A stretch of 64,000 bases of DNA from Chitinophagaceae bacterium (GTDB lineage: Bacteria; Bacteroidota; Bacteroidia; Chitinophagales; Chitinophagaceae): positions 1 to 64,000 of the forward strand of contig SEAD01000005.1 in NCBI GenBank assembly GCA_004173355.1, written 5' to 3'. Of this stretch, positions 1 through 64,000 are shown one piece after another; within the stretch, counting starts at the first letter, position 1, and every line of letters begins with the position of its first letter. The position numbers and the translations under genes were made by a program. The notes under the pieces were generated by a model, which saw only the letters and a program-made list of their open reading frames with translations, was not told the DNA's origin and searched no databases.

Positions 1-1161
1 TCAGAGGCCACTTCACATGAAGCCGGGCACACGCTCGGACTTTTCCACCAGGCGGATTATGATGGCAGCTGCAACAAGCTGAGCGATTACCACTGGGGTA
101 AAGGAACCGGCGAGATCGGTTGGGCTCCCATCATGGGCGCAGGGTACAGCAAAAACTTCACGGTGTGGCATAATGGTGCCAACAGCTGGGGTTGCGACAG
201 CTACCAGAATGACCTCGAGATCATCACTTCCGGTGCCAACGGTTTTGGATACCGCAATGATGACCATGCCAATGCATTTGCTAGCGCTACCATCCCGACA
301 TTCGCAAACAACCAGTTCAATGTGGCCGGTGTGATTGAAAAAAACACCGACCAGGATATGTTTAAATTCATCATGCCCGGTACCGGCGTATTCCAGCTGG
401 ATGCCATTCCGAACAATGTGGGCAGTGGCAACCTCGGATCGGACCTCGATATGCAGGTATCACTTTACAGCTCATCACAGGCATTGCTGAGCGTCTATAA
501 CCCCGGTACGCTGCTGAGTTCACTGGTGGACACCCTTTTGAATGCGGGCACCTATTACCTGCGGATTGAAGGACGCGGCAACGCCTACGCATCTGCATAT
601 GCAAGCCTGGGCTCGTATTCACTGGTCGGCAAAACTGCCACCGGGGGAATCGTGCTTCCGGTGCACCGTCTGCAGCTCAATGGTATACAGCACGGCGAAA
701 GCCGCCAGTTCAGCTGGATCATCGATGCCGATGAGGATGTGCTGGACCAGGTGCTTGAAGTGGCAGCGGATGGCAAAAATTTTGTAGCCCTTACACCGGC
801 TGCTGCTGAAACGCGCAGTTATGTATACCGCAGTACTGAAACCGGCCGCATCGCCTACCGGCTGAACGTTATGTTCGCCAACGGCCGCCGCGCTTATTCA
901 AACGTCCTGACCATGAATGCAGCTGATGCCGGATCATATCCGAAATTGTCAGGCAACCTTATCCGGACTTCTTCCATCTATGTGAACAGCCCGGCGAATT
1001 TTTCCTATACCCTTGTTGACTTTAACGGCCGCGCCATCCGCCAGGGCCAGCTGGCCAGCGGGATGAATGAACTGAATGCCTCAGGCCTCGGAGCAGGTAT
1101 GTATGTGATCCGCTTCGATGGAAACGGCCAGCAATGGACCGAAAAACTGATCCGCCAATAA
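1..1161 (+). CDS. Secreted zinc metalloprotease (metzincin) with PPC-like domain and T9SS sorting domain, 5' truncated
   Basis: The open frame runs in from the window edge, so the signal peptide and most of the catalytic domain are missing. Visible residues 6-16 form the metzincin zinc motif HEAGHTLGLFH, followed by PIMG (43-46), a Met-turn. Next comes a beta-rich region (about residues 100-215) with the D-x-D-M/F and YYLRIEG pattern of bacterial pre-peptidase C-terminal (PPC) domains. The last ~70 residues end in GMYVIRFDGNGQQWTEKLIRQ-like sequence, the type A C-terminal sorting signal of the type IX secretion system. Inferred role: extracellular or cell-surface proteolysis after export across the outer membrane. 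The exact peptidase family cannot be settled from this fragment. Confidence 0.85.
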   Translation, partial: SEATSHEAGHTLGLFHQADYDGSCNKLSDYHWGKGTGEIGWAPIMGAGYSKNFTVWHNGANSWGCDSYQNDLEIITSGANGFGYRNDDHANAFASATIPTFANNQFNVAGVIEKNTDQDMFKFIMPGTGVFQLDAIPNNVGSGNLGSDLDMQVSLYSSSQALLSVYNPGTLLSSLVDTLLNAGTYYLRIEGRGNAYASAYASLGSYSLVGKTATGGIVLPVHRLQLNGIQHGESRQFSWIIDADEDVLDQVLEVAADGKNFVALTPAAAETRSYVYRSTETGRIAYRLNVMFANGRRAYSNVLTMNAADAGSYPKLSGNLIRTSSIYVNSPANFSYTLVDFNGRAIRQGQLASGMNELNASGLGAGMYVIRFDGNGQQWTEKLIRQ

Positions 1162-1214
1162 ACGCTTTCCTGTACTGGTAACAGTACGATAATCCGTACC
1201 CCCCTTGATTACTG

Positions 1215-1250
1215 GAGGTTTTTCTATAACTTAGGAAAACCTCTTTTTTT
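1215..1250 (+). terminator. Intrinsic-terminator-like hairpin abutting the next start codon
   Basis: GAGGTTTT (1215-1222) pairs with AAAACCTC (1236-1243), followed by seven T (1244-1250). It would end the protease transcript, but the T-run touches the ATG at 1251. The loop also holds TAACTTAG (1227-1234), 19 nt after a TTG (1205-1207), which resembles a promoter for the next gene. Confidence 0.55.
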
Positions 1251-1724
1251 ATGCGCTGGAGAAAATTCAACGGTGATTCCATCGATCTCCCCATTATCAA
1301 TGAAGTGGAGAATGCCATCAAACGTGAGACGGCTGCAGGTTTCAGGCTTAAGGTCTGTATCGGCACCGACTCCCAGGTAAAAGGACCGGAAACGGAGTTT
1401 GCCACGGTCATTGTGTTTTTAAGGGAAGGAAGGGGCGGCTTTATGTTTATCCATAATGACCGTACCCGGCAGGTGTTCAGTATCAAGGAACGCATGCTCA
1501 CAGAAGTAGCCAAAAGTATTGATATCGCCTACCAGCTCTGCAACCTCTTCACGGAATACAACGTGGATATGGAAGTACATGCCGATATCAATACCAACCC
1601 GCACTTTAAAAGCAACGATGCCCTCAAGGAAGCCATGGGTTATATCCTCGGGATGGGCTTTGCATTTAAAGCCAAGCCGGAAGCATTCGCCAGCAGCAGC
1701 TGCGCGAACAAGGTGGTCAACTGA
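1251..1724 (+). CDS. YkuK-family (DUF458) RNase H-like protein
   Basis: This 157-residue cytosolic protein matches the YkuK/DUF458 family, annotated by fold as RNase H-like; its substrate is not established. The conserved blocks are an acidic start of the fold (VCIGTDSQVKG, about residues 35-45) and EVHADINTNPHFKSNDAL (about 107-124), plus AFASSSCANKV at the end. There is no signal peptide or membrane segment. The ATG at 1251 is kept because the N-terminal MRWRKFNGD block fits what I remember of Bacteroidota homologues, even though a terminator-like T-run directly precedes it. The gene stands alone. Confidence 0.8.
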   Translation: MRWRKFNGDSIDLPIINEVENAIKRETAAGFRLKVCIGTDSQVKGPETEFATVIVFLREGRGGFMFIHNDRTRQVFSIKERMLTEVAKSIDIAYQLCNLFTEYNVDMEVHADINTNPHFKSNDALKEAMGYILGMGFAFKAKPEAFASSSCANKVVN

Positions 1725-1804
1725 TCCACCCCGAATGACCCTGTTGTTAATACGGTTCGATCACCGTACAGGCCATTGTCTCCCATAAATTGTTTGGAAA
1801 AAGT

Positions 1805-1990
1805 CTATTCACGCGCTCCCGCATGCGAAGAAGTGTTGTTGTCAACCAGTGCAGGATTGGTTTGCCTTACCCCCGCCTGTAAATTACGGGCTTCAATCTT
1901 CCGGGCATCTTCGCTTGCCAGCGAAAACACCACCAGGGTGATGATAAATAAAACAACAACAAGGGAGCGTTCGTTGAAAATCTTTCTCAT
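1805..1990 (-). CDS. Small single-pass membrane protein, unknown function
   Basis: A 61-residue product starts MRKIFNERSLVVVLFIITL, giving a short basic N-terminus, one hydrophobic segment (about residues 9-25) and a polar tail with no recognisable domain. A longer reading from 2068 exists but adds residues that overlap the end of engB. It lies 58 nt downstream of engB on the same strand and might be co-transcribed. It could be a small inner-membrane protein or a chance frame. I know of no function. Confidence 0.5.
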   Translation of the reverse strand: MRKIFNERSLVVVLFIITLVVFSLASEDARKIEARNLQAGVRQTNPALVDNNTSSHAGARE

Positions 1991-2048
1991 GGGTGGTAGA
2001 TGCGATTCGTGCAAAATAACAAACAAATGGTTTACAACGTATAAGGTT

Positions 2049-2666
2049 TTAACCCTTACTTGCTGCATCCTCGTTCAGATTGCCGATATAGTCCAGCACC
2101 AGGTCTTTCCCCTCCGCAGAAAGTGCGGATGTCACGAAAAACGGGGGAGCTTCCTCCCAATGTTCCTTCAGGGCCTGGATAAATGCCTTCACATTCCGTA
2201 CGGTTGCCCCGGGTTTGTTTTTGTCCGACTTGGTAAATACGAGCGCAAACGGCACTTCCCATTTTCCCAGGTCGTTCAGGAACTCCAGGTCGATTTTCTG
2301 CGGTTCATGACGGCTGTCAATCAGCACAAACAGACAAACGAGATTTTCGCGTTTCCGGATGTAATTTTCGATCATCTGTTCCCACCGGCGCCGGCTGCTC
2401 TGGGCAACTTTGGCGTACCCATAACCCGGCAGATCGACCATGTACCATGATTTTTTCCCGGAGATTACTTCAAAATGATTGATCAACTGGGTTTTACCCG
2501 GTGCAGAAGAGGTTTTTGCCAAGGCCCTTTTACCCGTCAGCATATTGAGCAGTGAAGATTTACCCACATTACTCCGGCCGATAAATGCATATTCCGGCCG
2601 GTCCGGCTTCGGGCACTGGGTGTAATCGGCATTGCTGATGATATAACTGGCGTCTTTAATCTTCAT
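2049..2666 (-). CDS. engB: Ribosome-biogenesis GTPase EngB (YihA/YsxC)
   Basis: The 205-residue protein is a complete small GTPase of the EngB family, which assists large-subunit ribosome assembly. G1 is GRSNVGKSS (residues 30-38), followed by the switch region SAPGKTQ, G3 DLPGYGYAKV, G4 TKSD and G5 TSAL. The start at 2666 (MKIKDASYII) is preferred; an upstream start would add 22 residues reaching across the divergent ubiE promoter and start codon. It diverges from ubiE with 39 nt between the two start codons. Confidence 0.95.
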   Translation of the reverse strand: MKIKDASYIISNADYTQCPKPDRPEYAFIGRSNVGKSSLLNMLTGKRALAKTSSAPGKTQLINHFEVISGKKSWYMVDLPGYGYAKVAQSSRRRWEQMIENYIRKRENLVCLFVLIDSRHEPQKIDLEFLNDLGKWEVPFALVFTKSDKNKPGATVRNVKAFIQALKEHWEEAPPFFVTSALSAEGKDLVLDYIGNLNEDAASKG

Positions 2667-2692
2667 GGGGCTGCAATATACCACAACCTCTT

Positions 2693-2700
2693 TACCTTTG
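2693..2700 (+). promoter_or_regulatory. -7 element TACCTTTG for ubiE
   Basis: An exact match to the Bacteroidota -7 consensus TAnnTTTG, ending only 5 nt before the ubiE ATG (2706). No good -33 TTG is visible, as the upstream DNA is the divergent engB start. The spacing suggests a leaderless or nearly leaderless mRNA. Confidence 0.55.
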
Positions 2701-2705
2701 CACAC

Positions 2706-3476
2706 ATGTCTACCTCCCTGCCCCACGACCATATCACACCCTTCGCGGAATCCGCAAAAACCAAAAAAGAACAGGTAGCGGAAATGTTCGACGGGATTGC
2801 CGGCCGGTATGATTTCATGAACCGGTTCCTCTCCCTCCGGATCGATGTACTCTGGCGGAAAAAGGCCATCAGTTTTTTCAGCAAAGATAATCCACGGTTA
2901 ATCCTCGATGTGGCTACGGGTACCGCCGACATGGCCATTCGCGCCAGCAAAATGCTGCATCCGGAGCGGATTGAAGGCATCGATATTTCCCCGAATATGC
3001 TGGCAATCGGCCAGAAAAAAATTGAGAAAGAAGGACTTGCAGAGAAAATCCACTTACAGGTGGGTGATTCCGAGACAATAAATTTTGCCGACGGAACGTT
3101 TGATGGCGTGATGGTGGCGTTCGGCGTCCGGAATTTCGAAAACCTCGAAAAAGGCCTGTCGGAAATCCTCAGGGTGTTAAAACCCGGCGGACAACTGGTG
3201 ATCCTCGAATTTTCAAAACCAAGCCGGCCCTTCAGGAGCATTTACAACCTCTATATGGGAGTGATTGCACCGGGTCTGGCAAAATTGTTCCGGCAGGATA
3301 AAAAGGCATATCAATACCTGAATGAATCGGCAGGTGCATTCCCCGACGGGCCACTGATGGTTGGTATTTTAAACAAATGTGGTTATTCCGATACCCGTTT
3401 CAAATCGCTAAGCTTAGGAATATGTTCAATTTACTCAGGAAGAAAAACCCGCTTACAAGGACAATCGCCTGCCTGA
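2706..3476 (+). CDS. ubiE: Demethylmenaquinone methyltransferase UbiE/MenG
   Basis: This 256-residue class I SAM-dependent methyltransferase carries out the C-methylation that converts demethylmenaquinone to menaquinone. UbiE blocks are present: AEMFDGIAGRYDFMNRFLSL (about residues 24-43), SAM motif I DVATGTADMA, VAFGVRNFEN and LKPGGQLVILEFSKP. The C-terminal GICSIYSGRK is the usual family ending. The last 55 nt overlap porT in another frame. Since these bacteria generally use menaquinone, the menaquinone role is more likely than ubiquinone (inference). Confidence 0.95.
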   Translation: MSTSLPHDHITPFAESAKTKKEQVAEMFDGIAGRYDFMNRFLSLRIDVLWRKKAISFFSKDNPRLILDVATGTADMAIRASKMLHPERIEGIDISPNMLAIGQKKIEKEGLAEKIHLQVGDSETINFADGTFDGVMVAFGVRNFENLEKGLSEILRVLKPGGQLVILEFSKPSRPFRSIYNLYMGVIAPGLAKLFRQDKKAYQYLNESAGAFPDGPLMVGILNKCGYSDTRFKSLSLGICSIYSGRKTRLQGQSPA

Positions 3477-4159
3477 CCGTTTTCCTGTTTTCCATCACTT
3501 CCGCCAGTGCACAGGAAGCCCGCGAACTCAATCTTTACGACCACGATTATAAACCCTACTTTTTCGGGATCTCCCTTGGCCTCAACTCTTCCCGGTTCCA
3601 CCCGCAGATGCATTCCAGGTTTCTCCAGAATGACAGCGTGCTGGTAGCGGAACCTGTTGGCAAAATAGGTTTTTCACTGGGCCTGTCGGCTACCGCCAGG
3701 ATCTCCAACCGTTTCCAGCTCCGCTTCAACCCGCAGCTTTCCTTTATGGAACGGGACATTACCTACCAGCTCCGGCATCCCGAAGACAACCTGACCGAAG
3801 TCACGAAAAAAGTGGAATCGGTTCTCGTATCCTTCCCGGTACAGCTGAAAATGCAGTCGGACCGCATCGGCAACTTCCGGGTGTATATGCTCGCAGGACT
3901 CAAAGCCGATATCGATCTTTCGAGCAATGCGCGTGCAAAACGCGCCGAAGACCTGATCAAGATCAAGGCATTTGACTATGGCCCGGAACTCGGCGTGGGC
4001 TTCAACTTTTTCTTCCAGAGTTTCATCCTTTCACCTGAACTCAAGTTCAGCAACGGTGTGCCCAACCTGCACAGCCGCGATGCCAACCTGAAATATTCCA
4101 GCGTATTTGATAAAGTGCAGTCCCGTTCGATTATTTTCACGCTCCATATCGAAGGATAA
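3422..4159 (+). CDS. porT: PorT-like outer-membrane protein (type IX secretion/gliding)
   Basis: The 245-residue product begins MFNLLRKKNPLTRTIACL and has a signal peptide ending near SASAQ (about residue 31). It then alternates amphipathic strands typical of a small outer-membrane beta-barrel. FGISLGLNSSRF near the start of the mature protein and GPELGVGFNFFF later fit PorT, a component needed for T9SS function. Position directly after ubiE supports this: I recall ubiE-porT adjacency in other Bacteroidota. The start at 3422 overlaps ubiE by 55 nt; no later Met would leave a signal peptide. Other PorT-fold barrels exist, so the T9SS role is likely but not proven. Confidence 0.75.
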   Translation: MFNLLRKKNPLTRTIACLTVFLFSITSASAQEARELNLYDHDYKPYFFGISLGLNSSRFHPQMHSRFLQNDSVLVAEPVGKIGFSLGLSATARISNRFQLRFNPQLSFMERDITYQLRHPEDNLTEVTKKVESVLVSFPVQLKMQSDRIGNFRVYMLAGLKADIDLSSNARAKRAEDLIKIKAFDYGPELGVGFNFFFQSFILSPELKFSNGVPNLHSRDANLKYSSVFDKVQSRSIIFTLHIEG

Positions 4160-4164
4160 CATTT

Positions 4165-4680
4165 ATGCGAAAGATCGTACGTTTTACAGCCCTGCTGTGC
4201 CTCCTGGTGCTGTGCACCGTGGATGCCTTTTCACAAAAACAGTTTGACACGCCCCTTGCCATGAATGACTATCTCGTCAGTCATGTGGATTCATTATTCA
4301 TACTCGGTACTGATATGGGAAATGCGCTGGGCACCGGGGTGAAAAAGAAAGACTTCTCCGGACTCGCTGCCACAAAGACCGCCATCGTAAGGTACGGTGC
4401 GGCAAAACAGGCAGAAATCAGGAAGGTGAAAGACCAGTTTGGCTCAGAAGATTTCCGTAAGGGCATTCTCGATTTTCTCGAATTCGAAATGGACCTGATG
4501 AAAACGAAGACTACGCTGATGGATAAACTGCACAGCCAGTCAACCGATGCGGAAATCCAGGCAGCCATCGACCAGATGATTGCAGAAAGCAAACGCGAAG
4601 AGGAATACCTGCGGAAAATCGGATTGCTGCAGGAGCAGTTCGCAAAAAAGAACGGGATCACACTCGCGGCAACTGAGTAG
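4165..4680 (+). CDS. Secreted protein of unknown function
   Basis: A 171-residue protein with a clear signal peptide (MRKIVRFTALLCLLVLCTVDAFSQ). The mature part is mostly helical and charged, with no domain I recognise. It begins 5 nt after porT and is probably in the same transcript (ubiE-porT-this gene). Its stop lies 5 nt from the stop of the convergent barrel gene. A periplasmic helical protein is the safest description. Confidence 0.75.
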   Translation: MRKIVRFTALLCLLVLCTVDAFSQKQFDTPLAMNDYLVSHVDSLFILGTDMGNALGTGVKKKDFSGLAATKTAIVRYGAAKQAEIRKVKDQFGSEDFRKGILDFLEFEMDLMKTKTTLMDKLHSQSTDAEIQAAIDQMIAESKREEEYLRKIGLLQEQFAKKNGITLAATE

Positions 4681-4685
4681 TCCGT

Positions 4686-6374
4686 TTAAAAATCATATTC
4701 CCTGCGGTGCATGTTCCACCGGAATCCGATTGAAGCTACCGTGGTGCTGCCGGATACAATAGGGGCTGTTTTGGTCTGCTGTTTACGGTACACACCAAAA
4801 AACTCAAGGAACATATTTTCCCGTAATTCATATGACACCAGCAGTGAACTGTAAAAAGTATTGGTCTTCCACCCACTGCCGATATTGAAACCATAATCAC
4901 CCGCCCTGTATTCGGGTCCGTATGGCAGGAAGATATTACTTCCGTAACTCAGCGCACTGGAGTCACGTCCCTGCAGGTAATAGATGGCCTTTGCCTGCAC
5001 CATCCATTTTGGTGCAGGCTGGTAACGCGCTATCCCGATAAGCTCACTGAAATTCGCCATGAGCGGATGTGCCAGCGGCTGGTTGTAATGTGTGTAATTC
5101 GCCACGGAATCCCGGTGTGAATACGTGAAGGGCCGGATGCGGTTATGTTCGAGTTGCAGGTCGAGATTCTTTACCCCGAAAGCATCGATATATTTTACAC
5201 CAAGCTGGAGACCTGTTTTGTTTGCCCACCATCCATTACCCGCTTTTACTTCCGCCAGGTTGAATTCATCGAGTAACACCTGGCCATACACCTGGAATTT
5301 ACGGGCAATATTCGCCTTGAAGTCAAGACCGGCCAGCGAGTTGTCAAAACTCCCGTTCTGCGCTTCCACGGAACGGTAAAAAATGATCGGGTTGAGATAG
5401 GCAAAATCAAACCGGTTGGTGCGCCCGAAGACCACGCCCTCAAACAAACCAATGTTGAGCCACTTCGTGACATTCACGTCAAGGTGGTGCATGGCTGCAT
5501 ATTTTTTACCGATGAGCTGGTCAAAACCCGCCGCATGGGCGTTCTGCAGCTCCATAAAAATGTTCTGGTAATTGAAACGCCAGATCCGCGTATTGAGTTT
5601 CAGGAAAAGTGCATTCGCGCCGAAGTCGCTCAGGAAGAGACTGCGATACCCGTTGCCGATAAAATTTTTGTCATACCCAAAGCTGACATCGATGTATTTG
5701 GCAGCATTGAAGGTGAAATAACCCCGCGCATCGAAATAATCAACACCACCGGGATCCTTGAACGGTTTGAAAAAACCGGCACCGGGCACAGCCTGGCGGG
5801 CGTTTATGTATTCCTGCACATAGGCCGGGTCCCGCTCCTGGTTGTCGGTCAGGTAAGCAAAAAAACCGATCTTCCTTGTGATATTCCCGCGAAGCGTGAG
5901 TCCGCGCGTGTTAAGGAATAACGATTGATCATTCCCGTTTTCTTTTGACAGGGTATACTGGATCACAGGGTTAATCACCAGGTCAAAATCAGGGATGTGC
6001 ACCTCGTACAGGTTGGCGGGTGTTGTGTAAAAATTCTTCAGCAGTGGTTTGCGGCTTTTATAGAGATCACGTTCTTCAGCCGGCAGGTAATCCAGGTTAT
6101 TCATCCAGGCACTGCGGATATTGTATTCATCTACCCGGCTGAGACCGCCGGGATTTTTGCTGCGGAAACTGCGTATCCCGTTGAGCAGGTAACCCTGGCG
6201 GCTGAAGGGTCGTGTTTTGGAAAAGTTCAGGACGGAATCGGTACCGGACTTGATTTCCAGCCGCTCGGCAAGGATGGACTGTTTATCACCCTGGGCAAGG
6301 AAGGTTGTCTGTGCCATCCCCGAAACTGGTAAAATAAATACGATCAGCCTTATCAGGGTTTGTTTAAATTGCAT
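4686..6374 (-). CDS. Outer-membrane beta-barrel, Wzi/RemB-like
   Basis: The 562-residue product has a signal peptide (cleavage near GMAQ, residue 21) and long runs of alternating aromatic and polar strands ending in the aromatic residue F, as outer-membrane barrels do. Blocks such as DVSFGYDKNFIGNGYRSLFLSD and FAYLNPIIFYRSVEAQNGSFDN resemble the capsule-assembly Wzi-like/RemB group in Bacteroidota. RemB is linked to gliding motility in Flavobacterium (established for that species); whether this protein shares the role is unknown. It is transcribed alone, convergent with the porT unit. Confidence 0.65.
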   Translation of the reverse strand: MQFKQTLIRLIVFILPVSGMAQTTFLAQGDKQSILAERLEIKSGTDSVLNFSKTRPFSRQGYLLNGIRSFRSKNPGGLSRVDEYNIRSAWMNNLDYLPAEERDLYKSRKPLLKNFYTTPANLYEVHIPDFDLVINPVIQYTLSKENGNDQSLFLNTRGLTLRGNITRKIGFFAYLTDNQERDPAYVQEYINARQAVPGAGFFKPFKDPGGVDYFDARGYFTFNAAKYIDVSFGYDKNFIGNGYRSLFLSDFGANALFLKLNTRIWRFNYQNIFMELQNAHAAGFDQLIGKKYAAMHHLDVNVTKWLNIGLFEGVVFGRTNRFDFAYLNPIIFYRSVEAQNGSFDNSLAGLDFKANIARKFQVYGQVLLDEFNLAEVKAGNGWWANKTGLQLGVKYIDAFGVKNLDLQLEHNRIRPFTYSHRDSVANYTHYNQPLAHPLMANFSELIGIARYQPAPKWMVQAKAIYYLQGRDSSALSYGSNIFLPYGPEYRAGDYGFNIGSGWKTNTFYSSLLVSYELRENMFLEFFGVYRKQQTKTAPIVSGSTTVASIGFRWNMHRREYDF

Positions 6375-6408
6375 CTCCTCCTGTTATGTGAATAATACGC
6401 GGCAAAAT

Positions 6409-7788
6409 ATGGAAATATATCTGATAAAAAATATACAGGTCGTCAACGAGGGAACCATCCGTACGCTGGATGTATTACTGCAGGATGGCCGGATTGAACG
6501 GATGGATGCAAACATTGATGCACCAGGCGGCAGGGCAGTAACGGAAATAGATGGCACTGGCAAATTCCTGTTGCCTGGTGCAATTGACGACCAGGTCCAT
6601 TTCCGCGAGCCCGGACTGACACACAAAGCAACGATCGCCACTGAATCAAGGGCTGCCGTGGCCGGCGGGGTTACCAGCTTCATGGAAATGCCGAATACCG
6701 TGCCTCCGGCCTACACACTCGGGCTGCTTGAACAGAAATACGCAACGGGTGCCGCCACATCACTGGCCAACTATTCTTTTTTCATCGGTACCTCCAATGA
6801 AAATGCAGCAGAGGCACTCGCTGCCAATGACCATAAAAACTACATCTGCGGCATAAAAATATTCATGGGTTCCTCTACGGGCAACCTGCTGGTCGATAAC
6901 CCCCTCACACTCGAAAAAGTATTCAGCGAGAGTGAACTGCTGATCGCCACGCACTGCGAAGACGAAAAAATCATCCGGCGTAATCTCGCAGCCATGAAAG
7001 AAAGCGGCAGGGAACTGGTTGCCGCTGACCACCCGGTTATCCGAAACGAGGAGGCCTGTTTCGAATCCTCCTTTTTTGCCGTGGCCATGGCAAAAAAATT
7101 CAATACCCGCCTGCATATCCTGCATATCAGTACCGAACGGGAGCTGCAGCTATTTGGCAACATGCTTCCGCTGAAAGATAAACGCATCACTGCGGAAGTC
7201 TGCGTCCACCACCTGCATTTCACGTCGGATGATTATGCAACCCTTGGTAACAAAATCAAATGCAACCCGGCAATCAAGGCCCCGTTTAACCGCGAAGCAC
7301 TCTGGAAGGGCTTGCTGGATGACCGCCTTGATGTGATCGCCACCGACCACGCACCACATACCGTGGAAGAAAAATCAGGGTCGTATGAAAAATCACATGC
7401 AGGTGTACCCCTGGTCCAGCACTCAGTCCAGCTGATGCTGGAATACTACCGTGAGGGCAGGATCAGCCTCCAGAAGATCGTGGAAAAGATGAGCCATGCG
7501 GTGGCTGACTGTTTCCAGATCCGGGACAGGGGTTATATCCGCGAAGGGTATATGGCGGACCTTGTCATTGTCGACCTGGAAGCATCCACTACCGTCACTC
7601 CTGCTTCCATACTTTACAAGTGCGGCTGGAGTCCTTTCGAAGGCAAAAAATTCGGTTCCGCTATTTCCCATACGTTTGTCAATGGCAACCTCGTGTTTGA
7701 ACGCAGGGCCGCCGATATTGATCGGGATGTATGGAATCCGCAATGGAATGAATCAAGGAAGGGTGAACGCCTCCGGTTCGACCGCTGA
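6409..7788 (+). CDS. pyrC: Dihydroorotase (class I, Bacteroidota type)
   Basis: The 459-residue amidohydrolase closes carbamoyl-aspartate to dihydroorotate in de novo pyrimidine synthesis. Blocks: DDQVHFREPG (residues 60-69), TSFMEMPNT, LHILHIS and IATDHAPHT. The usual first metal-binding pair HxH reads Q62-V-H64; as I recall, other Bacteroidota dihydroorotases share this. The ATG at 6409 begins MEIYLIKNIQVVNEG, the normal family N-terminus; an upstream reading frame would add 64 unrelated residues. Another pyrimidine gene, pyrD, lies separately at 24.5 kb. Confidence 0.93.
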   Translation: MEIYLIKNIQVVNEGTIRTLDVLLQDGRIERMDANIDAPGGRAVTEIDGTGKFLLPGAIDDQVHFREPGLTHKATIATESRAAVAGGVTSFMEMPNTVPPAYTLGLLEQKYATGAATSLANYSFFIGTSNENAAEALAANDHKNYICGIKIFMGSSTGNLLVDNPLTLEKVFSESELLIATHCEDEKIIRRNLAAMKESGRELVAADHPVIRNEEACFESSFFAVAMAKKFNTRLHILHISTERELQLFGNMLPLKDKRITAEVCVHHLHFTSDDYATLGNKIKCNPAIKAPFNREALWKGLLDDRLDVIATDHAPHTVEEKSGSYEKSHAGVPLVQHSVQLMLEYYREGRISLQKIVEKMSHAVADCFQIRDRGYIREGYMADLVIVDLEASTTVTPASILYKCGWSPFEGKKFGSAISHTFVNGNLVFERRAADIDRDVWNPQWNESRKGERLRFDR

Positions 7789-7817
7789 GAGGCATGAATA
7801 ATTCATAATGGCCGAGT

Positions 7818-9134
7818 ATGCAGATTGACGCAATATCGTTTAATGACATATCGATTTTCCACCCGGAGGAAGAATTTTCCATTTTCCATAAACTAAACTT
7901 CACCCGCACCACCGGCGGTAAGGAATGGCTGCGGTTTTATTTCACCCAGCCACTCGATGACCTGTCGCGGATCCGTGGAACCCAGGACCTGATCCGCGCG
8001 CTGATAGGTCACCTGGACCACTGGCCCGAAGACATCAGCAATGGCACCGTACTGGTCATAGACAAATTCCTCGACTATGCGCTGGACAGCATCTCTTCCA
8101 ACCTGAACAGCGTAAACAGCATTGCATACAAACTGCTGCATAGCGAAGACTATTCCATGTCGAAATATTCCATCACCCACTTCGCCGATTTTTTCCGCGG
8201 TCTCCGGCGTATCGTGGCCCTGCTGGAACCAGCCGCACTGCCTGCCAATACCCGGATTTATATCGATCGCATCGCGGGCATTATCAGTGAGCCTTCCCTC
8301 CGCGCCCTTTCGGAAACCAAAGCCGGTCACAGGTTCACTATCCGCGAAAACCTGTATTATGCAAAACTCGTGCGTGTGACCAACCGCACACGCATACTTG
8401 AGCTGATCGACATCTACAGCCGCATCGATGCCTGGTATTCGATGGCCATGGCTGTCCGGAATTACAATCTTGTATTCCCGGAATTCATCGATTCAGCAAC
8501 ACCGCTCGTTGATGCCAGGGGCCTCTACCACCTTCTTCTCCCAAAGCCGGTGCCCTACGACCTGCAGATGGATCCCGCACAGAATTTCCTGTTTCTCACG
8601 GGGGCCAATATGGCCGGCAAAAGCACACTGATCAAATCCGTGGGCACCGCCGTGTTCCTTGCCCACCTTGGCATGGGCGTGCCCGCCGCATATATGCGGC
8701 TCACACTCTTTGATGGGCTGCTCAGTAATATCAACGTGACCGATAATATCGCAAAAGGCGAGAGCTTTTTTTTCAACGAGGTGCAACGCATCCGCAACAC
8801 GATTGAAAAAATCAACAACGGCAAAAAGTGGCTCGTCCTTATTGATGAACTGTTTAAAGGCACCAATGTGGAAGATGCGATGAAATGTTCACTCGCAGTG
8901 ATCCGCGGCTTTGTCAAGATCCGGAACTCCCTGTTCATCCTGTCCACCCACCTGTATGAAATCGGCAAGGAATTAAACAGCACCCCGAATATCGCATTCA
9001 AGTATTTTGAAACAAACGTAGAGAATGACCAGCTCAGTTTCAGTTACCAGCTAAAAGATGGTGTCAGCAATGACCGTATCGGTTATGTGATCCTGAAAAG
9101 GGAAAAAGTGGTGGAGATGCTCGATAACCTTTAG
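7818..9134 (+). CDS. MutS-family ATPase lacking the mismatch-recognition domain
   Basis: This 438-residue protein has a helical N-terminal half resembling MutS core/lever helices and a C-terminal MutS ABC-type ATPase. The Walker A is GANMAGKST (about residues 262-270), followed by NVTDNIAKGESFFFNEVQRI, Walker B VLIDELFKGTN and the STHLYE switch. The mismatch-binding domain I of real MutS and the Smr domain of MutS2 are absent. A role in DNA repair or recombination is possible but untested. It sits 29 nt after pyrC and 3 nt before a possible TTG start of the peptidase gene. Confidence 0.85.
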   Translation: MQIDAISFNDISIFHPEEEFSIFHKLNFTRTTGGKEWLRFYFTQPLDDLSRIRGTQDLIRALIGHLDHWPEDISNGTVLVIDKFLDYALDSISSNLNSVNSIAYKLLHSEDYSMSKYSITHFADFFRGLRRIVALLEPAALPANTRIYIDRIAGIISEPSLRALSETKAGHRFTIRENLYYAKLVRVTNRTRILELIDIYSRIDAWYSMAMAVRNYNLVFPEFIDSATPLVDARGLYHLLLPKPVPYDLQMDPAQNFLFLTGANMAGKSTLIKSVGTAVFLAHLGMGVPAAYMRLTLFDGLLSNINVTDNIAKGESFFFNEVQRIRNTIEKINNGKKWLVLIDELFKGTNVEDAMKCSLAVIRGFVKIRNSLFILSTHLYEIGKELNSTPNIAFKYFETNVENDQLSFSYQLKDGVSNDRIGYVILKREKVVEMLDNL

Positions 9135-9190
9135 ATTTGACCTGCATCCGGCACCCCGGCAAAAACGAACCTGAAATGTTTTGTATTCAC

Positions 9191-10816
9191 ATGAAAAAAC
9201 TATCCCTCCTTTTTTTTATTGCCCTTGCATACATGCCAGTGCATGCACAGGTTACCATTGTTAAATCGCCGGCCATCGATGTAACCGCTTATCATTTCGA
9301 GATCGGGCTTTCGGATAAAACCGACAGCATCCAGGGCAGGGCCACGGTTCATTTTACCTGTCTCTCCGATACCCAGCAGGTGGCGGTTGACCTCCGTCAG
9401 CCTTCCGGTAAAACAGGATTCACGGTGTCATCCGTTCGCCTGGGTAAAACGGATCTCCGGTTCGAACAGAAATCCGACCGGATCTTTATCCATCTCGCCG
9501 GCAATGCTGCGAAAAATAAATCCCTGTCTTTTGTAATAGCTTACTCCGGTATCCCTGCCGACGGCCTGATCATCTCCACGAATAAATTCGGGAAGCGGAC
9601 CTTCTTTGCAGACAACTGGCCCAACCGGGCACACCAGTGGATTCCCTGCGTGGACGATCCCGCTGACAAGGCAACAGTGGAGTTTACGGTGACCGCACCC
9701 TCCCACTACAAAGTCATTTCCAACGGCCTGCTTGTGACCGAACAACTTGCGGGCAGTGGCATGAAGCGCACCCACTACCGGGAAGAAGTACCTTTACCGA
9801 CCAAGATCATGGTCATTGGTGTGGCAGACTTCGCCACCGAACAGTCGGGTAAAATCGGCTCGGTGCCGGTTAGCAGCTGGGTCTTCCCGGAAAACCAGCA
9901 AGAAGGCTTCGCCGATTATGGAATTGCCCCTCCCATACTGCAGTGGATGCGGGATTATATTGGACCGTTCCCCTACAAAAAACTGGCGCATGTACAATCG
10001 AAAACCATTTTCGGCGGCATGGAAAATGCCGGTGCAATTTTCTATTACGAAAATTCCGTCAATGGCCGCGTCAACAATGAATCACTGATCGCCCATGAAA
10101 CCGCTCACCAGTTTTTTGGTGATATGGTCACGGAACAGGATTTCTCACAGGTCTGGCTGAGCGAAGGCTTCGCCACGTACATGACCCACCTGTACATCGG
10201 GTCAAAATACGGAGAAGACAGTCTCTCCCGCGAAATGGCAAAAGACCGCAGCCAGATCATAGCCTTCTCCCGTTCCAAAAAACTCCCGGTCATTGATACG
10301 GTGTCTAAAATGATGGACCTGCTTAATATCAACAGTTACCAGAAAGGATCATGGATTCTGCATATGCTTCGCCGGGAAACAGGCGACTCGCTGTTCCGGC
10401 TTTCACTGCGCGAATATTATCGCAGCTACGCAGGAAAAAATGCAACAACCACCAATCTCAAAAATATCTTTCAACAGGTGACCCATAAGTCGCTGGACAC
10501 TTTTTTCCACCAGTGGCTTGAAATCCCCGGACAGCCCGATCTTGATATCCGCTGGAGCTACAGCATCGAATCCGGATTACTGCAGATCACAATCAAACAA
10601 CAGCAAGCACAACCCTTCAGCTTCCCGCTGGAATTTGAAATCCAGGGGAAAGACAATACTAAACAAACCATCCGTTTCGAGGTCAGCCAGCCAAGGCAGA
10701 TTTTCCTGGTGCCTTACCCGTCCGAACCATTGAGCATCCGTCCTGATCCCGGAACCTCCCTTCTCTTTTCTTCAGTGATCAGCCGGAAACCGGTGATGAC
10801 CGATCCTGCAAAATAA
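9191..10816 (+). CDS. M1-family zinc aminopeptidase, secreted
   Basis: The 541-residue protein begins with a signal peptide (MKKLSLLFFIALAYMPVHAQ). It carries the M1 exopeptidase motif GGMEN (275-279), the zinc motif HETAH (302-306) and the downstream glutamate in SEGFATYM. The N-terminal beta domain precedes the catalytic domain. It probably trims amino-terminal residues from peptides in the periplasm or at the surface. The ATG at 9191 is chosen because it begins the signal peptide; a TTG at 9137 would add 18 residues. Confidence 0.92.
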   Translation: MKKLSLLFFIALAYMPVHAQVTIVKSPAIDVTAYHFEIGLSDKTDSIQGRATVHFTCLSDTQQVAVDLRQPSGKTGFTVSSVRLGKTDLRFEQKSDRIFIHLAGNAAKNKSLSFVIAYSGIPADGLIISTNKFGKRTFFADNWPNRAHQWIPCVDDPADKATVEFTVTAPSHYKVISNGLLVTEQLAGSGMKRTHYREEVPLPTKIMVIGVADFATEQSGKIGSVPVSSWVFPENQQEGFADYGIAPPILQWMRDYIGPFPYKKLAHVQSKTIFGGMENAGAIFYYENSVNGRVNNESLIAHETAHQFFGDMVTEQDFSQVWLSEGFATYMTHLYIGSKYGEDSLSREMAKDRSQIIAFSRSKKLPVIDTVSKMMDLLNINSYQKGSWILHMLRRETGDSLFRLSLREYYRSYAGKNATTTNLKNIFQQVTHKSLDTFFHQWLEIPGQPDLDIRWSYSIESGLLQITIKQQQAQPFSFPLEFEIQGKDNTKQTIRFEVSQPRQIFLVPYPSEPLSIRPDPGTSLLFSSVISRKPVMTDPAK

Positions 10817-10955
10817 TACGGGATGCTACCCGTTTCCTTGTGTATATGCCCGGTCATCGCGGGGAATAATACATTGTTATGCCGGTGATCTTCCCGAGGT
10901 TTTGGCGGCACGCTGGTTGAATTTTACACCGTTGGTAATCTTCAACATTCCTTCT

Positions 10956-12506
10956 ATGCTTGTACGGACATTTGGCAGCGCGGTCTTTGGTGTGGAAGCA
11001 ATCAGTATTACCATAGAAGTGAACTGGATTGAAGGTTCAGGCAAGGATCCGCTCATTGTTGGTTTGCCGGACAATGCAGTCCGCGAGAGCCTGCAGCGGA
11101 TTGAAAGCACCTTCAAGACAAACGGGTACCGGGTACCGCGTACAAAGGTGGTCGTGAATATGGCGCCTGCTGACCTGAAAAAAAGTGGCACTGCATTCGA
11201 CCTGCCGATTGCCATGGGTATCCTGGGTGCATCGGAACAACTGGACAACAGCCAGCCCCTGGCCGACTATGTCATCATGGGCGAACTGGGCCTGAACGGC
11301 GAACTGCGACCCATACGGGGCGCCCTGCCTATCGCACTGCAGGCCCGGACGGGCGGGTTCCGCGGACTGATCGTGCCCGCAGCCAATGCCAAGGAGGCCG
11401 CCATGGTAAGTGGAATCAGTGTGTATGGTGTAAGCCATATCACCGAAGTCATTTCGTTCTTTGAAAACAGGGAAACCGGGTTAGCACCCGTAACCATCAA
11501 CATGCAGGACCAGTTCTTTTCATCCCAGTATGATTTTGATATCGACTTTGCGGAAGTCCGCGGTCAGGAAAGCATTAAACGTGCGCTCGAGATTGCTGCT
11601 GCCGGCGGCCACAATGCCATCCTGATCGGGCCACCGGGTGCAGGCAAAACCATGCTCGCCAAAAGGCTGCCTACAATCTTACCGCCATTGAGTATGCAGG
11701 AAGCACTGGAAACAACCAAGATCCATTCGGTTGCAGGGAAACTGGACAGCAACAGCACACTAGTGTCAAGACGTCCTTTCCGTGCACCGCATCACTCCAG
11801 CAGCGCAGCTGCACTCGTGGGCGGCGGCGGCATACCCCAACCCGGCGAAATTTCGCTTGCGCATAACGGCATCCTCTTCCTGGATGAGCTGCCGGAATTC
11901 CAGCGCTCCGTGCTGGAGGTAATGCGCCAGCCCATGGAAGAACGCAAGGTGACGATCGCCAGGGCCCGGATCTCGGTCGATTTCCCCGCATCATTTATGT
12001 TGCTGGCATCGATGAACCCCTGCCCCTGTGGTTTCTTTAACCATCCCGAACGAAGCTGCACCTGTCCGCCCGGACTGGTGCAGCGATACCTGCACCGGAT
12101 TTCAGGACCACTGCTCGACCGGATTGACCTGCATGTGGAAGTAACGCCAGTCCCGTTCAGTGAACTCTCGCTGGGTCGCCAGCAGGAAAACTCTGCCAGC
12201 ATCCGAAACCGGGTGATCGCGGCAAGGGAAATCCAGGGCAGGAGGTTTGAAGGCCACGCCGGGACATATGCCAATGCACAGATGGGCAGCCGGCTCCTGA
12301 AAACCATCTGCGCCATCGACAAGGCGGGTACTGCACTGCTGAAGACCGCCATGCACCGGTTAAACCTGTCTGCACGGGCCTATGAGCGGATTCTCAAGGT
12401 ATCACGTACCATCGCCGATCTGGGGGGAAGCGCTGACATTCAGGCGCAACACCTGGCGGAAGCGATCCAGTACAGAAGCCTGGACCGGCAGGGATGGGCA
12501 GGCTGA
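10956..12506 (+). CDS. comM: YifB/ComM-family Mg-chelatase-like AAA+ ATPase
   Basis: The 516-residue protein has the N-terminal ChlI-like domain (MLVRTFGSAVFGVEA onward), then an AAA+ core with Walker A GPPGAGKT (225-232), the SRRPFRAPHHSSS loop and Walker B ILFLDELPEF, then the C-terminal Mg-chelatase subdomain with a CPCG...CTCPP cysteine block. In naturally competent bacteria ComM is a branch-migration helicase for integrating DNA; the role here is inferred. The start at 10956 matches the family N-terminus. Confidence 0.92.
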   Translation: MLVRTFGSAVFGVEAISITIEVNWIEGSGKDPLIVGLPDNAVRESLQRIESTFKTNGYRVPRTKVVVNMAPADLKKSGTAFDLPIAMGILGASEQLDNSQPLADYVIMGELGLNGELRPIRGALPIALQARTGGFRGLIVPAANAKEAAMVSGISVYGVSHITEVISFFENRETGLAPVTINMQDQFFSSQYDFDIDFAEVRGQESIKRALEIAAAGGHNAILIGPPGAGKTMLAKRLPTILPPLSMQEALETTKIHSVAGKLDSNSTLVSRRPFRAPHHSSSAAALVGGGGIPQPGEISLAHNGILFLDELPEFQRSVLEVMRQPMEERKVTIARARISVDFPASFMLLASMNPCPCGFFNHPERSCTCPPGLVQRYLHRISGPLLDRIDLHVEVTPVPFSELSLGRQQENSASIRNRVIAAREIQGRRFEGHAGTYANAQMGSRLLKTICAIDKAGTALLKTAMHRLNLSARAYERILKVSRTIADLGGSADIQAQHLAEAIQYRSLDRQGWAG

Positions 12507-12644
12507 AATCCAGCAAGGGCCGGCATCCCGGGGAAAGTGAAATCGCGCAGTCATGCTAGTTTGGCATTTTTCCCGAACTTGTATAGTGTTTGCGTGTTGT
12601 AACCCCGATACTTTACAACGATACTCCCAATCAAGAACTGACCG

Positions 12645-14471
12645 ATGAAAATATTGTTACGTTACTTAAAACCGCAGAAGTGGCTGGTGCTCGCTGTGCT
12701 GTTGCTGTCCGCGATAAACATCAGCTTTTCGCTGTTTGATCCCATTATTTTTGGTAAACTGGTTGAACTTGGCCGCGTGTATTTCGAACGTACCGGTGCC
12801 GGAACAGCATTCAGCCAGCATGATTTCCTTTTCATCAAGGAGCCTTACCTCAATGCTGCCAATAAAAACGATATACTCTATGGAGTGGTATGGCTGCTGG
12901 GAGCATCGGTTACCGTGGCCATGGTGAGCCGGATTGCCAAAGCCTTCCAGGATTATTTCCTCGCCCTGATCACCCAGAAATTCGGGGCTACTATTTTTAC
13001 CGATGGCCTGCAGCACGCCATGAAACTGCCTTACCATGATTTTGAAGACCAGCGGAGTGGCGAGACACTTGGAATTCTTCAGAAAGTGCGGCAGGATACG
13101 GAGAAGTTCATGGCCATGTTTATAAACGTCCTGTTCCCGGTTGTGGTAGGCATAGTGTTCGTTGCCGTATATGCTGTTAAAAAAGACTGGCGTCTTCCGA
13201 TTGTTTACTTCGGGGGTATTTTCCTCCTGACATTTATCTCCAATGTGCTGAGTAAAAAAATCAAAAAAATCCAGAAACACATTGTCGCGCAGACTACATC
13301 CCTCGCCGGTGCAACAACAGAGTCATTACGCAATATTGAGTTGGTCAAAAGCCTTGGGCTGACAGAACAGGAAGTAGGACGGCTCAACAAGAACACATTC
13401 AAAATCCTCGGCCTTGAACTGACCAAGGTGAAAAGGATGCGCAGTATCAGTTTTATCCAGGGCACATTTGTAAACACACTCCGGCAGGTGATCCTGTTCA
13501 TGCTTATGCTGCTGGTGTTCCAGAAGGAAATGCTGCCGGGCGAGATTGTGACCATGCAGATTTTCTCCTTCTTTGTGTTTGGTCCGTTGCAGGAAATCGG
13601 CAATATTATTCTCTCCTACCGGGAGGCTGAAGCGTCATTAATCAACTTTGAAACGCTGATGACCAAACAGCCGGAGCCGCAGGCAAAAAACCCGACACAC
13701 CTCGGCGATATCCAGACACTGGAGTTTAACCATGTTGGCTTCAAACACCAGTCAGCGAAACAAAGTGCAATCAATGATATCAGCTTCGAGGCAAAAAAAG
13801 GGGAAACGATTGCGTTTGTAGGACCTTCCGGATCCGGAAAAACAACCCTGATGAAACTGCTGGTGGGACTCTACCGTCCGCAGAAAGGGAAAGTCCTGTA
13901 CAATGGCATGGATGAAATGTCCATTGACTTCAACGACCTGCGAAGCAAGATTGGTTTTGTAACGCAGGACACACAGCTGTTCTCCGGGACTATCCGCGAG
14001 AACCTGCTTTTTGTAAACCCTTCAGCAACCGAATCCGACCTGCAGGATGCGCTGGATAAGGCCGCCACCCAGAACCTTCTCGCCCGGGCGGAAAAAGGAC
14101 TTGAGACAACGATTGGCGAAGGCGGTTTGAAACTTTCCGGTGGGGAGAAACAACGCCTGAGTATCGCGAGGGCACTGATCCGTAAACCACAGCTGCTGCT
14201 CTTCGATGAAGCCACTTCCGCACTTGACTCACTGACCGAGGAGGAAATCACACATACAATCCGTCGCATTTCACTCGAAGGAAACCAGGTAACGATCCTG
14301 ATTGCACACCGCCTGTCCACCATCATGCATGCAGACCGGATTTACGTCCTTGAAAAGGGTGATGTGGTCGAAACCGGAAGCCATGCCAAACTGCTCGCGG
14401 AGAAAGGCCTCTACTACGCCATGTGGCGCCAGCAGATTGGTGAAAGAAAAGATAACCTTACCACCGCGTAA
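12645..14471 (+). CDS. ABC exporter, fused membrane and ATPase domains
   Basis: A 608-residue half-transporter. About six membrane helices lie in residues 1-330 and the nucleotide-binding domain in 350-600: Walker A GPSGSGKTT (393-401), signature LSGGE (497-501), Walker B with D521-E522, and the H-loop in LIAHRLST. It should work as a homodimer exporting lipids, peptides or drugs. The substrate cannot be read from sequence, and MsbA-like or multidrug roles are both possible. A rhodanese gene follows 69 nt downstream. Confidence 0.9.
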   Translation: MKILLRYLKPQKWLVLAVLLLSAINISFSLFDPIIFGKLVELGRVYFERTGAGTAFSQHDFLFIKEPYLNAANKNDILYGVVWLLGASVTVAMVSRIAKAFQDYFLALITQKFGATIFTDGLQHAMKLPYHDFEDQRSGETLGILQKVRQDTEKFMAMFINVLFPVVVGIVFVAVYAVKKDWRLPIVYFGGIFLLTFISNVLSKKIKKIQKHIVAQTTSLAGATTESLRNIELVKSLGLTEQEVGRLNKNTFKILGLELTKVKRMRSISFIQGTFVNTLRQVILFMLMLLVFQKEMLPGEIVTMQIFSFFVFGPLQEIGNIILSYREAEASLINFETLMTKQPEPQAKNPTHLGDIQTLEFNHVGFKHQSAKQSAINDISFEAKKGETIAFVGPSGSGKTTLMKLLVGLYRPQKGKVLYNGMDEMSIDFNDLRSKIGFVTQDTQLFSGTIRENLLFVNPSATESDLQDALDKAATQNLLARAEKGLETTIGEGGLKLSGGEKQRLSIARALIRKPQLLLFDEATSALDSLTEEEITHTIRRISLEGNQVTILIAHRLSTIMHADRIYVLEKGDVVETGSHAKLLAEKGLYYAMWRQQIGERKDNLTTA

Positions 14472-14540
14472 TGTTTCGGTCAGGTGTTTGATGTATTATT
14501 GCGGAGAGACCGGATACAGGAAAAAGACCGGTGATTGTAT

Positions 14541-14846
14541 ATGGGACTGTTTTCGTCACTGTTCGGGGGAGGGCTGAAGGCCGCACTCGAAGAAGGTTCA
14601 GCCATTATTGATATCCGTTCGGCCGCTGAGTATGACAGCGGTCATGTACCGGGAGCGCACAACATCCCGGTAGACCGGATCGCCATCAGCATACCCCGGA
14701 TAAAAGGTTTCGGGAAAGTCATTATCTGCGGCGCCGGTGATTCGCGCAACTCGCAGGCAACCGACCTGCTCCGTCGGAATGGCATTACCTCTTTTATCGA
14801 TGGCGGTTCCTGGGATCGCGTATACCGTAGCTGGAAAAAAACCTGA
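14541..14846 (+). CDS. Single-domain rhodanese-like protein
   Basis: The 101-residue protein is one rhodanese domain without a signal peptide. The active loop is C63-G-A-G-D-S-R69, the C-X5-R persulfide-binding loop, so it is probably catalytic. IIDIRSAAEYDSGHVPGAHNIP is the typical N-terminal block. It may move sulfane sulfur between thiols in the cytosol. A TTG at 14535 would add two residues; the ATG is preferred. Confidence 0.88.
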   Translation: MGLFSSLFGGGLKAALEEGSAIIDIRSAAEYDSGHVPGAHNIPVDRIAISIPRIKGFGKVIICGAGDSRNSQATDLLRRNGITSFIDGGSWDRVYRSWKKT

Positions 14847-14848
14847 AC

Positions 14849-15304
14849 CTATCCTTCCTTTTTCTTTTCGTCCTTCCCGCGCCACCAGTCCGTGAAGAAG
14901 TTGGAGCGTTCCAGCTCTTCCATGTCACTCAATTCCCATTCGAGGGCCTTGGTGCTCAGTGTTACTTCTACAAATGACACAATGAGTGAAGCCAGGAGAC
15001 TCAGCAGGCTGATCGCAAACACCATTTCCGTCAGCAGCATCCATTGCTGGTAAACACCATACATCGTTACCACACAACACACAAAGGAAAACACACCCAG
15101 CGCCTGCATCAGCCGCACGAGATTGATCCTTGTCCGCAGGATCTTGATCTGCTTGAGCAGCAGGTGGTTTTTTTCACCACGGGTGTATTCATCATGCAGC
15201 TTACGGATGAGCGCCGCCAGTGCAAGGTACCGGTTTGTATAAGCCAGCAGCAGCAGGCTGATCGCAGGAAAAAGCAGTGCCGGTGTATTGAAGGTGATTT
15301 CCAT
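14849..15304 (-). CDS. DUF2721 membrane protein
   Basis: This 151-residue protein fits DUF2721: a first hydrophobic helix (PALLFPAISLLLLAYTNRYL), a basic cytoplasmic stretch with KQIKILRTRINLVR, two more membrane helices and a charged tail (DWWRGKDEKKKEG). No function is known. The start at 15304 lies 4 nt from a -7 promoter box; a longer frame from 15406 is rejected because it would run through a strong hairpin. It converges with the rhodanese gene, stops 2 nt apart. Confidence 0.8.
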   Translation of the reverse strand: MEITFNTPALLFPAISLLLLAYTNRYLALAALIRKLHDEYTRGEKNHLLLKQIKILRTRINLVRLMQALGVFSFVCCVVTMYGVYQQWMLLTEMVFAISLLSLLASLIVSFVEVTLSTKALEWELSDMEELERSNFFTDWWRGKDEKKKEG

Positions 15305-15308
15305 CTGC

Positions 15309-15316
15309 CAAATATA
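15309..15316 (-). promoter_or_regulatory. -7 element TATATTTG for the DUF2721 gene
   Basis: An exact TAnnTTTG match on the minus strand, 4 nt before the ATG (15304). The hairpin at 15316-15351 lies just upstream where a -33 region would be, and no clear TTG is seen. Confidence 0.5.
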
Positions 15317-15351
15317 AGGGGCCATTCCGGAAAGATCCGGAACAGCCCCTT
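15316..15351. terminator. Long two-part hairpin
   Basis: Outer arms AAGGGGC (15316-15322) and GCCCCTT (15345-15351) enclose perfect inner arms TTCCGGA (15325-15331) and TCCGGAA (15336-15342) with an AAGA loop. On the minus strand it could end transcription of the lipoprotein gene, but the T-tract is weak and doubles as the next promoter. Confidence 0.5.
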
Positions 15352-15474
15352 GAAACAAAACCCGGGTACGGGTCAAACTGAACCCTGAGCAGTAAACTGA
15401 TCGCAACAGTTCATGGAAACACCCTGCTATCCCGCAGGGAATATCTTAGCTGCCGACTATCGCATGGAAGGTGA

Positions 15475-16038
15475 TCAGTTGACTACCACATTAAAAGTGG
15501 CTTCCACGTCCGTGCCCGACTTTGCGCTGTCGACCTGGTCGTCAGCAGCTTTGTTGGGAGGGTCGGCCGGGTAATGACGGAGTGTAATTACCACCTGGCC
15601 GGTGCCCGCCGCACCTGTTGTCCATGTACTCGTAGTTCCCAGCGCAATGCCATTGCTGTCGTTGTTGAGGTTACTCACCGTCAGGTTGCCTGCGGCAGTC
15701 GGACGGTAATAAAACCGGTGTGCATGGCTCTCTTCTTCGACCTCAAGTGTGATATCTTCCACCGGTGTGGCTGTCTCGTTGAGCAGCTGGATACTTGCTG
15801 AATAGGTAGTATTCGGGGAGAGATCGATATCATCGGTCACAGGCGAAGCACCACCGGGGCCATCGGGATCGGTAAACTCATAGACTAATGGTGTGGTGGA
15901 ACCAGCGGCCGTGAGACGGACAATCATTGTCGTGATCACTTCTTCTTCATTGGTTTCACCCTTGTCTTTTTTACAACCGGCGAAAACCGTGGCCAGTACG
16001 ATACATGCGAGGCTTGTCTTCAGGAGGTTTTTTTTCAT
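15475..16038 (-). CDS. Lipoprotein of the TonB receptor locus
   Basis: The product (187 residues from this start) has a lipoprotein signal with lipobox FAGC (Cys about residue 22) followed by KKDKGE. The mature part is a beta-rich domain with a repeated Thr/Ala-rich pattern, one HAHRFYYRP segment containing two His, and no Cys after the lipobox. I recognise it only as a recurrent Bacteroidota lipoprotein seen beside TonB receptors. It follows the receptor gene by 96 nt and is likely co-transcribed. A start three codons upstream (16047) is possible. It might bind the receptor's ligand (inference). Confidence 0.75.
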   Translation of the reverse strand: MKKNLLKTSLACIVLATVFAGCKKDKGETNEEEVITTMIVRLTAAGSTTPLVYEFTDPDGPGGASPVTDDIDLSPNTTYSASIQLLNETATPVEDITLEVEEESHAHRFYYRPTAAGNLTVSNLNNDSNGIALGTTSTWTTGAAGTGQVVITLRHYPADPPNKAADDQVDSAKSGTDVEATFNVVVN

Positions 16039-16134
16039 GTCTCTCATTTAAAGATTAAAAGAATTAAGAATAACGTGCTGTTGCAGCAGGTCTGTAAAGT
16101 GATGCGCCAGTGGCATCATGTGTGGTTGTGATTG

Positions 16135-18498
16135 TTACTTCCCTTCAAGTGGCACCCTGATCCGGAAGCTGATATTACGTCCCATGGCATCAGCGAAATA
16201 CCGCATGGCATCCATGTAATCGCGGTATGACCGGTCAAACAGGTTACGTACACCCACGGAAAAACTTACCGGTGTATTTCCAAAACCAATGGTAGTGGAT
16301 GCATTCAGGTTTACCAGTGCATACCCATCGGGCGCGGCTTTGTAATCCTGCGGTCCGTTTTTATCACCGGGCACACGGGTCTGCCGGAATACCTGCTGGA
16401 TTTCACCGGACAGGTATGTGTCCGTCATCCTGCCCTTCACCGGCAGGCGATACAGGACCTCTGTGCTGATCCTGTCTGATGGCATCAGGATAAGCCAGTC
16501 GTCGAGTTGCCGGTTCCGGGCGCGAAGGATCGATGCCCGGGAGGTCCACTCGATATCCTTCATCGGCTTGACGAGCACAGAGGCATCCATGCCCGTCAGT
16601 GTGGCATCGGCCTGCCGGTATTCGGTGCGCCGGAATGCACCGGCTATCGTGAGCACCGGTTCATCGGGGACCGGTTGCTGGTAGATGAAATCATTGATCC
16701 GGTTGTGGTAAAAGTCAAGATCCACTACCAGTGTACCTTTCCGGTTATGGTAACCTGTGCTGATACCCGTGTTGAATGCCTGCTCGGCCTTGAAGTTGAT
16801 ATCACCTATCTCAAAAGTGGCAGTACCATGATGGATCCCGTAAATCAGCAGTTCATTCACATACGGGGCGCGGGTGGAAAGGGACAGGTTCAGGTTTACT
16901 TTCCAGCGTTCTGAAATCCGGTATCCCGTATTGAATGAAGCGGCATACGTGGAGAAATCAAAACTGTTCTGCGCAAATGTTGTATCTGCGCCCTGCAACA
17001 TCCTGTCGGTACTGATGGTTTTGTAATCATACCTCAATCCGGCCTGCAGCTCCCAGGCATGCCGCTCCCATTTCTCAATGGCATAGGCGCCGTATGTATA
17101 CGCGCGGTAATTCGGGATCAGGTAACGTCCGGCATAAGCATTATCCTGCTGCATGGCGGCCAGGCCAACCACACCACTGAAACCATGCTGTGGTTTGTGT
17201 TCCCAGTTCAGGTCTTCCGAAAAAGTGGAAATGCTGAGATTCAGTTGCGGGCGTGTATTCGAACTGGACCTCGTCACGTCGTACTCTTTCCGGTTATTGA
17301 ACTGACCTGCGATCTGGAAATTCAGCTTCCCTTTCGGCAGAAGCCATTGCGACTTTGACTTGAGCAGCTGGTGGGTTACATCCTGGTACGGGCGACCGAT
17401 CCGGTAGGTATCCTGGCCCAGGTAAACTTCGTCAGGCCTGTCGGCAGCTATCGCTTTTTCCAGGTCGGCGAAATTGCCGATATGTGAGCCGATAAAAATC
17501 CCGGCCTGTGTTGAAAACAGGCTGTAGAATAATTCGGTAGTAAAGTGTTGCTTTTTCCAGGCAAGTGTAACCGAGAAATTTTTTTCCTCGCTGCCGGTAT
17601 TGTTTAACCGGTAATCCGGTGTGGCCGCATTGGCGCCTTTTTTATAGGTGCCCTGCAGGCGGTAGGTGAATGCCGGTAGTTTTTTCAGCTGCTGCTCATA
17701 GATGGCCGACAGGTAGTACTGACGGTTATTGGTAAAATAACCGGTGTTTACTTCGAGGTTGTATCCGGGTCTGGAACGCAGTGGTCTTGGCTGGATCAGC
17801 ATCACACCACCAATGGCATCGGATCCATACCGAAGCTCATCCACGCCCTTGATCACTGTCAGCTTATCCGCTATGAAAGGATCTATTTCCGGCGCATGTT
17901 CATTTCCCCATTGCTGTCCTTCCTGCCTCACGCCATTATTGATGGTTAGTATGCGTGAGCTATGCAACCCATGGATCACCGGTTTGGCAATATTGGTTCC
18001 CATCTGCAACATGGTCACCCCGTTGATTTTGCTGAGCGCTTCCGCCAGCGAAAGACCTTTCGTTTCTTCCAGCCTCCGACCGGACAGGTCCTGTTTGAAA
18101 CCACTGGATGCCATACCGGTACGGCCGGCCACCACTACCTCTCCCAGTGTGTTGAGCGCATGCGGCAGGAAATAATCGGCATGACGGTCGCGGGTAATCG
18201 TAACCGCCTGTTCCAGCGGCGCGCAGTCAACATGGGTAATCAGCAGCGTATACTGCCCGGCGCAAACGCCGGCGAATACAAAATCACCCTTGTCATCGGT
18301 AATGATCTGCTGGCTCAGTCCGGAAAGGGAAACCGTGGCACCCACCAGTTTCTCCTTTGTGTCGGCATCTTCAACGTGACCGGAAAAACGGATCCTGCAG
18401 CTGTCCCCAATCATCGGATCGGTAGCGGGCAACAGGCTATCCTGCGAAAAAACTACACCTGCTGAAAACATCAGCAAGGCGGTAACAAAATATTTCAT
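16135..18498 (-). CDS. TonB-dependent receptor, possible metal (zinc-like) uptake
   Basis: The 787-residue protein has a signal peptide (MKYFVTALLMFSAGVVFSQ), an N-terminal carboxypeptidase-regulatory-like domain (about 35-115), a plug (about 120-235) and a 22-strand-type barrel ending in an aromatic-rich strand. The plug has KPVIHGLHSSRILTINNGV and GNEHAPEIDPF, which resemble the RxxSPDHAxxxDP region I associate with ZnuD-type zinc receptors. There is no SusD partner, arguing against glycan uptake. Substrate remains a guess between zinc, copper and other small ligands. Upstream is a small secreted protein gene and downstream a lipoprotein gene, all on the same strand. Confidence 0.85.
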   Translation of the reverse strand: MKYFVTALLMFSAGVVFSQDSLLPATDPMIGDSCRIRFSGHVEDADTKEKLVGATVSLSGLSQQIITDDKGDFVFAGVCAGQYTLLITHVDCAPLEQAVTITRDRHADYFLPHALNTLGEVVVAGRTGMASSGFKQDLSGRRLEETKGLSLAEALSKINGVTMLQMGTNIAKPVIHGLHSSRILTINNGVRQEGQQWGNEHAPEIDPFIADKLTVIKGVDELRYGSDAIGGVMLIQPRPLRSRPGYNLEVNTGYFTNNRQYYLSAIYEQQLKKLPAFTYRLQGTYKKGANAATPDYRLNNTGSEEKNFSVTLAWKKQHFTTELFYSLFSTQAGIFIGSHIGNFADLEKAIAADRPDEVYLGQDTYRIGRPYQDVTHQLLKSKSQWLLPKGKLNFQIAGQFNNRKEYDVTRSSSNTRPQLNLSISTFSEDLNWEHKPQHGFSGVVGLAAMQQDNAYAGRYLIPNYRAYTYGAYAIEKWERHAWELQAGLRYDYKTISTDRMLQGADTTFAQNSFDFSTYAASFNTGYRISERWKVNLNLSLSTRAPYVNELLIYGIHHGTATFEIGDINFKAEQAFNTGISTGYHNRKGTLVVDLDFYHNRINDFIYQQPVPDEPVLTIAGAFRRTEYRQADATLTGMDASVLVKPMKDIEWTSRASILRARNRQLDDWLILMPSDRISTEVLYRLPVKGRMTDTYLSGEIQQVFRQTRVPGDKNGPQDYKAAPDGYALVNLNASTTIGFGNTPVSFSVGVRNLFDRSYRDYMDAMRYFADAMGRNISFRIRVPLEGK

Positions 18499-18552
18499 GG
18501 AAATACATTAGCTGGTAAACACATACCCGGACAGGACCGGGCAAAACGGATA

Positions 18553-18903
18553 TCAGGCTAATGCGGGCGGTCCGCGGAGATTGCTGTGCAATACAACCGT
18601 ACACGCAACGGACTCATGGAAGAATGATACTGCGTTGTCAAGGTAAACGACTGCAGGCGCTATTTCCCGGGTTTCCACCGGGATGAACGGGGATTCAGCT
18701 ACCTGGTCGTGGAAATCACATACATACTTTGAGGGCTGGAGGTCGATCGTGGCTTCGCTGTGATTTTTCGCAGGTACATGCACGTGGTTCGTCAGCAGGT
18801 CATGCAGGATCTGTTTTGGTGTAATGCCAAGGCAGAACACCAGCAGCAGGAAACCTGCGAGGAAGGATCGTATGTAAGTTGTTTGCCTCAAACCTTTTTT
18901 CAA
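18553..18903 (-). CDS. Small secreted or membrane-anchored protein with His/Cys residues
   Basis: The 116-residue product starts at a TTG (18903), as no ATG lies before its hydrophobic signal segment (FLAGFLLLVFCLGITP). Residues LLTNHVHVPAKNHSE and VCDFHDQ carry His and Cys that could bind metal, and the protein ends LRGPPALA. I recall similar short proteins with an ITPKQILH block and RGPP tail in Bacteroidota, but no assigned function. It is the first gene of the receptor locus, 54 nt upstream of the receptor. Confidence 0.65.
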   Translation of the reverse strand: MKKGLRQTTYIRSFLAGFLLLVFCLGITPKQILHDLLTNHVHVPAKNHSEATIDLQPSKYVCDFHDQVAESPFIPVETREIAPAVVYLDNAVSFFHESVACTVVLHSNLRGPPALA

Positions 18904-18941
18904 CGAGGTTGCAAATTAGTGCTTTTTATCGATTCACAAAA

Positions 18942-18968
18942 AAAACCCCGGCGAAGGCCCGGGGTTTT
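18942..18968 (-). terminator. Intrinsic terminator after the DUF1501 gene
   Basis: Arms AAAACCCCG (18942-18950) and CGGGGTTTT (18960-18968); on the minus strand the stem is followed by a T-run. It separates the DUF1800-DUF1501 unit from the TonB locus. Confidence 0.8.
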
Positions 18969-19058
18969 CAACTTATAAACACATGGAATGAAGCGACTTA
19001 AAAAATTTACGGAACAACAGCGAAAGCCGGGTGTTCCGGAAAACGCGTGAATGGGGTA

Positions 19059-20648
19059 TCAACGAACTTTCAGCATAGGTCTTACCTGCTGCTTGCGTCC
19101 GTTCTGCAATCTTGCATAATACACACCCGATGGCAATCCACCACTGTCAAACGTGAACGTAAATGTGCCTGCCGTACGGAGTTCCGCATCCACGGGCGTT
19201 TTGATTACGCGGCCAAGCATATCGATGATCTGTACCAGTGTATGCCCGCCAATGGTGGTATAACTGATCGTAGTGGTGCTCGTAAACGGATTGGGATAGT
19301 TGGCAATGAGGTTGAGACCGGCATTGCCGTTATCCGGATCCTGTACACCGGTGCAGTCGTTGTCCTTTACGATTGCCAGGCTCTGGAAGTTCTCGAACAG
19401 CACCGTCTGCAATGTGGCGGCGGGAACACAGAACCATTTTTCAAGGATGGATGCATACACGCTCCGGAAATCATACTGGAATGGTATATTATCCTGTACC
19501 GATGCACCGCCCGGTATCGAAGGATTGGTGCCGGTCACGCCAGGTATCGCCTGTGTGCCGAATATAAACATCGGGGCAGCGGCACCATGGTCGGTCCCCA
19601 TACTTGAATTCGATTTGATACGGCGGCCAAACTCGGAGAAGGTCAGACCCATTACGCGTTCGTCCACCTTCAGGAATTTGAGGTCATCCAGGAAAGCCTT
19701 GATGGCGTCCGAAAGGTTTTTCAGCAGCCGGGCATGTGTACCGATCGATGTATCTGCAGCATCGACCTGCTGTGAATGGTTATCAAAACCTCCCATGCCA
19801 ACCATGTAAATGCGGGTCTTGAGTCCACCTGCAACCAGGCGGGCGACAATCCTGAGCTGGTCAGCAAGCCAGTTGTCTTCCGGGTAGGCAGCCTGCTGTG
19901 GTACTTTTTCAGCAGCCGCAATAATCCGTTCTGCAAACAGGTTGGTCTGTTTGGCAATCGTACGGATATAGGTCAGTTCATGCCCCATCGGTGTATCCGG
20001 TGCCGGGTCAATCACATTGTTCAGGAGGTTATAGAAACTCGTCGGATTGGTAATACTCATTCCCATATTCATTGCCGGTCCCTGCAGGGTCAGCGATGTG
20101 ACCGAGCCGATCTGGATCGCCAGCGGATCGGGCATGGTCTGGTTGGGATAACCTTCCGGGTAGTTCGGGTATTCCGTGTTCAGGTACCGGCCGGCCCATC
20201 CGGTATTGACCACATCTGTGCTGGATGATCCGCTCATCCAGATATCGGTAGCACGGAAATGCGAGAAGTTGGGGGTGGGATACCCAACTGCCTGCACGAT
20301 ATTCAGTTTGTCTTCATTGTACAGTGCCTGCATACCGGTCATCGCAGGGTGCAGTCCGGTAGCTTCATAATCTTTCAGTTTAAGGATAGCAGTTTCGCGG
20401 ATCGCCACATTGCTGCGTGCATTGTAGTAGTCGCTGTAGGTCGACACCGGGATTACCATATTCAATCCATCGTTACCACCGCTGAGCTGCACGATCACCA
20501 GCACGTGATCGGTTTCAATCGCGGGATCCATCATTGCGCGCAGCAGCGGGGAATCACCATTGAATGCCTTCACGGCATAGCCATCCACGATGGCCGGGAA
20601 CACCGCGGCGGCGGGCACACTGCTTCTTAAAAAATCTCTTCTTCTCAT
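19059..20648 (-). CDS. DUF1501 protein with Tat-like signal and T9SS sorting domain
   Basis: The 529-residue protein begins MRRRDFLRSSVPAAAVFPA, a twin-arginine motif with a hydrophobic core. The DUF1501 (sulfatase-like fold) body includes VLVIVQLSGGNDGLNMVIP, FSHFRATDIW and MGTDHGAAAPMFIFG. The last ~80 residues start NYPNPFTSTTTISYT and end LPSGVYYARLQNGRKQQVRPM, a type A T9SS sorting domain. It would thus be exported by Tat and then moved to the surface by T9SS. It forms a two-gene unit with the DUF1800 gene 9 nt upstream. The biochemical function is unknown. Confidence 0.88.
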   Translation of the reverse strand: MRRRDFLRSSVPAAAVFPAIVDGYAVKAFNGDSPLLRAMMDPAIETDHVLVIVQLSGGNDGLNMVIPVSTYSDYYNARSNVAIRETAILKLKDYEATGLHPAMTGMQALYNEDKLNIVQAVGYPTPNFSHFRATDIWMSGSSSTDVVNTGWAGRYLNTEYPNYPEGYPNQTMPDPLAIQIGSVTSLTLQGPAMNMGMSITNPTSFYNLLNNVIDPAPDTPMGHELTYIRTIAKQTNLFAERIIAAAEKVPQQAAYPEDNWLADQLRIVARLVAGGLKTRIYMVGMGGFDNHSQQVDAADTSIGTHARLLKNLSDAIKAFLDDLKFLKVDERVMGLTFSEFGRRIKSNSSMGTDHGAAAPMFIFGTQAIPGVTGTNPSIPGGASVQDNIPFQYDFRSVYASILEKWFCVPAATLQTVLFENFQSLAIVKDNDCTGVQDPDNGNAGLNLIANYPNPFTSTTTISYTTIGGHTLVQIIDMLGRVIKTPVDAELRTAGTFTFTFDSGGLPSGVYYARLQNGRKQQVRPMLKVR

Positions 20649-20657
20649 ACGGTGGTT

Positions 20658-22313
20658 TTAGGATAATTGGTATTCGGATAGGTTCATGAGATACTGGTAC
20701 AGGGTCTTCAGCCGGTTGGAAATAATGGCCGTGGCTGTTTCATTGGACTCGTCCACGAGGTAACCATTCCAGGCATTGGTCCAGTAGTAATCCTGGGTCT
20801 GTCCGCTCAGCAGTATATTCTGTTTGATACTGAGTTTGGCGGCATCAGATAGCGGCACGCGGTAGATCACCGACAGCGCGTCTTCCACCAGTGCATTCGG
20901 GTCACCGGGATTGGGTAAAGTTTTTGTAAATGCGATCGTATCTATCTGCAGTGTTTTCATGTTGCGGGTAAAACCGTTCCACAGCATGATATCGGTAAAC
21001 TGGTTACGTTTGGGTAATGTATCGTGATTGATCCAGAGTTCGTGGAAGGACGGCTCCTGGTAATACGCCGGCCAGCCTGATACATCCGGCGGGTCGCCGA
21101 TATTCTGTCCCATGGATGTCTCCCAGTTGCGCAGGTAACTCCACATCATATACGTGTCTTCATACTCTGTAGCCACCGGTGGTATAACCACACCGAACTC
21201 GCGCATGCACCCGATCACATGGTCTACCGGACTTTTAATCAGGCAACCCTGGTTGAGTGTGTCAAAAAAATGTTCACTGCGGAGCAGGGTGTCGAGCACT
21301 GCATGGATATCATAGCCGGATGTCCGGAAAACAGCTGCAAGTGGTTCGATTACGTTTGTTTCCGCAGCTTCATCGATCTCGTAGTACACAAACCAGCGGT
21401 AGATGCAGCGGCAGATATATTTTGACGTCTCCTCTTTTGCAAACAGCATATCGATAAGGTCATCTGTCTCGAGCGCGCCATCGGCGCCGGTGCGGCCAGT
21501 CAGTATAGTCGCGTTAAAATAAGCGGAGAATGTTTTGTTACCGGTATCATGATTTGCCGGATCAAAATAAACAGTGCCATCGGCCGGGTTGATCCGCCAT
21601 CCGGTAAGTACCCGTGCCACGCGACGTACATCTTCCTCATTGTAAACAACGCTCGGACCTTTGCCGAGTGTGAACAGTTCCATCAGTTCGCGGCCGTAGT
21701 TTTCATCCGGTGCGGAAGCCGAGTTGAGGTAACCATTCAGGTAGATCAGCATACCCGGATCGATGGTTACATCTTTCACGAGTGTGCGGAAGTTGCCGAG
21801 ACAGTCACGACGCAGCAGGTCATTATGCTGGTAAACAAACTTTGAAATATTGATTGTATTGGTTTCTGTTCCGAAATGATCGGCCCAGAAAAGTGTCAGC
21901 TTTTCACGGATGCTGCGATCCTGGCTGAGCATGACGCCCGTCCACCATTTCTTGAACGATTCCCGGCGGGCATCATTGAGATCCTCATCCGCAGTCAGGT
22001 CATTGACCCATGTGGTCCCTGCCGGTACATTGGGATCCCCCATCTCTGAACTGTAATCATTCAGCGGTGGATCAGGCAATGCGGCCACGGGTGTAAGCAG
22101 TTCGTCCACCGCCTGGTTCATCGACAGTGATGTAAAGTGCAGGAGGTCTGCACGCGTTGATCCGAACATAGTACGTTTGAGGAGATGCTGCACTTCATTG
22201 CGGGTCCAGGCACCGGAATATACATTGAGCCCCGACTGGGTGCGGGCTCCCGCTGCGGGAAGTTCCACTTTACGTTTCTTCCGCTGGGCGGTCAGAAAGG
22301 CGCGTCTGTCCAT
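20658..22313 (-). CDS. DUF1800 protein
   Basis: This 551-residue protein has the DUF1800 pattern: HLLKRTMFG near the start, FWADHFGT, NYGRELMELFTLG, DVRRVARVLTGWR, and PPDVSGWPAYYQEP. It starts MDRRAFLTAQRKKRKV, an RR-x-F-L motif with no hydrophobic core behind it, so a normal Tat signal is lacking. It is paired with the DUF1501 gene, as seen in many Bacteroidota and Planctomycetes (established co-occurrence). It may be exported with its partner or act inside the cell. Function unknown. Confidence 0.88.
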   Translation of the reverse strand: MDRRAFLTAQRKKRKVELPAAGARTQSGLNVYSGAWTRNEVQHLLKRTMFGSTRADLLHFTSLSMNQAVDELLTPVAALPDPPLNDYSSEMGDPNVPAGTTWVNDLTADEDLNDARRESFKKWWTGVMLSQDRSIREKLTLFWADHFGTETNTINISKFVYQHNDLLRRDCLGNFRTLVKDVTIDPGMLIYLNGYLNSASAPDENYGRELMELFTLGKGPSVVYNEEDVRRVARVLTGWRINPADGTVYFDPANHDTGNKTFSAYFNATILTGRTGADGALETDDLIDMLFAKEETSKYICRCIYRWFVYYEIDEAAETNVIEPLAAVFRTSGYDIHAVLDTLLRSEHFFDTLNQGCLIKSPVDHVIGCMREFGVVIPPVATEYEDTYMMWSYLRNWETSMGQNIGDPPDVSGWPAYYQEPSFHELWINHDTLPKRNQFTDIMLWNGFTRNMKTLQIDTIAFTKTLPNPGDPNALVEDALSVIYRVPLSDAAKLSIKQNILLSGQTQDYYWTNAWNGYLVDESNETATAIISNRLKTLYQYLMNLSEYQLS

Positions 22314-22550
22314 AGGAAAAGTTTTGGCCGTGTTTTTAATAGGATAATGTACAACGAATTTCTTCTGGCCCGCAGTATCAAAGACCAGGCCTTATTCACT
22401 GCTATCGGGTATTTTCAGCCCCTTCCGGGTAGAAGTCCGAACGCCCGGGGCAGCGATACCGTATTTTCCGAATGGGAGCTGGTGCCTTGCAGGCCGCGTC
22501 GGGAGACCGGCCACCAGCAAGGCCCCTGGCGGGCTGCACGGTCAGGGCAC

Positions 22551-22574
22551 TAAAAAACCCGCCACAAGGCGGGT
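22551..22574 (-). terminator. Intrinsic terminator after the thiolase gene
   Basis: ACCCGCC (22557-22563) pairs with GGCGGGT (22568-22574) around ACAA; the minus-strand stem is followed by six T. Confidence 0.85.
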
Positions 22575-22596
22575 CCTATTATCTGTTCAGGAATGC

Positions 22597-23775
22597 TCAG
22601 CCGATGTTTTCAATGACGCCGGCAATGCCTTGCCCGCCGCCCACACAGGCCGTTACCATCCCGTACTTTTTGTTGAGACGTTTCATATCATTCACTACCT
22701 GGATGGTGAGTTTTGCACCGGTACATCCAAGCGGGTGACCCAGGGCAATCGCCCCACCATTGATATTGACTTTTGCCGGATCAAGACCTGCTTCGCGGAT
22801 CACGGCAAGTGCCTGCGAGGCAAACGCTTCGTTCAGTTCCACCAGATCGATTTCATTCAGGTTCATGCCCACCTGCTTCAATGCACGCGGTATGGCAGCG
22901 ACCGGGCCGATACCCATCAGTCTCGGCTCCACCCCCGCAGACGCACAGGCCACCAGTCTCGCGATTGGTTTCAGCCCAAGTTCATTCACCATTTTTTCGC
23001 CCATCACAATCACGAATGCCGCTCCATCGGAAGTCTGTGAAGAATTGCCGGCAGTCACCACACCACCTGCTGCAAATGCAGGTTTGAGTTTTGCCAGCAC
23101 TTCCACTGAAGTATCCGCACGTGGACCTTCATCGGTGTCCACCACATAATTCCGTTTCTGCTTTTTACCATTGGCATCCACATATACTTCTTCCACTGTC
23201 ACCGGCAGGATTCCCGATTTGAAATATCCCTGGCTGATGGCATTGATTGCTTTCTGGTGTGAGTCATAGGAAAATTCATCCTGGTCCGTCCGGCTCACAT
23301 TGTATTCCTTTGCCACCGCTTCGGCAGTCAGACCCATGCTGAGGTAATAGTCCGGGTCTTCGCTTGCAATGGAATAAGCCGGTACCGTTTTCCATCCTGC
23401 CGTCGGCACAAGACTCATACTTTCCGTTCCACCGGCAATAAAACAATCCCCCTGACCGCTGCGGATCTTGGCAGTTGCCATGGCAATCGTTTCCAGACCC
23501 GAAGCGCAATAACGGTTCACCGTCACACCCGGTACCTCAAACCCCAGTGCACGGGCGGAAATGATGCGGCCAAACTGCAGGCCCTGCTCCGCTTCCGGAA
23601 CGGCATTACCTACCAGTACATCATCCACACGTTTGGGATCGAGCTGTGGCACGGAGGCCATCAGCCCGCGGATCACATCCACCGCCAGGTCATCCGGACG
23701 GTAAAAACGGAAACCGCCACGTTTGGCTTTACCCACTGCTGACCGGAACCCTGCTACGATATACGCTTCCTGCAT
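22597..23775 (-). CDS. Acetyl-CoA acyltransferase (thiolase)
   Basis: The 392-residue thiolase has the nucleophile Cys90 in NRYCASGLETI, the GHPLG histidine in GGAIALGHPLGCTGAKL and the C-terminal CVGGGQG cysteine, so all three catalytic sites are present. It cleaves 3-ketoacyl-CoA in beta-oxidation or condenses acetyl-CoA; the sequence alone does not decide. It is transcribed alone from a possible -7 element at 23843-23850, with its own terminator. No fadB-like partner is adjacent. Confidence 0.92.
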   Translation of the reverse strand: MQEAYIVAGFRSAVGKAKRGGFRFYRPDDLAVDVIRGLMASVPQLDPKRVDDVLVGNAVPEAEQGLQFGRIISARALGFEVPGVTVNRYCASGLETIAMATAKIRSGQGDCFIAGGTESMSLVPTAGWKTVPAYSIASEDPDYYLSMGLTAEAVAKEYNVSRTDQDEFSYDSHQKAINAISQGYFKSGILPVTVEEVYVDANGKKQKRNYVVDTDEGPRADTSVEVLAKLKPAFAAGGVVTAGNSSQTSDGAAFVIVMGEKMVNELGLKPIARLVACASAGVEPRLMGIGPVAAIPRALKQVGMNLNEIDLVELNEAFASQALAVIREAGLDPAKVNINGGAIALGHPLGCTGAKLTIQVVNDMKRLNKKYGMVTACVGGGQGIAGVIENIG

Positions 23776-23842
23776 AAAAATGTTTTTTCTGTATGGAATA
23801 ACAACGCTATTTCAGAAAGGTTGTTTATGCAACTTTCTCCAT

Positions 23843-23850
23843 CAAATTTA
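23843..23850 (-). promoter_or_regulatory. -7 element TAAATTTG for the thiolase gene
   Basis: An exact TAnnTTTG on the minus strand, 67 nt before the ATG (23775). No -33 TTG is obvious. It lies 7 nt from a plus-strand -7 match, so the two divergent promoters may interfere. Confidence 0.4.
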
Positions 23851-23857
23851 ATGGTTA

Positions 23858-23865
23858 TACATTTG
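23858..23865 (+). promoter_or_regulatory. -7 element TACATTTG for the secreted protein-pyrD unit
   Basis: An exact TAnnTTTG on the plus strand, 64 nt before the ATG at 23930. No well-spaced -33 TTG is seen. Confidence 0.4.
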
Positions 23866-23929
23866 CCGGAGAAATTTTTCAGGGGGCCTGTAAACAACAG
23901 GTTTCCACCCTTCAACCAACACCAGGAAT

Positions 23930-24505
23930 ATGCGCCGGTTATTGATGCTTTTTGCTTTGGTATTAATCAGTGCTGCCGGTTTCGCGCAGGCAGAACCCGG
24001 ACTGCAATCCCGGCTGGATGCCTACCTGGCCGCCACAAAGCGGGTGGATGTGGATGCCCTGATGGAACTGGTATACCCGCGGGTATTCACCCTTGCCCCG
24101 AAAGCCGATATGAAAACGGCAATCCGGCAGGCGTTTTCGAATGCCGAAATGAAAATGGAAATCGATTCACTCGTCGTTGATTCCATACACCGTACCCTCA
24201 CGCACCAGGCTGGCAGGTATGTAAAGATTGATTATGCCTTTCTCCTGAAAATGAAGTTCGGGGCAGACAGTACCGGACACCGGACGGCCACCCGGGCATT
24301 ACCGGTCATGGGTAAAACTTTCGGGGCAGGCAATGTGCGGATAGACCCGGTTGCCGATGCACTGGTGATCACCCGGTCAACAAGCATGGTTGCAATAAAA
24401 AACAGCTATTCAAAAGACTGGACGTTTATCGAACTGAAAAAAAACGACCCATTGACCCTGAAGCTCCTCAGCCAGGAAATACTAACCAAACTTGAATCTT
24501 ACTGA
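23930..24505 (+). CDS. Secreted protein of unknown function, coupled to pyrD
   Basis: A 191-residue product with a signal peptide (MRRLLMLFALVLISAAGFAQ). The mature part has a cystatin/NTF2-like feel: a helical start (SRLDAYLAATKRVDVDALMELVYPRVF), then beta strands, ending KDWTFIELKKNDPLTLKLL. No catalytic motif is visible. Its stop overlaps the pyrD ATG by one base (TGATG), so translation is probably coupled. I do not recognise a named family with confidence. Confidence 0.75.
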   Translation: MRRLLMLFALVLISAAGFAQAEPGLQSRLDAYLAATKRVDVDALMELVYPRVFTLAPKADMKTAIRQAFSNAEMKMEIDSLVVDSIHRTLTHQAGRYVKIDYAFLLKMKFGADSTGHRTATRALPVMGKTFGAGNVRIDPVADALVITRSTSMVAIKNSYSKDWTFIELKKNDPLTLKLLSQEILTKLESY

Positions 24506-25569
24506 TGTACGTCACACTTCGAAAACTCCTTTTTAAGTTTCCCCCGGAAGCAGTGCACTATTTCGCCATGAACAGCCTGCAGGTCTTATGCAGTCTGGGT
24601 CTGGGCGGCATGCTCCGCTCCTCGTTCCGCCCCCCGCAGTCGGCCTCGTTTAACCTGGGTAAACTGGTATTTAACAATCCCGTTGGGCTTGGTGCCGGCT
24701 TTGATAAAAATGCGCGATGGCTGCGTGAACTCGAAACCCTTGGTTTTGGTTTTGTTGAAATAGGTACCGTTACCCCCCTGCCACAGGCGGGCAATGATAA
24801 ACCGCGGCTATTCCGCCTGCCGGAAGACGGTGCGCTGATCAACCGGATGGGTTTCAACAACGATGGAGTGGAAGTGGTGACAGCGCGGCTAAGAAAATGG
24901 CGGGAAAAACATCCGGTACAACTCAAAGGGGACAAAGCCGGACTGGTGATCGGTGGCAACATCGGGAAAAACAAGGTCACGCCCAATGAAGATGCCTGGA
25001 AGGATTATGAAATCTGTTTCAAGGAGCTGCATCCTTATGTAGATTATTTTGTGGTAAATGTGAGCAGTCCCAATACCCCGGGTTTACGCGAACTGCAGGA
25101 AAAGGAATCGCTGCGCCGCATTCTCATGCACCTGCAGATGATCAATAACAGCAAGGCACATGCAAAACCGATCCTGCTGAAAATCGCGCCGGATCTCACT
25201 ATCGGACAGATTGATGATGTGATCGACCTTTCGATGGAGATCCAGCTGGACGGACTGGTAATCAGCAATACCACCATTAACCGTAATGGCCTGCAGACCC
25301 CTGGCGACCAGCTGGAGAAAATCGGTGCGGGCGGACTTAGCGGGAAACCGGTACGTGGGCGGTCCACCGAAATTGTGGAATACGTCACACGCAAAACCAA
25401 CGGCACGGTTCCTGTTATTGCATCCGGTGGTATTTTTACCGCGGCAGACGCTGCTGAAAAACTCAGCGCAGGTGCAGCACTGGTGCAGGTATGGACAGGC
25501 TTTGTTTATGAAGGCCCGTCAATTGTAAAAAAAATCATGCAGGGCCTCGTCCAGTTACGTAAGGCCTGA
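24505..25569 (+). CDS. pyrD: Dihydroorotate dehydrogenase, quinone-dependent (class 2)
   Basis: The 354-residue flavoenzyme oxidises dihydroorotate to orotate with a membrane quinone. The N-terminal amphipathic extension (LRKLLFKFPPEAVHYFAMNSL) marks class 2. Conserved blocks are GLGAGFDKNA, VEIGTVTPLPQAGN, LINRMGFNNDG, and NVSSPNTPGLR with the catalytic serine. The electron acceptor is probably the menaquinone made with the help of UbiE. It overlaps the upstream secreted-protein gene by one base. Confidence 0.95.
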   Translation: MYVTLRKLLFKFPPEAVHYFAMNSLQVLCSLGLGGMLRSSFRPPQSASFNLGKLVFNNPVGLGAGFDKNARWLRELETLGFGFVEIGTVTPLPQAGNDKPRLFRLPEDGALINRMGFNNDGVEVVTARLRKWREKHPVQLKGDKAGLVIGGNIGKNKVTPNEDAWKDYEICFKELHPYVDYFVVNVSSPNTPGLRELQEKESLRRILMHLQMINNSKAHAKPILLKIAPDLTIGQIDDVIDLSMEIQLDGLVISNTTINRNGLQTPGDQLEKIGAGGLSGKPVRGRSTEIVEYVTRKTNGTVPVIASGGIFTAADAAEKLSAGAALVQVWTGFVYEGPSIVKKIMQGLVQLRKA

Positions 25570-25585
25570 TTTATAATTTTAATCC

Positions 25586-26389
25586 ATGGGAGATCTCTTC
25601 ACGAGTGAAAGCATTATCAGTTTTGTAGTCCTTGTTGTACTGGAAGTAGTACTGGGAATCGATAATGTGATTTTTGTCAGCATCATCATGAACCGCCTGC
25701 GCGACCTGAAAGACCAGAAGAAAGCACGCATCATGTGGATGGTAACCGGTATCCTTTCACGGAGCCTGTTGCTGCTGGGTCTTGGCTGGCTGCTGGCGCA
25801 AAAAGGAAAAGCTATTTTCTCCATTGCGGGTAAGGGCTTTGACCTCGCAAGCCTCGTCATGATCGTGGGAGGTTTATTCCTGATCTACAAATCGGTAAAG
25901 GAAATCAGCCATAAACTGGAAGGTGAAGATCCGAATGAAGTGACACTCGGACAGAAGAAGCTCTCCTTCGGCCAGGCCATTGGCCAGATAGTGCTGATCG
26001 ATGCGGTGTTCTCATTCGATTCGATCATCACCGCAGGTGGTACGGCCAAACATGTGGAGATCATGATTCTCGCAGTAGTGATCGCAATGATCATCATGTT
26101 TGTATTCAGTCCATCCATTTCAGGATATATACAGAAACATCCCACACTGAAGATGCTCGCGCTGACATTCCTGGTAATGATCGGCCTGAGCCTGATCATC
26201 GAGGGCTGGGATGCGGAAGCCGCCCACCAGCTGCACCTGAAAAACTACATCTATTTCGGGATGGCATTCTCCTTTGTGGTGCAGATGCTCAATATGGTGA
26301 TGATGAAAAAATCACACAAGCGTGTAGTGCAGCTGAACGAACCAAGGATGCATCGCGACGAGGCCAACCAGGACGATACTGCCCACTAA
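25586..26389 (+). CDS. TerC-family integral membrane protein
   Basis: The 267-residue protein has about seven membrane helices and the two TerC acidic motifs: LEVVLGIDNVIFVSIIMNRL (first helix) and DAVFSFDSIITAGG (middle). Family members are linked to tellurite resistance or metal export (Alx/MeeY-type manganese export in some bacteria). The role here is unproven. Its stop codon overlaps that of rsmE by 4 nt in convergent arrangement. Confidence 0.9.
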   Translation: MGDLFTSESIISFVVLVVLEVVLGIDNVIFVSIIMNRLRDLKDQKKARIMWMVTGILSRSLLLLGLGWLLAQKGKAIFSIAGKGFDLASLVMIVGGLFLIYKSVKEISHKLEGEDPNEVTLGQKKLSFGQAIGQIVLIDAVFSFDSIITAGGTAKHVEIMILAVVIAMIIMFVFSPSISGYIQKHPTLKMLALTFLVMIGLSLIIEGWDAEAAHQLHLKNYIYFGMAFSFVVQMLNMVMMKKSHKRVVQLNEPRMHRDEANQDDTAH

Positions 26390-27087
26390 GCCCTCAGCAC
26401 AGTCACGGCCACTATCCCGGCAGTTTCTGTCCGCAGCCGGTTAGCCCCCAGCGAAACAGGTTTGTAACCATTGCCCAGTGCATGCTCAATTTCCTGTTGG
26501 GTGAAATCACCTTCCGGGCCTATGAGGATGATCCGCTCACCGGTCACGGGTGCTAATTCCTCCTTGGAATCTTCCGTGCAATGCGCAATAAACCGCGATG
26601 GGATAGCGGCTATCTCTTCCTGCCTGAACAGAAGTTCATATGCGATTGGTTCGTGCAGCAGAGGCAGCCAGGTCTGCCGGCTCTGTAACATCGCGCTTAC
26701 GATAATCTGGCGCAGCCGGTCGTCGCGGAACTTTTCTTTTTCCGTGCGCTCGCAGAGCAGCGGCACAATTGCCTTTACCCCAATCTCTGTTGCCTTCTCG
26801 AGAAACCATTCAAAACGGCTGGCATTTTTTACCAGTGAAATGGCAACTGTGGTACCCGCTCCCGGTGCTTCCGTAAACAGCACCGAATCAATTCTTGCAG
26901 ATACATGTTTGCGGTGGTCATCCACGATGGTCACCGTGAGCAGGTGCCCCCGCCCGTCAGTCAGGTTGAGCTGGTCTTCTTTTTTCTTCCGCAATACCTG
27001 TACGATATGTTTCGAGGTATCCTCATCGAGGTCGATAAAGGCTGAACCCGGTTCGTATTCCGCGATGTAAAAAAACGGTAACTGCAT
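26386..27087 (-). CDS. rsmE: 16S rRNA m3U1498 methyltransferase RsmE
   Basis: The 233-residue SPOUT methyltransferase has an N-terminal PUA-like region (HIVQVLRKKKEDQLNLTDG), then LVKNASRFEWFLEKATEIGV, CERTEKEKF, the SAM-binding knot block LIGPEGDFTQQEIEHA and the ending SLGANRLRTETAGIVAV. It methylates U1498 of 16S rRNA in the small-subunit decoding region. MQLPFFYI at 27087 is preferred over a start six codons upstream, as family members begin close to this point. Confidence 0.94.
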   Translation of the reverse strand: MQLPFFYIAEYEPGSAFIDLDEDTSKHIVQVLRKKKEDQLNLTDGRGHLLTVTIVDDHRKHVSARIDSVLFTEAPGAGTTVAISLVKNASRFEWFLEKATEIGVKAIVPLLCERTEKEKFRDDRLRQIIVSAMLQSRQTWLPLLHEPIAYELLFRQEEIAAIPSRFIAHCTEDSKEELAPVTGERIILIGPEGDFTQQEIEHALGNGYKPVSLGANRLRTETAGIVAVTVLRA

Positions 27088-27114
27088 ACTGCAAAACAAC
27101 GGCAATCCGCCGGC

Positions 27115-27149
27115 ATAAAAAAGCCTCCGTAACTATTTGTCCGGAGGCT
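27115..27149 (-). terminator. Intrinsic terminator after dnaB
   Basis: AGCCTCCG (27122-27129) pairs with CGGAGGCT (27142-27149); on the minus strand a run of six T follows. It isolates dnaB from rsmE. Confidence 0.85.
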
Positions 27150-27192
27150 GCTTGCCATGTCACCATGACTGTGTATTCAGGCAGTAATCAAG

Positions 27193-28764
27193 TTAAAACG
27201 GAGGGTCGTCATCTTCATCCTGTGGCAGGTCGTTCATCTTGCTGCCGGTCTGGATATACAGTCGCTCGCCGCTGCCTGCACCTTCATCGATCTGTTTCCA
27301 GCTGCTTCCGGGAGGCAGTCCCACACCCGCATACGGATCTTCATCCCAGTCGGTAAATTTCTGTATATGCAACAGGGCTTTCAGTTTGATCGTTTCGAGC
27401 GTACCATTCCGGTGTTTCGCAATCTTCACTTCCGTAAGCCCCTTGATATTTTCGCCTTCGGCGCTTTGTGTCACATCATAATATTCCGGACGATAGAGGA
27501 ACATAACCATGTCCGCATCCTGCTCGATGGCTCCCGATTCCCGGAGATCACTCAGCTGTGGCACCCGGCTGCCTTCCTTTGCGCCACGTTGCTCCACGGC
27601 ACGACTCAACTGCGAGAGCGCGATGATGGGTACGTTCAGTTCCTTAGCAAGCCCTTTCAGGTTCCGGGAGATACTGCTGATCTCCTGTTCACGGTTGGTA
27701 TTCCTGCCATCACCGCTACCACTCATGAGCTGGAGGTAGTCGATGATGATCATCCCGATATTGTGTTTGTTTTTCAGCCGGCGGCACTGGGCCCGCAGTT
27801 CAAAAATATTCAGTGCCGGGGTGTCATTGATAAACAACGGAGCCTGTGCCAGTCGCTGGATCCCACGGGCATACAGTTGTTTCATTTCATGTTCTTCCAG
27901 TTTACCACGGGAGATTTTTTCCAGCCAGATCTCGCTTTCTGCGGCCAGGATCCGCTGTACCAGCTGGCCCGCGCTCATTTCAAGCGAAAACAGGGCAACC
28001 GGTGTTGGTTTGGTCGGGTGCATGGCCGCATTCCGCGCAAGGTTCAGTGCGAAGGCCGTCTTACCCACGGCAGGACGGGCAGCGAGGATGATCAGGTCAG
28101 AATTCTGCCAGCCATAGGTGACTTTATCCAGCAGGCTGAACCCGCTCGGTACACCCGTTACATCTTCTTTCCGGCTGCGCATGTCCTCGATCCGCTGGAT
28201 CGTCTGCACCAGGATCGAATCGATCGACTCGATATTCTTGCGTAAGTGCTGGTTGGTGATTTCAAACAACTTGCTTTCGGCATCATCCAGCAGGTCAAAT
28301 ACGTCGGTTGAGTCTTCGTATGCATCACCAATGATTTCGCCACTGATCCGGATCAGTTCCCGCTGGATAAATTTCTGCAGGATGATCCGCGCATGGGCCT
28401 CGATATTGGCAGATGATACCACCGCATTGGTGAGCTTGGTTACATAATAAGCACCACCCGCCAAGTCGAGCTCTTCCTTGAAGCGGAGTTCCTCCACCAC
28501 AGTCAGGATATCGATCGGCTGGCTCTTGTTCGCAAGACTCTGGTAAGCCTTGTAAATCTTCTGGTGTGCATCAATATAAAAACACTCCGGTTTAAGGATT
28601 TCGATCACGGCATCAAAGGCCTTCTTCTCGAGCATCACTGCACCAAGTACAGCTTCCTCCAGTTCCTTTGCCTGCGGCGGGATCTTTCCATAAACCATGG
28701 TGCCCATGTCAATGGCAGATTTCCTTTTTTGTTTCCTGTCCCGGTTGAAATTAGTAACGTCCAT
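27193..28764 (-). CDS. dnaB: Replicative DNA helicase DnaB
   Basis: The 523-residue helicase unwinds DNA at the replication fork. The N-terminal domain starts with GKIPPQAKELEEAVLGAVML, and the RecA-like ATPase has Walker A ARPAVGKTAFALN, Walker B MIIIDYLQLMSG, and SQLSRAVEQR with a following DLRESGAIEQDAD. There is no intein: the ATPase motifs are continuous and the length is normal. The start MDVTNFNRD at 28764 is chosen; a start five codons upstream is possible. It diverges from pheT across a 420-nt gap. Confidence 0.95.
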   Translation of the reverse strand: MDVTNFNRDRKQKRKSAIDMGTMVYGKIPPQAKELEEAVLGAVMLEKKAFDAVIEILKPECFYIDAHQKIYKAYQSLANKSQPIDILTVVEELRFKEELDLAGGAYYVTKLTNAVVSSANIEAHARIILQKFIQRELIRISGEIIGDAYEDSTDVFDLLDDAESKLFEITNQHLRKNIESIDSILVQTIQRIEDMRSRKEDVTGVPSGFSLLDKVTYGWQNSDLIILAARPAVGKTAFALNLARNAAMHPTKPTPVALFSLEMSAGQLVQRILAAESEIWLEKISRGKLEEHEMKQLYARGIQRLAQAPLFINDTPALNIFELRAQCRRLKNKHNIGMIIIDYLQLMSGSGDGRNTNREQEISSISRNLKGLAKELNVPIIALSQLSRAVEQRGAKEGSRVPQLSDLRESGAIEQDADMVMFLYRPEYYDVTQSAEGENIKGLTEVKIAKHRNGTLETIKLKALLHIQKFTDWDEDPYAGVGLPPGSSWKQIDEGAGSGERLYIQTGSKMNDLPQDEDDDPPF

Positions 28765-28888
28765 GTCCTGATAAAACAATAAAAATGTGAATAACCCTTC
28801 CTGGTGAGGAAGGACCTTAGGCTCGAAATTCCAGTCTTGACGGGTGAAAATTGTTCTCTCGTTATGGAATGTTCCTGCAGTCGGACGG

Positions 28889-28896
28889 CGAATTTA
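28889..28896 (-). promoter_or_regulatory. -7 element TAAATTCG for dnaB
   Basis: Minus-strand TAAATTCG, about 125 nt before the dnaB ATG, giving a leader that contains a 6-bp hairpin (28796-28813). The same octamer precedes relA/spoT and the lytic transglycosylase in this window. Confidence 0.45.
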
Positions 28897-29155
28897 GACC
28901 GCACCGGCCATTCCCCCACCCTTTTAAAAAAGTTTTTCTTTCTGCACCCTTTTTACACCAACCTGCAAGGCAGTTATCCACAATCCGGTCAATTTCACTG
29001 TCCCGTCCACCCCCGATTCACCTTCTTTCAAATTAACAAAAAATGAACTTTCCTCACAAGGAAGTTTAGCACGCCGGGGTATAAGTTTTTCCTCCGTGTT
29101 TAAGCTTCAGTTTACCACCACTTTACCGTTATTTCCACAGGCTTAGGCGTTTTCT

Positions 29156-29163
29156 TATCTTCG
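29156..29163 (+). promoter_or_regulatory. -7 element TATCTTCG for pheT
   Basis: TATCTTCG lies 21 nt before the pheT ATG; the identical octamer precedes rny. No clear -33 TTG is present. Confidence 0.45.
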
Positions 29164-29184
29164 CGCCCAATAAACGAACACAAG

Positions 29185-31611
29185 ATGACGATCTCGTATA
29201 AATGGCTGAGTGAATACCTTCCCGTAACGCTGGAACCGGAACGGCTGAGCCGTATCCTCACATCCATCGGACTGGAAGTGGAGAGCCTGGTGAAGTATGA
29301 AGAAGCAAAGGGAGGACTGAAAGGACTGGTGATTGGCGAGGTACTGACGCGTGAAAAACACCCGAATGCAGACAAACTGAGTGTGACCACCGTCAATACC
29401 GGTACGGGACCTGCCCTGCAGATTGTATGTGGTGCGCCGAATGTGGAAGCAGGCCAGAAGGTAGTGGTGGCGCCGGTTGGCACAACCATTTACCCGACAA
29501 CGGGCGAACCGCTCACAATGAAGGTGGCGAAGATCCGCAGTGTGGAGAGTTATGGCATGATCTGCGCCGAAGATGAGATCGGCCTGGGTGATTCACATGC
29601 AGGCATCCTGGTATTGCCATCGGATGCACGCGTAGGACAGAGCGCTGCGGAATATTTCCATCCCTACGACGATTATATCTACGAAATCGGGCTCACGCCA
29701 AACCGGATGGATGCAATGAGCCACTGGGGTGTTGCGCGCGATGTATGCGCCTATCTTTCCCATCATGATAAAAAAGATACCCGCGCGAAAATCCCCAACA
29801 GCAATGGTTTCAGGTCCGACAACCACGACCTGCTGTTTGATGTAAAAATTGAAAACGAAAAAGCGTGCCCGCGTTACTCGGGTATCAGCCTTTCCGGTAT
29901 TACTGTAGCCGAATCACCAAAGTGGCTGCAGCAGCGCCTGAAGTCGATCGGCCTGCGCCCGATCAATAATATTGTTGATATCACCAACTATATCCAGCAC
30001 GAAACCGGGCAGCCACTGCATGCCTTTGATGCAGACCAAGTGGCAGGTAAAAAAGTGATCGTAAAGAACCTTCCCGAAGGCACGCTGTTCACCACACTTG
30101 ATGAAAAGGAACGTAAGCTTTCTGCGGATGACCTGATGATCTGCGATGCGGCAGAAGGCATGTGTATCGCCGGGGTGTTCGGCGGACTGAAAAGCGGGGT
30201 CACGGGATCAACAAAAAACATATTCCTGGAAAGTGCCTGTTTCGAGGGCATTACTATCCGGAAAACATCTTTCCGTCACGGCCTGCGCACGGACGCGGCC
30301 AGCCGTTTTGAAAAAGGCACGGATATTTCAGCCACGCTCAACGTTCTCAAAAGGGCAGCCCTGATGATCCGCGAGATCTGTGGGGGTGCAATTTCGTCCG
30401 AGCCCATTGACGTGTATCCTGATAAACGCGAGAAAGAGGAAGTGGCCATCAAATACCACTACCTCAAAAAACTCAGCGGCAAGAATTACCATCCCGATGC
30501 GGTAAAAAACATACTGACCAGTCTCGGTTTTGAAGTGCTGAAAGAAGGCATCGATGAACTGCGTGTGGCTGTGCCTTACCATAAGACGGATATCAGCTTA
30601 CCGGCTGACCTCGTGGAAGAGGTGTTGCGGATCGATGGCCTCGACAATGTAGCCATTCCTGACTCGATCACGATCACCCCGGCAGTGGAAGACAATTACG
30701 CACTGGATAGTTACAGGGAGAAGGCTGCTAACTATCTCGTGGGACTCGGTTTCTATGAGATCATGACCAATTCCATAACCAACGCTGCGTTTTTCAATGA
30801 GGCCGAACTGGAGAAAGGCGTGAAGATGCTGAACAGCCTCAGTGCCGAACTCAATATCATGCGACCCTCAATGCTGGAGACCGGGCTGCAGTCCGTTGCG
30901 CACAACCTTAACCGCCGCAATAACGACCTTCAATTTTTTGAATTCGGGAAAACATACAGCACCGATGGCCCCGGCATTTACCAGGAGAATGAACACCTCT
31001 GCCTGTACATCACCGGGCGCACCGGGGAAGAGGGCTGGCGCAGCAAACCAGGTGTAACAGATTTTTATGTACTCAAAGGTATCATCGGCAGGGTGTTTGA
31101 ATTAACCGGCGTCAATCCCGGGCAGATCACTGCGCTCGAGCATCCGAAAATGGAAAGCGGGATCACGGGAGTGGCAGGTGATGTGGTATTGTTCCAGGCA
31201 GGTGTGGTCCATAAAAAAACACTGGGTCTTTTTGATATCAAACAACCGGTGTATTTCGCGGACTTCAACTGGTCGGCAATAGCAGCACTTGCTTCATCGA
31301 GGAAACCACAGGTGAAGGAGATTCCGAAATACCCTGCGGTGCAGCGCGATCTCGCCATGGTGGTATCCAGCCAGACACCCTATGCAGATCTTGAAAAAGC
31401 AGTGAAAAGAGTAAAACCATCACAACTCACACAGGTGCGGTTGTTTGATGTGTTCGAGAGTGAGAAACTGGGTGCGGGGAAAAAATCAATGGCGGTCAGT
31501 TTCACTTTCCAGGATCTCGACAAAACGCTTACCGATAAAGAAATCGATGTGTGGATGACAAAGATTATGAGTACGCTGGAGAAAGAGATCAGTGCGGAAA
31601 TCAGGAAGTAA
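29185..31611 (+). CDS. pheT: Phenylalanyl-tRNA synthetase beta subunit
   Basis: The 808-residue subunit partners PheS (not in this window) to charge tRNA-Phe. Domains in order: EMAP-like tRNA-binding OB fold (about 40-155, GEVLTREKHPNADKLS), B3/B4 editing region (about 210-400, with LRPINNIVDITNYI and ESACFEG), B5 (about 410-485), the catalytic-like core (about 500-690) and the FDX-ACB anticodon-binding domain at the end (KYPAVQRDLAMVV...FTFQDLDKTLTD). It heads a plus-strand group with the coiled-coil gene and, further on, zapA. Confidence 0.96.
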   Translation: MTISYKWLSEYLPVTLEPERLSRILTSIGLEVESLVKYEEAKGGLKGLVIGEVLTREKHPNADKLSVTTVNTGTGPALQIVCGAPNVEAGQKVVVAPVGTTIYPTTGEPLTMKVAKIRSVESYGMICAEDEIGLGDSHAGILVLPSDARVGQSAAEYFHPYDDYIYEIGLTPNRMDAMSHWGVARDVCAYLSHHDKKDTRAKIPNSNGFRSDNHDLLFDVKIENEKACPRYSGISLSGITVAESPKWLQQRLKSIGLRPINNIVDITNYIQHETGQPLHAFDADQVAGKKVIVKNLPEGTLFTTLDEKERKLSADDLMICDAAEGMCIAGVFGGLKSGVTGSTKNIFLESACFEGITIRKTSFRHGLRTDAASRFEKGTDISATLNVLKRAALMIREICGGAISSEPIDVYPDKREKEEVAIKYHYLKKLSGKNYHPDAVKNILTSLGFEVLKEGIDELRVAVPYHKTDISLPADLVEEVLRIDGLDNVAIPDSITITPAVEDNYALDSYREKAANYLVGLGFYEIMTNSITNAAFFNEAELEKGVKMLNSLSAELNIMRPSMLETGLQSVAHNLNRRNNDLQFFEFGKTYSTDGPGIYQENEHLCLYITGRTGEEGWRSKPGVTDFYVLKGIIGRVFELTGVNPGQITALEHPKMESGITGVAGDVVLFQAGVVHKKTLGLFDIKQPVYFADFNWSAIAALASSRKPQVKEIPKYPAVQRDLAMVVSSQTPYADLEKAVKRVKPSQLTQVRLFDVFESEKLGAGKKSMAVSFTFQDLDKTLTDKEIDVWMTKIMSTLEKEISAEIRK

Positions 31612-31625
31612 TAAAAAAAGAATAG

Positions 31626-31913
31626 TTGAACAGTACTGACGAACATCTGGCCAGGATCAGGACAAAACTGCAGCAGGTGCTGAAGCAGCAGGCTGTGCTG
31701 CAGAAAGAAAACCTGCAGTTGCGCGAAGAGCTTGACCAGCTGAAGTCTGATCGATCAGGACTGGAACAGCAACTGGATGAATTGCAGCAAAAGGCTGAAA
31801 TCCTGAAATACAGTCACGGGGAAATGAATGAAGCAGAAAAGAAACAGATGGAGAAACGTCTTACTGCCTACCTGAAGGAGATCGATCGTTGTATCGCACT
31901 CCTCGGTCAATAA
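31626..31913 (+). CDS. Small coiled-coil protein between pheT and zapA
   Basis: The 95-residue protein is one long heptad-patterned helix (LQQVLKQQAVLQKENLQLRE onward, about residues 12-60), a short break, and a second helix ending EIDRCIALLGQ. It starts at a TTG 14 nt after pheT; no ATG exists before the coiled coil. The position, close to zapA, hints at a cell-division or scaffolding role, but this is inference only. Confidence 0.75.
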   Translation: MNSTDEHLARIRTKLQQVLKQQAVLQKENLQLREELDQLKSDRSGLEQQLDELQQKAEILKYSHGEMNEAEKKQMEKRLTAYLKEIDRCIALLGQ

Positions 31914-31923
31914 ATCATTCCTG

Positions 31924-32178
31924 TTATACCCTTTTTACAAGGTTGAGTTTGAACTCTTCGCTGCCTTGGAATAATGTCAGGGTGTATCTTCCGTAAGGCA
32001 GGTCGTTGAGTCCGTCCCAGGTAAACTGTTCCTTCTCGCGGATCCTGTTGTTTTCCATCTGGCCACAGATCAGTCCCGAGTCATCCCGGATGACAGCGCG
32101 AACGGAGTTACCATTGAGTTCATTAAATTCAAGCTGGAGTGCGTCGATGAAGTTAGACGACCGGATTTTGGCATACAT
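31924..32178 (-). CDS. Small protein resembling a lone T9SS-type sorting domain
   Basis: An 84-residue protein without a signal peptide, converging with the coiled-coil gene. The pattern VRAVIRDDSGLICGQMENN...LNDLPYGRYTLTLFQGSEEFKLNLVKRV mirrors the strand order and LPxGxYxLxLxxG...xVKR ending of type A T9SS sorting domains, yet there is no cargo or secretion signal before it. It may be a cytosolic protein with a related beta-sandwich. Function unknown. Confidence 0.65.
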   Translation of the reverse strand: MYAKIRSSNFIDALQLEFNELNGNSVRAVIRDDSGLICGQMENNRIREKEQFTWDGLNDLPYGRYTLTLFQGSEEFKLNLVKRV

Positions 32179-32245
32179 AGTTTTTCGTTTTGATGAAAAG
32201 CGCTTTCCGGGGGAAGGATGTAACGATTTTCATGAGTGTCAGGAT

Positions 32246-32261
32246 TATTGGACTTCCAATA
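32246..32261. promoter_or_regulatory. Palindrome TATTGGA-CT-TCCAATA
   Basis: Perfect 7-nt arms around CT, lying between the divergent small-protein gene (start 32178) and zapA (start 32291). It could be an operator or a small hairpin in the zapA leader. Confidence 0.35.
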
Positions 32262-32290
32262 TATAATCAATATTTCAAAAATGCAAGCGT

Positions 32291-32581
32291 ATGGCTGATC
32301 TTATTGCCGCGACCGTTGTGATTGCTGACCGTTCCTACCGGATCAAACTGGATCCGAAGGACGAAGAGACCGTGCGGCGGACGGTAAAAACGATCAATGA
32401 CAAGGTGGTCGAATACAAAACGGCCTTTGCCGGGAAAGACATGCAGGACTATATCGCCATGGTGCTGATCTGGCTCGCCACTGAACAACAGAAGCAGGTC
32501 AATTCGCTCGACCAGGAGCTGATGGTGGGTAAGCTCGAGGAGCTGGAACGCATGCTGGACGGGGGCTCCGGCCAGCAGTAA
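32291..32581 (+). CDS. zapA: Cell-division protein ZapA
   Basis: The 96-residue protein fits ZapA, which bundles FtsZ filaments at the Z ring. The N-terminal globular part VVIADRSYRIKLDPKDEETVRRTVKTIND (shown in parts, residues 9-37) is the family signature; a long helix follows (YIAMVLIWLATEQQKQV) and forms the coiled coil. In other Bacteroidota I recall zapA being followed closely by rny; here three thioredoxin-like genes and a short repeat tract lie between. Confidence 0.9.
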   Translation: MADLIAATVVIADRSYRIKLDPKDEETVRRTVKTINDKVVEYKTAFAGKDMQDYIAMVLIWLATEQQKQVNSLDQELMVGKLEELERMLDGGSGQQ

Positions 32582-32597
32582 GGGGAGGCTGCTCCCG

Positions 32598-32695
32598 GGC
32601 TGGATGGAGCGTTTTCCAAAAGCCTGCTCCCTGGCTGGACAGCCCAATTCCCAAATCCTGGCTGGACGGCCCGTTTTCCCAACCCGTGGCTGGCG
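32598..32695. repeat. Degenerate short tandem repeat after zapA
   Basis: GGCTGGA(C) recurs at 32598, 32633, 32660 and 32688 (spacings 35, 27 and 28 nt), each followed by a similar GCCC...TTTCC or AATTCCC block. The end of zapA (CTGGACGGGGGC) resembles the unit start, so the array may have grown from the gene's 3' end. Confidence 0.6.
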
Positions 32696-32701
32696 GTACA
32701 A

Positions 32702-32728
32702 AAAAGGGCCAGGCAACTGCCTGACCCC
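32702..32728 (-). terminator. Bidirectional terminator between zapA and the thioredoxin genes
   Basis: GGG-CAGGCA and TGCCTG-CCC arms (32706-32727) with T-rich DNA after the stem on the minus strand. It ends the thioredoxin-gene transcript and perhaps the zapA transcript. Confidence 0.75.
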
Positions 32729-32763
32729 ATTATCTTATTGTACCGGCTATACCGGTCCGTTTA

Positions 32764-33930
32764 TCAGAACGCTTTTTTGGTATCGATCGCCGTTTCAAGG
32801 GCTTTTTCAAGGCCTTCACCGCGGAGGTCGCGTCCGATGATCTTTCCGTCCGGATCGATCAGGAAATTCTGCGGGATTGCCTGGATGCCATACAGTTTGG
32901 CTACCTCATTGTCCCAGAATTTCAGGTCGCTTACCTGCGTCCATGCCAGCTGGTCGTCGTGGATCGCCTTCAGCCATTTTTCTTTCTGGCCCGGGCGGTC
33001 GAGGGACACACCCAGTACGGTGAAATTGCGACCCTTGTATTTGTCAAACGCCTTTACCAGGTTGGGGTTCTCCGCACGGCAGGGGCCGCACCAGCTTGCC
33101 CAGAAATCAACAAGCACATATTTTCCGCGGAATGCGGAAAGGCTTACTGCCTGGTCGAGCGTGTCGTTCTGGGTAAATTCCATGGCAACAGCACCCACAC
33201 CTGTTTTACGGGCGGTCTCCAGTTTTTCCTGGAAGGCTACACCGGATGCTGACTTTTTTACTTTGTCAGCAAGACCATCAAATACCGGCTGCACCTTTGC
33301 GGCATCGATGCTGTATCCCGCATACTGGCCAAGGGCATAGATTGCCAGTGGCGATTTGGGATTTGATTTTACATACTGCGCATAAACAGATTCCTTGACT
33401 ATAGCATCGAGAGAATCTATCGAAGCCTCGGCCTTATCCTGCGCTACCTGATCTTTTGCTTTCCTCGCATCAAAATATAAGGTTTGCAATGCTCCAAATT
33501 GGTCGTTGTACTTGCCGGTCATCTTAGTAATCTTTTCGTATTCCTTATGAGCCGCAGAACTCTTGACAACCGGGTTCTCGAGCGAATCTTTCATGGTGAA
33601 AGTCTGTTTACCGGGCTCCACATACGCGACAAACATGGAGCTCCGATAACGGCGCGCCAGACTCCGTACGTTGGTATCGGCGATGACCGGTCGGAGACGG
33701 ACCATGGTCGGTTCAGTGATTTCCCCTTTGAAACGGAACTTACCATCCACCACGGTGGCCGAATCGGTAATATTGGTTCCATCCACCCGGTAGTAAGCGA
33801 ACATCTGTCCGACTTTTGCCGAGTCCGGGAAGTTTTTCAGATTCCCGTCCAGTGTGAACGACTTTGGTTTTTCCTGTGCCATTGCCATTACAGGCAGGGC
33901 GGCCATCATGAGTAGTGTCAGTTTTTTCAT
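32764..33930 (-). CDS. DUF4369-TlpA-type thioredoxin-like protein (copy 1, CGPC)
   Basis: A 388-residue protein with a signal peptide (MKKLTLLMMAALPVMAMAQ), an N-terminal DUF4369 beta domain (about 24-115), a helical linker (about 125-240) and a TlpA/AhpC-TSA thioredoxin domain with C281-G-P-C284 in FWASWCGPC. QNFLIDPDGKIIGRDL holds the cis-Pro region. Such proteins act as periplasmic thiol-disulfide reductants. It is the last of three tandem paralogues. Confidence 0.9.
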   Translation of the reverse strand: MKKLTLLMMAALPVMAMAQEKPKSFTLDGNLKNFPDSAKVGQMFAYYRVDGTNITDSATVVDGKFRFKGEITEPTMVRLRPVIADTNVRSLARRYRSSMFVAYVEPGKQTFTMKDSLENPVVKSSAAHKEYEKITKMTGKYNDQFGALQTLYFDARKAKDQVAQDKAEASIDSLDAIVKESVYAQYVKSNPKSPLAIYALGQYAGYSIDAAKVQPVFDGLADKVKKSASGVAFQEKLETARKTGVGAVAMEFTQNDTLDQAVSLSAFRGKYVLVDFWASWCGPCRAENPNLVKAFDKYKGRNFTVLGVSLDRPGQKEKWLKAIHDDQLAWTQVSDLKFWDNEVAKLYGIQAIPQNFLIDPDGKIIGRDLRGEGLEKALETAIDTKKAF

Positions 33931-33970
33931 TGATCTTTTTTATAAATCGTGTTAAGTGTGACGATATATC

Positions 33971-33987
33971 CGACAGATATCCTGTCG
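33971..33987. other. Small hairpin between thioredoxin genes
   Basis: CGACAG (33971-33976) pairs with CTGTCG (33982-33987), starting 2 nt after the stop of copy 2 on the minus strand. There is no T-run, so it may stabilise the mRNA end or be a weak attenuator. Confidence 0.4.
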
Positions 33988-33988
33988 T

Positions 33989-35143
33989 TCAGGGATTATT
34001 TTTCGGAACAAGGGCCTGCAATACGGCGAGATCAAGCATTGAACCATTAAGATTCATTCCAATAATATCCCCTTCCCTGCTGATGAGCACATTCCTTGGC
34101 ACTGAATTAACCCCGTACTTCAGCGCTGCTTCGTTGAAGAAGCCCCTGAAATCACAAACCTGTGTCCAGCACAGCTGATCTTTCCGTATAGCCTCGAGCC
34201 ATTTGTCCTTTTCGGTATCCAGCGAAATACCAATTATTTCAAACCCCTGGCTGCGGTAATTCGACTGCAGTTTCACGAGGTGCGGATTTACCGACCGGCA
34301 GGGACCGCACCAGCTCGCCCAGAAATCCAGCAGGACCAGTTTACCACGGAACGACGACAGATTTACCGGATTACCCAGCGTGTCATTCTGGATAAAACCA
34401 ATTGCTTTTGTACCAGGAACTGCCCGCAGGACAGCATCCATCCGTGATTTGAATTTTATGGCAGAGGGCAGGCTTTTCATCTTCGCTTCGAGCACTTCAT
34501 ACAATGCAAGTGATGCCAAAGCATCCGGATAAGCACCGGCGTATTCTTCCAATACCCATGTAGCAATCGGGGAAGCAGGATTTGCACGAAGGTAGCTGGC
34601 GTAAATCCCTTCCCTTATAAAGTTATTGATCGATTGGATAGAATCCTGAAATACTTTTTGACCCTCTGATCCCGAAGCGCGGCCTGCCGAATCCGATGAG
34701 TGATAGAAAAACTGCAGCCTGGCGCTATGAGGAGCGACAAGGGCCTCTATTTTCCTGAAGTCTTCATTGGCTGCTGAGCCGGCGAGATTCCCTTTCCCAA
34801 AGGAATCCTTCGCATAGAATTGCTGAAGGCCGGGTTGGACAAAAAGAATCTGTCCCTCCTGAATCAGGTACTGATGCAAAGGTTGTCCATCTCGGGTGCC
34901 GGTCAGTACCGGCATCATCATCAGCTGCGTGGGTTCCGGACTTTTTATATCAATTACAAATTTTCCGTCCCTCACCTCCACCGAGTCCTCGATACGTTGC
35001 CGCACTCCCTCATATCCATACCAGATCCGCGTGATCCCTGCGGGCAGATTCTCCAGCGTGCCAGTCAACCGGTATTTTGCGGGTTGCGACCGCGCGATAA
35101 GTGAAGCCGGAAGAAGTACAAACAGCCATGCCAGAAATTTCAT
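33989..35143 (-). CDS. DUF4369-TlpA-type thioredoxin-like protein (copy 2, CGPC)
   Basis: The 384-residue paralogue has the same plan: signal peptide (MKFLAWLFVLLPASLIARSQ), DUF4369-like domain, helical linker and thioredoxin domain with C279-G-P-C282 (FWASWCGPC). It has diverged well beyond the active-site block, so the duplication is old. It lies 58 nt upstream of copy 1 and 36 nt downstream of copy 3, suggesting one transcript. Target proteins are unknown. Confidence 0.9.
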   Translation of the reverse strand: MKFLAWLFVLLPASLIARSQPAKYRLTGTLENLPAGITRIWYGYEGVRQRIEDSVEVRDGKFVIDIKSPEPTQLMMMPVLTGTRDGQPLHQYLIQEGQILFVQPGLQQFYAKDSFGKGNLAGSAANEDFRKIEALVAPHSARLQFFYHSSDSAGRASGSEGQKVFQDSIQSINNFIREGIYASYLRANPASPIATWVLEEYAGAYPDALASLALYEVLEAKMKSLPSAIKFKSRMDAVLRAVPGTKAIGFIQNDTLGNPVNLSSFRGKLVLLDFWASWCGPCRSVNPHLVKLQSNYRSQGFEIIGISLDTEKDKWLEAIRKDQLCWTQVCDFRGFFNEAALKYGVNSVPRNVLISREGDIIGMNLNGSMLDLAVLQALVPKNNP

Positions 35144-35179
35144 ATAGTTTCCTTGAAAGTTGATGTAAGTAACGAAAAA

Positions 35180-36346
35180 TCAGAACGCCTTTTTTGGTGC
35201 GAAAACTTCCTTCAGTTTGTTTTCGAGCGCCGCACCCCGAAGATTTTTTGCAACGATGATACCCTGCGGATCGATCAGCAGGTTCTGTGGTATGGCTTCA
35301 ATTCCGTAAAGCCTGGCCACCGCATTTTTCCAGTACAAGAGATCACTGAGATGCGTCCAGCTGAGACCATCCTTCCGTATCGCCCGGACCCATTCTTCCC
35401 GGTCGGCAGCCCGGTCAAGCGAGATGCTGACAATTTTGAAATTCAGGTCACGGTACTTCGCATGTTCGGCTACCAGGGTCGGGTTTTCAAGGCGGCAGGG
35501 TACACACCAGCTTGCCCAGAAATCAAGCAGCACATAATTACCCCGGAAAGAAGCAAGTTGCACCTGCTGACCGAGTGTATCTGCCTGGCTGAACCCCGGG
35601 GCGGTTTTACCGATGCCGGTGCTTCTGCCCTCTTCCAGTTTTGCCTCAATTTTTTTGCCCCGCGCCAGCGCCCTCACTTCAGGTGAAAGAAGCCGGAAGA
35701 GGCTGTCGGTCTTTGCCGGGTCGGAAGAGCGGCGCTCATATCGTTCCCATGCAAAAAGCGATGCCGGTGAATCGGGGTGCCTGACCAGGAAACCGGCATA
35801 AATCCTTTCCCATGCAATTGCCGTGATTGAATCGCCGATCCTTTGCAAACGGAACTCTTCCTGCCGGTCGCCTGCCCGGCGCGCGTCAAGAATCTGTGAA
35901 TAGAGGTACTGGTATTGCGCCTCGTACTTCGCCCGTTCCTTGTACATTGACAGGTAATCGCGGTTCACGGTTGAACCTTTTGCGGTGAAAGCGGATGAAT
36001 GCAGTTGCTTTTTGGCAATAACCTTCTGCCTGCCGGGTTCAATAAAAATCATGTAAACCAGGTAAGTGTACTGTTCAGCCAGCTTGGTACCCTGGATGGA
36101 TGCCACCGCTGAGAGATCAGCTTCCACCGGTTCTGCCAGCATTCCGCTGAACCGGCAACGGCCGTTGACCACCTTTGCGGAGTCCTTCACCAGTTTGCCC
36201 TGCTGCGGGTAGGTCAGGTACATTTTTGAAACTTTTGCCGAATCCGGCAGGTCACGGACCACAACTGTCAGCTGGAAAGGTTTAAGTCTGTCCTGCGCCA
36301 GTACAGGAGTTGACAGGAGCAGGACGGCAAGCAGTCGAATAATCAT
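35180..36346 (-). CDS. DUF4369-TlpA-type thioredoxin-like protein (copy 3, CVPC)
   Basis: The 388-residue paralogue leads the series. Its signal peptide is MIIRLLAVLLLSTPVLAQ, followed by DUF4369-like and linker regions and a thioredoxin domain in which the redox motif is C281-V-P-C284 instead of CGPC, a change in the residue that tunes redox potential. Many TlpA-like proteins tolerate this position, so it is probably still active but with a different potential (inference). Copies 1 and 3 share the ending PKKAF/TKKAF. Confidence 0.9.
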   Translation of the reverse strand: MIIRLLAVLLLSTPVLAQDRLKPFQLTVVVRDLPDSAKVSKMYLTYPQQGKLVKDSAKVVNGRCRFSGMLAEPVEADLSAVASIQGTKLAEQYTYLVYMIFIEPGRQKVIAKKQLHSSAFTAKGSTVNRDYLSMYKERAKYEAQYQYLYSQILDARRAGDRQEEFRLQRIGDSITAIAWERIYAGFLVRHPDSPASLFAWERYERRSSDPAKTDSLFRLLSPEVRALARGKKIEAKLEEGRSTGIGKTAPGFSQADTLGQQVQLASFRGNYVLLDFWASWCVPCRLENPTLVAEHAKYRDLNFKIVSISLDRAADREEWVRAIRKDGLSWTHLSDLLYWKNAVARLYGIEAIPQNLLIDPQGIIVAKNLRGAALENKLKEVFAPKKAF

Positions 36347-36468
36347 CGGAAGGTTGTTAGAACCCTAATTTACCGGATAAAATCAGAAGGCTGACCGCCT
36401 CCGGAAATCTTTCCCGCGGGCGGCGTCCGGCTCCCAATTCCATATTTTCTCTATTACCCCCGTTTCGT

Positions 36469-36476
36469 TATCTTCG
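36469..36476 (+). promoter_or_regulatory. -7 element TATCTTCG for rny
   Basis: Same octamer as before pheT. A start site about 6-7 nt downstream would place the transcript's first bases at the hairpin described at 36483-36499, giving a leader of about 85 nt. Confidence 0.5.
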
Positions 36477-36482
36477 CCCATC

Positions 36483-36499
36483 CCCCCGCCAGTCGGGGG
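36483..36499 (+). promoter_or_regulatory. GC-rich hairpin at predicted 5' end of rny mRNA
   Basis: CCCCCG (36483-36488) pairs perfectly with CGGGGG (36494-36499) around CCAGT. It has no T-run, so it is not a terminator. It would cap the 5' end of the RNase Y message. Confidence 0.55.
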
Positions 36500-36567
36500 T
36501 ATGAGGTTAAGGACATGATTTGCAGCGCAATTCATTCATACACGAACACATTAAACTAAAAAATTCA

Positions 36568-38133
36568 ATGGACCCCATCATACAATTGGTCATCGCGGCG
36601 GGAGTCGCACTAGTGATTGGTCTTGTTATCGGGAAAATCATTTTTGCAAAAAACACAACCCGTAAACTGGAAGAAGCTGAGCAACAATCGAAACACCTGA
36701 TTAACGAAGCAAAACTCTCTGCCGAAAACATCCGCAAGGAAAAGGAACTGGAGGCAAAAGAGCGCTTTGTACAGCTCAAATCCACGCACGACAAGGAAGT
36801 AAATGAACGCAACCGTAAAATCAATGATGCGGAAAACCGCATCCGCCAGCGAGAACAGGGTCTGACCCAGAAGGAAACCGGGCTGGACAAACAACTGAAA
36901 GACAACGAAACAATCAAGGAAACCCTGAATCGCCAGATCGAGGTGGTCAACGTAAAACGCACCGAACTGGAGAAACACCAGGAAGAACATATCCGCCGGC
37001 TGGAAAAAATCGCAGGGCTCTCCGCCTCCGAGGCAATGTCCCAGCTGATTGAAAGCCTGAAGAATGAGGCCAGCACCCGTGCCATCGCCATCCAGCAGGA
37101 AATCATCGACGACGCCAAACAGAAAGCAAATAAGGAAGCCCGCAAGATCATCATCCAAACTATCCAGCGGACGGCCGCCGAACAGGCTATCGAAAACTCC
37201 ATCACGGTCTTCAACCTCGAAAGTGATGAGATCAAAGGGCAGATCATCGGTCGTGAAGGCCGGAATATCCGCGCCCTGGAAGCCGCTACCGGCGTGGATC
37301 TTATCGTGGATGACACACCTGAGGCCATCCTGCTTTCCAGCTTTGACCCGCTGCGTCGCGAAATCGCGCGACTGAGCCTGCAGCGCCTCGTAACCGATGG
37401 CCGGATCCACCCGGCACGGATCGAGGAAGTGGTGGAAAAAACCCGCAAACAGATAGAAGACCAGGTAATGGAAATCGGGGAACGGACCGTAATCGAACTC
37501 GGAATCCATGGCCTGCATAAAGAACTGGTACGGATGGTCGGCCGGATGCGCTTCCGTTCTTCCTATGGCCAGAACCTGCTGATGCACAGCCGCGAGACAG
37601 CGAATCTCTGTGCTACCATGGCAGCTGAACTCGGGCTTAACCCCAAACTGGCCAAACGCGCCGGTCTGCTCCATGATATCGGGAAAGTACCGGATGAGGA
37701 AAGCGAACTGAGCCACGCACTGCTCGGTGCCAAACTGGCCGAGAAGTATGGGGAAAACCCTGCGGTGGTCAATGCTATCGGTGCCCACCACGACGAAATG
37801 GAAATGTTATACGTGATCTCCCCGATCGTGCAGGCCTGTGATGCCATCAGTGGCGCACGTCCCGGCGCAAGGCGCGAGATCATGCAGCAATACATCCAGC
37901 GGATCAAGGATCTGGAAAACCTCGCCATGACTTACCCCGGTGTGGAAAAGGCCTATGCCATCCAGGCCGGTCGTGAACTCCGCGTTATCGTGGAGGCAGA
38001 CAAGGTAACCGACGCGGATTCCGAGAAACTGTCATTTGAAATTGCGATGAAAATCCAGACCGAAATGACCTTCCCCGGACAGATCAAAGTAACGGTGATC
38101 CGGGAAAAAAGGACTGTAAGTGTGGCCCGCTAA
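36568..38133 (+). CDS. rny: Ribonuclease Y
   Basis: The 521-residue endoribonuclease starts with one membrane helix (residues 5-25), then a long coiled coil (about 30-190), a KH domain with GREG (228-231) in [13 protein letters not shown], and an HD domain with H369-D370 in [13 protein letters not shown]. It begins bulk mRNA decay from the inner membrane. The ATG at 36568 is chosen as it starts just before the membrane helix; a longer frame adds 16 polar residues. A rplS gene follows 84 nt downstream. Confidence 0.95.
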
Positions 38134-38151
38134 GAATTATTGGGTTAAATG

Positions 38152-38182
38152 TTTTGAAATAAACCCTTTTCCCTTACCTTTG
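38152..38182 (+). promoter_or_regulatory. Promoter of rplS (TTTTG-N18-TACCTTTG)
   Basis: TTTTG at 38152-38156 and TACCTTTG at 38175-38182 with an 18-nt spacer match the Bacteroidota -33/-7 pattern well. The leader would be about 30 nt. Confidence 0.7.
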
Positions 38183-38217
38183 CCGTCCGAAATTCACGGC
38201 ATTTAAAACACAGCATC

Positions 38218-38586
38218 ATGAACGCTATAGCTTTTGTACACGAGCAGTTGAGCACCAAAAAAGAGTTTCCTGCTTTCAAACCAGGTGATAACGTTACCGT
38301 TAACTATAAAATCATCGAGGGTAACAAAGAAAGGATCCAGTCTTTTAAAGGCGATGTGCTCAAAACACAGGGCAATGGCTTCACTGCCAGCTTTACTGTA
38401 CGGAAGATCTCTGACGGTATCGGTGTTGAAAGGGTATTTCCTTACTACTCTCCGAACATTGATTCAATCGTTGTAAACAAGGCAGGTGCGGTTCGCCGTG
38501 CGAAACTGTTCTACCAGCGTAAACGCAGCGGTAAGAGTGCACGTATCCGCGAGAAAAAACAGGCTACCAAGTCAGCAGCGAAATAA
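38218..38586 (+). CDS. rplS: 50S ribosomal protein L19
   Basis: The 122-residue protein has the L19 core: FKPGDNVTVNYKIIEGNKER, FKGDVL, FTVRKISDGIGVERVFPYYSPNI (shown in parts) and the basic AKLFYQRKRSGKSARIREK end. It sits at the subunit interface of the ribosome. It is transcribed alone, with a strong promoter before and a terminator after. In many bacteria rplS follows rpsP-rimM-trmD; those genes are not here. Confidence 0.97.
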   Translation: MNAIAFVHEQLSTKKEFPAFKPGDNVTVNYKIIEGNKERIQSFKGDVLKTQGNGFTASFTVRKISDGIGVERVFPYYSPNIDSIVVNKAGAVRRAKLFYQRKRSGKSARIREKKQATKSAAK

Positions 38587-38618
38587 GATCGCAGCAGGCT
38601 TATTTAACATACGTAAAG

Positions 38619-38652
38619 ACCGTCCCGGCTATCCTGCCAGGACGGTTTTTTT
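38619..38652 (+). terminator. Intrinsic terminator after rplS
   Basis: ACCGTCC (38619-38625) pairs with GGACGGT (38640-38646), followed by a T-run to 38652. Confidence 0.9.
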
Positions 38653-38727
38653 ATGCCCCATCCGAAGGGGATCAATATTCGTATATGTTCCCGATACTGA
38701 TTATCTTTACAATCTAATTCTGAAAAA

Positions 38728-38937
38728 ATGATACAGACGAATTTATTAGGTGCCCTTGGTACCAACGAAATCATCATCATCCTGGTGATTGTGTTGCTGT
38801 TATTCGGAGGTCGCAAGATCCCTGAGCTGATGCGTGGACTGGGTAAAGGTGTGCGTGAATTCAACGATGCCAAGACCAACGTGAAAAAAGAGATCGAGGA
38901 AAATGCGGCCGATATCAAGAACCCACCGGTTGCCTGA
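38728..38937 (+). CDS. tatA: Twin-arginine translocase subunit TatA/E
   Basis: The 69-residue protein has one short membrane helix ([20 protein letters not shown], residues 13-32), the [16 protein letters not shown] hinge and an amphipathic helix. It forms the pore part of Tat, which exports folded proteins such as the DUF1501 protein at 19-20.6 kb. TatC is not in the window. gatA follows 48 nt later and might share the transcript. Confidence 0.93.
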
Positions 38938-38985
38938 TCCCACACTTTCCGGCTTATTGATTAACCTGAAAAGAACCCAGGACTT

Positions 38986-40419
38986 TTGTTTGAATATTCT
39001 TCCATTGATCGGTATCATTCCTGGCTGAAGGAAGAAGGCAGTTGCGTACAGGCGGTGGAACACTTCCTGGCACGTATCGGATCAAACAAACATCTCAACG
39101 CATTTATCGAAATTTATACGTCCGAGGCCCTGGCTGCAGCCAGGGTCCTGGACGATAAAAGGTCCTCCGGCCAGCCAATGGGGCGGCTGCATGGTGTGGT
39201 CATCGGCATCAAGGATGTCATCTGCTACAAGGACCATAAGATCTCGGCTTCGTCGAAGATCCTTCCCGATTTTAATTCTGTTTATTCTGCCACAGCTGTG
39301 GAGCGCCTGCTCGCGGAGGAGGCTATCATTATCGGCAACCTCAATTGCGATGAATTCGCCATGGGTTCCACCAATGAAAACTCTGCCTACGGACCGGTGC
39401 TGAATGCAATTGACGAAACCCGGATCCCGGGTGGCTCATCCGGTGGCTCCGCGGTGGCCGTACAGGCAGGCCTCTGTATGGTATCGCTTGGAAGCGATAC
39501 GGGTGGGTCAGTGCGCCAGCCGGCAGATCTCTGTGGCATAATCGGTCTTAAACCGACCTATGGACGCATTTCCCGCTATGGCCTGATTGCCTATGCTTCT
39601 TCATTTGATTCGATCGGCATTTTTGGCACCCGCATCGCGGATGTGGGCCTGACCCTCGGTGTGATTGCCGGGGCTGATGAATTTGACAGCACCGTGTCCT
39701 CGCTGCCGGTGGAAGATTACCACCTCCCCCAGCCCGGCGGCAGGTACAGGATCGCTTATCCCGACAGTGCTATCAACCACGAAAGCCTTGATCCGGAGAT
39801 CCGGGCGGCTGTAAACGGTACGCTGGACAAATTACGGGCGGACGGGCATACTGTCGATGCCGTGCCCTTCGACCTGATCGACCATATTGTACCGGCATAC
39901 TACGTACTTACTACGGCAGAAGCCTCCTCCAACCTTTCCCGGTTCGATGGAATCCGCTATGGATACAGGATTGAGGGCGGGGTGGATGACCTGACCGAAC
40001 TTTACAAACGCACCCGTTCCGGGGGATTCGGTACGGAAGTGAAGCGGCGGATCATGCTCGGCACCTTCGTGCTGAGTTCCGGGTACTACGACGCCTACTT
40101 TACGCGCGCCCAAAAAGTTAGGAAATTATTATACAATCAGATCCAGCTGATTTTCAAGGACTACGACTTCATAATGCTCCCCACCACCCCAAGTACGGCT
40201 TTTCGCCTGGGTGAGAAAATGGAGGACCCAATTGCGATGTACCTCGCTGATATCTACACAGTTACCGCCAACCTTGCCGGGATTCCGGCCATTTCTGTCC
40301 CCCTTTTCCGGCATAGTAATGGCTTACCCTTCGGCCTCCAGGTTATGGCAAACCAATTCCAGGAGTTATCTTTGCTGACCGTCTCCCAAGATCTACTGAA
40401 CAGCCAGCAGATTCAATAA
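38986..40419 (+). CDS. gatA: Glu/Asp-tRNA amidotransferase subunit A
   Basis: The 477-residue amidase hydrolyses glutamine and passes ammonia to GatB to make Gln-tRNA or Asn-tRNA. The amidase triad is visible: K76 (GIKDVI), S151 in the GGSSGGS loop and S175 in GSDTGGS. It starts at a TTG; MFEYSSIDRYHSWL is the expected family N-terminus and the first in-frame Met would fall at residue 65, so the TTG is required. gatB and gatC are not in the window. Confidence 0.95.
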   Translation: MFEYSSIDRYHSWLKEEGSCVQAVEHFLARIGSNKHLNAFIEIYTSEALAAARVLDDKRSSGQPMGRLHGVVIGIKDVICYKDHKISASSKILPDFNSVYSATAVERLLAEEAIIIGNLNCDEFAMGSTNENSAYGPVLNAIDETRIPGGSSGGSAVAVQAGLCMVSLGSDTGGSVRQPADLCGIIGLKPTYGRISRYGLIAYASSFDSIGIFGTRIADVGLTLGVIAGADEFDSTVSSLPVEDYHLPQPGGRYRIAYPDSAINHESLDPEIRAAVNGTLDKLRADGHTVDAVPFDLIDHIVPAYYVLTTAEASSNLSRFDGIRYGYRIEGGVDDLTELYKRTRSGGFGTEVKRRIMLGTFVLSSGYYDAYFTRAQKVRKLLYNQIQLIFKDYDFIMLPTTPSTAFRLGEKMEDPIAMYLADIYTVTANLAGIPAISVPLFRHSNGLPFGLQVMANQFQELSLLTVSQDLLNSQQIQ

Positions 40420-40476
40420 CCTCCCTGCCGAACCCGAGTGAAAGGTCTAGTGTGTAATCCCCATAGCGGGTTCATC

Positions 40477-40484
40477 TAAATTCG
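40477..40484 (+). promoter_or_regulatory. -7 element TAAATTCG for the lytic transglycosylase
   Basis: TAAATTCG followed by TAGCG and the ATG at 40490, a 5-nt gap. The relA/spoT start has almost the same layout (TAAATTCGTAG then 3 nt then ATG). Confidence 0.5.
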
Positions 40485-40489
40485 TAGCG

Positions 40490-41536
40490 ATGTTCAAAAC
40501 AATCTGGGTGCTGTCGTTGACCCTTGTATTTAACCAGACAAGGATTAATGCCTCTCCCACCATTTTTCTCAATGCCGATACTTCAGACCTGCTGTTAAAA
40601 GTAGATTCCCTGAAGCCGTCAACCGCGGTAGCCATCCCCGCTGATCCGAAGGAAGGTTTCCGGGACCTGTTTGTAAATGGTTCCGCTGATGCCACCGAAA
40701 TCCTCGAACTCAATCCGATGGCAATTACCTTCGTAGAAGACTACATGGGAAAGTTCCAGAAATCCATGGACGAGCTCAAAAACTGGGGTCGCCCCTATTT
40801 TGACATGATGGATGGAATCCTTGAGGCAAACGAATTGCCAAAGGAACTGAAATACCTGGCCGTGATTGAGTCCAATCTCAAATCCGGTGCCCGCTCCTGG
40901 GCCGGCGCAGTTGGACCCTGGCAGTTCATGCCGGCCACCGCCCGCAATATGGGTCTCGTAGTCAACCGCAAGGTTGATGAGCGTCGTGACCTGGCGAAAA
41001 GCACAAAAGCTGCCTGCAAATACCTGAATTCGCTTTTTACTATTTATGGCGACTGGCTCCTTGTAATCGCTGCGTACAACAGCGGTCCCGGCACGGTGAA
41101 CTCCGCAATCCGCCGGAGCGGAACCCGGGATTTCTGGACGCTGCAGAATTACCTGCCCCTGGAATCCAGGAACCACGTAAAAAAATTCATTGCCACCCAT
41201 TACATGTTGGAAGGAAATGGCGGGATTACTACGCTCACCAGGGCCGAGGCAGCAGATTTTGTCGCCCGGACCGACAGTGCGATGGCCAATGCCACAAAAA
41301 CGGCGAGTATCAGCGGTCGTTACAATTCAGGTGTGATTGTTAAACACTTGGAGATGACTGCTATCGATTTCAACCGTATCAACCCGCAATTCGACAAACA
41401 GATCGGGATCAACGGGAAATATGAACTCCGTCTCCCTGCCGAAAAGATGACCATTTTCCAGACTAAAAAATTTGACATCCTTGCCGAATCGGTTTACCTG
41501 CTGTTAAACGGCGAAACTGCTTCCGCTTCCAAATAA
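40490..41536 (+). CDS. Lytic transglycosylase (SLT domain, MltD-like)
   Basis: The 348-residue protein starts with a signal-like hydrophobic stretch (MFKTIWVLSLTLVFNQT). The SLT domain (about 115-265) has the catalytic glutamate E127 in AVIESNL, then GAVGPWQFMPATARNMGL and IAAYNSGPGTVNSAI. It cleaves peptidoglycan glycan strands in the periplasm. The C-terminal ~70 residues look LysM-like (VIVKHLEMTAIDFNRINPQF). It is a single gene with a terminator. Confidence 0.92.
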   Translation: MFKTIWVLSLTLVFNQTRINASPTIFLNADTSDLLLKVDSLKPSTAVAIPADPKEGFRDLFVNGSADATEILELNPMAITFVEDYMGKFQKSMDELKNWGRPYFDMMDGILEANELPKELKYLAVIESNLKSGARSWAGAVGPWQFMPATARNMGLVVNRKVDERRDLAKSTKAACKYLNSLFTIYGDWLLVIAAYNSGPGTVNSAIRRSGTRDFWTLQNYLPLESRNHVKKFIATHYMLEGNGGITTLTRAEAADFVARTDSAMANATKTASISGRYNSGVIVKHLEMTAIDFNRINPQFDKQIGINGKYELRLPAEKMTIFQTKKFDILAESVYLLLNGETASASK

Positions 41537-41552
41537 AGGAACTGTTATTACC

Positions 41553-41596
41553 AGTATGCCCGTTTCCCTCCAGGGAAAACGGGCATACTTTTTTCA
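41553..41596 (+). terminator. Intrinsic terminator after the lytic transglycosylase
   Basis: GTATGCCCGTTT and AAACGGGCATAC form a 12-bp stem around CCCTCCAGGGA, followed by six T. Confidence 0.92.
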
Positions 41597-41630
41597 TGCA
41601 AAGTGTATAACATAACAAAATCAAAGTTTT

Positions 41631-42125
41631 ATGACGACTAAACTCCGACTTTTTGCACCAGTACTCGCTATTTCCCTGCTTGCCGCTTCCTGCGGTGGTT
41701 CTAAAAAAGTAGTGACTGCCGAGCGCAATGATATAAAAGGCAACTGGACCCTGAATGCCATTACTTACGATGGTCTCGCACAGGGACAGAAAGTCAAAAT
41801 CACCCTTCTCGATGAAGGAAGCGAAGCCTGTCTCACCGGCAGCACCTGGAAGTTTCCCAACAATGGCAACGGTTCGTACACCATCAACTCATCCGCCGCC
41901 GGATGCCTGGTTGGTGAAAGGACGATTGTATGGTCAACCCGTCAGGAGAACGGCAATACCGTGTTCCAGTATAAAAAAGTAAGCGGTGGGGAAAAGGCCA
42001 AAAATGTAGCCGATGGATACCGGTTCAAGGTAATCACAGCGGATGATAATATGATGCAACTGCAGTCGGAAGTGAGCTTTGAAGGAAAGCCGCTCTACAT
42101 CAACTATTCGTTTACGAAGTTGTAA
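41631..42125 (+). CDS. Lipocalin-like lipoprotein
   Basis: A 164-residue lipoprotein with lipobox LAASC (Cys about residue 21) followed by GGSKK. The mature part begins DIKGNWTLNAITYDG, a lipocalin GxW motif, and has eight or so strands ending INYSFTKL. Two further Cys (in EACLTG and AGCLVG) may form a disulfide. It may carry a hydrophobic ligand in the periplasm or outer membrane; no ligand can be named. Confidence 0.8.
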   Translation: MTTKLRLFAPVLAISLLAASCGGSKKVVTAERNDIKGNWTLNAITYDGLAQGQKVKITLLDEGSEACLTGSTWKFPNNGNGSYTINSSAAGCLVGERTIVWSTRQENGNTVFQYKKVSGGEKAKNVADGYRFKVITADDNMMQLQSEVSFEGKPLYINYSFTKL

Positions 42126-42144
42126 GCATACTTCTGCTTATATA

Positions 42145-42178
42145 AAAAAGAGGCAACCGGTACGGTTGCCTCTTTTTT
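42145..42178. terminator. Bidirectional intrinsic terminator
   Basis: AAAAAGAGGCAACCG and CGGTTGCCTCTTTTT form a 15-bp perfect stem around GTA, serving the converging lipocalin and beta-barrel genes. Confidence 0.95.
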
Positions 42179-42202
42179 GCGTGAGAATGTTTTTATAAAC
42201 AT

Positions 42203-42838
42203 TTAGAATCGGTATCCAAGGGAAAGTCCGAAACCGGTGTTTTTGATTTTTGCATCAGTTTCCTGTCCTGCCGCTTTTGGTGCGAGGTTCAGCATACCGA
42301 GCTGCGCATTCAGCTGGAAGGAAAGTTTGTTGGCAAACTCATAACCCACCAGCAGGTTTCCACCTGCATCAAAACGTTTCAGGGTAAAAGGATCACCCAG
42401 CTCCTGGTTGTTGCCGAACTCGATGTCAACATCTTCACCACCACCATCAGGTTTGATGGATCCGCCTGCGGCTACTCCGAAGTATGGACCGAAACCAAGC
42501 AGCATCTTACCGGTTCCGAGCTCAGGTTTGTAAATAAAATTCACAGGCAATTCCACATAGGAGAGATTCACCTTTGCATCACTACCGTCAGCCTTTGCAC
42601 CTTTCTGGCTGAAGAGCAGGCCAGGCTGCACGTAGAAGTCCTCACCAACAGGGATTTCAGCATTCACACCAGCGTTGAAACCAACTTTCAGTTTGTTGTT
42701 GAAGTCATCACCAACGGCATCTTTACCCGTCAGGTTGTAAAGATTCACACCACCACGTACCCCGAAGGTCGTTTGTGCATTTGTAGCAACCGTCACGGCA
42801 AGAGCAAGCGTAAGGGTCAGGAAAAACTTAGTTTTCAT
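42203..42838 (-). CDS. Small outer-membrane beta-barrel (PorT/OmpW-like fold)
   Basis: The 211-residue protein has a signal peptide (cleavage near TNAQ, residue 22) and the common Bacteroidota 8-strand barrel pattern: TTFGVRGGVNLYNLTG, VGFNAGVNAEIPV, YVQPGLLFSQKGAK, YVELPVNFIYKPE, LLGFGPYFGVAAGG and the terminal FGLSLGYRF. The final F is the barrel-assembly signal. Function unknown. An imperfect -7-like TAAATTTTG lies 6 nt before the ATG. Confidence 0.88.
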   Translation of the reverse strand: MKTKFFLTLTLALAVTVATNAQTTFGVRGGVNLYNLTGKDAVGDDFNNKLKVGFNAGVNAEIPVGEDFYVQPGLLFSQKGAKADGSDAKVNLSYVELPVNFIYKPELGTGKMLLGFGPYFGVAAGGSIKPDGGGEDVDIEFGNNQELGDPFTLKRFDAGGNLLVGYEFANKLSFQLNAQLGMLNLAPKAAGQETDAKIKNTGFGLSLGYRF

Positions 42839-42867
42839 TCGTCAAAATTTAAGGTTAGAGAAAAATA

Positions 42868-42898
42868 TACCCACATAAGGAATTCCTATGTGGGTATT
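42868..42898. terminator. Hairpin after the OmpA-family gene
   Basis: ATACCCACATA (42868-42878) pairs with TATGTGGGTAT (42888-42898), with a nested GGAATTCC. It lies 15 nt downstream of the OmpA-family stop on the minus strand and is followed there by a modest A/T tract. Confidence 0.7.
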
Positions 42899-42912
42899 TA
42901 TTAAGGGAGAGA

Positions 42913-43605
42913 TTATTGTTTTGATTCTTTTTCCGCGTCTGACTTCATTTTGTCATTGGCAGTGATCAGGAACTCCACACGGCGGTTCTGTGAACGGCCT
43001 TCAGGCGTTTCGTTTGTATACTTCGGATAGTTTTTGCTCATCCCGACAGTTTTGATACGGGATGACTTGATACCATGTGAGGTAAGGTAACCCGCAACCG
43101 CAGAGGCCCTTTTTTCAGAGAGGGTCTGGTTGTAGGCATCGCTACCGGTGTTATCCGTATGCCCCTGGATTTCAAGATTGGTATCAGGATATTTATTCAG
43201 CACGGTAATCAGGTCATTCAGCGTACCGGTAGCGGCAGTCTGCAGGTTCGACTGGTCGAAACCAAACAATACCGCACTGCTGAACTCCACCACGATCCCT
43301 TCATCCACACGTTCCACTTTTGCACCAGGCACTTCGTTTTTTATCTCCTCTGCCTGTTTGTCCATTTTTTTACCAATGACCGCACCCGTTACACCACCAA
43401 CTGTAGCGCCGATGATCGCACCGAGGGCCGTATTTCCCGCAGCCTTACCTATTACTGCGCCGATACCTGCACCACCTGCGGTTCCTACCGCTGCGCCTTT
43501 TTGTGTCCTGTTCATGCTCTTGCAGCTGCTGGTCATTATAGCCAGGGCGATCATACCAATGCCCAGGTTCCTGATTGTTACCATAATAGTTTTTTTATTT
43601 ACCAT
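42913..43605 (-). CDS. OmpA-family lipoprotein with glycine-zipper segment
   Basis: The protein (230 residues from this start) has a lipoprotein signal with lipobox MTSSC, then a glycine-zipper stretch (GAAVGTAGGAGIGAVIGKAA onward, about 38-85) that may insert in membranes, and a C-terminal OmpA peptidoglycan-binding domain with GHTDNTGSDAYNQTLSEKRA and GRSQNRRVEF. It should link the outer membrane to peptidoglycan. Several Met codons (43617, 43608, 43605, 43584) could start it, all compatible with the signal. Confidence 0.9.
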   Translation of the reverse strand: MVNKKTIMVTIRNLGIGMIALAIMTSSCKSMNRTQKGAAVGTAGGAGIGAVIGKAAGNTALGAIIGATVGGVTGAVIGKKMDKQAEEIKNEVPGAKVERVDEGIVVEFSSAVLFGFDQSNLQTAATGTLNDLITVLNKYPDTNLEIQGHTDNTGSDAYNQTLSEKRASAVAGYLTSHGIKSSRIKTVGMSKNYPKYTNETPEGRSQNRRVEFLITANDKMKSDAEKESKQ

Positions 43606-43698
43606 CATTGTTTCCAAACATCATACCATGTCCACAACATTATAACAGACAGGACTTAATGTCATTAAAAAAAATGGAATGGGTAAGTGAAACCCCTC

Positions 43699-44979
43699 TT
43701 AACCCAGTGCCCGTCGCATAGCCGCTGCCTTGATGAGGCATTCCTCCCATTCAAGGGAGGGATCACTGTAGAAGGTTATGCCCGAACCTGCAGGAAGGGA
43801 GAGGTAGCGGGCGGTTGAATCGTAAAGGATACTTCTTATCACAACGTTAAAATCGAAATCACCATCTGGTCTGATATACCCTACGGTACCCGAATAGAGA
43901 CCCCTTGCCGAAACCTCATATTCGGTGATGAGTTCGGTGACCCGTCGTTTTGGCGCGCCGGTCATCGACCCCATCGGAAAACTGTCGGCGAGCATACGTC
44001 CCAGCGGGATACCCGGATCAACTTCACCGCTGATCGTGCTGATCATCTGGTATACCTGCGGGAAAACATATACACCGTAGAGTTCATCCACTTTCACCGA
44101 GCCTTCGATACAAAATCGGGACAGGTCATTCCTTACCAGGTCGACTATCATTACATTTTCAGAGCGGTCCTTGGCACTGTTGTATAACACCCGTGCCTGC
44201 GCTTCATCATCCGGCTGCATCGCCAGGGGGTCGCGTTTCAGAGTACCTTTGATAGGCTGGGAAATTACCTGGCTGCCCTGTTTGCGCAGGTATCGTTCGG
44301 GACTTGAGCAGGCAAGCCATTGGTCATCCACGCGATAAAATGCCGCAAACGGTGCAGGTGATAAAGCCGCAAGACGATGATACATTGCGAGCGGATCGAC
44401 CACCGAATCCTCCGCGTAAAATTCCTGGCAAAAATTTATTTCGTAACAGTCGCCGCGAAGGATATGCTGGCGGAGCTTGTCAATGGTATCGAGATACTCT
44501 TCCCGGCTAAGCCTTGACAATACGTTTGGCGGAGGATGGCCGGACGTGGCAATGGTGCCGCTGCAGGCATCAATATCTTTAAACACCTGTTGCGGATCAT
44601 CGGCAGTAATAACAAGTTCAGTGGCATCCAGCCGGACCAGCACATCGGGTACAAAAAAAAAGCAATCGCCAAAACCCCGGTCCGTATTGCGTTTCACACT
44701 GCCTGGCTCTGAACCGCAGGCAAATCCGAGGTGACCGAAAATCCACTGGCCCTGGTGGGTGTTTATAAATGTGTCGAGGGATTGAAATGCAGATGGGTCA
44801 GCAATACGCAGGTCAAAACGCGCGCGCGCGCCCCCGGCAGCCAGTATCTCCTCACTCCCCGGCCGGGAAGGATAGGAATGATTGTCCAGAAAAGAAAAAG
44901 TGCTGAACCGTTGTAACCAGTTCAACACTTTTTGTTTGGGATGGGCCAGCTCGCCGGCCCGGAATATGGTTGTAATCAC
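43699..44979 (-). CDS. pabB: Aminodeoxychorismate synthase component I
   Basis: The 426-residue chorismate-binding enzyme makes 4-amino-4-deoxychorismate for folate. Motifs: LRGDCYEINFCQEF, SSPERYL, QPIKGTLKRD (the PIKGT motif of PabB/TrpE), SENVMIVDLVRNDLSR and PMGSMTGAPKRRV. It starts at a GTG. PabB rather than TrpE is chosen from length and the PIKGT motif. No pabA or pabC gene is adjacent. Confidence 0.88.
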   Translation of the reverse strand: MITTIFRAGELAHPKQKVLNWLQRFSTFSFLDNHSYPSRPGSEEILAAGGARARFDLRIADPSAFQSLDTFINTHQGQWIFGHLGFACGSEPGSVKRNTDRGFGDCFFFVPDVLVRLDATELVITADDPQQVFKDIDACSGTIATSGHPPPNVLSRLSREEYLDTIDKLRQHILRGDCYEINFCQEFYAEDSVVDPLAMYHRLAALSPAPFAAFYRVDDQWLACSSPERYLRKQGSQVISQPIKGTLKRDPLAMQPDDEAQARVLYNSAKDRSENVMIVDLVRNDLSRFCIEGSVKVDELYGVYVFPQVYQMISTISGEVDPGIPLGRMLADSFPMGSMTGAPKRRVTELITEYEVSARGLYSGTVGYIRPDGDFDFNVVIRSILYDSTARYLSLPAGSGITFYSDPSLEWEECLIKAAAMRRALG

Positions 44980-45005
44980 ATTAATCCTGCGTAAGCGCGG
45001 TGGAT

Positions 45006-45470
45006 TTAATAGTCGTCGTCTTCTTCGCTGAAGTCGTCGCTGTCGTTAAACATATCCTTGAACTCATCGTCCACCTTGAATTCATCGTCATCATCAGCTG
45101 CTTTTTTGCTGCTGCCTGCACTAGTGCCGGTACCCGACGATTTTTTGGCTTTTGACTTGGGGATATCGAATTCATCAAAATCCGGATCCCAGTTGTCTTC
45201 TTCTTCTACTTTTTCCCAGTCATCCACTTCATCAGAAGACTCGTCATCCTCGTCTTCGTCTTCATCGGATGATTTTTTGGAAGAAGCCTTGCCTCCTTTC
45301 TTTTTGGCAACAGGGGCATCGTCTGAATCCTCATCGGAATCAATATCATCCTCCTCGTCTTCCTCATTATCGTCTTCTTTCTTCTTTGATTTTGAAGAAG
45401 GCTTCTTCGAACTTTCCGGTGCAGGGTTGGCCTTACCGGTTTCCTTTTTTTCTTTTTCTGATTTTGCCAT
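45006..45470 (-). CDS. Very acidic low-complexity protein
   Basis: A 154-residue protein with a Lys-rich start (MAKSEKEKKETGK), long Asp/Glu/Ser tracts, a more ordered middle (NWDPDFDEFDIPKSKAK) and an acidic end (FKVDDEFKDMFNDSDDFSEEDDDY). No domain is recognised. It resembles acidic tails such as that of RNA polymerase delta only in composition. It may be a disordered nucleic-acid-mimic or chaperone-like protein (guess). It follows purA by 81 nt on the same strand. The antisense poly-Ser frame is a shadow. Confidence 0.75.
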   Translation of the reverse strand: MAKSEKEKKETGKANPAPESSKKPSSKSKKKEDDNEEDEEDDIDSDEDSDDAPVAKKKGGKASSKKSSDEDEDEDDESSDEVDDWEKVEEEDNWDPDFDEFDIPKSKAKKSSGTGTSAGSSKKAADDDDEFKVDDEFKDMFNDSDDFSEEDDDY

Positions 45471-45551
45471 GGCCTGAAAGGGTTATTACTGTAAAATTTC
45501 AGCGAAGTTTTTAATCCGCCAAACTTTTTAAAATCTTTTTTCGGGTTTTTT

Positions 45552-46817
45552 TTACCCTACTTTAATCAGCTGGTCGCGACCTGGTCCATTGGAAATATAA
45601 TGGACATTCACCCCAAGGTAATCATTAATGAAAGCCACATAGGACTTCATTGTCGAGGGCAGGTCAGATTCCGTTTTTGCGCTGATACTGGGTGTGTCCC
45701 AGCCCGGGAATTTGCGGTAAACAGGCTCAAGCGGTGCTTTGTCGAGACGGAAAGGAATCTGGTCGGTTTCCTTGCCGTTGATTTTGTACGAAGTACACAC
45801 CTGCAGTTCGCTGAAAGCGTCCAGCACATCCGCCTTGGTCATCACGATTTTGGTTACCCCGTTTACCATACAGGCAAATTTGAGGGCAACCAGGTCAATC
45901 CAGCCACAACGGCGGGGGCGACCGGTAGTGGCGCCAAATTCGTTGCCGATCCTGCGAAGCTCTTCGCCGGTGGCATCTTCCAGTTCGGTCGGGAAAGGCC
46001 CGCCACCCACACGGGTGCAGTAGGCTTTTGTTACGCCAAACACATCCTTGATATGCTGGGGCGCGATACCCAGGCCATTGCACACACCCGCCGAAATCGT
46101 ATTGGAGGATGTCACAAACGGGAAGGTACCGAAATCGATATCGAGCATACTGCCCTGCGCACCTTCAGCCAGGATCCTTTTGCCCTTGCTGATCTGTTCG
46201 TTGATGAAATACTCCCCGTTCACTATGTTCAGCTGGCGCAGGAACTCGAGTCCCTCAAAGAACTCCTCCTCCCACTGTGAAATATCTTCATTGAAGCCGT
46301 AGTTATCGAGCAGCTTCTGGTGTTTCAGGCGGAGTTTGATATAGGTAGTGGTGAAATTCTTATCGAGGATATCCCCCACACGGATCCCGTTACGCCCGGT
46401 TTTGTCCATATAGGCAGGTCCGATACCCTTCAGGGTTGAACCGATCTTCTGTTGCCCCTTTGATCCTTCGGAAGCCTTGTCCAGCGCGCGGTGTGTAGGC
46501 AGGATAAGGTGGGTCCTTTCGGAAATGAACAGGTTTTGGCGGAGGTCAACGCCAAAAGAAGCAACCGTATCACATTCCCTTTTCAGGGTTACGGGATCAA
46601 GTACCACCCCGTTTCCTATCAGGTTCAGCTTTCCCGGATGGAAAACCCCTGAAGGGATCTGGTGTAATACCACTTTCTTATCGCCAACATACAGTGTATG
46701 GCCGGCGTTGGGTCCTCCCTGGAATCTCGCAACGAGATCATAGTCCTTTGCAAAATAGTCCACGATTTTTCCTTTGCCTTCGTCGCCCCACTGGAGGCCG
46801 AGCAGTACATCTACCAT
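45552..46817 (-). CDS. purA: Adenylosuccinate synthetase
   Basis: The 421-residue enzyme joins IMP and aspartate, using GTP, on the way to AMP. LLGLQWGDEGKGK (residues 5-17, catalytic D12), GPNAGHTLY, GTFPFVTSSNT and the GRPRRCGW block are all present. The start at 46817 (MVDVLLGLQWGDEG) matches the family; a longer frame to 46868 is less likely. It lies 150 nt downstream of relA/spoT with a terminator and its own promoter in between. Confidence 0.96.
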   Translation of the reverse strand: MVDVLLGLQWGDEGKGKIVDYFAKDYDLVARFQGGPNAGHTLYVGDKKVVLHQIPSGVFHPGKLNLIGNGVVLDPVTLKRECDTVASFGVDLRQNLFISERTHLILPTHRALDKASEGSKGQQKIGSTLKGIGPAYMDKTGRNGIRVGDILDKNFTTTYIKLRLKHQKLLDNYGFNEDISQWEEEFFEGLEFLRQLNIVNGEYFINEQISKGKRILAEGAQGSMLDIDFGTFPFVTSSNTISAGVCNGLGIAPQHIKDVFGVTKAYCTRVGGGPFPTELEDATGEELRRIGNEFGATTGRPRRCGWIDLVALKFACMVNGVTKIVMTKADVLDAFSELQVCTSYKINGKETDQIPFRLDKAPLEPVYRKFPGWDTPSISAKTESDLPSTMKSYVAFINDYLGVNVHYISNGPGRDQLIKVG

Positions 46818-46894
46818 AACTGGGTTTGTTTTTTGAACTGGTTTGTCCCAATCGTACGGGGTTTCCAAACGGGTACCATCCGTGATTGAGGCGG

Positions 46895-46902
46895 CAAAAA
46901 TA
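46895..46902 (-). promoter_or_regulatory. -7 element TATTTTTG for purA
   Basis: An exact TAnnTTTG on the minus strand, 77 nt before the purA ATG, just after the relA/spoT terminator. No well-spaced -33 element is visible. Confidence 0.45.
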
Positions 46903-46912
46903 AGCTGTCAGC

Positions 46913-46941
46913 AAAAAGCCACCGAATATTATGGTGGCTTT
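46913..46941 (-). terminator. Intrinsic terminator after relA/spoT
   Basis: AAAGCCACC (46915-46923) pairs with GGTGGCTTT (46933-46941), with a short T-run on the minus strand. Confidence 0.85.
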
Positions 46942-46967
46942 CTTAAATTTTTTAAATGAAGCGGGGT

Positions 46968-49217
46968 TTATGCGGGAATATCCTCGTTATCAAAGCGTTC
47001 AACCGATTCAATACCCGATAATTCCTTCAACCGGGCCACCAGGGTTTCGAGTTCTTCGCGGTCGTGCACAAATACCTTGATATTCCCCTCAAAAAGACCC
47101 TCCTTGGCTTCAAGGCTGAATGCGCTGATATTGATGCGCAGTTCACCCGAAATCAGGTTGGTGATCTTGTGGATTACACCGACATCGTCCAGTCCCACGA
47201 TCTTGAGCCCGGTCAGGAAGGAAATCTCCTTATTCTTCGCCCATTTCGTTTTCACCACCCGGTGTCCGTAGTTAGACAACAATTTGGTTGCATTGGGGCA
47301 ACTCGTGCGGTGGATCGTGAGGCCTTTGCCGGTGGTTACAAACCCGAACACGTCATCCCCGGGAATCGGCTTGCAGCAGTTGGCGAGATTGTACACGATC
47401 TTGTCGCTGCTCTCGCCAAATATGATCAGCTCGGTATCGTTCTTTTTATTATGCCCATGCGCGGGATTGAATTCCTGCTTGAACTCCTGCACGGTTTTTA
47501 CTGGTCGCGGTGGTTCGATGTTTTCACCCACCACCTTAAAATCCTTGATTTCCTTCAGGTCAATATTCTTGATGGCAACCTGGTAAAACAGGTCGAGGTG
47601 CGAAGGCAGTTTGTAATGCTGCACGATCTCCTCGATATTATGCTGGTTGAGTGCGGCACCCATACCTTCCAGTTTACGCTGCACGGTATATTTCCCTTCA
47701 TCCGCGATCTTGCGTTTTTCTTCTTTCAGCGCGTCCTTGATCCGTCCCCGGGCTTTGGCAGTAACTACAAATCCCAGCCAGTCTTCCGAAGGTTTTTGCT
47801 TATTACTGGTGATGATTTCGATCTGGTCACCACTACGCAGCTTATGGCTGATCGGCACCAGTTTATGGTTCACCTTGGCACCAATCGTTTTCACACCAAT
47901 TGCACTGTGTATCGAGAATGCAAAGTCAAGCGCCGTGGAATCAACCGGCAGCATTTTGACATCCCCCTTGGGAGTGTACACATATATTTCTTCCGCAAGG
48001 AAGCTGGTCTTGAATTCCTGCAGGAAATCGATACTGTCGGCTTCGTTATTGCCAATTACTTCACGGATCTGCTGGAACCATTTATCAAAGCGGCTTTCAT
48101 CGCTTGTGCCTTCCTTGTATTTCCAGTGCGCAGCGAGACCTTTCTCTGCAATTTCGTTCATCCGCTTGGTACGGATCTGTACTTCCACCCACTTTCCCTG
48201 CGGTCCCATCACCGTTGTATGCAGCGCTTCATACCCGTTTGATTTCGGATTGCTGAGCCAGTCGCGCAGGCGTTCGGGAGATGGCGTGTACTCATCCGTG
48301 ATCATCGAATACACTTTCCAGCAGTCTTCTTTTTCCCGGTCAGCGGGTGAATCGAGGATTACCCGGATGGCGAAAAGGTCATACACTTCTTCAAAGTCCA
48401 CCCCTTTCTTTTTCATCTTGGTGGAAATGCCGTGGATACTTTTCGGGCGGCCGAAAACCTCGAACTTGAAATTCCACCGTTCCAGTTTTTCCTTGATCGG
48501 ACGTATGAATTCGTTGATGTATTTACTGCGTTCCCGTTTGGTTTCTGCCAGCTTTTGTGCAATATCCCGGTAGGTTTCCGGCTCCATGTATTTCATGGCC
48601 AGGTCTTCCATTTCGGTCTTGATATTATACAACCCCATCCGGTGTGCAAGTGGTGCATAGACGTATACCGTCTCCGATGCAATCTTCAGCTGCTTCTCCC
48701 GCTTCATGCTTTCCAGTGTGCGCATGTTGTGGAGGCGGTCGGCAAGCTTTATCAGTATAACCCTAGGGTCATCGGTCAGTGTCAGCAATATCTTTTTGAA
48801 ATTCTCTGCCTGCTGTGAGGCATTTGTGTCTATCACGTTGGAGATCTTGGTCAGTCCATCCACGATGCGTGCGATCTCCTGTCCGAATTCCCTTGCGATA
48901 TCTTCCAGTGAAATATCGGTGTCCTCCACTGTATCATGCAGCAGCGCACAGATCGTGGACCGCACACCCAGTCCGATTTCTTCCACGCAGATCTTTGCCA
49001 CTGCAAGCGGATGGAGGATATAGGGCTCACCACTTTTCCGGCGCATGGTCTTGTGCGCTTCGGCGGCCATCTCAAAGGCAACCCGCAGTAATTCCTTATC
49101 CCCTGGTTTGAGCTTTGTCTTGAGTGAGCGTAAAAGGGAACGGTATTCACGCAGGATCAGTTTTCGTTCCTGCTCTTCATTCAGATTGTATTTCGGTGTC
49201 TGGGCTACAGTTTCCAT
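46968..49217 (-). CDS. relA/spoT: Bifunctional (p)ppGpp synthetase/hydrolase RelA/SpoT
   Basis: The 749-residue protein has an HD hydrolase domain with HDTVED (H94-D95...E98-D99), a synthetase domain with YDLFAIRVIL and EVQIRTKRMNEIAEKGLAAHW, a TGS domain (YVYTPKGDVKMLPVDSTALDFA) and a C-terminal ACT domain. Because the HD residues are intact it should both make and degrade (p)ppGpp, the stringent-response signal. As I recall, other Bacteroidota often have a fur-like gene between this gene and purA; none is here. Confidence 0.96.
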   Translation of the reverse strand: METVAQTPKYNLNEEQERKLILREYRSLLRSLKTKLKPGDKELLRVAFEMAAEAHKTMRRKSGEPYILHPLAVAKICVEEIGLGVRSTICALLHDTVEDTDISLEDIAREFGQEIARIVDGLTKISNVIDTNASQQAENFKKILLTLTDDPRVILIKLADRLHNMRTLESMKREKQLKIASETVYVYAPLAHRMGLYNIKTEMEDLAMKYMEPETYRDIAQKLAETKRERSKYINEFIRPIKEKLERWNFKFEVFGRPKSIHGISTKMKKKGVDFEEVYDLFAIRVILDSPADREKEDCWKVYSMITDEYTPSPERLRDWLSNPKSNGYEALHTTVMGPQGKWVEVQIRTKRMNEIAEKGLAAHWKYKEGTSDESRFDKWFQQIREVIGNNEADSIDFLQEFKTSFLAEEIYVYTPKGDVKMLPVDSTALDFAFSIHSAIGVKTIGAKVNHKLVPISHKLRSGDQIEIITSNKQKPSEDWLGFVVTAKARGRIKDALKEEKRKIADEGKYTVQRKLEGMGAALNQHNIEEIVQHYKLPSHLDLFYQVAIKNIDLKEIKDFKVVGENIEPPRPVKTVQEFKQEFNPAHGHNKKNDTELIIFGESSDKIVYNLANCCKPIPGDDVFGFVTTGKGLTIHRTSCPNATKLLSNYGHRVVKTKWAKNKEISFLTGLKIVGLDDVGVIHKITNLISGELRINISAFSLEAKEGLFEGNIKVFVHDREELETLVARLKELSGIESVERFDNEDIPA

Positions 49218-49223
49218 TGTCTA

Positions 49224-49231
49224 CGAATTTA
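49224..49231 (-). promoter_or_regulatory. -7 element TAAATTCG for relA/spoT
   Basis: TAAATTCG lies 6 nt before the relA/spoT ATG (49217). This is the same octamer and nearly the same spacing as for the lytic transglycosylase, suggesting a very short or absent leader. Confidence 0.5.
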
Positions 49232-49440
49232 CACAAAAGAAATCTCGGAAAAAAGGAACAACATGATCCAACGGTTAAACTATCCGCCGGCGGTGTGGTC
49301 TGAGTTCCGGCCGGTCAGGTCTTTCACGGGACGCGCCGATGGTACCCGCGAGCCGGCTGCCGGGAAACGACCCGGATTTATTAACGAAAATTTCAAGCCG
49401 GCAGGTCAGCTCCGGCACTTAACTTGAAAAAAATCCCGTT

Positions 49441-49821
49441 ATGAAACGAATACTGGTTGCTGGTTTTGCCCTCTTGCTCGTAAATGCCTCCCTGCAGGCG
49501 CAGACTGCCCCCGCCCGTCCGGCGGACAGTACGCAGCCTGCAAATAATTCGCGTAAAGTCCTTAAGCTGGATCTCCGGAAGGAGCTTGGCTTTTCCGACG
49601 AACAGTCCGCCAAATGGGACCTGATTACCAGCCAGACCAGGGAAAAACTGGCCACTATCAATGAAAACGGTTCGCTGGGAAAGGAAGAACGGAAGCAGCA
49701 ACGTACCGCCGTGATGAAAGACCAGGAAAGCCGGCTTCAGGCAATCCTGACAGATACCCAGAAAACGACCCTGAAAGAACTCCGGAAAGAGCGGAGGAAG
49801 AGCCGTAAAAAGGCGGGTTAA
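49441..49821 (+). CDS. Small secreted helical protein (Spy/CpxP-like by pattern)
   Basis: A 126-residue protein with a signal peptide (MKRILVAGFALLLVNASLQAQ), a Pro/Thr linker, and a helical charged region (LRKELGFSDEQSAKWDLITS...LQAILTDTQKTTLKELRKER) ending in a basic tail. The LT-x-x-Q-like element LTDTQKTTL resembles Spy/CpxP periplasmic chaperones, but the match is weak. It stands alone, divergent from relA/spoT. Confidence 0.7.
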   Translation: MKRILVAGFALLLVNASLQAQTAPARPADSTQPANNSRKVLKLDLRKELGFSDEQSAKWDLITSQTREKLATINENGSLGKEERKQQRTAVMKDQESRLQAILTDTQKTTLKELRKERRKSRKKAG

Positions 49822-49876
49822 GCCGCAGCCACCCTGCATTTCAGCGCCTGATTAGGATGAAAGCCGCGCAGGACCT

Positions 49877-49884
49877 ATCTTTGC
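49877..49884 (+). promoter_or_regulatory. -7 element TATCTTTG for the pseudouridine synthase genes
   Basis: An exact TAnnTTTG, 36 nt before the ATG at 49921. No -33 TTG at the right distance. Confidence 0.45.
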
Positions 49885-49920
49885 GGCTCATCAAATTACT
49901 GTTGTAAAACAGCAACCCCC

Positions 49921-50868
49921 ATGACAAAGAAAGCCACGGCGTTTGATAAGTTCGTCAAAAAACCAAGTAACGCCGCAGTAAAAGAGCAGTTCAAACAGGA
50001 AAAGCGGAAGTATAAAAAAGAACGGGCCGATTATTTCGACCAGAAGAAAAAGGAAGCCCGCGCCAAACAGCCCCGTGATAACTCCTTCACCAAGGGTGAC
50101 ACCCCGGCCCCCGCACCAATCCTCCACGTAAAAAAACAATCGGATGACCAGATGCCGCTGAACAAGTTCATCGCGCACTCGGGTGTGGCCGCACGTCGGG
50201 AAGCCGCCGACCTGGTTAAGTCAGGTGTGGTGAAAGTCAATAATGTGGCGATCACCGAACCCGGACATAAAGTATCGGTCAAGGATGAGATCAAGGTCAA
50301 CGGGAAAAAGATTTTCCTTGCCAAAAACCTGGTTTATATCCTGCTCAACAAACCAAAAGATTATATCACCACCACGGATGACCCGCAGAAACGCAAGACC
50401 GTACTCGACCTGATCGGCCGGGCCACTACTGAAAGGGTATACCCGGTGGGTCGCCTGGACCGCAATACCTCCGGGGTATTACTGCTCACCAATGATGGTG
50501 AACTGGCACAGAAGCTGACACATCCCAAAAACGAAATAAAGAAAGTATACTCCGTCACCCTGGACAAACCACTGGAGAAAAACCATTTCGAGCAGATGCT
50601 CAATGGCGTGAAACTCGAGGATGGCGTGGCCACGGTGGATGTGCTGGCGCATCCGGATGCAAAGGACCGCACCGTCTGCGGGGTTGAAATCCACAGCGGC
50701 AAAAACCGCATTGTGCGCCGTCTCTTCGAAGCACTTGGTTACGATGTAAAAAACCTTGACCGTGTCATCTTCGCCGGTCTTACCAAGAAAAATGTTGAGC
50801 GCGGCAAGTACCGCTTCCTCAGCGAAAAAGAAGTGCGCGACCTCAAACATTTTGGCAAAGGAAAATAA
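49921..50868 (+). CDS. RluB/RsuA-family pseudouridine synthase
   Basis: The 315-residue protein has a Lys-rich N-terminal extension (about 1-75), an S4 RNA-binding domain (PLNKFIAHSGVAARREAADL) and the pseudouridine synthase core with catalytic aspartate in GRLDRNTSGVLLLTNDG and later GKNRIVRRLFEALGYDV. It most likely modifies 23S rRNA (RluB-type) but the RsuA or RluF position is possible. It lies 3 nt upstream of the RluA-type gene. Confidence 0.9.
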   Translation: MTKKATAFDKFVKKPSNAAVKEQFKQEKRKYKKERADYFDQKKKEARAKQPRDNSFTKGDTPAPAPILHVKKQSDDQMPLNKFIAHSGVAARREAADLVKSGVVKVNNVAITEPGHKVSVKDEIKVNGKKIFLAKNLVYILLNKPKDYITTTDDPQKRKTVLDLIGRATTERVYPVGRLDRNTSGVLLLTNDGELAQKLTHPKNEIKKVYSVTLDKPLEKNHFEQMLNGVKLEDGVATVDVLAHPDAKDRTVCGVEIHSGKNRIVRRLFEALGYDVKNLDRVIFAGLTKKNVERGKYRFLSEKEVRDLKHFGKGK

Positions 50869-50871
50869 GGA

Positions 50872-51609
50872 ATGATGAACATGCTGCCCAGGATCAGTGA
50901 TATGGTTATCGCGGAAACGGAAGACTATATCGCACTGAACAAGCCATCCGGCCTGCTGTCGATTCCCGACAGGGAAGGCAAGGATATTTCACTGAAGAAC
51001 CTGCTGAATGAAAAATTCGGGAAGATCTTTACCGTGCACCGGATCGACCGCGATACCAGCGGACTGATCCTGTTTGCCAAAACAGAAGATGCACACAAAC
51101 ATTTCTCTGCACAGTTTGAACACAGGGAGACCCGCAAAATCTATAATGGACTCGTGATCGGCACGCCCTCGCCGGCAGAAGGTTCGGTAGATGCCCCGAT
51201 CTCCGAACACCCCGCAAAAAAAGGCCTGATGGTGATCAACCGCAAAGGCAAGGAAGCGCTGACCGATTATACAACACTCGACGATTTCCGTTCCTGTGCC
51301 TGGATGCAATTCAGGATCCATACCGGTCGTACACACCAGATCCGGATCCACATGAAAAATATCGGTAACCCGATTGTATGTGACCCGGTATACGGTGATG
51401 GCAAACCGCTCCTGCTCTCCTCGCTCAAGAGTAAGTTCAAGCTCTCTAAAAATGAACTGGACGAACGGCCGATCATGAACCGGCTGGCACTGCATGCATC
51501 ACAGCTGGAGCTGTCTGACCTGTCCGGCAACCAGGTCCTGCTGGAAGCCGCCCTGCCAAAGGACCTGCGGGCAACCCTCCAGCAGCTGGCGAAATGGAAA
51601 AAGAAATAG
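50872..51609 (+). CDS. RluA-family pseudouridine synthase
   Basis: The 245-residue enzyme has the RluA motif HRIDRDTSGLILFAKT with the catalytic aspartate, plus RTHQIRIHMKNIGNPIVCDPVYG. There is no S4 domain. The RNA target could be 23S rRNA or tRNA. It is probably co-transcribed with the gene before it. The stop codon directly abuts the stop of the metZ-like gene, with no spacer. Confidence 0.9.
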   Translation: MMNMLPRISDMVIAETEDYIALNKPSGLLSIPDREGKDISLKNLLNEKFGKIFTVHRIDRDTSGLILFAKTEDAHKHFSAQFEHRETRKIYNGLVIGTPSPAEGSVDAPISEHPAKKGLMVINRKGKEALTDYTTLDDFRSCAWMQFRIHTGRTHQIRIHMKNIGNPIVCDPVYGDGKPLLLSSLKSKFKLSKNELDERPIMNRLALHASQLELSDLSGNQVLLEAALPKDLRATLQQLAKWKKK

Positions 51610-52791
51610 TTACGCCTGCGACTTAGCAAGCGCCTGCAGGATATCCGCCTTTATATCATCCACATGTTCCAGCCCAACAGATATCCGGATCAGGCCGGGA
51701 CTGATCCCAACCGCCGCACGTTCCGCTTCACTCAGTTTGGAATGGGTGGTGGATGCAGGATGCGAGGCAATACTGCGGCTGTCGCCCAGGTTATTGGTCA
51801 TCGACAGCATCTCCAGCGCATCGAGGAATTTCTGTCCGGCAGTTATGCCTCCCCTGATCTCGAAACTGATAATCCCGCCACCATTTGACATCTGCTTTTT
51901 TGCAATGGCATGCTGCGGGTGCGTATCCAGGAAGGGATATTTCACCCATTCTATCGAAGCATGGCCCTGCAGTGCAGTAGCAAGTTTCAATGCATTGTCC
52001 GCATGTTTTTCCATCCGGATATACAATGTTTCCAGACTCTTGGTCAGTACCCATGCATTGAATGCACTCATCGAGGGCCCGGTATTGCGGACAAAAAGAT
52101 ACAACGGATGGATCAGCTCCTTGCGTCCGACAACCACACCACCAAGCACGCGTCCCTGGCCATCAATAAACTTGGTGGCGGAATGCAGCACAAGGTCTGC
52201 CCCGTAACTGATGGGCTGTTGTACCGCGGGTGTGGCGAAACAGTTGTCCACCACCAGCATTACGTTATTTTTTTTACACAAACCTGCTAACCATCCGAGG
52301 TCGATGATATCGAGACCCGGATTGGACGGCGTTTCCACATACAGCATCTTTGTTTCCGGGCGGAACAGCGCTTCCACGGATGCAGGTTCAGCCATGTCAA
52401 AGTAGGAATATTCGATGCCCCATTTCGGGAGAAACTTGGTAAGGATCGTATGCGTGGAACCAAATACCGCTGACGCGGAAATGATATGGTCGCCTTTCGA
52501 CAGGAATGTCATAAAGGTGGCAAATACCGCCGCCATCCCCGTTGCCGTTGCGATACCATCTTCCGCACCTTCCAATGCCGCAACCTTGGCAACAAATTCA
52601 TCCACCGTAGGATTGGAAAACCGGGAATAGATATTTACATCCAGTGAATCATCCGAAAATGCCGCGGCCATATCCGTTGCGGATTCATAGGTAAAACTGC
52701 TCGTCAGGAACATTGGCGTGGCATGTTCTTTCTGGCTGGTCTGCTCGGTCTGTAATCGGATGGCCCTGGTTTCCGGATGCTGTTTCGACAT
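51610..52791 (-). CDS. metZ: O-succinylhomoserine sulfhydrylase-like (MetZ) PLP enzyme
   Basis: The 393-residue Cys/Met-metabolism PLP enzyme has the lysine K207 in LHSATKFIDGQGRVLGG; the DGQGR segment is typical of MetZ. Other blocks are YSRFSNPTVDEFVAKVAALE and ETPSNPGLDIIDL. It would use sulfide made by the nearby CysIJ to make homocysteine. Cystathionine gamma-synthase or O-acetylhomoserine sulfhydrylase activity cannot be excluded. It is next to, but separate from, the sulfate-reduction operon. Confidence 0.85.
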   Translation of the reverse strand: MSKQHPETRAIRLQTEQTSQKEHATPMFLTSSFTYESATDMAAAFSDDSLDVNIYSRFSNPTVDEFVAKVAALEGAEDGIATATGMAAVFATFMTFLSKGDHIISASAVFGSTHTILTKFLPKWGIEYSYFDMAEPASVEALFRPETKMLYVETPSNPGLDIIDLGWLAGLCKKNNVMLVVDNCFATPAVQQPISYGADLVLHSATKFIDGQGRVLGGVVVGRKELIHPLYLFVRNTGPSMSAFNAWVLTKSLETLYIRMEKHADNALKLATALQGHASIEWVKYPFLDTHPQHAIAKKQMSNGGGIISFEIRGGITAGQKFLDALEMLSMTNNLGDSRSIASHPASTTHSKLSEAERAAVGISPGLIRISVGLEHVDDIKADILQALAKSQA

Positions 52792-52819
52792 ATACTTATT
52801 TCTGTTCTGGTAAAGAGGG

Positions 52820-52827
52820 CGAAGTTA
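52820..52827 (-). promoter_or_regulatory. -7 element TAACTTCG for metZ
   Basis: TAACTTCG on the minus strand, 28 nt before the ATG (52791). No palindrome like the one at the peroxiredoxin promoter is seen here. Confidence 0.4.
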
Positions 52828-52885
52828 CGCAAATAGCCCTTTTGGCAGGCACTGCCGATTGGTAACATTTTTGCGGATCAGGGCC

Positions 52886-53890
52886 ATGCGTTTACGGAAG
52901 TACATCATCGCCGCCATCAGCATAATCGTCCTGCTGCTGGGTTCCAGGGCGGGTTATGGACAACATGATTCCAGCATCCGGACACTGTTTCGCATCTCCC
53001 ATGACAATGACTTTATCAACTTACGCCTGAAACCTTCGGATGAAGCATACACTGCGGGTCTGCGACTCGATTATTTCAGGGTCAGGAACCAGCGGTCAGG
53101 GCTGTTTTCTTTCCTTCCCCGTGCCGGGCAGGAGTCGGTGAACACGGATGGATGGAGCCTGATGCAGGTGATGTATTCGCCAAGGGATATTGAACGCAGG
53201 ATTCCGGATTCCACCGACTATCCGTTTTCCGGCGGACTCTTTGTCACCCGTTCACTGCATTCATCCAACCCGGTGAAAAAATACAGTCTCCGTTCGGAGA
53301 TCCTGGCAGGTGTGATGGGACCGCCATCGCTGGCCAAACAATCACAGCGTTTTGTGCACCGGCTGATCGGTTATCTGGAACCACGAGGTTGGGATTACCA
53401 GTTGAAAACAGACCTCCTGCTCAACATCGGATTCACCGCCGAAAAAATGATCCATGATGCAGCGAAGGGATTTGAAATTATCGGCGGGGCGGATGCCCGT
53501 GCCGGCACCATGTACAATGCCGCTTCCGCCTATGTGATCTTCCGGGCCGGACAGCAGGAGGCGTATTTCAACGGCCTTATACCACAGGTGATGGCATCAG
53601 GCGTCTCGCGGAAAGCAAACTTCTGTTTCCTGGTGATACCCCGCGCGGAAGTGTTATTCTACAATGCCCTGATCGATGGCGGACTCCTGAGACGATGGAG
53701 CGGACGGGAAATAGCAAGGGAAAAACGTCCGGCTTTCACCACCACAGAATTCAGCCTGGGCCTGAGTTATGGCGTTTCCTTCGCATGGAAAAAAATCGGC
53801 GCCAGCGTGATGCAGCACATGATCCGCTCTGCCACGGAAGACCTCGGACTGCAGGAGTTCGGGAATATCTCGGTTTATTTCAGTTTCTGA
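52886..53890 (+). CDS. LpxR-family lipid A deacylase, outer membrane
   Basis: The 334-residue protein has a signal peptide ending near GYGQ and the LpxR (DUF2219) blocks ISHDNDFINLRLKPSDEAYTAGLRL (shown in parts, active-site N/D), YPFSGGLFV, GPPSLAKQSQRFVHRLIG with the conserved His, and the barrel end ISVYFSF. LpxR removes the 3'-acyloxyacyl chain of lipid A in Salmonella; that activity is inferred here. The start at 52886 begins the signal peptide. It converges with the sulfur operon, 4 nt apart. Confidence 0.82.
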   Translation: MRLRKYIIAAISIIVLLLGSRAGYGQHDSSIRTLFRISHDNDFINLRLKPSDEAYTAGLRLDYFRVRNQRSGLFSFLPRAGQESVNTDGWSLMQVMYSPRDIERRIPDSTDYPFSGGLFVTRSLHSSNPVKKYSLRSEILAGVMGPPSLAKQSQRFVHRLIGYLEPRGWDYQLKTDLLLNIGFTAEKMIHDAAKGFEIIGGADARAGTMYNAASAYVIFRAGQQEAYFNGLIPQVMASGVSRKANFCFLVIPRAEVLFYNALIDGGLLRRWSGREIAREKRPAFTTTEFSLGLSYGVSFAWKKIGASVMQHMIRSATEDLGLQEFGNISVYFSF

Positions 53891-53894
53891 AAAA

Positions 53895-55415
53895 TTAACT
53901 GATTGCTTTTACCAGGATTACCGTACTCCATACAATGACAATAATACCCAACAGGATAAATGAACTCTTGCGGGGAAGTTTGCCCTGGAGTTTTGCGGCT
54001 ATCGGGGCAGCAATCAGCCCACCGATGATCAGCGCAATAATCACCTGCCAGTGCTGCACACCCATCAGCGTAAAGAATGTCAGCGCGCTGGCGAGTGTCA
54101 CAAAAAATTCGGTAAGACTCACCGTTCCCACCACATACCTGGGCGTTCGGCCCTTGGTGATAAGGGTGGATGTAACAATCGGTCCCCAGCCGCCGCCACC
54201 AAAGCTGTCGAAGAACCCGCCCACGCCGGCCAGCCATCCATACCGTTTGAATTTTTTCTTTGGGGTTTTGGTACGGAACGCATTCATGAAGATTTTTATA
54301 CCCAGTATAAATGTATAAGCTGCCATGATCGGCCGCACATAACGGATATGTGTTTCGCCAAATTTAAAAAGCAGGTAGGCTCCAATAATAGCACCGATCA
54401 CTCCGGGGATCACAATCGCCCTGAACAATTTTTTATTTACGTTACCGAAACGGTAATGGCTGTAACCTGAAGCCCCGCTGGCAAACATTTCCGCAGTATG
54501 GATACTGCCGCTGACGGCTGCCGGTGGTACATTCGCCGACATCAGCACGATTGAACTCGTAACCCCGTACCCCATGCTGGTAGCTCCATCCACAAGTTGT
54601 GCGAGGAAACCTGCAAGCAGGATCCACGGGAAATTTTTATCAAGATTGCGAATCACCGAAAGCAGGTTGTCGCCCAGCTCCGCAAATGGTACATACGAAA
54701 GGAAAAAGTGTCCGACCAGCATCAATGCAAATCCCACAACCGAATAGGTGGCTATGCGTTTCCATTTGCGTTCACCCGAGGCATTGCGGTCTTCCACCAG
54801 CACCCGGGTAATATTATTCAGCCTCTTTACTTTGGCTTCAAAATTTCCGTTCATCCGGTTGCGTACCTGGTGAAGGTTGTCAATTACTTCATCGAGCTCT
54901 GCGGGGAGCGACTGGTTCAGCACTTCCTTGATACGTTTGGCAGCCGTTGGCGACTTCCCGTTTGTGGAGATGGCGATTTTCAGGTTTCCTTTCTGGACAA
55001 TACTGCCGAGGTAAAAATCACAGAGGGCCGGCGTGTCGGCCACATTAAGCAGCACGCCCTGCTGATCGGCCAGCAGCCGGATCTCTTCATGCAGCTTTCG
55101 GTTATCGGTAGCCAGTATCGCGATGTCCTTCCCATCGAGGTCGGTCACTTCAAATGCACGTTGTTCAATATGGCAGCCGGGATAATCCGCCACAAACGCG
55201 CGCAGCTCATCGCGGACCAGCGGTGCCACGATCGTGATCCGTGCGTGTTCCGCGTTGGCAAGCAGGGAGTGCAGTTTTTCCAGCGCCACATTCCCGCCAC
55301 CCACGAGTAATGTCTGCAGTTGTTCCAGTTTCAGGAATACCGGGTACAGGGGGTTCTTACCCGATGTATCCGGTGTCTGCGCAGCTGTTTCTTTATGATC
55401 AACAGATCCGTCCAT
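53895..55415 (-). CDS. Fusion of precorrin-2 dehydrogenase (siroheme) and TauE/SafE permease
   Basis: A 506-residue two-part protein. Residues ~20-220 are a CysG-B/Met8-like NAD-binding domain (LLVGGGNVALEKLHSLL, AILATDNRKLHEEI, CDFYLGSIVQKGNLKIAIST), which oxidises precorrin-2 and may insert iron. Residues ~223-506 have about eight membrane helices and TSUP signatures (LAGFLAQLVDGATSMGYGV, GVGGFFDSFGGGGWGPIVTS), likely a sulfite or other sulfur-anion permease. It is the last gene of the sulfur operon, 3 nt after cysI. The SUMT partner enzyme is encoded upstream. Confidence 0.88.
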   Translation of the reverse strand: MDGSVDHKETAAQTPDTSGKNPLYPVFLKLEQLQTLLVGGGNVALEKLHSLLANAEHARITIVAPLVRDELRAFVADYPGCHIEQRAFEVTDLDGKDIAILATDNRKLHEEIRLLADQQGVLLNVADTPALCDFYLGSIVQKGNLKIAISTNGKSPTAAKRIKEVLNQSLPAELDEVIDNLHQVRNRMNGNFEAKVKRLNNITRVLVEDRNASGERKWKRIATYSVVGFALMLVGHFFLSYVPFAELGDNLLSVIRNLDKNFPWILLAGFLAQLVDGATSMGYGVTSSIVLMSANVPPAAVSGSIHTAEMFASGASGYSHYRFGNVNKKLFRAIVIPGVIGAIIGAYLLFKFGETHIRYVRPIMAAYTFILGIKIFMNAFRTKTPKKKFKRYGWLAGVGGFFDSFGGGGWGPIVTSTLITKGRTPRYVVGTVSLTEFFVTLASALTFFTLMGVQHWQVIIALIIGGLIAAPIAAKLQGKLPRKSSFILLGIIVIVWSTVILVKAIS

Positions 55416-55418
55416 TGG

Positions 55419-57083
55419 TTAAACCAGTTTTTCCCTCGTGACAAAATCACCAAATGTTTCGTGCTCCAGCCGTTTTGCCTTATAGCTCCCGAAGAGCTGA
55501 TCGAGTTCCTGCAAAATAGCGGACTCATCGAGACTTTCCCTGTATTTGGTATTAAGGCGTTCACCCAGCCGGTCGCCACCGATATGCAGGTTGTACTCCC
55601 CGTAACCCGTACCCACAAAACCAATCTCGGCAAGGGGTGAACGGCCGCAGCCATTCGGGCATCCGGTCATGCGGACGGTGATTTCCTCTTCACTGATGGC
55701 ATGTTTCTCCAGCAGTGGTTCAATGCGGTCGATCAGCGCCGGGAGGTATCGCTGTGCCTCTGCAAGCGCAAGCGGGCAGGTATTGAATGCCACACAGGCC
55801 ATCGAGTTGCGACGCATTGCCCCGGCCTTACCGGTATGGGTGTCGAGCCCGAACTCCTGCAGGATTTCCTGTACACTATTTTTATCCTCCGGCTTCACAT
55901 CGCTGATGATCACATTCTGGTTGGCTGTAAAACGGAAGTTGGCTTTGCCCGAAGCGGCTACAGCCAGCAATCCTGATTTCAGCGGGGTTGTTTCATCCAC
56001 GATGCGGCCATTCTCCACAAACAGGGTGTAATGCCAGTTGCCAAGATGATCCTGCTCCCATCCGTAATAGTCACGTCGCTCTGTAAAAAGGTAATCACGG
56101 GGCGGGGCCAGTTCAAAACCACATCGCTTTTCCAGTTCGGCCCGGAGAACATCCACACCCATTGTATCAATCGTGTATTTGAGCCGCGCCAGCTTGCGGT
56201 CCGAGCGGTTCCCGAAATCGCGCTGGATCGTGATGATCTCGTATACCGCCTTCAGGATTTTTTCTTCCGTATCAACGAAACCGAGCATGCTGGCCAGTCG
56301 CGCGTACGTGTCCGGGTTACCGTGGGTGGCACTCAGGCCGCCACCCGCAGCGATATTGAAACCTTTCAATTCATTGTTTTCGATCACTGCGATAAGACCG
56401 ATATCATTTGAAAATACATCCACATCATTGTTTGGCGGGATGGCAATGGCAATTTTGAATTTGCGTGGCAGGTACCGTTCCTGGTACAGCGGATCTTCTT
56501 CCTGTTTTTTATCCGCGATCTTTTCCTGGTCGAGCCAGATTTCATAGTAGGCATTGGTTTTGGGCAATGCCATTTCGCTGATCAGGTCGGCATAACGGAA
56601 CACCTGTGCATGCAGGGCCGACTGTTTCGGATGCGAGGAACAGGTCACATTGCGGTTCACATCCCCGCAGGCCGCTATGGAATCAAGTTCAAGTGTATTG
56701 AAGGATTTGATGGTTGGTTTGATGGACGACTTCAGGATCCCGTGCAGCTGCACTGTCTGGCGCGTGGTCACTTTGATCACACCGGTGGAATGTTCTCCTG
56801 CCACATGATGCAGGCCCGTCCATTGTTCCGGGGTCAGGAACCCACCGGGCAAACGCAGCCGGATCATGTAGGAAAAAAGCCATTCCAGTTTTTTGGTGCT
56901 TCTTTCCGCCCGCCGGTCGCGGTCGTCCTGCTGGTACAGCCCATGGAATTTGATGAGTGACTGGTCATCCTCATACAGCGCACCCGTGAGCCCGTTCTCG
57001 AGGCTACCGGCCAGCGTACCGCGCAGGCCATCGCTGGCAGTTTTGATCCGTTCAACCGGTGATAGGTTTTTTTTCGCGCTCAT
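55419..57083 (-). CDS. cysI: Assimilatory sulfite reductase hemoprotein
   Basis: The 554-residue siroheme/[4Fe-4S] enzyme reduces sulfite to sulfide. Cluster cysteines C430 and C436 (ACVAFNTC) and C475 and C479 (GCPNGCG) are present, and two ferredoxin-like halves with TTRQTVQLHGI and CGDVNRNVTCSSHP. Nitrite reductase is a related possibility, but the cys context favours sulfite. It lies 12 nt after cysJ and 3 nt before the siroheme-permease fusion gene. Confidence 0.93.
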   Translation of the reverse strand: MSAKKNLSPVERIKTASDGLRGTLAGSLENGLTGALYEDDQSLIKFHGLYQQDDRDRRAERSTKKLEWLFSYMIRLRLPGGFLTPEQWTGLHHVAGEHSTGVIKVTTRQTVQLHGILKSSIKPTIKSFNTLELDSIAACGDVNRNVTCSSHPKQSALHAQVFRYADLISEMALPKTNAYYEIWLDQEKIADKKQEEDPLYQERYLPRKFKIAIAIPPNNDVDVFSNDIGLIAVIENNELKGFNIAAGGGLSATHGNPDTYARLASMLGFVDTEEKILKAVYEIITIQRDFGNRSDRKLARLKYTIDTMGVDVLRAELEKRCGFELAPPRDYLFTERRDYYGWEQDHLGNWHYTLFVENGRIVDETTPLKSGLLAVAASGKANFRFTANQNVIISDVKPEDKNSVQEILQEFGLDTHTGKAGAMRRNSMACVAFNTCPLALAEAQRYLPALIDRIEPLLEKHAISEEEITVRMTGCPNGCGRSPLAEIGFVGTGYGEYNLHIGGDRLGERLNTKYRESLDESAILQELDQLFGSYKAKRLEHETFGDFVTREKLV

Positions 57084-57095
57084 TATCCGTTGGGT

Positions 57096-58913
57096 TTAAT
57101 AGACATCTGTCTGGTACCTGTTCTCCTTATCCATCCTGTCGAGATAGGCTTTTGCTTCTTCCTCACTCAGCTGGCCCTCCTGCCCGATGATTTTCAGCAG
57201 GCATGCTTCCACGTCTTTTGACATCGGGTCCTTGGTGCCGCTGACATACACATGAGCCCCTGCTTCCATCCACTCGTACAGCTCCGCTGCATTGGCCAGC
57301 ATCCGGTGCTGCACGTATACCTTATGTTCCTGGTCGCGGGAAAACGCGAGATTTATTTTTTCGAGGACACCTGTTTCCACAAATGCCTGGATTTCGGACT
57401 GGTAAAGGAAATCGGTCAGGAAATGGCGTTCACCAAAGAACAGCCAGTTGCGCCCGTCCGCGCCTGTTGCATCGCGTTCAGCCAGGAATGACCGGAATGG
57501 CGCAATGCCGGTACCCGGACCAATCATGATCATCGGTGTGCCGCCACTGGCGGGCATCTTGAAGTTTTTCTCGCGATGCACATAAAACGTAAGCGGGGTG
57601 CCTGCGGGCTGGTCGCCGAGGAACTCGCTGCAGAGACCGAAGCGTTGTTCATCTTCTGCCATAAAGCGGTCCCTCGCCACGGTGATGTGTACTTCCTCCT
57701 TCCCATGTGCCGATGGCGAGGAAGCAACTGTATACAGCCGTGGTGCAATCGGTAAAAGGATTTTTATTACTTCCCTGAACTGCCCCGTATCCGCAACAGG
57801 GTAAATGCGGAGCAGGTCCACCAGGTCCATCCGTACGTCGGGGATCGTATGCCCGGTTATTGCTGCATATTTTTTTACCGTGTTACCCATGAGGTAGCAC
57901 ACATTCACATGCCGGGTGAGTAACTCCTCCAGCGGTGCCGCGAGCCTAGACGCCTGCAGTTCCTCTGTACCGGGCAGGCCGGAAAGGGCGATGATCCTTG
58001 CCACTACATCCGGCCGGTTGCGCGGCACGATGCCAATGGTATCCCCGCATTCATACGTCACCTCTTCCTCCGTGCTGATCTCGATATGGTAAGTCTGTTT
58101 CTCCGATCCATGGTCGTTCAGCACGATATTGCTGCTGATCCGGCCATCATAATATTTTTTGCCGGCGGGTTTTTTTGCTGCCGGTGTTGCGCCATTTGCT
58201 GCCGGTATTGAACCCACAGGGGATGTTATGCCCGTCTGTACACCTGTCACGGCGCCGGCACCGGCGGCAAGTACGGCAGTTTTTGAAGGCTGTGTCACGG
58301 TACCCGCGCGGCCGGCGATCTCCATCACTTTTTCAAACCAGGCTGCGGCATCTTCTTCGTAATCGACATCACATCGCTGGATCCCGAGTACGCGTGTAGC
58401 CCCGTGTTTTTCAAAAGCTGCGTCCACATCCTCACCGGTTTTGCAGTACAGCGGATACGAAGTGTCACCGAGTGCCAGTACCGAATATTTTATATTGGGA
58501 AGTGTCAGTGTTTTTTCCATCAGCTGGTCGTAGAAAGCTTTTGCAGGAATCGGCGGTTCCCCTTCCCCCTGTGTGCTGATGATCACGAAAAAATGATCTT
58601 CCTTGCTGAGGTCTGCGAACCGGTAATTATCCAGCCCGGCAAGCCGGAAATTCAGGCCTTTCTTTTTTGCTGCGGCCACGAGTTTGCCCGCCAGTTTTTT
58701 TGCATTCCCGGTTTCGGTACCATATGCGAGCACCAGTTTCGCGGGTGCCTGCGTGAATCCTGCCGCAGGAGCCACATCCTCCGGTGCCGGTGGGTGTACG
58801 CCGGAAGCCGGTTGCAGTAATCCGGAAAAATAGCCATTCACCCAGCTGATTTCCTCGCGGGTCAGGTTGGTGAGCAGCTCCTCCAGCAGTTTCTTTTTTT
58901 CCTCGTTCAGCAT
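57096..58913 (-). CDS. cysJ: Sulfite reductase flavoprotein subunit
   Basis: The 605-residue protein passes electrons from NADPH to CysI. A short helical N-terminus is followed by a flavodoxin domain (about 58-200, FMN loop TETGNA 66-71), an Ala/Pro-rich linker, then the FAD-binding region (RLYTVASSPSAHGKEEVHI) and the NADPH domain (MIGPGTGIAPFRSFLAERDA, YVSGTKDPM). The domain order matches CysJ and related diflavin reductases. Adjacent genes support sulfite reduction. Confidence 0.93.
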   Translation of the reverse strand: MLNEEKKKLLEELLTNLTREEISWVNGYFSGLLQPASGVHPPAPEDVAPAAGFTQAPAKLVLAYGTETGNAKKLAGKLVAAAKKKGLNFRLAGLDNYRFADLSKEDHFFVIISTQGEGEPPIPAKAFYDQLMEKTLTLPNIKYSVLALGDTSYPLYCKTGEDVDAAFEKHGATRVLGIQRCDVDYEEDAAAWFEKVMEIAGRAGTVTQPSKTAVLAAGAGAVTGVQTGITSPVGSIPAANGATPAAKKPAGKKYYDGRISSNIVLNDHGSEKQTYHIEISTEEEVTYECGDTIGIVPRNRPDVVARIIALSGLPGTEELQASRLAAPLEELLTRHVNVCYLMGNTVKKYAAITGHTIPDVRMDLVDLLRIYPVADTGQFREVIKILLPIAPRLYTVASSPSAHGKEEVHITVARDRFMAEDEQRFGLCSEFLGDQPAGTPLTFYVHREKNFKMPASGGTPMIMIGPGTGIAPFRSFLAERDATGADGRNWLFFGERHFLTDFLYQSEIQAFVETGVLEKINLAFSRDQEHKVYVQHRMLANAAELYEWMEAGAHVYVSGTKDPMSKDVEACLLKIIGQEGQLSEEEAKAYLDRMDKENRYQTDVY

Positions 58914-58925
58914 AGCATGGATGGA

Positions 58926-59744
58926 TTAGACTGCGGCGCGTTGCAATGACTCAACCGGGTTGAAATAGGGTTCCTGGCTGTTGCTGTTGCGGATCCAGGC
59001 GAACTGTTCATGCAGGGCCACCACCTTGCCGATGATCAGCAGGGAGGGGGATGCAAATTCACGGTCGCCGATTTCCTCTTTGTAGCGATAGATATTGGCC
59101 ACATGTACATTCTGTAAACGTGTGGTTGCCTGTTCCACCACCGCCATATATTTATCCGAGGTGATACCATGCCGTTGCAGGTTCGCCACAATATCATGCA
59201 GGGTACCGGTGCTCATATAAAACACGAGTGTATCATCGGTGTCTGCGAGGTCCTGCCAGTATTTTGCTTCGAGTATATCTGTTTTGTAGAAAGTGAGGAA
59301 CCGTATGGCAGTGGAATAGTTGCGCGCGGTAAGCGGGATACCAGCATAGGCCGCTGCACCGAAGGCAGCAGAGATGCCTGGTATGATTTCGTAGGGGATA
59401 TTGTTCTCCACGAGTGTCTGCAGTTCATCCAGGAGGTTGCCGAACACCGATACATCACCACCTTTCAGCCGTACCACGGTGCGGCCGGCGAGACTATGCT
59501 CCACCATCAGCTCATTGATATGTTTCTGGGGTGTTGAACTGCCATAACGTCCCTGTTTGCCCACACAGATAATTTCTGCACCGGGGTTCACATATTCGCT
59601 GAGGATCTCCGGACTCACCAGCCTGTCTGTCAGGACAACATCCGCTTTCTGGAGGGCGCGGACGGCCTTTACGGAAATCAGTCCGGGGTCACCGGGACCG
59701 GCACCGGCCAGTATCACTTTTCCTGTCAGTCGTGGAACCTGCAT
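58926..59744 (-). CDS. cobA: Uroporphyrinogen-III C-methyltransferase (SUMT)
   Basis: The 272-residue methyltransferase converts uroporphyrinogen III to precorrin-2, the first siroheme step. LAGAGPGDPGLIS (about 12-24), VVRLKGGDVSVFGN, GIPLTAR and STGTLHD are conserved. In E. coli this domain is part of CysG; here the later step sits in the fusion protein at 53.9-55.4 kb. It lies between cysN and cysJ in the operon. The name cobA is by homology; siroheme rather than cobalamin is the likely product. Confidence 0.93.
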   Translation of the reverse strand: MQVPRLTGKVILAGAGPGDPGLISVKAVRALQKADVVLTDRLVSPEILSEYVNPGAEIICVGKQGRYGSSTPQKHINELMVEHSLAGRTVVRLKGGDVSVFGNLLDELQTLVENNIPYEIIPGISAAFGAAAYAGIPLTARNYSTAIRFLTFYKTDILEAKYWQDLADTDDTLVFYMSTGTLHDIVANLQRHGITSDKYMAVVEQATTRLQNVHVANIYRYKEEIGDREFASPSLLIIGKVVALHEQFAWIRNSNSQEPYFNPVESLQRAAV

Positions 59745-59782
59745 AGTCTACTTTTTTTATCGGGATATTCTGCAAAAAAAAT

Positions 59783-61024
59783 TTACTGCAGCAGCACGGC
59801 TGCCACAGTACTGTTACTTGTTTCGTCCACCAGGATGGCGTTGCCGTTGGAGCCAATGGCTTCATACGGATCGAACACCAGCGGTGATGCGGTTTTCATC
59901 TTTACCTTCACTACTTCGTTCAGTTTCACCCCGCCTTCCACCGGTTGCTGGTCAAGCGAATTCACATCCAGTTTATATTCGATCGATTTCACCACCACCC
60001 GCAGCAACCTGCTGTTGTGCTGGATATAATATTTGTTGCCTGCGAGCAGGGGTTTTTCATCCATCCAGCAGAGCAGTGCATCAAATTCGTTGCTCACCCT
60101 TGGTTTATTATCGCTGCTCACGATACTGTCGCCCCGGCTGACATCCACATCATCGGCCAGTTGTATCACTGCGGCCTGCGGTGCAAATACTTCCGCCACT
60201 TCAGCGCCAGCCACTTCCAGTTTTGCGATGGTGGTTTCGGTACCTGCAGGCAGTACGGTCACTTTATCCCCTGTTTTATAAATCCCGCTGATAACCTTAC
60301 CGGCATATCCCCGGTAATCGTGCAGCTCTTCTGTCTGCGGGCGGATGACCAGTTGTACCTGGAACCGCGGGTCCACCAGGTTGATATCATTGTCCACCTC
60401 TACTTCCTCCAGTACTTCCAGTAAAGGTTTGCCTTCGTACCAGCTGAAGGTCTGCGAACGGTCCACGATATTGTCACCATTGAGTGCACTGATCGGGATA
60501 TAGGTAATGTCTTTCAATCCAAGCTGGCGGGCCACCTCGGCATAGTCAATAATGATATTGTTGTACACATCCTGCGAGTGGCCAACGAGGTCCATCTTGT
60601 TGATCGCAACCACCACGTGCGGGATGCGCAGCAGGGAGGCGATGATGGAATGGCGGCGGGTCTGTTCCACCACACCCTGCCGGGCGTCCACCAGGATGAT
60701 GATCAGGTTGGCATTGGAGGCACCGGTGACCATGTTGCGCGTGTACTGCACGTGTCCCGGGGCATCGGCAATGATGAACTTGCGTTTATCCGTGGCAAAG
60801 TACCGATAGGCCACATCGATGGTAATGCCCTGTTCGCGTTCGGCACGCAGTCCGTCGGTCAGCAATGCCAGGTCCACCTCACCGGCTTCCCTGTTGCGGG
60901 TCGATTTCTTTATGGCTTCCAGCTGGTCGATGAGGATGTTCTTGCTGTCGTACAGCAGGCGGCCGATAAGGGTACTCTTCCCATCGTCCACACTGCCGGC
61001 GGTTATAAATCGTAAAAGGTCCAT
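59783..61024 (-). CDS. cysN: Sulfate adenylyltransferase subunit 1 (GTPase)
   Basis: The 413-residue EF-Tu-like GTPase powers sulfate activation to APS together with CysD. The P-loop AGSVDDGKST (9-18), DAPGHVQYTRNM and NKMDL are intact, followed by two beta-barrel domains. There is no C-terminal APS-kinase (CysC) extension. It lies 155 nt after cysD, a gap filled with short repeats. Confidence 0.95.
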   Translation of the reverse strand: MDLLRFITAGSVDDGKSTLIGRLLYDSKNILIDQLEAIKKSTRNREAGEVDLALLTDGLRAEREQGITIDVAYRYFATDKRKFIIADAPGHVQYTRNMVTGASNANLIIILVDARQGVVEQTRRHSIIASLLRIPHVVVAINKMDLVGHSQDVYNNIIIDYAEVARQLGLKDITYIPISALNGDNIVDRSQTFSWYEGKPLLEVLEEVEVDNDINLVDPRFQVQLVIRPQTEELHDYRGYAGKVISGIYKTGDKVTVLPAGTETTIAKLEVAGAEVAEVFAPQAAVIQLADDVDVSRGDSIVSSDNKPRVSNEFDALLCWMDEKPLLAGNKYYIQHNSRLLRVVVKSIEYKLDVNSLDQQPVEGGVKLNEVVKVKMKTASPLVFDPYEAIGSNGNAILVDETSNSTVAAVLLQ

Positions 61025-61070
61025 TGTTTCGTTGTTTGTCGTGTATCAGGTTGTTTACAGGGGCCGGATT

Positions 61071-61206
61071 GTATCAGTCTTGCCGGGATCATTGTTCCCG
61101 GCCGGTGATCATCAGGAACAGCTATTCTTTTCCCGGCCGTCATCATGAGAAATGGTCATTCTTCTCCGGCCTGTCATCATCAGAAATAGCCATTCTTTTT
61201 CCTGTC
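61071..61206. repeat. 34-bp tandem repeats derived from the end of cysD
   Basis: Units begin at 61105, 61139 and 61173 (period 34), with a degenerate fourth from 61071. The last unit covers the final codons and stop of cysD; the first full unit matches it at 27 of 34 positions. A hairpin (GCCGGGA 61082-61088 with TCCCGGC 61096-61102) lies in the degenerate unit, between cysD and cysN. Confidence 0.8.
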
Positions 61207-62088
61207 TTCCATTGCTGCTTCGGTAACGCGGTCATCGATACGGGTTTCGCCCCTTTCGCTTACACGGGTGGCAATGATCTCTTCGATGACCTGGTCGAGG
61301 TTGGTTGCCGTTGATTCCACCGCGGCGGTACAGGTCATATCACCCACGGTACGGTAGCGCACCCTGCGGGTACTGATCTTGTCGTCTTCATCGATACGGA
61401 TGAATTCCGACATAGCCACCAGTTGTCCCTCGTGTTCGATCACTTCCCGGTCGTGTGAAAAATAAATGGATGGCAGGCCGATATTTTCCTTGCGGATATA
61501 ATTCCAGATATCGAGTTCGGTCCAGTTGCTGATCGGGAACACGCGTACGTTTTCCCCTTTCTGGATGCGGCCGTTGTAAATATTCCAGAGTTCGGGTCGC
61601 TGGAGTTTCGGATCCCACTGGCCAAACTCATCGCGTACCGAAAAGATGCGTTCTTTTGCCCTGGCCTTTTCCTCATCCCTGCGGGCCCCGCCGATACAGG
61701 CGTCGAAGGCAAATTCCTCGATAGTATCGAGCAGGGTGTAGGTCTGAAGCCAGTTGCGGCTGGCAAACTTGCCCTTGGGTTCGGTCAGGTTTTTTTTCCT
61801 GATCGTGTCTTCCACCTGGCGTACCACCAGTGTGGCACCCACTTCCGCTGCCAGCTGGTCGCGGTAATCCAGTGCCTCCGGGAAGTTGTGCCCCGTGTCC
61901 ACATGTACAAGGGGAAACGGAATTTTGCCGGGGGTAAATGCCTTCCTTGCCAGGTGCACGAGGGTTATCGAATCCTTGCCACCACTGAACAGCAGTGCGG
62001 GACGTTCGAACTGTGCCGCTATTTCACGGAAAATATGGATGCTTTCCGCTTCCAGCTGTTCGAGGTAATCAAGATGGTAATTGCTCAT
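61180..62088 (-). CDS. cysD: Sulfate adenylyltransferase subunit 2
   Basis: The 302-residue PP-loop enzyme adenylates sulfate with ATP to form APS. The PP-loop SGGKDS is at 35-40, followed by LVHVDTGHNFPEAL, DACIGGARRDEEKARAKER and the C-terminal ERGETRIDDR block. MSNYHLDYLEQLEAESI at 62088 is the normal start; four extra residues upstream are possible. Its stop region is TGA-TGA-TGA and is part of the downstream tandem repeat. The gene lies 36 nt after cysH. Confidence 0.95.
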   Translation of the reverse strand: MSNYHLDYLEQLEAESIHIFREIAAQFERPALLFSGGKDSITLVHLARKAFTPGKIPFPLVHVDTGHNFPEALDYRDQLAAEVGATLVVRQVEDTIRKKNLTEPKGKFASRNWLQTYTLLDTIEEFAFDACIGGARRDEEKARAKERIFSVRDEFGQWDPKLQRPELWNIYNGRIQKGENVRVFPISNWTELDIWNYIRKENIGLPSIYFSHDREVIEHEGQLVAMSEFIRIDEDDKISTRRVRYRTVGDMTCTAAVESTATNLDQVIEEIIATRVSERGETRIDDRVTEAAMEDRKKNGYF

Positions 62089-62124
62089 AATCAATTTCAC
62101 TTTAAAATACGGGCCACGCTGTTG

Positions 62125-62835
62125 CTACGAGGCCACCTTAACCAGGGTTGAATGCAGTCCGCATTCTTTCTGCGATAACTCCCACCACCAGCGGCCGGCA
62201 CGCGGATCTTCACCCGGTTCAACAGCGCGTGTGCAGGGAGCGCATCCTATACTTACAAATCCTTTATCGTGTAAAGGATTGTAGGGTACATTAAATTCTT
62301 TCAGGTAATCAAGTACCTCCTCAAGGCTCCACCGGATCAGCGGATTGAATTTGTACAATTGTTTTTCTTCCGACCATTCGATCATCGGCATACTTTCCCG
62401 GTTGGCGGACTGGTCGGCACGCAGACCGGTGATCCAGACTTTTGCACCCTGCAATGCCCGGTCCAGTGGTTTCACCTTACGGATATAACAGCAGCCTTTC
62501 CGGTTTTCCACCGATTCATAAAAACTGTTCATGCCTTTTACAGTCACAAATGTTTCGATATCGGCGGGATCAGGGAAATATACCTGCACCGGCTTTTTGT
62601 AACGCGCCAGCACGCGGTCGTACAGTTCATATGTTTCACTGAACAACCTGCCGGTATCCAGTGTAAACACTTTTACCGGCAGGTCGTTGCGGAAAATAAT
62701 ATCAGTGAGTACCTGGTCTTCCTGGCCCAATGATGAGGAGAAGACAGTACTGTCAGGATACAGGCCGGACACAATCCGGATTGCCTCAGGCAACGAAGCC
62801 CTGTTTATTTCCTGTATGAGTTCTTCAGTAATCAT
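62125..62835 (-). CDS. cysH: APS reductase (CysH family, [4Fe-4S] type)
   Basis: The 236-residue reductase has the cluster cysteines C115-C116 (KGCCYIRK) and C198, C201 (IGCAPCTR), and the catalytic C225 in KECGLH. The CC...CxxC set marks the APS-using type rather than the PAPS-using E. coli type. This agrees with the missing APS kinase. FSSSLGQEDQVLT and TGLRADQS are further family blocks. Its ATG overlaps the peroxiredoxin stop by 4 nt (ATGA), so the two are translationally coupled. Confidence 0.93.
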   Translation of the reverse strand: MITEELIQEINRASLPEAIRIVSGLYPDSTVFSSSLGQEDQVLTDIIFRNDLPVKVFTLDTGRLFSETYELYDRVLARYKKPVQVYFPDPADIETFVTVKGMNSFYESVENRKGCCYIRKVKPLDRALQGAKVWITGLRADQSANRESMPMIEWSEEKQLYKFNPLIRWSLEEVLDYLKEFNVPYNPLHDKGFVSIGCAPCTRAVEPGEDPRAGRWWWELSQKECGLHSTLVKVAS

Positions 62836-63470
62836 TCAGCATCCGGTTGCGGCGTGTAACGCAGGTAGGGTTTTACAATATTGACTCCCTTAGGGAATTT
62901 TTTGATCGCATCTTCGGTGGATACGGCGGGCACCACGATCACATCCTCACCCTGCACCCAGTTTGCCGGTGTGGCCACGCTGTGTTTCGCGGTCAGTTGC
63001 AGCGAGTCGATCACCCGTAACACTTCCACGAAATTCCTGCCGGTAGAAGCGGGATAGGTAATGATCAGTTTGACCGCTTTATCGGGCCCGATGATAAACA
63101 GTGAACGCACGGTGGCAGTGGCCGATGCATTCGGGTGGATCATATCGTACAGGGTAGCTACTTCGCGGCTGGGGTCGGCGATGATCGGGAATTCAACTGA
63201 TGTATTCTGCGTTTCGTTGATGTCTTTGATCCAGCCTTCGTGTTTGTCCAGCGGATCCACACTTACAGCCAGCACTTTCACATTCCGTTTGGCAAACTCT
63301 TCCTTCAGCTGTGCAGTGCGGCCCAGTTCGGTAGTACACACGGGTGTGTAGTCAGCAGGGTGCGAAAAGAGTACGCCCCAGCCCGTGCCGAGATATTCGT
63401 AAAAATTGATTTTACCGACGGAAGTTTCTGCGTTGAAGTCAGGAGCAGTATCACCTAAACGTAAGGACAT
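62832..63470 (-). CDS. 1-Cys peroxiredoxin (Prx6 type)
   Basis: The 212-residue peroxiredoxin has the peroxidatic Cys45 in HPADYTPVCTTE and no other cysteine, so it is a 1-Cys enzyme of the Prx6 group. C-terminal PANWVQGEDVIVVP and PYLRYTPQP are typical. It reduces peroxides with an external thiol donor. It is the first gene of the sulfur operon and coupled to cysH, which suggests protection of the oxygen-sensitive Fe-S enzymes. The start MSLRLGD at 63470 matches the family. Confidence 0.93.
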   Translation of the reverse strand: MSLRLGDTAPDFNAETSVGKINFYEYLGTGWGVLFSHPADYTPVCTTELGRTAQLKEEFAKRNVKVLAVSVDPLDKHEGWIKDINETQNTSVEFPIIADPSREVATLYDMIHPNASATATVRSLFIIGPDKAVKLIITYPASTGRNFVEVLRVIDSLQLTAKHSVATPANWVQGEDVIVVPAVSTEDAIKKFPKGVNIVKPYLRYTPQPDAE

Positions 63471-63491
63471 AACTATAAGATTTTGTGTCTT

Positions 63492-63522
63492 CAAAAATAA
63501 GGCTTTCAGCATAGCCCACCAA
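63492..63522 (-). promoter_or_regulatory. Promoter of the peroxiredoxin-cys operon
   Basis: On the minus strand TTG (63520-63522) and TATTTTTG (63492-63499) are 20 nt apart, a good -33/-7 pair; the start codon lies 22 nt past the box. It drives at least prx and cysH and perhaps the whole series to 53.9 kb. Confidence 0.6.
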
Positions 63523-63534
63523 CTCTATAGACTT
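63521..63534. promoter_or_regulatory. Palindromic candidate operator AACTCTATAGACTT
   Basis: Perfect core TCTATAGA (63524-63531); 12 of 14 positions are symmetric. It overlaps the -33 element of the operon promoter, where a bound repressor would block RNA polymerase. The Rrf2 regulator next door is the obvious candidate binder. Confidence 0.45.
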
Positions 63535-63591
63535 ATAATTAACAGGCTGAACTAACGGCCGTTCCGGTAATTCCCAAGGGTAGAGGACAGT

Positions 63592-64000
63592 TTAGCCCTT
63601 ACCATTCACCAGCAAGTCCTTGATAGTGCGGTTGTCGACAATATTAAGGGTGGCATCACGCACTTCCACCATCATATCGTGGAGGCCGCAGACTTTCTCA
63701 TTGCAGTTGCTGCAGCGTTCGTAGAAATAGAGGCTTACGCAGGGAAGCATGGCAATCGGGCCATTGATCAGGCGGATCACGGTGGCCATAGTAATCTGGT
63801 CCGGGGCTTTCTGGAGGAAATAACCACCGCCTTTCCCCTTTTTACTGTCGAGGATCCCGGCCTTTTTCAGTTCCAGCAGGATGTTCTCGAGGAATTTGAG
63901 GGGGATTTTTTTCTTTTTGGCGATGTCGGATATGAGCACGGGACCCTGCTCGTATTTTTCACTGAGGTAGGTCAGTGCCTTGAACGCATATTGGGATTTT
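63592..64000 (-). CDS. Rrf2-family transcriptional regulator, N-terminus cut by window edge
   Basis: The visible 135 residues begin KSQYAFKALTYLSEKYEQGP, so only a few N-terminal residues are missing. The winged-helix part includes IPLKFLENILLELKKAGIL and KKGKGGGYFL. A cysteine set C-X8-C-X2-C-X4-C (PCVSLYFYERCSNCNEKVCG) resembles the Fe-S cysteines of IscR/RsrR-type Rrf2 proteins. Its place directly upstream of the sulfur operon recalls CymR-type sulfur regulators. Whether it senses Fe-S, cysteine or oxidants is not known. Confidence 0.88.
   Translation of the reverse strand, partial: KSQYAFKALTYLSEKYEQGPVLISDIAKKKKIPLKFLENILLELKKAGILDSKKGKGGGYFLQKAPDQITMATVIRLINGPIAMLPCVSLYFYERCSNCNEKVCGLHDMMVEVRDATLNIVDNRTIKDLLVNGKG

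Follow-up and report, generated by a model that had tools for sequence, protein, structure and literature searches.

Three adjacent genes in a 64,000-nucleotide stretch of DNA from a Chitinophagaceae bacterium (GCA_004173355.1, SEAD01000005.1:1-64000; hereafter the window) probably form a zinc-scavenging transcription unit, consisting of a Zur-repressed outer-membrane zinc importer and two dedicated helper proteins. The evidence comes from sequence analysis and comprises the order of the genes and its conservation, a predicted receptor fold like that of ZnuD, three aligned zinc ligands, and a palindrome with its targets in relatives. Zinc is favoured because the receptor carries ZnuD-type ligands, because matches to zinc chaperones occur among the putative operator targets, and because AztD-like, Fur-family and MerC genes adjoin the locus in relatives. 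The first-pass annotation had proposed that the three genes may be a metal uptake system, and these comparisons support that reading.

Gene organization and limits of the locus

The three ORFs were found as first described, namely a TTG-started gene for a small protein (SMALL) with NHVHV and CDFH motifs, a gene for a TonB-dependent receptor containing GNEHAPEIDP, and a gene for a lipoprotein (LIPO) with an SHAHR motif. Reading of the window places them head to tail on the minus strand in the order SMALL, receptor, LIPO, with intergenic gaps of 54 bases (SMALL to receptor) and 87 bases (receptor to LIPO). The features of the locus are as follows.

15475..16047, minus strand: LIPO, a 190-aa lipoprotein, lipobox ending at C25
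16135..18498, minus strand: TonB-dependent receptor, 787 aa, ZnuD-like, with Plug and CarbopepD_reg_2 domains
18553..18903, minus strand: SMALL, 116 aa, TTG start
18898..18914, minus strand: palindrome TTGCAACCTCGTTGAAA, candidate Zur-type operator with the consensus TTGCAAC-N3-GTTGCAA, overlapping the TTG start of SMALL
18936..18964, minus strand: hairpin CCCCGGGCCTTCGCCGGGG followed by T's, from direct reading of the sequence

There is no ATG in the SMALL ORF, so TTG or another non-ATG start is required, and in many relatives the first start codon is likewise TTG. The hairpin is likely to be the terminator of the upstream DUF1501 unit and to mark the 5' border of the SMALL-receptor-LIPO transcription unit; a similar hairpin is found in a congener. 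The nearest genes encode DUF2721, DUF1501, DUF1800, ABC exporter and rhodanese proteins. SusD is absent from these nearest genes, in agreement with the initial description, and neither Rfam families nor tRNAs were found in the window. At 19059-22313 (minus strand) the DUF1501 protein, which has a type IX secretion tail, adjoins the DUF1800 protein; this pair is often found near the locus in relatives, apparently as inherited order.

The receptor and its predicted zinc site

The receptor has an N-terminal carboxypeptidase-regulatory domain and a Plug domain, the latter containing GNEHAPEIDP, and it resembles ZnuD of Neisseria meningitidis (PDB 4RDT, 4RDR, 4RVW) at the levels of sequence, profile and fold. 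ZnuD was the closest solved structure in a search with the single receptor sequence (E 4.8e-16), and a profile of the receptor family matched it at 2.6e-62, with PhuR as runner-up (4.9e-35). Foldseek with the AlphaFold2 model of the receptor (pLDDT 88.6) placed ZnuD first (E 1.6e-37), and VIA-align gave ZnuD a Z of 39.5 (rmsd 2.1 over 582 residues) compared with 37.1 for the best non-ZnuD entry. The copper receptor OprC of Pseudomonas aeruginosa has the same fold (Z 36.0) and ranked second with Foldseek. The window receptor differs from ZnuD in sharing only about 20 % identity with it, in its N-terminal carboxypeptidase-regulatory domain, in having two partner genes and in missing the His-rich extracellular loop 3; its score with the NCBIfam ZnuD model NF038289 (103 bits) is well under the cut-off of 950.

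Zinc is held in ZnuD by Asp99, His100, Glu340 and His499 (PMC4557270). Three of these four ligands have aligned counterparts in the window receptor, in the form of an acid-His dyad in the plug and a loop His, with Glu replacing Asp at E200. The relevant codons are listed here.

16831..16833, minus strand: codon of H556, aligned with ZnuD His499 (sequence and profile alignment)
17284..17286, minus strand: codon of the invariant E405, candidate counterpart of ZnuD Glu340, five columns off in the profile alignment
17896..17901, minus strand: codons of E200-H201 within GNEHAPEIDP, aligned with ZnuD Asp99-His100 (sequence and profile alignment)

E200, H201 and H556 are near-invariant in 58 receptors irrespective of receptor type, both types being included, and all of 175 receptors carry WGx[ED]H. 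The suggestion of a ZnuD-type receptor is upheld at the level of fold and ligands, and the residues originally singled out in all three proteins are conserved. His-rich extracellular loops were considered as further support for zinc and were discarded, a His-rich stretch being present in just 2 of 177 receptors, neither of them the receptor of the window. One receptor of a second class (type B, see below) carries a long His/Glu/Asp-rich insertion just after the E405 position, similar to the metal-capturing loop of ZnuD and rare family-wide.

Although the TonB-hemin model TIGR01785 gave the receptor its top NCBIfam score (139.5 bits, under the cut-off of 316.85), and although ZnuD itself was initially mistaken for a haem receptor (PMC4557270), a receptor for haem or a haem-protein is a very improbable reading. 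ZnuD surpassed three haem receptors of known structure, PhuR, ChuA and ShuA, by both profile and fold. PhuR, aligned in the same way as ZnuD, shows T-H at the plug position and is missing the loop His. None of the checked neighbours was a haem gene.

A palindrome at the start of SMALL

Metal uptake had been expected to go with a metal-box motif upstream of the locus, and a Fur/Zur-type palindrome was found there, with targets in relatives that include AztD- and ZigA-like genes. When all 5.36 Mb of the genome were scanned, 18898-18914 was the top match to TTGCAAC-N3-GTTGCAA. Chance alone would give about one match per genome with a single mismatch, and it is therefore the position of this site, right at the start of SMALL, that carries the weight. 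The palindrome is kept in the congener. Of 170 promoter regions of such loci, 49 contained TGCAAC-spacer-GTTGCA matched at 11 or more of its 12 positions, compared with 1.9 in dinucleotide shuffles; spacers of 1-6 were permitted, 3 being commonest by far. A matrix trained solely on other families served as a cross-validation in Chitinophagaceae, where 31 of the 57 loci scored 13 bits or more, compared with 0.42 in shuffles. The same matrix gave 19.6 bits at 18898-18914, with the next best site in the window at 9.5. Among 36 strong sites there are 10 at which the palindrome extends a TAnnTTTG promoter element, a placement such as a repressor site would have. We read TTGCAAC-N3-GTTGCAA as a candidate Zur-type operator.

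Targets of the palindrome in other genomes

The exact palindrome was detected in 37 of 147 genomes of the family, with none for the reversed control, and of the 30 exact sites that were read, 27 were promoter sites of MerC, of SCO1 or of both genes. Across 12 named genomes, a search allowing a single mismatch gave 65 sites compared with 8 for the control. Their targets comprised five AztD-like genes, ZigA-like genes, ZnuD-like receptors, SMALL, MerC, Fur-family and stand-alone LIPO genes; several other sites in these genomes were intragenic and may be due to chance. The AztD-like and ZigA-like targets both fall below curated cut-offs, with the two ZigA-like genes tested scoring about 530-550 bits against a cut-off of 600. 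TonB receptors and COG0523 chaperones are common in published Zur regulons (PMC6103462). Exact palindromes are scarce outside the nearer classes, with 15 of 296 genomes compared with 3 for the control, and the operator claim is therefore confined to those groups.

A single Fur-family gene is present in the genome that contains the window. It follows SCO1 on contig C54 and its promoter has a palindrome with two mismatches. On this contig (25000-33000) MerC and SCO1-Fur diverge from the palindrome, an arrangement shared by most of the exact palindromes in the family. In Fibrisoma limi and Larkinella sp. C7, LIPO occurs without an adjacent ZnuD-like receptor, and the palindrome separates it from a divergently oriented MerC gene. 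A gene for a thioredoxin-reductase-like FAD oxidoreductase was repeatedly seen behind the palindrome (five loci), and a heavy-metal P-type ATPase gene lies behind it on contig C23 of the window's genome (two mismatches) and in Cnuella takakiae (one mismatch).

SCO1 and the heavy-metal P-type ATPase share the operator, which makes copper the main alternative metal. The same architecture would then serve another transition metal, copper foremost, through an OprC-like importer and a regulon with SCO1 and the ATPase, and the second rank and close fold of OprC point in the same direction. This reading is nevertheless quite unlikely. At its conserved plug and loop positions the receptor has, like ZnuD, acidic residues and His; its aligned plug motif contains neither Cys nor Met, whereas the motif of OprC is of the Cys/Met type. 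The palindrome is, moreover, common to AztD- and ZigA-like genes. Fur-family regulators are known for iron, zinc, manganese, nickel, peroxide and haem but are not known for copper.

Conservation of the gene set across Bacteroidota

Co-occurrence of the three families, which a joint function in metal uptake would lead one to expect, was checked and recurs in relatives beyond chance, the SMALL-receptor-LIPO order being widespread in Bacteroidota. Relatives of LIPO were detected in 38 of 147 Chitinophagaceae genomes and in 72 of 296 genomes phylum-wide, a few of the latter as weak partial matches, and relatives of SMALL in 45 of the 147. Among 60 Chitinophagaceae loci, SMALL precedes the receptor in 37 and LIPO follows it in 30, with every other neighbour rarer, but these loci were picked via LIPO or SMALL and are biased in comparison with a set of 80 loci found in named genomes via the receptor alone (including Niastella, Cnuella, Chitinophaga, Pontibacter, Fluviicola, Dyadobacter, Hymenobacter, Mucilaginibacter, Runella and Emticicia). 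In the less biased set LIPO was near the receptor in about 65 of 80 loci, several of the remainder being truncated by contig ends. The type B receptors, which are about 27 % identical, keep SMALL and are without LIPO.

The DUF1501/DUF1800, ABC exporter and thiolase neighbours are likewise common within Chitinophagaceae, as they might be if the three genes too were adjacent through inherited order alone and had no joint function. That explanation is extremely improbable. The adjacency of receptor and LIPO has held across many families and classes while those other neighbours change, and the palindrome is found separately at SMALL, at the receptor and at stand-alone LIPO genes.

Neighbours of the locus in relatives include AztD-like, Fur-family and MerC genes. 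In Hymenobacter sp. YC55 a one-strand cluster consists of SMALL, receptor, an AztD-like gene, LIPO and two further receptors. An assignment of one neighbour cluster to zinc ABC transporters was dropped, as the member checked was LolD-like.

The two accompanying proteins

SMALL has one hydrophobic N-terminal segment and a C-terminal RGPP motif, and is probably membrane-anchored and facing the periplasm. H34 is conserved in 36 of 36 aligned sequences, and H40 and C62 in at least 90 %. No relative was found for SMALL in NCBIfam or among PDB sequences by single-sequence or profile searches. Proteins of the HYC_CC_PP family (NF047658) are also small, come from Bacteroidota and contain His, Cys and a PP motif, but membership of SMALL was rejected on the basis of no match to the model and no profile similarity; a separate, genuine HYC_CC_PP member is encoded on contig C318 of the same genome.

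Invariant residues of LIPO are E36, H110, D130, H158 and D180, a set that would be suited to a metal site, with H110 and H158 present in 32 of 32 sequences. The protein is confidently predicted to fold as an Ig-like beta-sandwich (pLDDT 91). Foldseek gave nothing below E 0.001, and the best structural match (Z 9.5) was a nuclear-pore chain, these being matches to a common fold only; weak PmoD and CopC rows in the fold searches were not counted as evidence. The LIPO profile had no match among PDB sequences, and LIPO none among curated families. A signal for export of lipoproteins to the surface, C-X-K-(D/E)2 after the lipid-bearing Cys, has been defined in another family (PMC5080379). LIPO has C-K-K-D-K at this point, with one acid in place of two, and K27 (+3) is invariant in 32 sequences. 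LIPO is probably located at the cell surface.

Pairing of a TonB receptor with a partner lipoprotein is known in Bacteroidota for HmuR/HmuY (PMC6613475), and BtuB1 is paired with the lipoprotein BtuG1 according to a PDB title. The window locus shares this plan with HmuR-HmuY and BtuB-BtuG, whereas LIPO, unlike the partners in those pairs, matches no curated family and has an unspecific Ig-like fold.

The receptor might also take up zinc as a chelate or bound to a protein, in place of free ions, LIPO being a haemophore-like extracellular partner that binds zinc. We regard this as a real though somewhat unlikely possibility. It is in keeping with the prediction of LIPO as a lipoprotein whose C-K-K-D start is akin to the surface-export signal (PMC5080379), and with invariant His and acidic residues in a protein that stays with the receptor. 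On the other hand, type B receptors occur without LIPO, the receptor site aligns with a ZnuD site that holds free zinc (PMC4557270), and metallophore synthesis genes were not noticed in the neighbourhoods read.

Proposed mechanism and relation to known zinc systems

For the zinc-scavenging unit favoured here, the following mechanism is proposed. Under zinc scarcity a Fur-family regulator, most likely the sole Fur-family protein of the genome acting as Zur, would leave the palindrome at 18898-18914 and SMALL, receptor and LIPO would be made. As in ZnuD, E200 and H201 of the plug and H556 of an extracellular loop would form a buried Zn(II) site, from which the receptor would pass the metal into the periplasm using TonB energy. 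LIPO, probably at the surface, may deliver zinc to the receptor or aid gating, while SMALL, probably on the periplasmic side, may receive or chaperone it. Counting against this reading are the low score with the ZnuD model, the higher score with the haem model, the non-aligning fourth ligand, the SCO1 and heavy-metal ATPase targets, the chance expectation for one-mismatch sites and the scarcity of exact palindromes in more distant groups.

More broadly, many Bacteroidota may share a Zur regulon with the operator TTGCAAC-N3-GTTGCAA, the core of which would be a three-part zinc system formed by a ZnuD-like receptor, a surface zinc-binding LIPO and a small RGPP relay, the last two belonging to families without a curated name; we consider the chances of this to be evenly balanced. 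No description of a Zur operator or of a dedicated outer-membrane zinc importer in Bacteroidota was found among the open-access papers that the literature search covered. If the proposal is true, the palindrome marks genes for zinc starvation in some of these bacteria, two unnamed protein families are tied to zinc, and zinc uptake can be tested in cultivated relatives such as Dyadobacter, Chitinophaga and Runella.

The Zur-regulated TonB receptors ZnuK and ZnuL of Caulobacter crescentus scavenge zinc and likewise have a Fur-family palindrome (PMC4176598). Their operator is of the GTTATA..TATAAC kind, in contrast to TTGCAAC-N3-GTTGCAA here, and the likeness considered is one of function and type of regulation.

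A second, type B-like set is present in the genome of the window, on contig C48 (1-9000). It encodes a small protein ending in GPPSLA and a ZnuD-like receptor, together with two lipoproteins, one of 332 aa and rich in His and the other a DUF4625 protein. A palindrome with two mismatches lies where the small gene starts.

Follow-up and report, generated by a model that had tools for sequence, protein, structure and literature searches.

Near-start boxes in the window

The window, that is, the whole stretch of 64,000 nt that was analysed, contains four genes in which a candidate -7 promoter box lies directly upstream of the start codon. It covers the first 64,000 of the 69,567 bases of its contig, in a genome of 5.36 Mb and 372 contigs. 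The preliminary description had placed these boxes 5 nt (lytic transglycosylase, LT), 6 nt (relA/spoT), 5 nt (ubiE) and 4 nt (DUF2721 gene) before the ATG, and all four boxes and gaps were confirmed on the sequence. The features are listed below.

40477..40484, + strand: -7 box TAAATTCG of LT, 5 nt before the ATG at 40490
40490..41536, + strand: LT coding sequence (Pfam SLT, E 1.9e-25)
49224..49231, - strand: -7 box TAAATTCG of relA/spoT, 6 nt before the ATG at 49217
49235..49242 (approximate), - strand: T-rich stretch preceding the relA/spoT box (among relatives, a T-tract is kept 4-7 nt from the box on its upstream side; 62 loci with a gap of 4-7)
46968..49217, - strand: relA/spoT coding sequence with HD, RelA_SpoT, TGS and ACT domains (Pfam)
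2693..2700, + strand: -7 box TACCTTTG of ubiE, 5 nt before the ATG at 2706
2706..3476, + strand: ubiE methyltransferase coding sequence (Pfam, E 3.2e-61)
2667..2705, no strand: spacer between ubiE and a divergent GTPase gene (2049-2666, - strand), 39 bp between the ATGs
15309..15316, - strand: -7 box TATATTTG of the DUF2721 gene, 4 nt before the ATG at 15304
14849..15304, - strand: DUF2721 coding sequence (Pfam, E 1e-34), with its N-terminus conserved from the Met at 15304
15316..15351, - strand: 16-bp perfect hairpin, terminator-like, meeting the DUF2721 box (-31.6 kcal/mol, z -5.5)

The boxes of ubiE (TACCTTTG) and DUF2721 (TATATTTG) match the consensus TAHHTTTG, which allows no G at H, and the TAAATTCG box of relA/spoT and LT is one base off. 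The gene divergent from ubiE, which we take to be EngB-like, has TATATTG 7 nt before its own ATG; this is not a strict box. Upstream of DUF2721, the T run of the hairpin consists of the letters of the box, and a terminator and a promoter appear to overlap there (15309-15351, - strand).

In all four genes the first T of the box lies 12-14 nt before the ATG, which fits the TA-led leaderless class of Zheng et al. 2011, where a TA-like promoter signal is described about 12 nt before the start codon (PMC3160421). Transcription in F. johnsoniae starts 4-5 nt past the -7 element, and its promoters carry AT tracts around -18 and -28 (PMC6847099). The preliminary description had assumed a start about 7 nt past the box, at or inside the start codon. 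This figure has to give way to the published 4-5 nt; the start would then coincide with the A of the ATG or precede it by 1-2 nt rather than lie inside the codon, and the leaders predicted here are therefore 0-2 nt long. A gap of 4-5 nt would put +1 on the A or one base before it, and a gap of 6 nt would leave a leader of 1-2 nt.

Position of boxes relative to start codons

A count of TAnnTTYG near start codons against shuffled controls had been proposed in the preliminary description, and the excess at 4-8 nt was borne out in the window and in gene samples from four genomes of the family (the genome of the window itself, G115, G017 and G033). Gene starts were codon-score calls made for this analysis rather than annotated starts, and the motif was not used in calling them. 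Of the 55 genes called in the window, 4 have TAnnTTYG 4-8 nt upstream, compared with a mean of 0.18 in mononucleotide shuffles, and none of the 2000 shuffles reached 4. With 100 dinucleotide shuffles per genome, near boxes were found in 14/467 genes of the own genome (shuffle mean 2.05, maximum 5), 27/291 genes of G115 (1.33, maximum 5), 11/300 genes of G017 (1.38, maximum 5) and 6/264 genes of G033 (1.11, maximum 4).

Because boxes farther upstream, those of ordinary leadered promoters, likewise exceed the shuffles, the position of the box is the sharper test. In the four family samples, TAHHTTYG preceded ATG starts at gaps of 0 to 8 nt in 0, 0, 2, 4, 24, 6, 9, 7 and 3 cases. The 24 starts at a gap of exactly 4 nt compare with 4.4 per position at 9-30 nt (Poisson 7e-11), and the same profile drawn for 62,182 non-start ATGs was flat, with no peak and 15 cases at gap 4. 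Leaderless genes prefer an AUG start, and ATG followed 53 of the 54 near boxes (TAHHTTYG at 3-8 nt; 1,322 genes) while GTG followed one; the margin is small, since ATG makes up 91-94% of all called starts in three samples. Among genes with a box within 100 nt, the nearest one lay at 3-7 nt in 24/73 (G115), 10/100 (G017), 12/90 (own genome) and 5/20 (G033). For the genome as a whole, the leaderless or near-leaderless organization predicted from the 4-nt register is well supported. The family samples showed no peak of purines where leadered promoters would be expected to start, which counts against it.

The string TAAATTCGTAG is common to LT and relA/spoT, as had been described, and followed by ATG within 6 nt it occurs twice in the 5.36-Mb genome, both times in the window in front of these two genes. 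Shared regulation is not supported. TTCG accounts for 12/54 near boxes and 47/224 far boxes in the family samples, and the TTCG:TTTG proportions are equal near and far (12:42 and 47:177, Fisher p 0.85), so that TTCG boxes were rejected as a special class. With two sites in the genome and an LT box kept at genus level, a regulon of LT and relA/spoT is not claimed.

Independently of gene calls, TAHHTTTG followed by ATG was also counted in 37 genomes of the class, with the reversed pattern as a control. Counts at gaps of 4-6 nt exceeded those at 9-11 nt in 37/37 genomes, compared with 17/37 for the control. The totals per position were 2186 (gap 2-3), 2894 (gap 4), 2439 (gap 5-6) and 1898 (gap 9-11), and the control was lowest at gap 4. 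The own genome has 70 per position at gap 4, 36.5 at 5-6, 27.5 at 2-3 and 25.3 at 9-11. The gap-4 peak was absent in another genome of the same family, G126 (82, 84, 84, 72.3), and in family f5 gap 4 exceeded gaps 2-3 in only 9/14 genomes. The strongest near-start excess was seen in f22, a family of another class of the phylum (8 genomes: G027, G059, G086, G101, G105, G113, G136 and G144), with 202 at gap 4 against 46 per position at 9-11 nt, gaps 4-6 above 9-11 in 8/8 genomes, and up to an 8-fold difference (41 vs 5 in G113). Several families among the other 111 genomes of the phylum that were searched had no excess, as judged by inspection of the tables, from which only f22 was summed.

Two single cases were observed during these counts. 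G101 of f22 has a box 4 nt before relA and 6 nt before ubiE. In G115, a divergent gene pair (L082, about 9140-9170) has boxes 5 nt from both ATGs with a AAGATAACGTTATCTT-like sequence shared between them, a predicted arrangement of near-start promoters back to back.

Conservation of the boxes among relatives

The two deeply conserved cases are relA/spoT and ubiE. For relA/spoT, among the best 80 of 517 relatives, of which one (L175) was left out as its upstream sequence was missing from the row, the box lies 4-8 nt before the ATG in 64/79 loci, 43 of them at exactly 6 nt, and at a longer gap of 9-36 nt in 10/79. The remaining 5/79 have no box by an ATG-only rule, although two of these do have one before a different start codon (L121, TTG, gap 5; L191, CTG, gap 8). 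L185 has TAATTTAG in place of the box, and a box was not found at the Niabella loci L183 and L187. The offset was set by hand in ten loci, whose alignments started only at residue 5 or 8. Sphingobacteriales 46-32 (91%) and Terrimonas (89%) were the best named relatives. Titles of Chitinophagaceae or of its genera were frequent among the rest, and the family is accordingly taken to be Chitinophagaceae. Because related loci are not independent, no p-value is given on the conservation counts. A second set of loci from 6 family genomes had the relA box at 4-8 nt in 5. The core of the box is TAAATTCG in 59 of the 74 loci with a box from the best 80. Of these 74 boxes (L113-L192), 68 retain the C of TTCG, though TTTG is commoner in the family samples.

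In the upstream consensus of relA/spoT, AT tracts occur at box -7..-4 and -19..-17. In 62 aligned loci, T is found at box -5 and -4 in 54 and 58, and A at -19 and -18 in 37 and 36. In position they match the tracts that F. johnsoniae promoters have at -18 and -28 (PMC6847099). Entropy over codons 2-10 was 0.56, 0.41 and 1.35 by codon position in 65 loci, the variation being mostly at the third position, and in the window a TAG in frame precedes the ATG by two codons; the relA/spoT start codon is therefore secure.

For ubiE, the box lies 4-7 nt before the ATG in 26/30 family loci (the best 30 matches from 60 genomes) and in 4/5 more, or 30/35 in all. The divergent pairing of ubiE with the GTPase gene was considered as a cause of the short leader and rejected: where both genes were within reach (18 of 59 ubiE loci), the gaps between them ranged from 37 to 1230 nt, and compactness is therefore no general explanation. 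Most loci outside the family lack the arrangement, which counts against the leaderless reading. The relA box was found at 4 nt in 1 of 24 loci and at 17-23 nt in 3, and the ubiE box at 5-6 nt in 3 of 24 and at 9-26 nt in 6.

The other two genes are poorly conserved cases. Before LT, no TAnnTTYG was found at 3-8 nt in the other 29 loci of the family (best 30 matches from 60 genomes), leaving the own locus as the one case among the 30, and the same-genus genome G203 has TAAATTCG at the same gap of 5 nt. The DUF2721 box was found at 4 nt in 5/23 orthologue rows; two of the 23 rows (L272 and L275) are the same stretch. LT and DUF2721 act as internal controls, as near boxes were not found everywhere by the procedure.

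These counts bear on the possibility that the boxes arise by chance or from gene calling, a short motif being found before starts chosen to suit it. The motif is indeed short, and the 29 LT loci without it are what such an account would lead one to see. However, the gene caller was blind to the motif, the non-start ATG control was flat, the relA ATG is fixed by the in-frame stop and the codon-position variation, and the box is conserved at relA and ubiE. We regard an artefact as the least credible of the accounts weighed here, with hardly any weight left to it.

The position fixed directly before the ATG would also suit a translation-initiation site or a regulator site in RNA or DNA, all the more in Bacteroidota, which are without Shine-Dalgarno sequences (PMC6847099). 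However, the motif lies 9-36 nt away in 10/79 relA loci and 9-26 nt away in 6/24 ubiE loci outside the family, and it matches the mapped -7 element together with its flanking AT tracts. A promoter would be expected to keep the same box at 9-36 nt, a translation signal would not, and a site of this other kind is very improbable.

Another alternative is that the near boxes are minor or internal promoters, and that the main transcripts begin farther upstream with ordinary leaders. LT, which lies 70 nt behind a same-strand gene and has another TATCTTTG 115 nt upstream, would agree with this, as would DUF2721 with its same-strand upstream gene. The evidence at the conserved genes is against it: relA and ubiE each diverge from the gene upstream, with a spacing of only 39 bp at ubiE; the 300 nt before relA, ubiE and DUF2721 in the window contain no second TAnnTTYG; and the conserved box is the near one. 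We therefore consider minor promoters unlikely. Together with the published spacing from box to start and the AT tracts at relA/spoT, the divergent neighbours and the lack of another box within 300 nt make a leaderless or near-leaderless mRNA the likeliest outcome for relA/spoT and ubiE.

Leaders, translation and relation to known systems

Taken as a whole, it is probable from these sequence data that the boxes are -7 elements of the ordinary Bacteroidota housekeeping sigma-ABfr type placed at start codons. With transcription starting at the A of the start codon or 1-2 bases upstream, the mRNAs of relA/spoT and ubiE would be leaderless or nearly so, as would those of about one-tenth to one-third of the family genes with a recognisable box. 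Such mRNAs would be read via recognition of their 5'-terminal AUG rather than through leader signals. Translation of leaderless mRNA by 5'-AUG recognition is an established route. A description of it is given in PMC10783764. Conservation across genera thus gives good support to the leaderless reading of the preliminary description at relA/spoT and ubiE, and the 4-nt register does so at the scale of the genome; DUF2721 (5/23 rows) and LT (one of 30 loci and G203) are weaker cases. As the commonest gap is 6 nt at relA and 5-7 nt at ubiE, leaders of 1-3 nt are as likely as none. Use of the boxes, the exact start and the mode of translation are predictions here, made from the observed box, gap, register and conservation.

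The boxes resemble the sigma-ABfr promoter (TTTG / TAnnTTTG) in the -7 element and the AT-rich flanks. They differ from it in that a start codon lies where the leader would begin, and in that relA/spoT and LT carry TTCG; this departure from the TTTG consensus counts against the explanation.

Leaderless mRNAs have already been reported in Bacteroidota, at 3.7-13% (PMC9723704, PMC7366714, PMC6847099). The count was 5.5% in F. psychrophilum (PMC9723704); in B. thetaiotaomicron, 5'UTRs shorter than 10 nt amount to about 3.7% (PMC7366714), and in F. johnsoniae 87% of leaders are longer than 10 nt (PMC6847099). These mapped mRNAs belong to the same phylum, with the same -7 box and the same short-leader class as those described here. 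In contrast, the mapped sets are from single species, none of them Chitinophagaceae, and relA/spoT, ubiE and a conserved register are not named in the available parts of those reports. Leaderless signals in Bacteroidetes were suggested from base biases by Nakagawa et al. (PMC5397173), and many Bacteroidetes genes were left as atypical by Zheng et al. (PMC3160421). A leaderless relA/spoT or ubiE in Bacteroidota was not found in the literature searched, which was mainly the main texts of open-access papers.

In Deinococcus-Thermus, a -10 motif adjacent to ORFs has been described (PMC12340547), with an earlier prediction in PMC3160421. The likeness lies in a core promoter element near the start codon, its preferred spacing, its conservation in homologues and a leaderless mRNA, which is predicted here. 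There, the element is TANNNT as the classical -10, about 6-7 bp before the ORF in almost one-third of D. radiodurans ORFs, and it was tested by mutation. Here, in contrast, the box is TAHHTTYG, the gap peaks at 4 nt, a few percent of genes are involved, and the evidence is from sequence. Spacing and homologue conservation of the Deinococcus type were found for relA and ubiE and not for LT or DUF2721. The kind of arrangement is thus known; what this analysis adds, and what was not found reported in the literature searched, is the one-nucleotide register, the Chitinophagaceae-wide conservation at relA/spoT and ubiE, and the Bacteroidota version of the box.

It is conceivable, though we put it forward tentatively and think it rather doubtful, that selection across many genera keeps relA/spoT, for (p)ppGpp, and ubiE, for a quinone methyltransferase, leaderless or with leaders of 1-3 nt in Chitinophagaceae. 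Their translation by the 5'-AUG route, favoured by 70S ribosomes and IF2, might then stay on when leadered initiation is throttled. Bacteroidota would in that case merge promoter and translation start in a way of their own, in parallel to Deinococcus.

The near-start box is a usable signal for start-codon callers. Bacteroidota are without Shine-Dalgarno sequences, and yet the mapped species are mostly leadered; a box kept across the family and locked in register at a stringent-response gene offers a clean, testable case for how and why the phylum initiates and keeps leaderless mRNAs.
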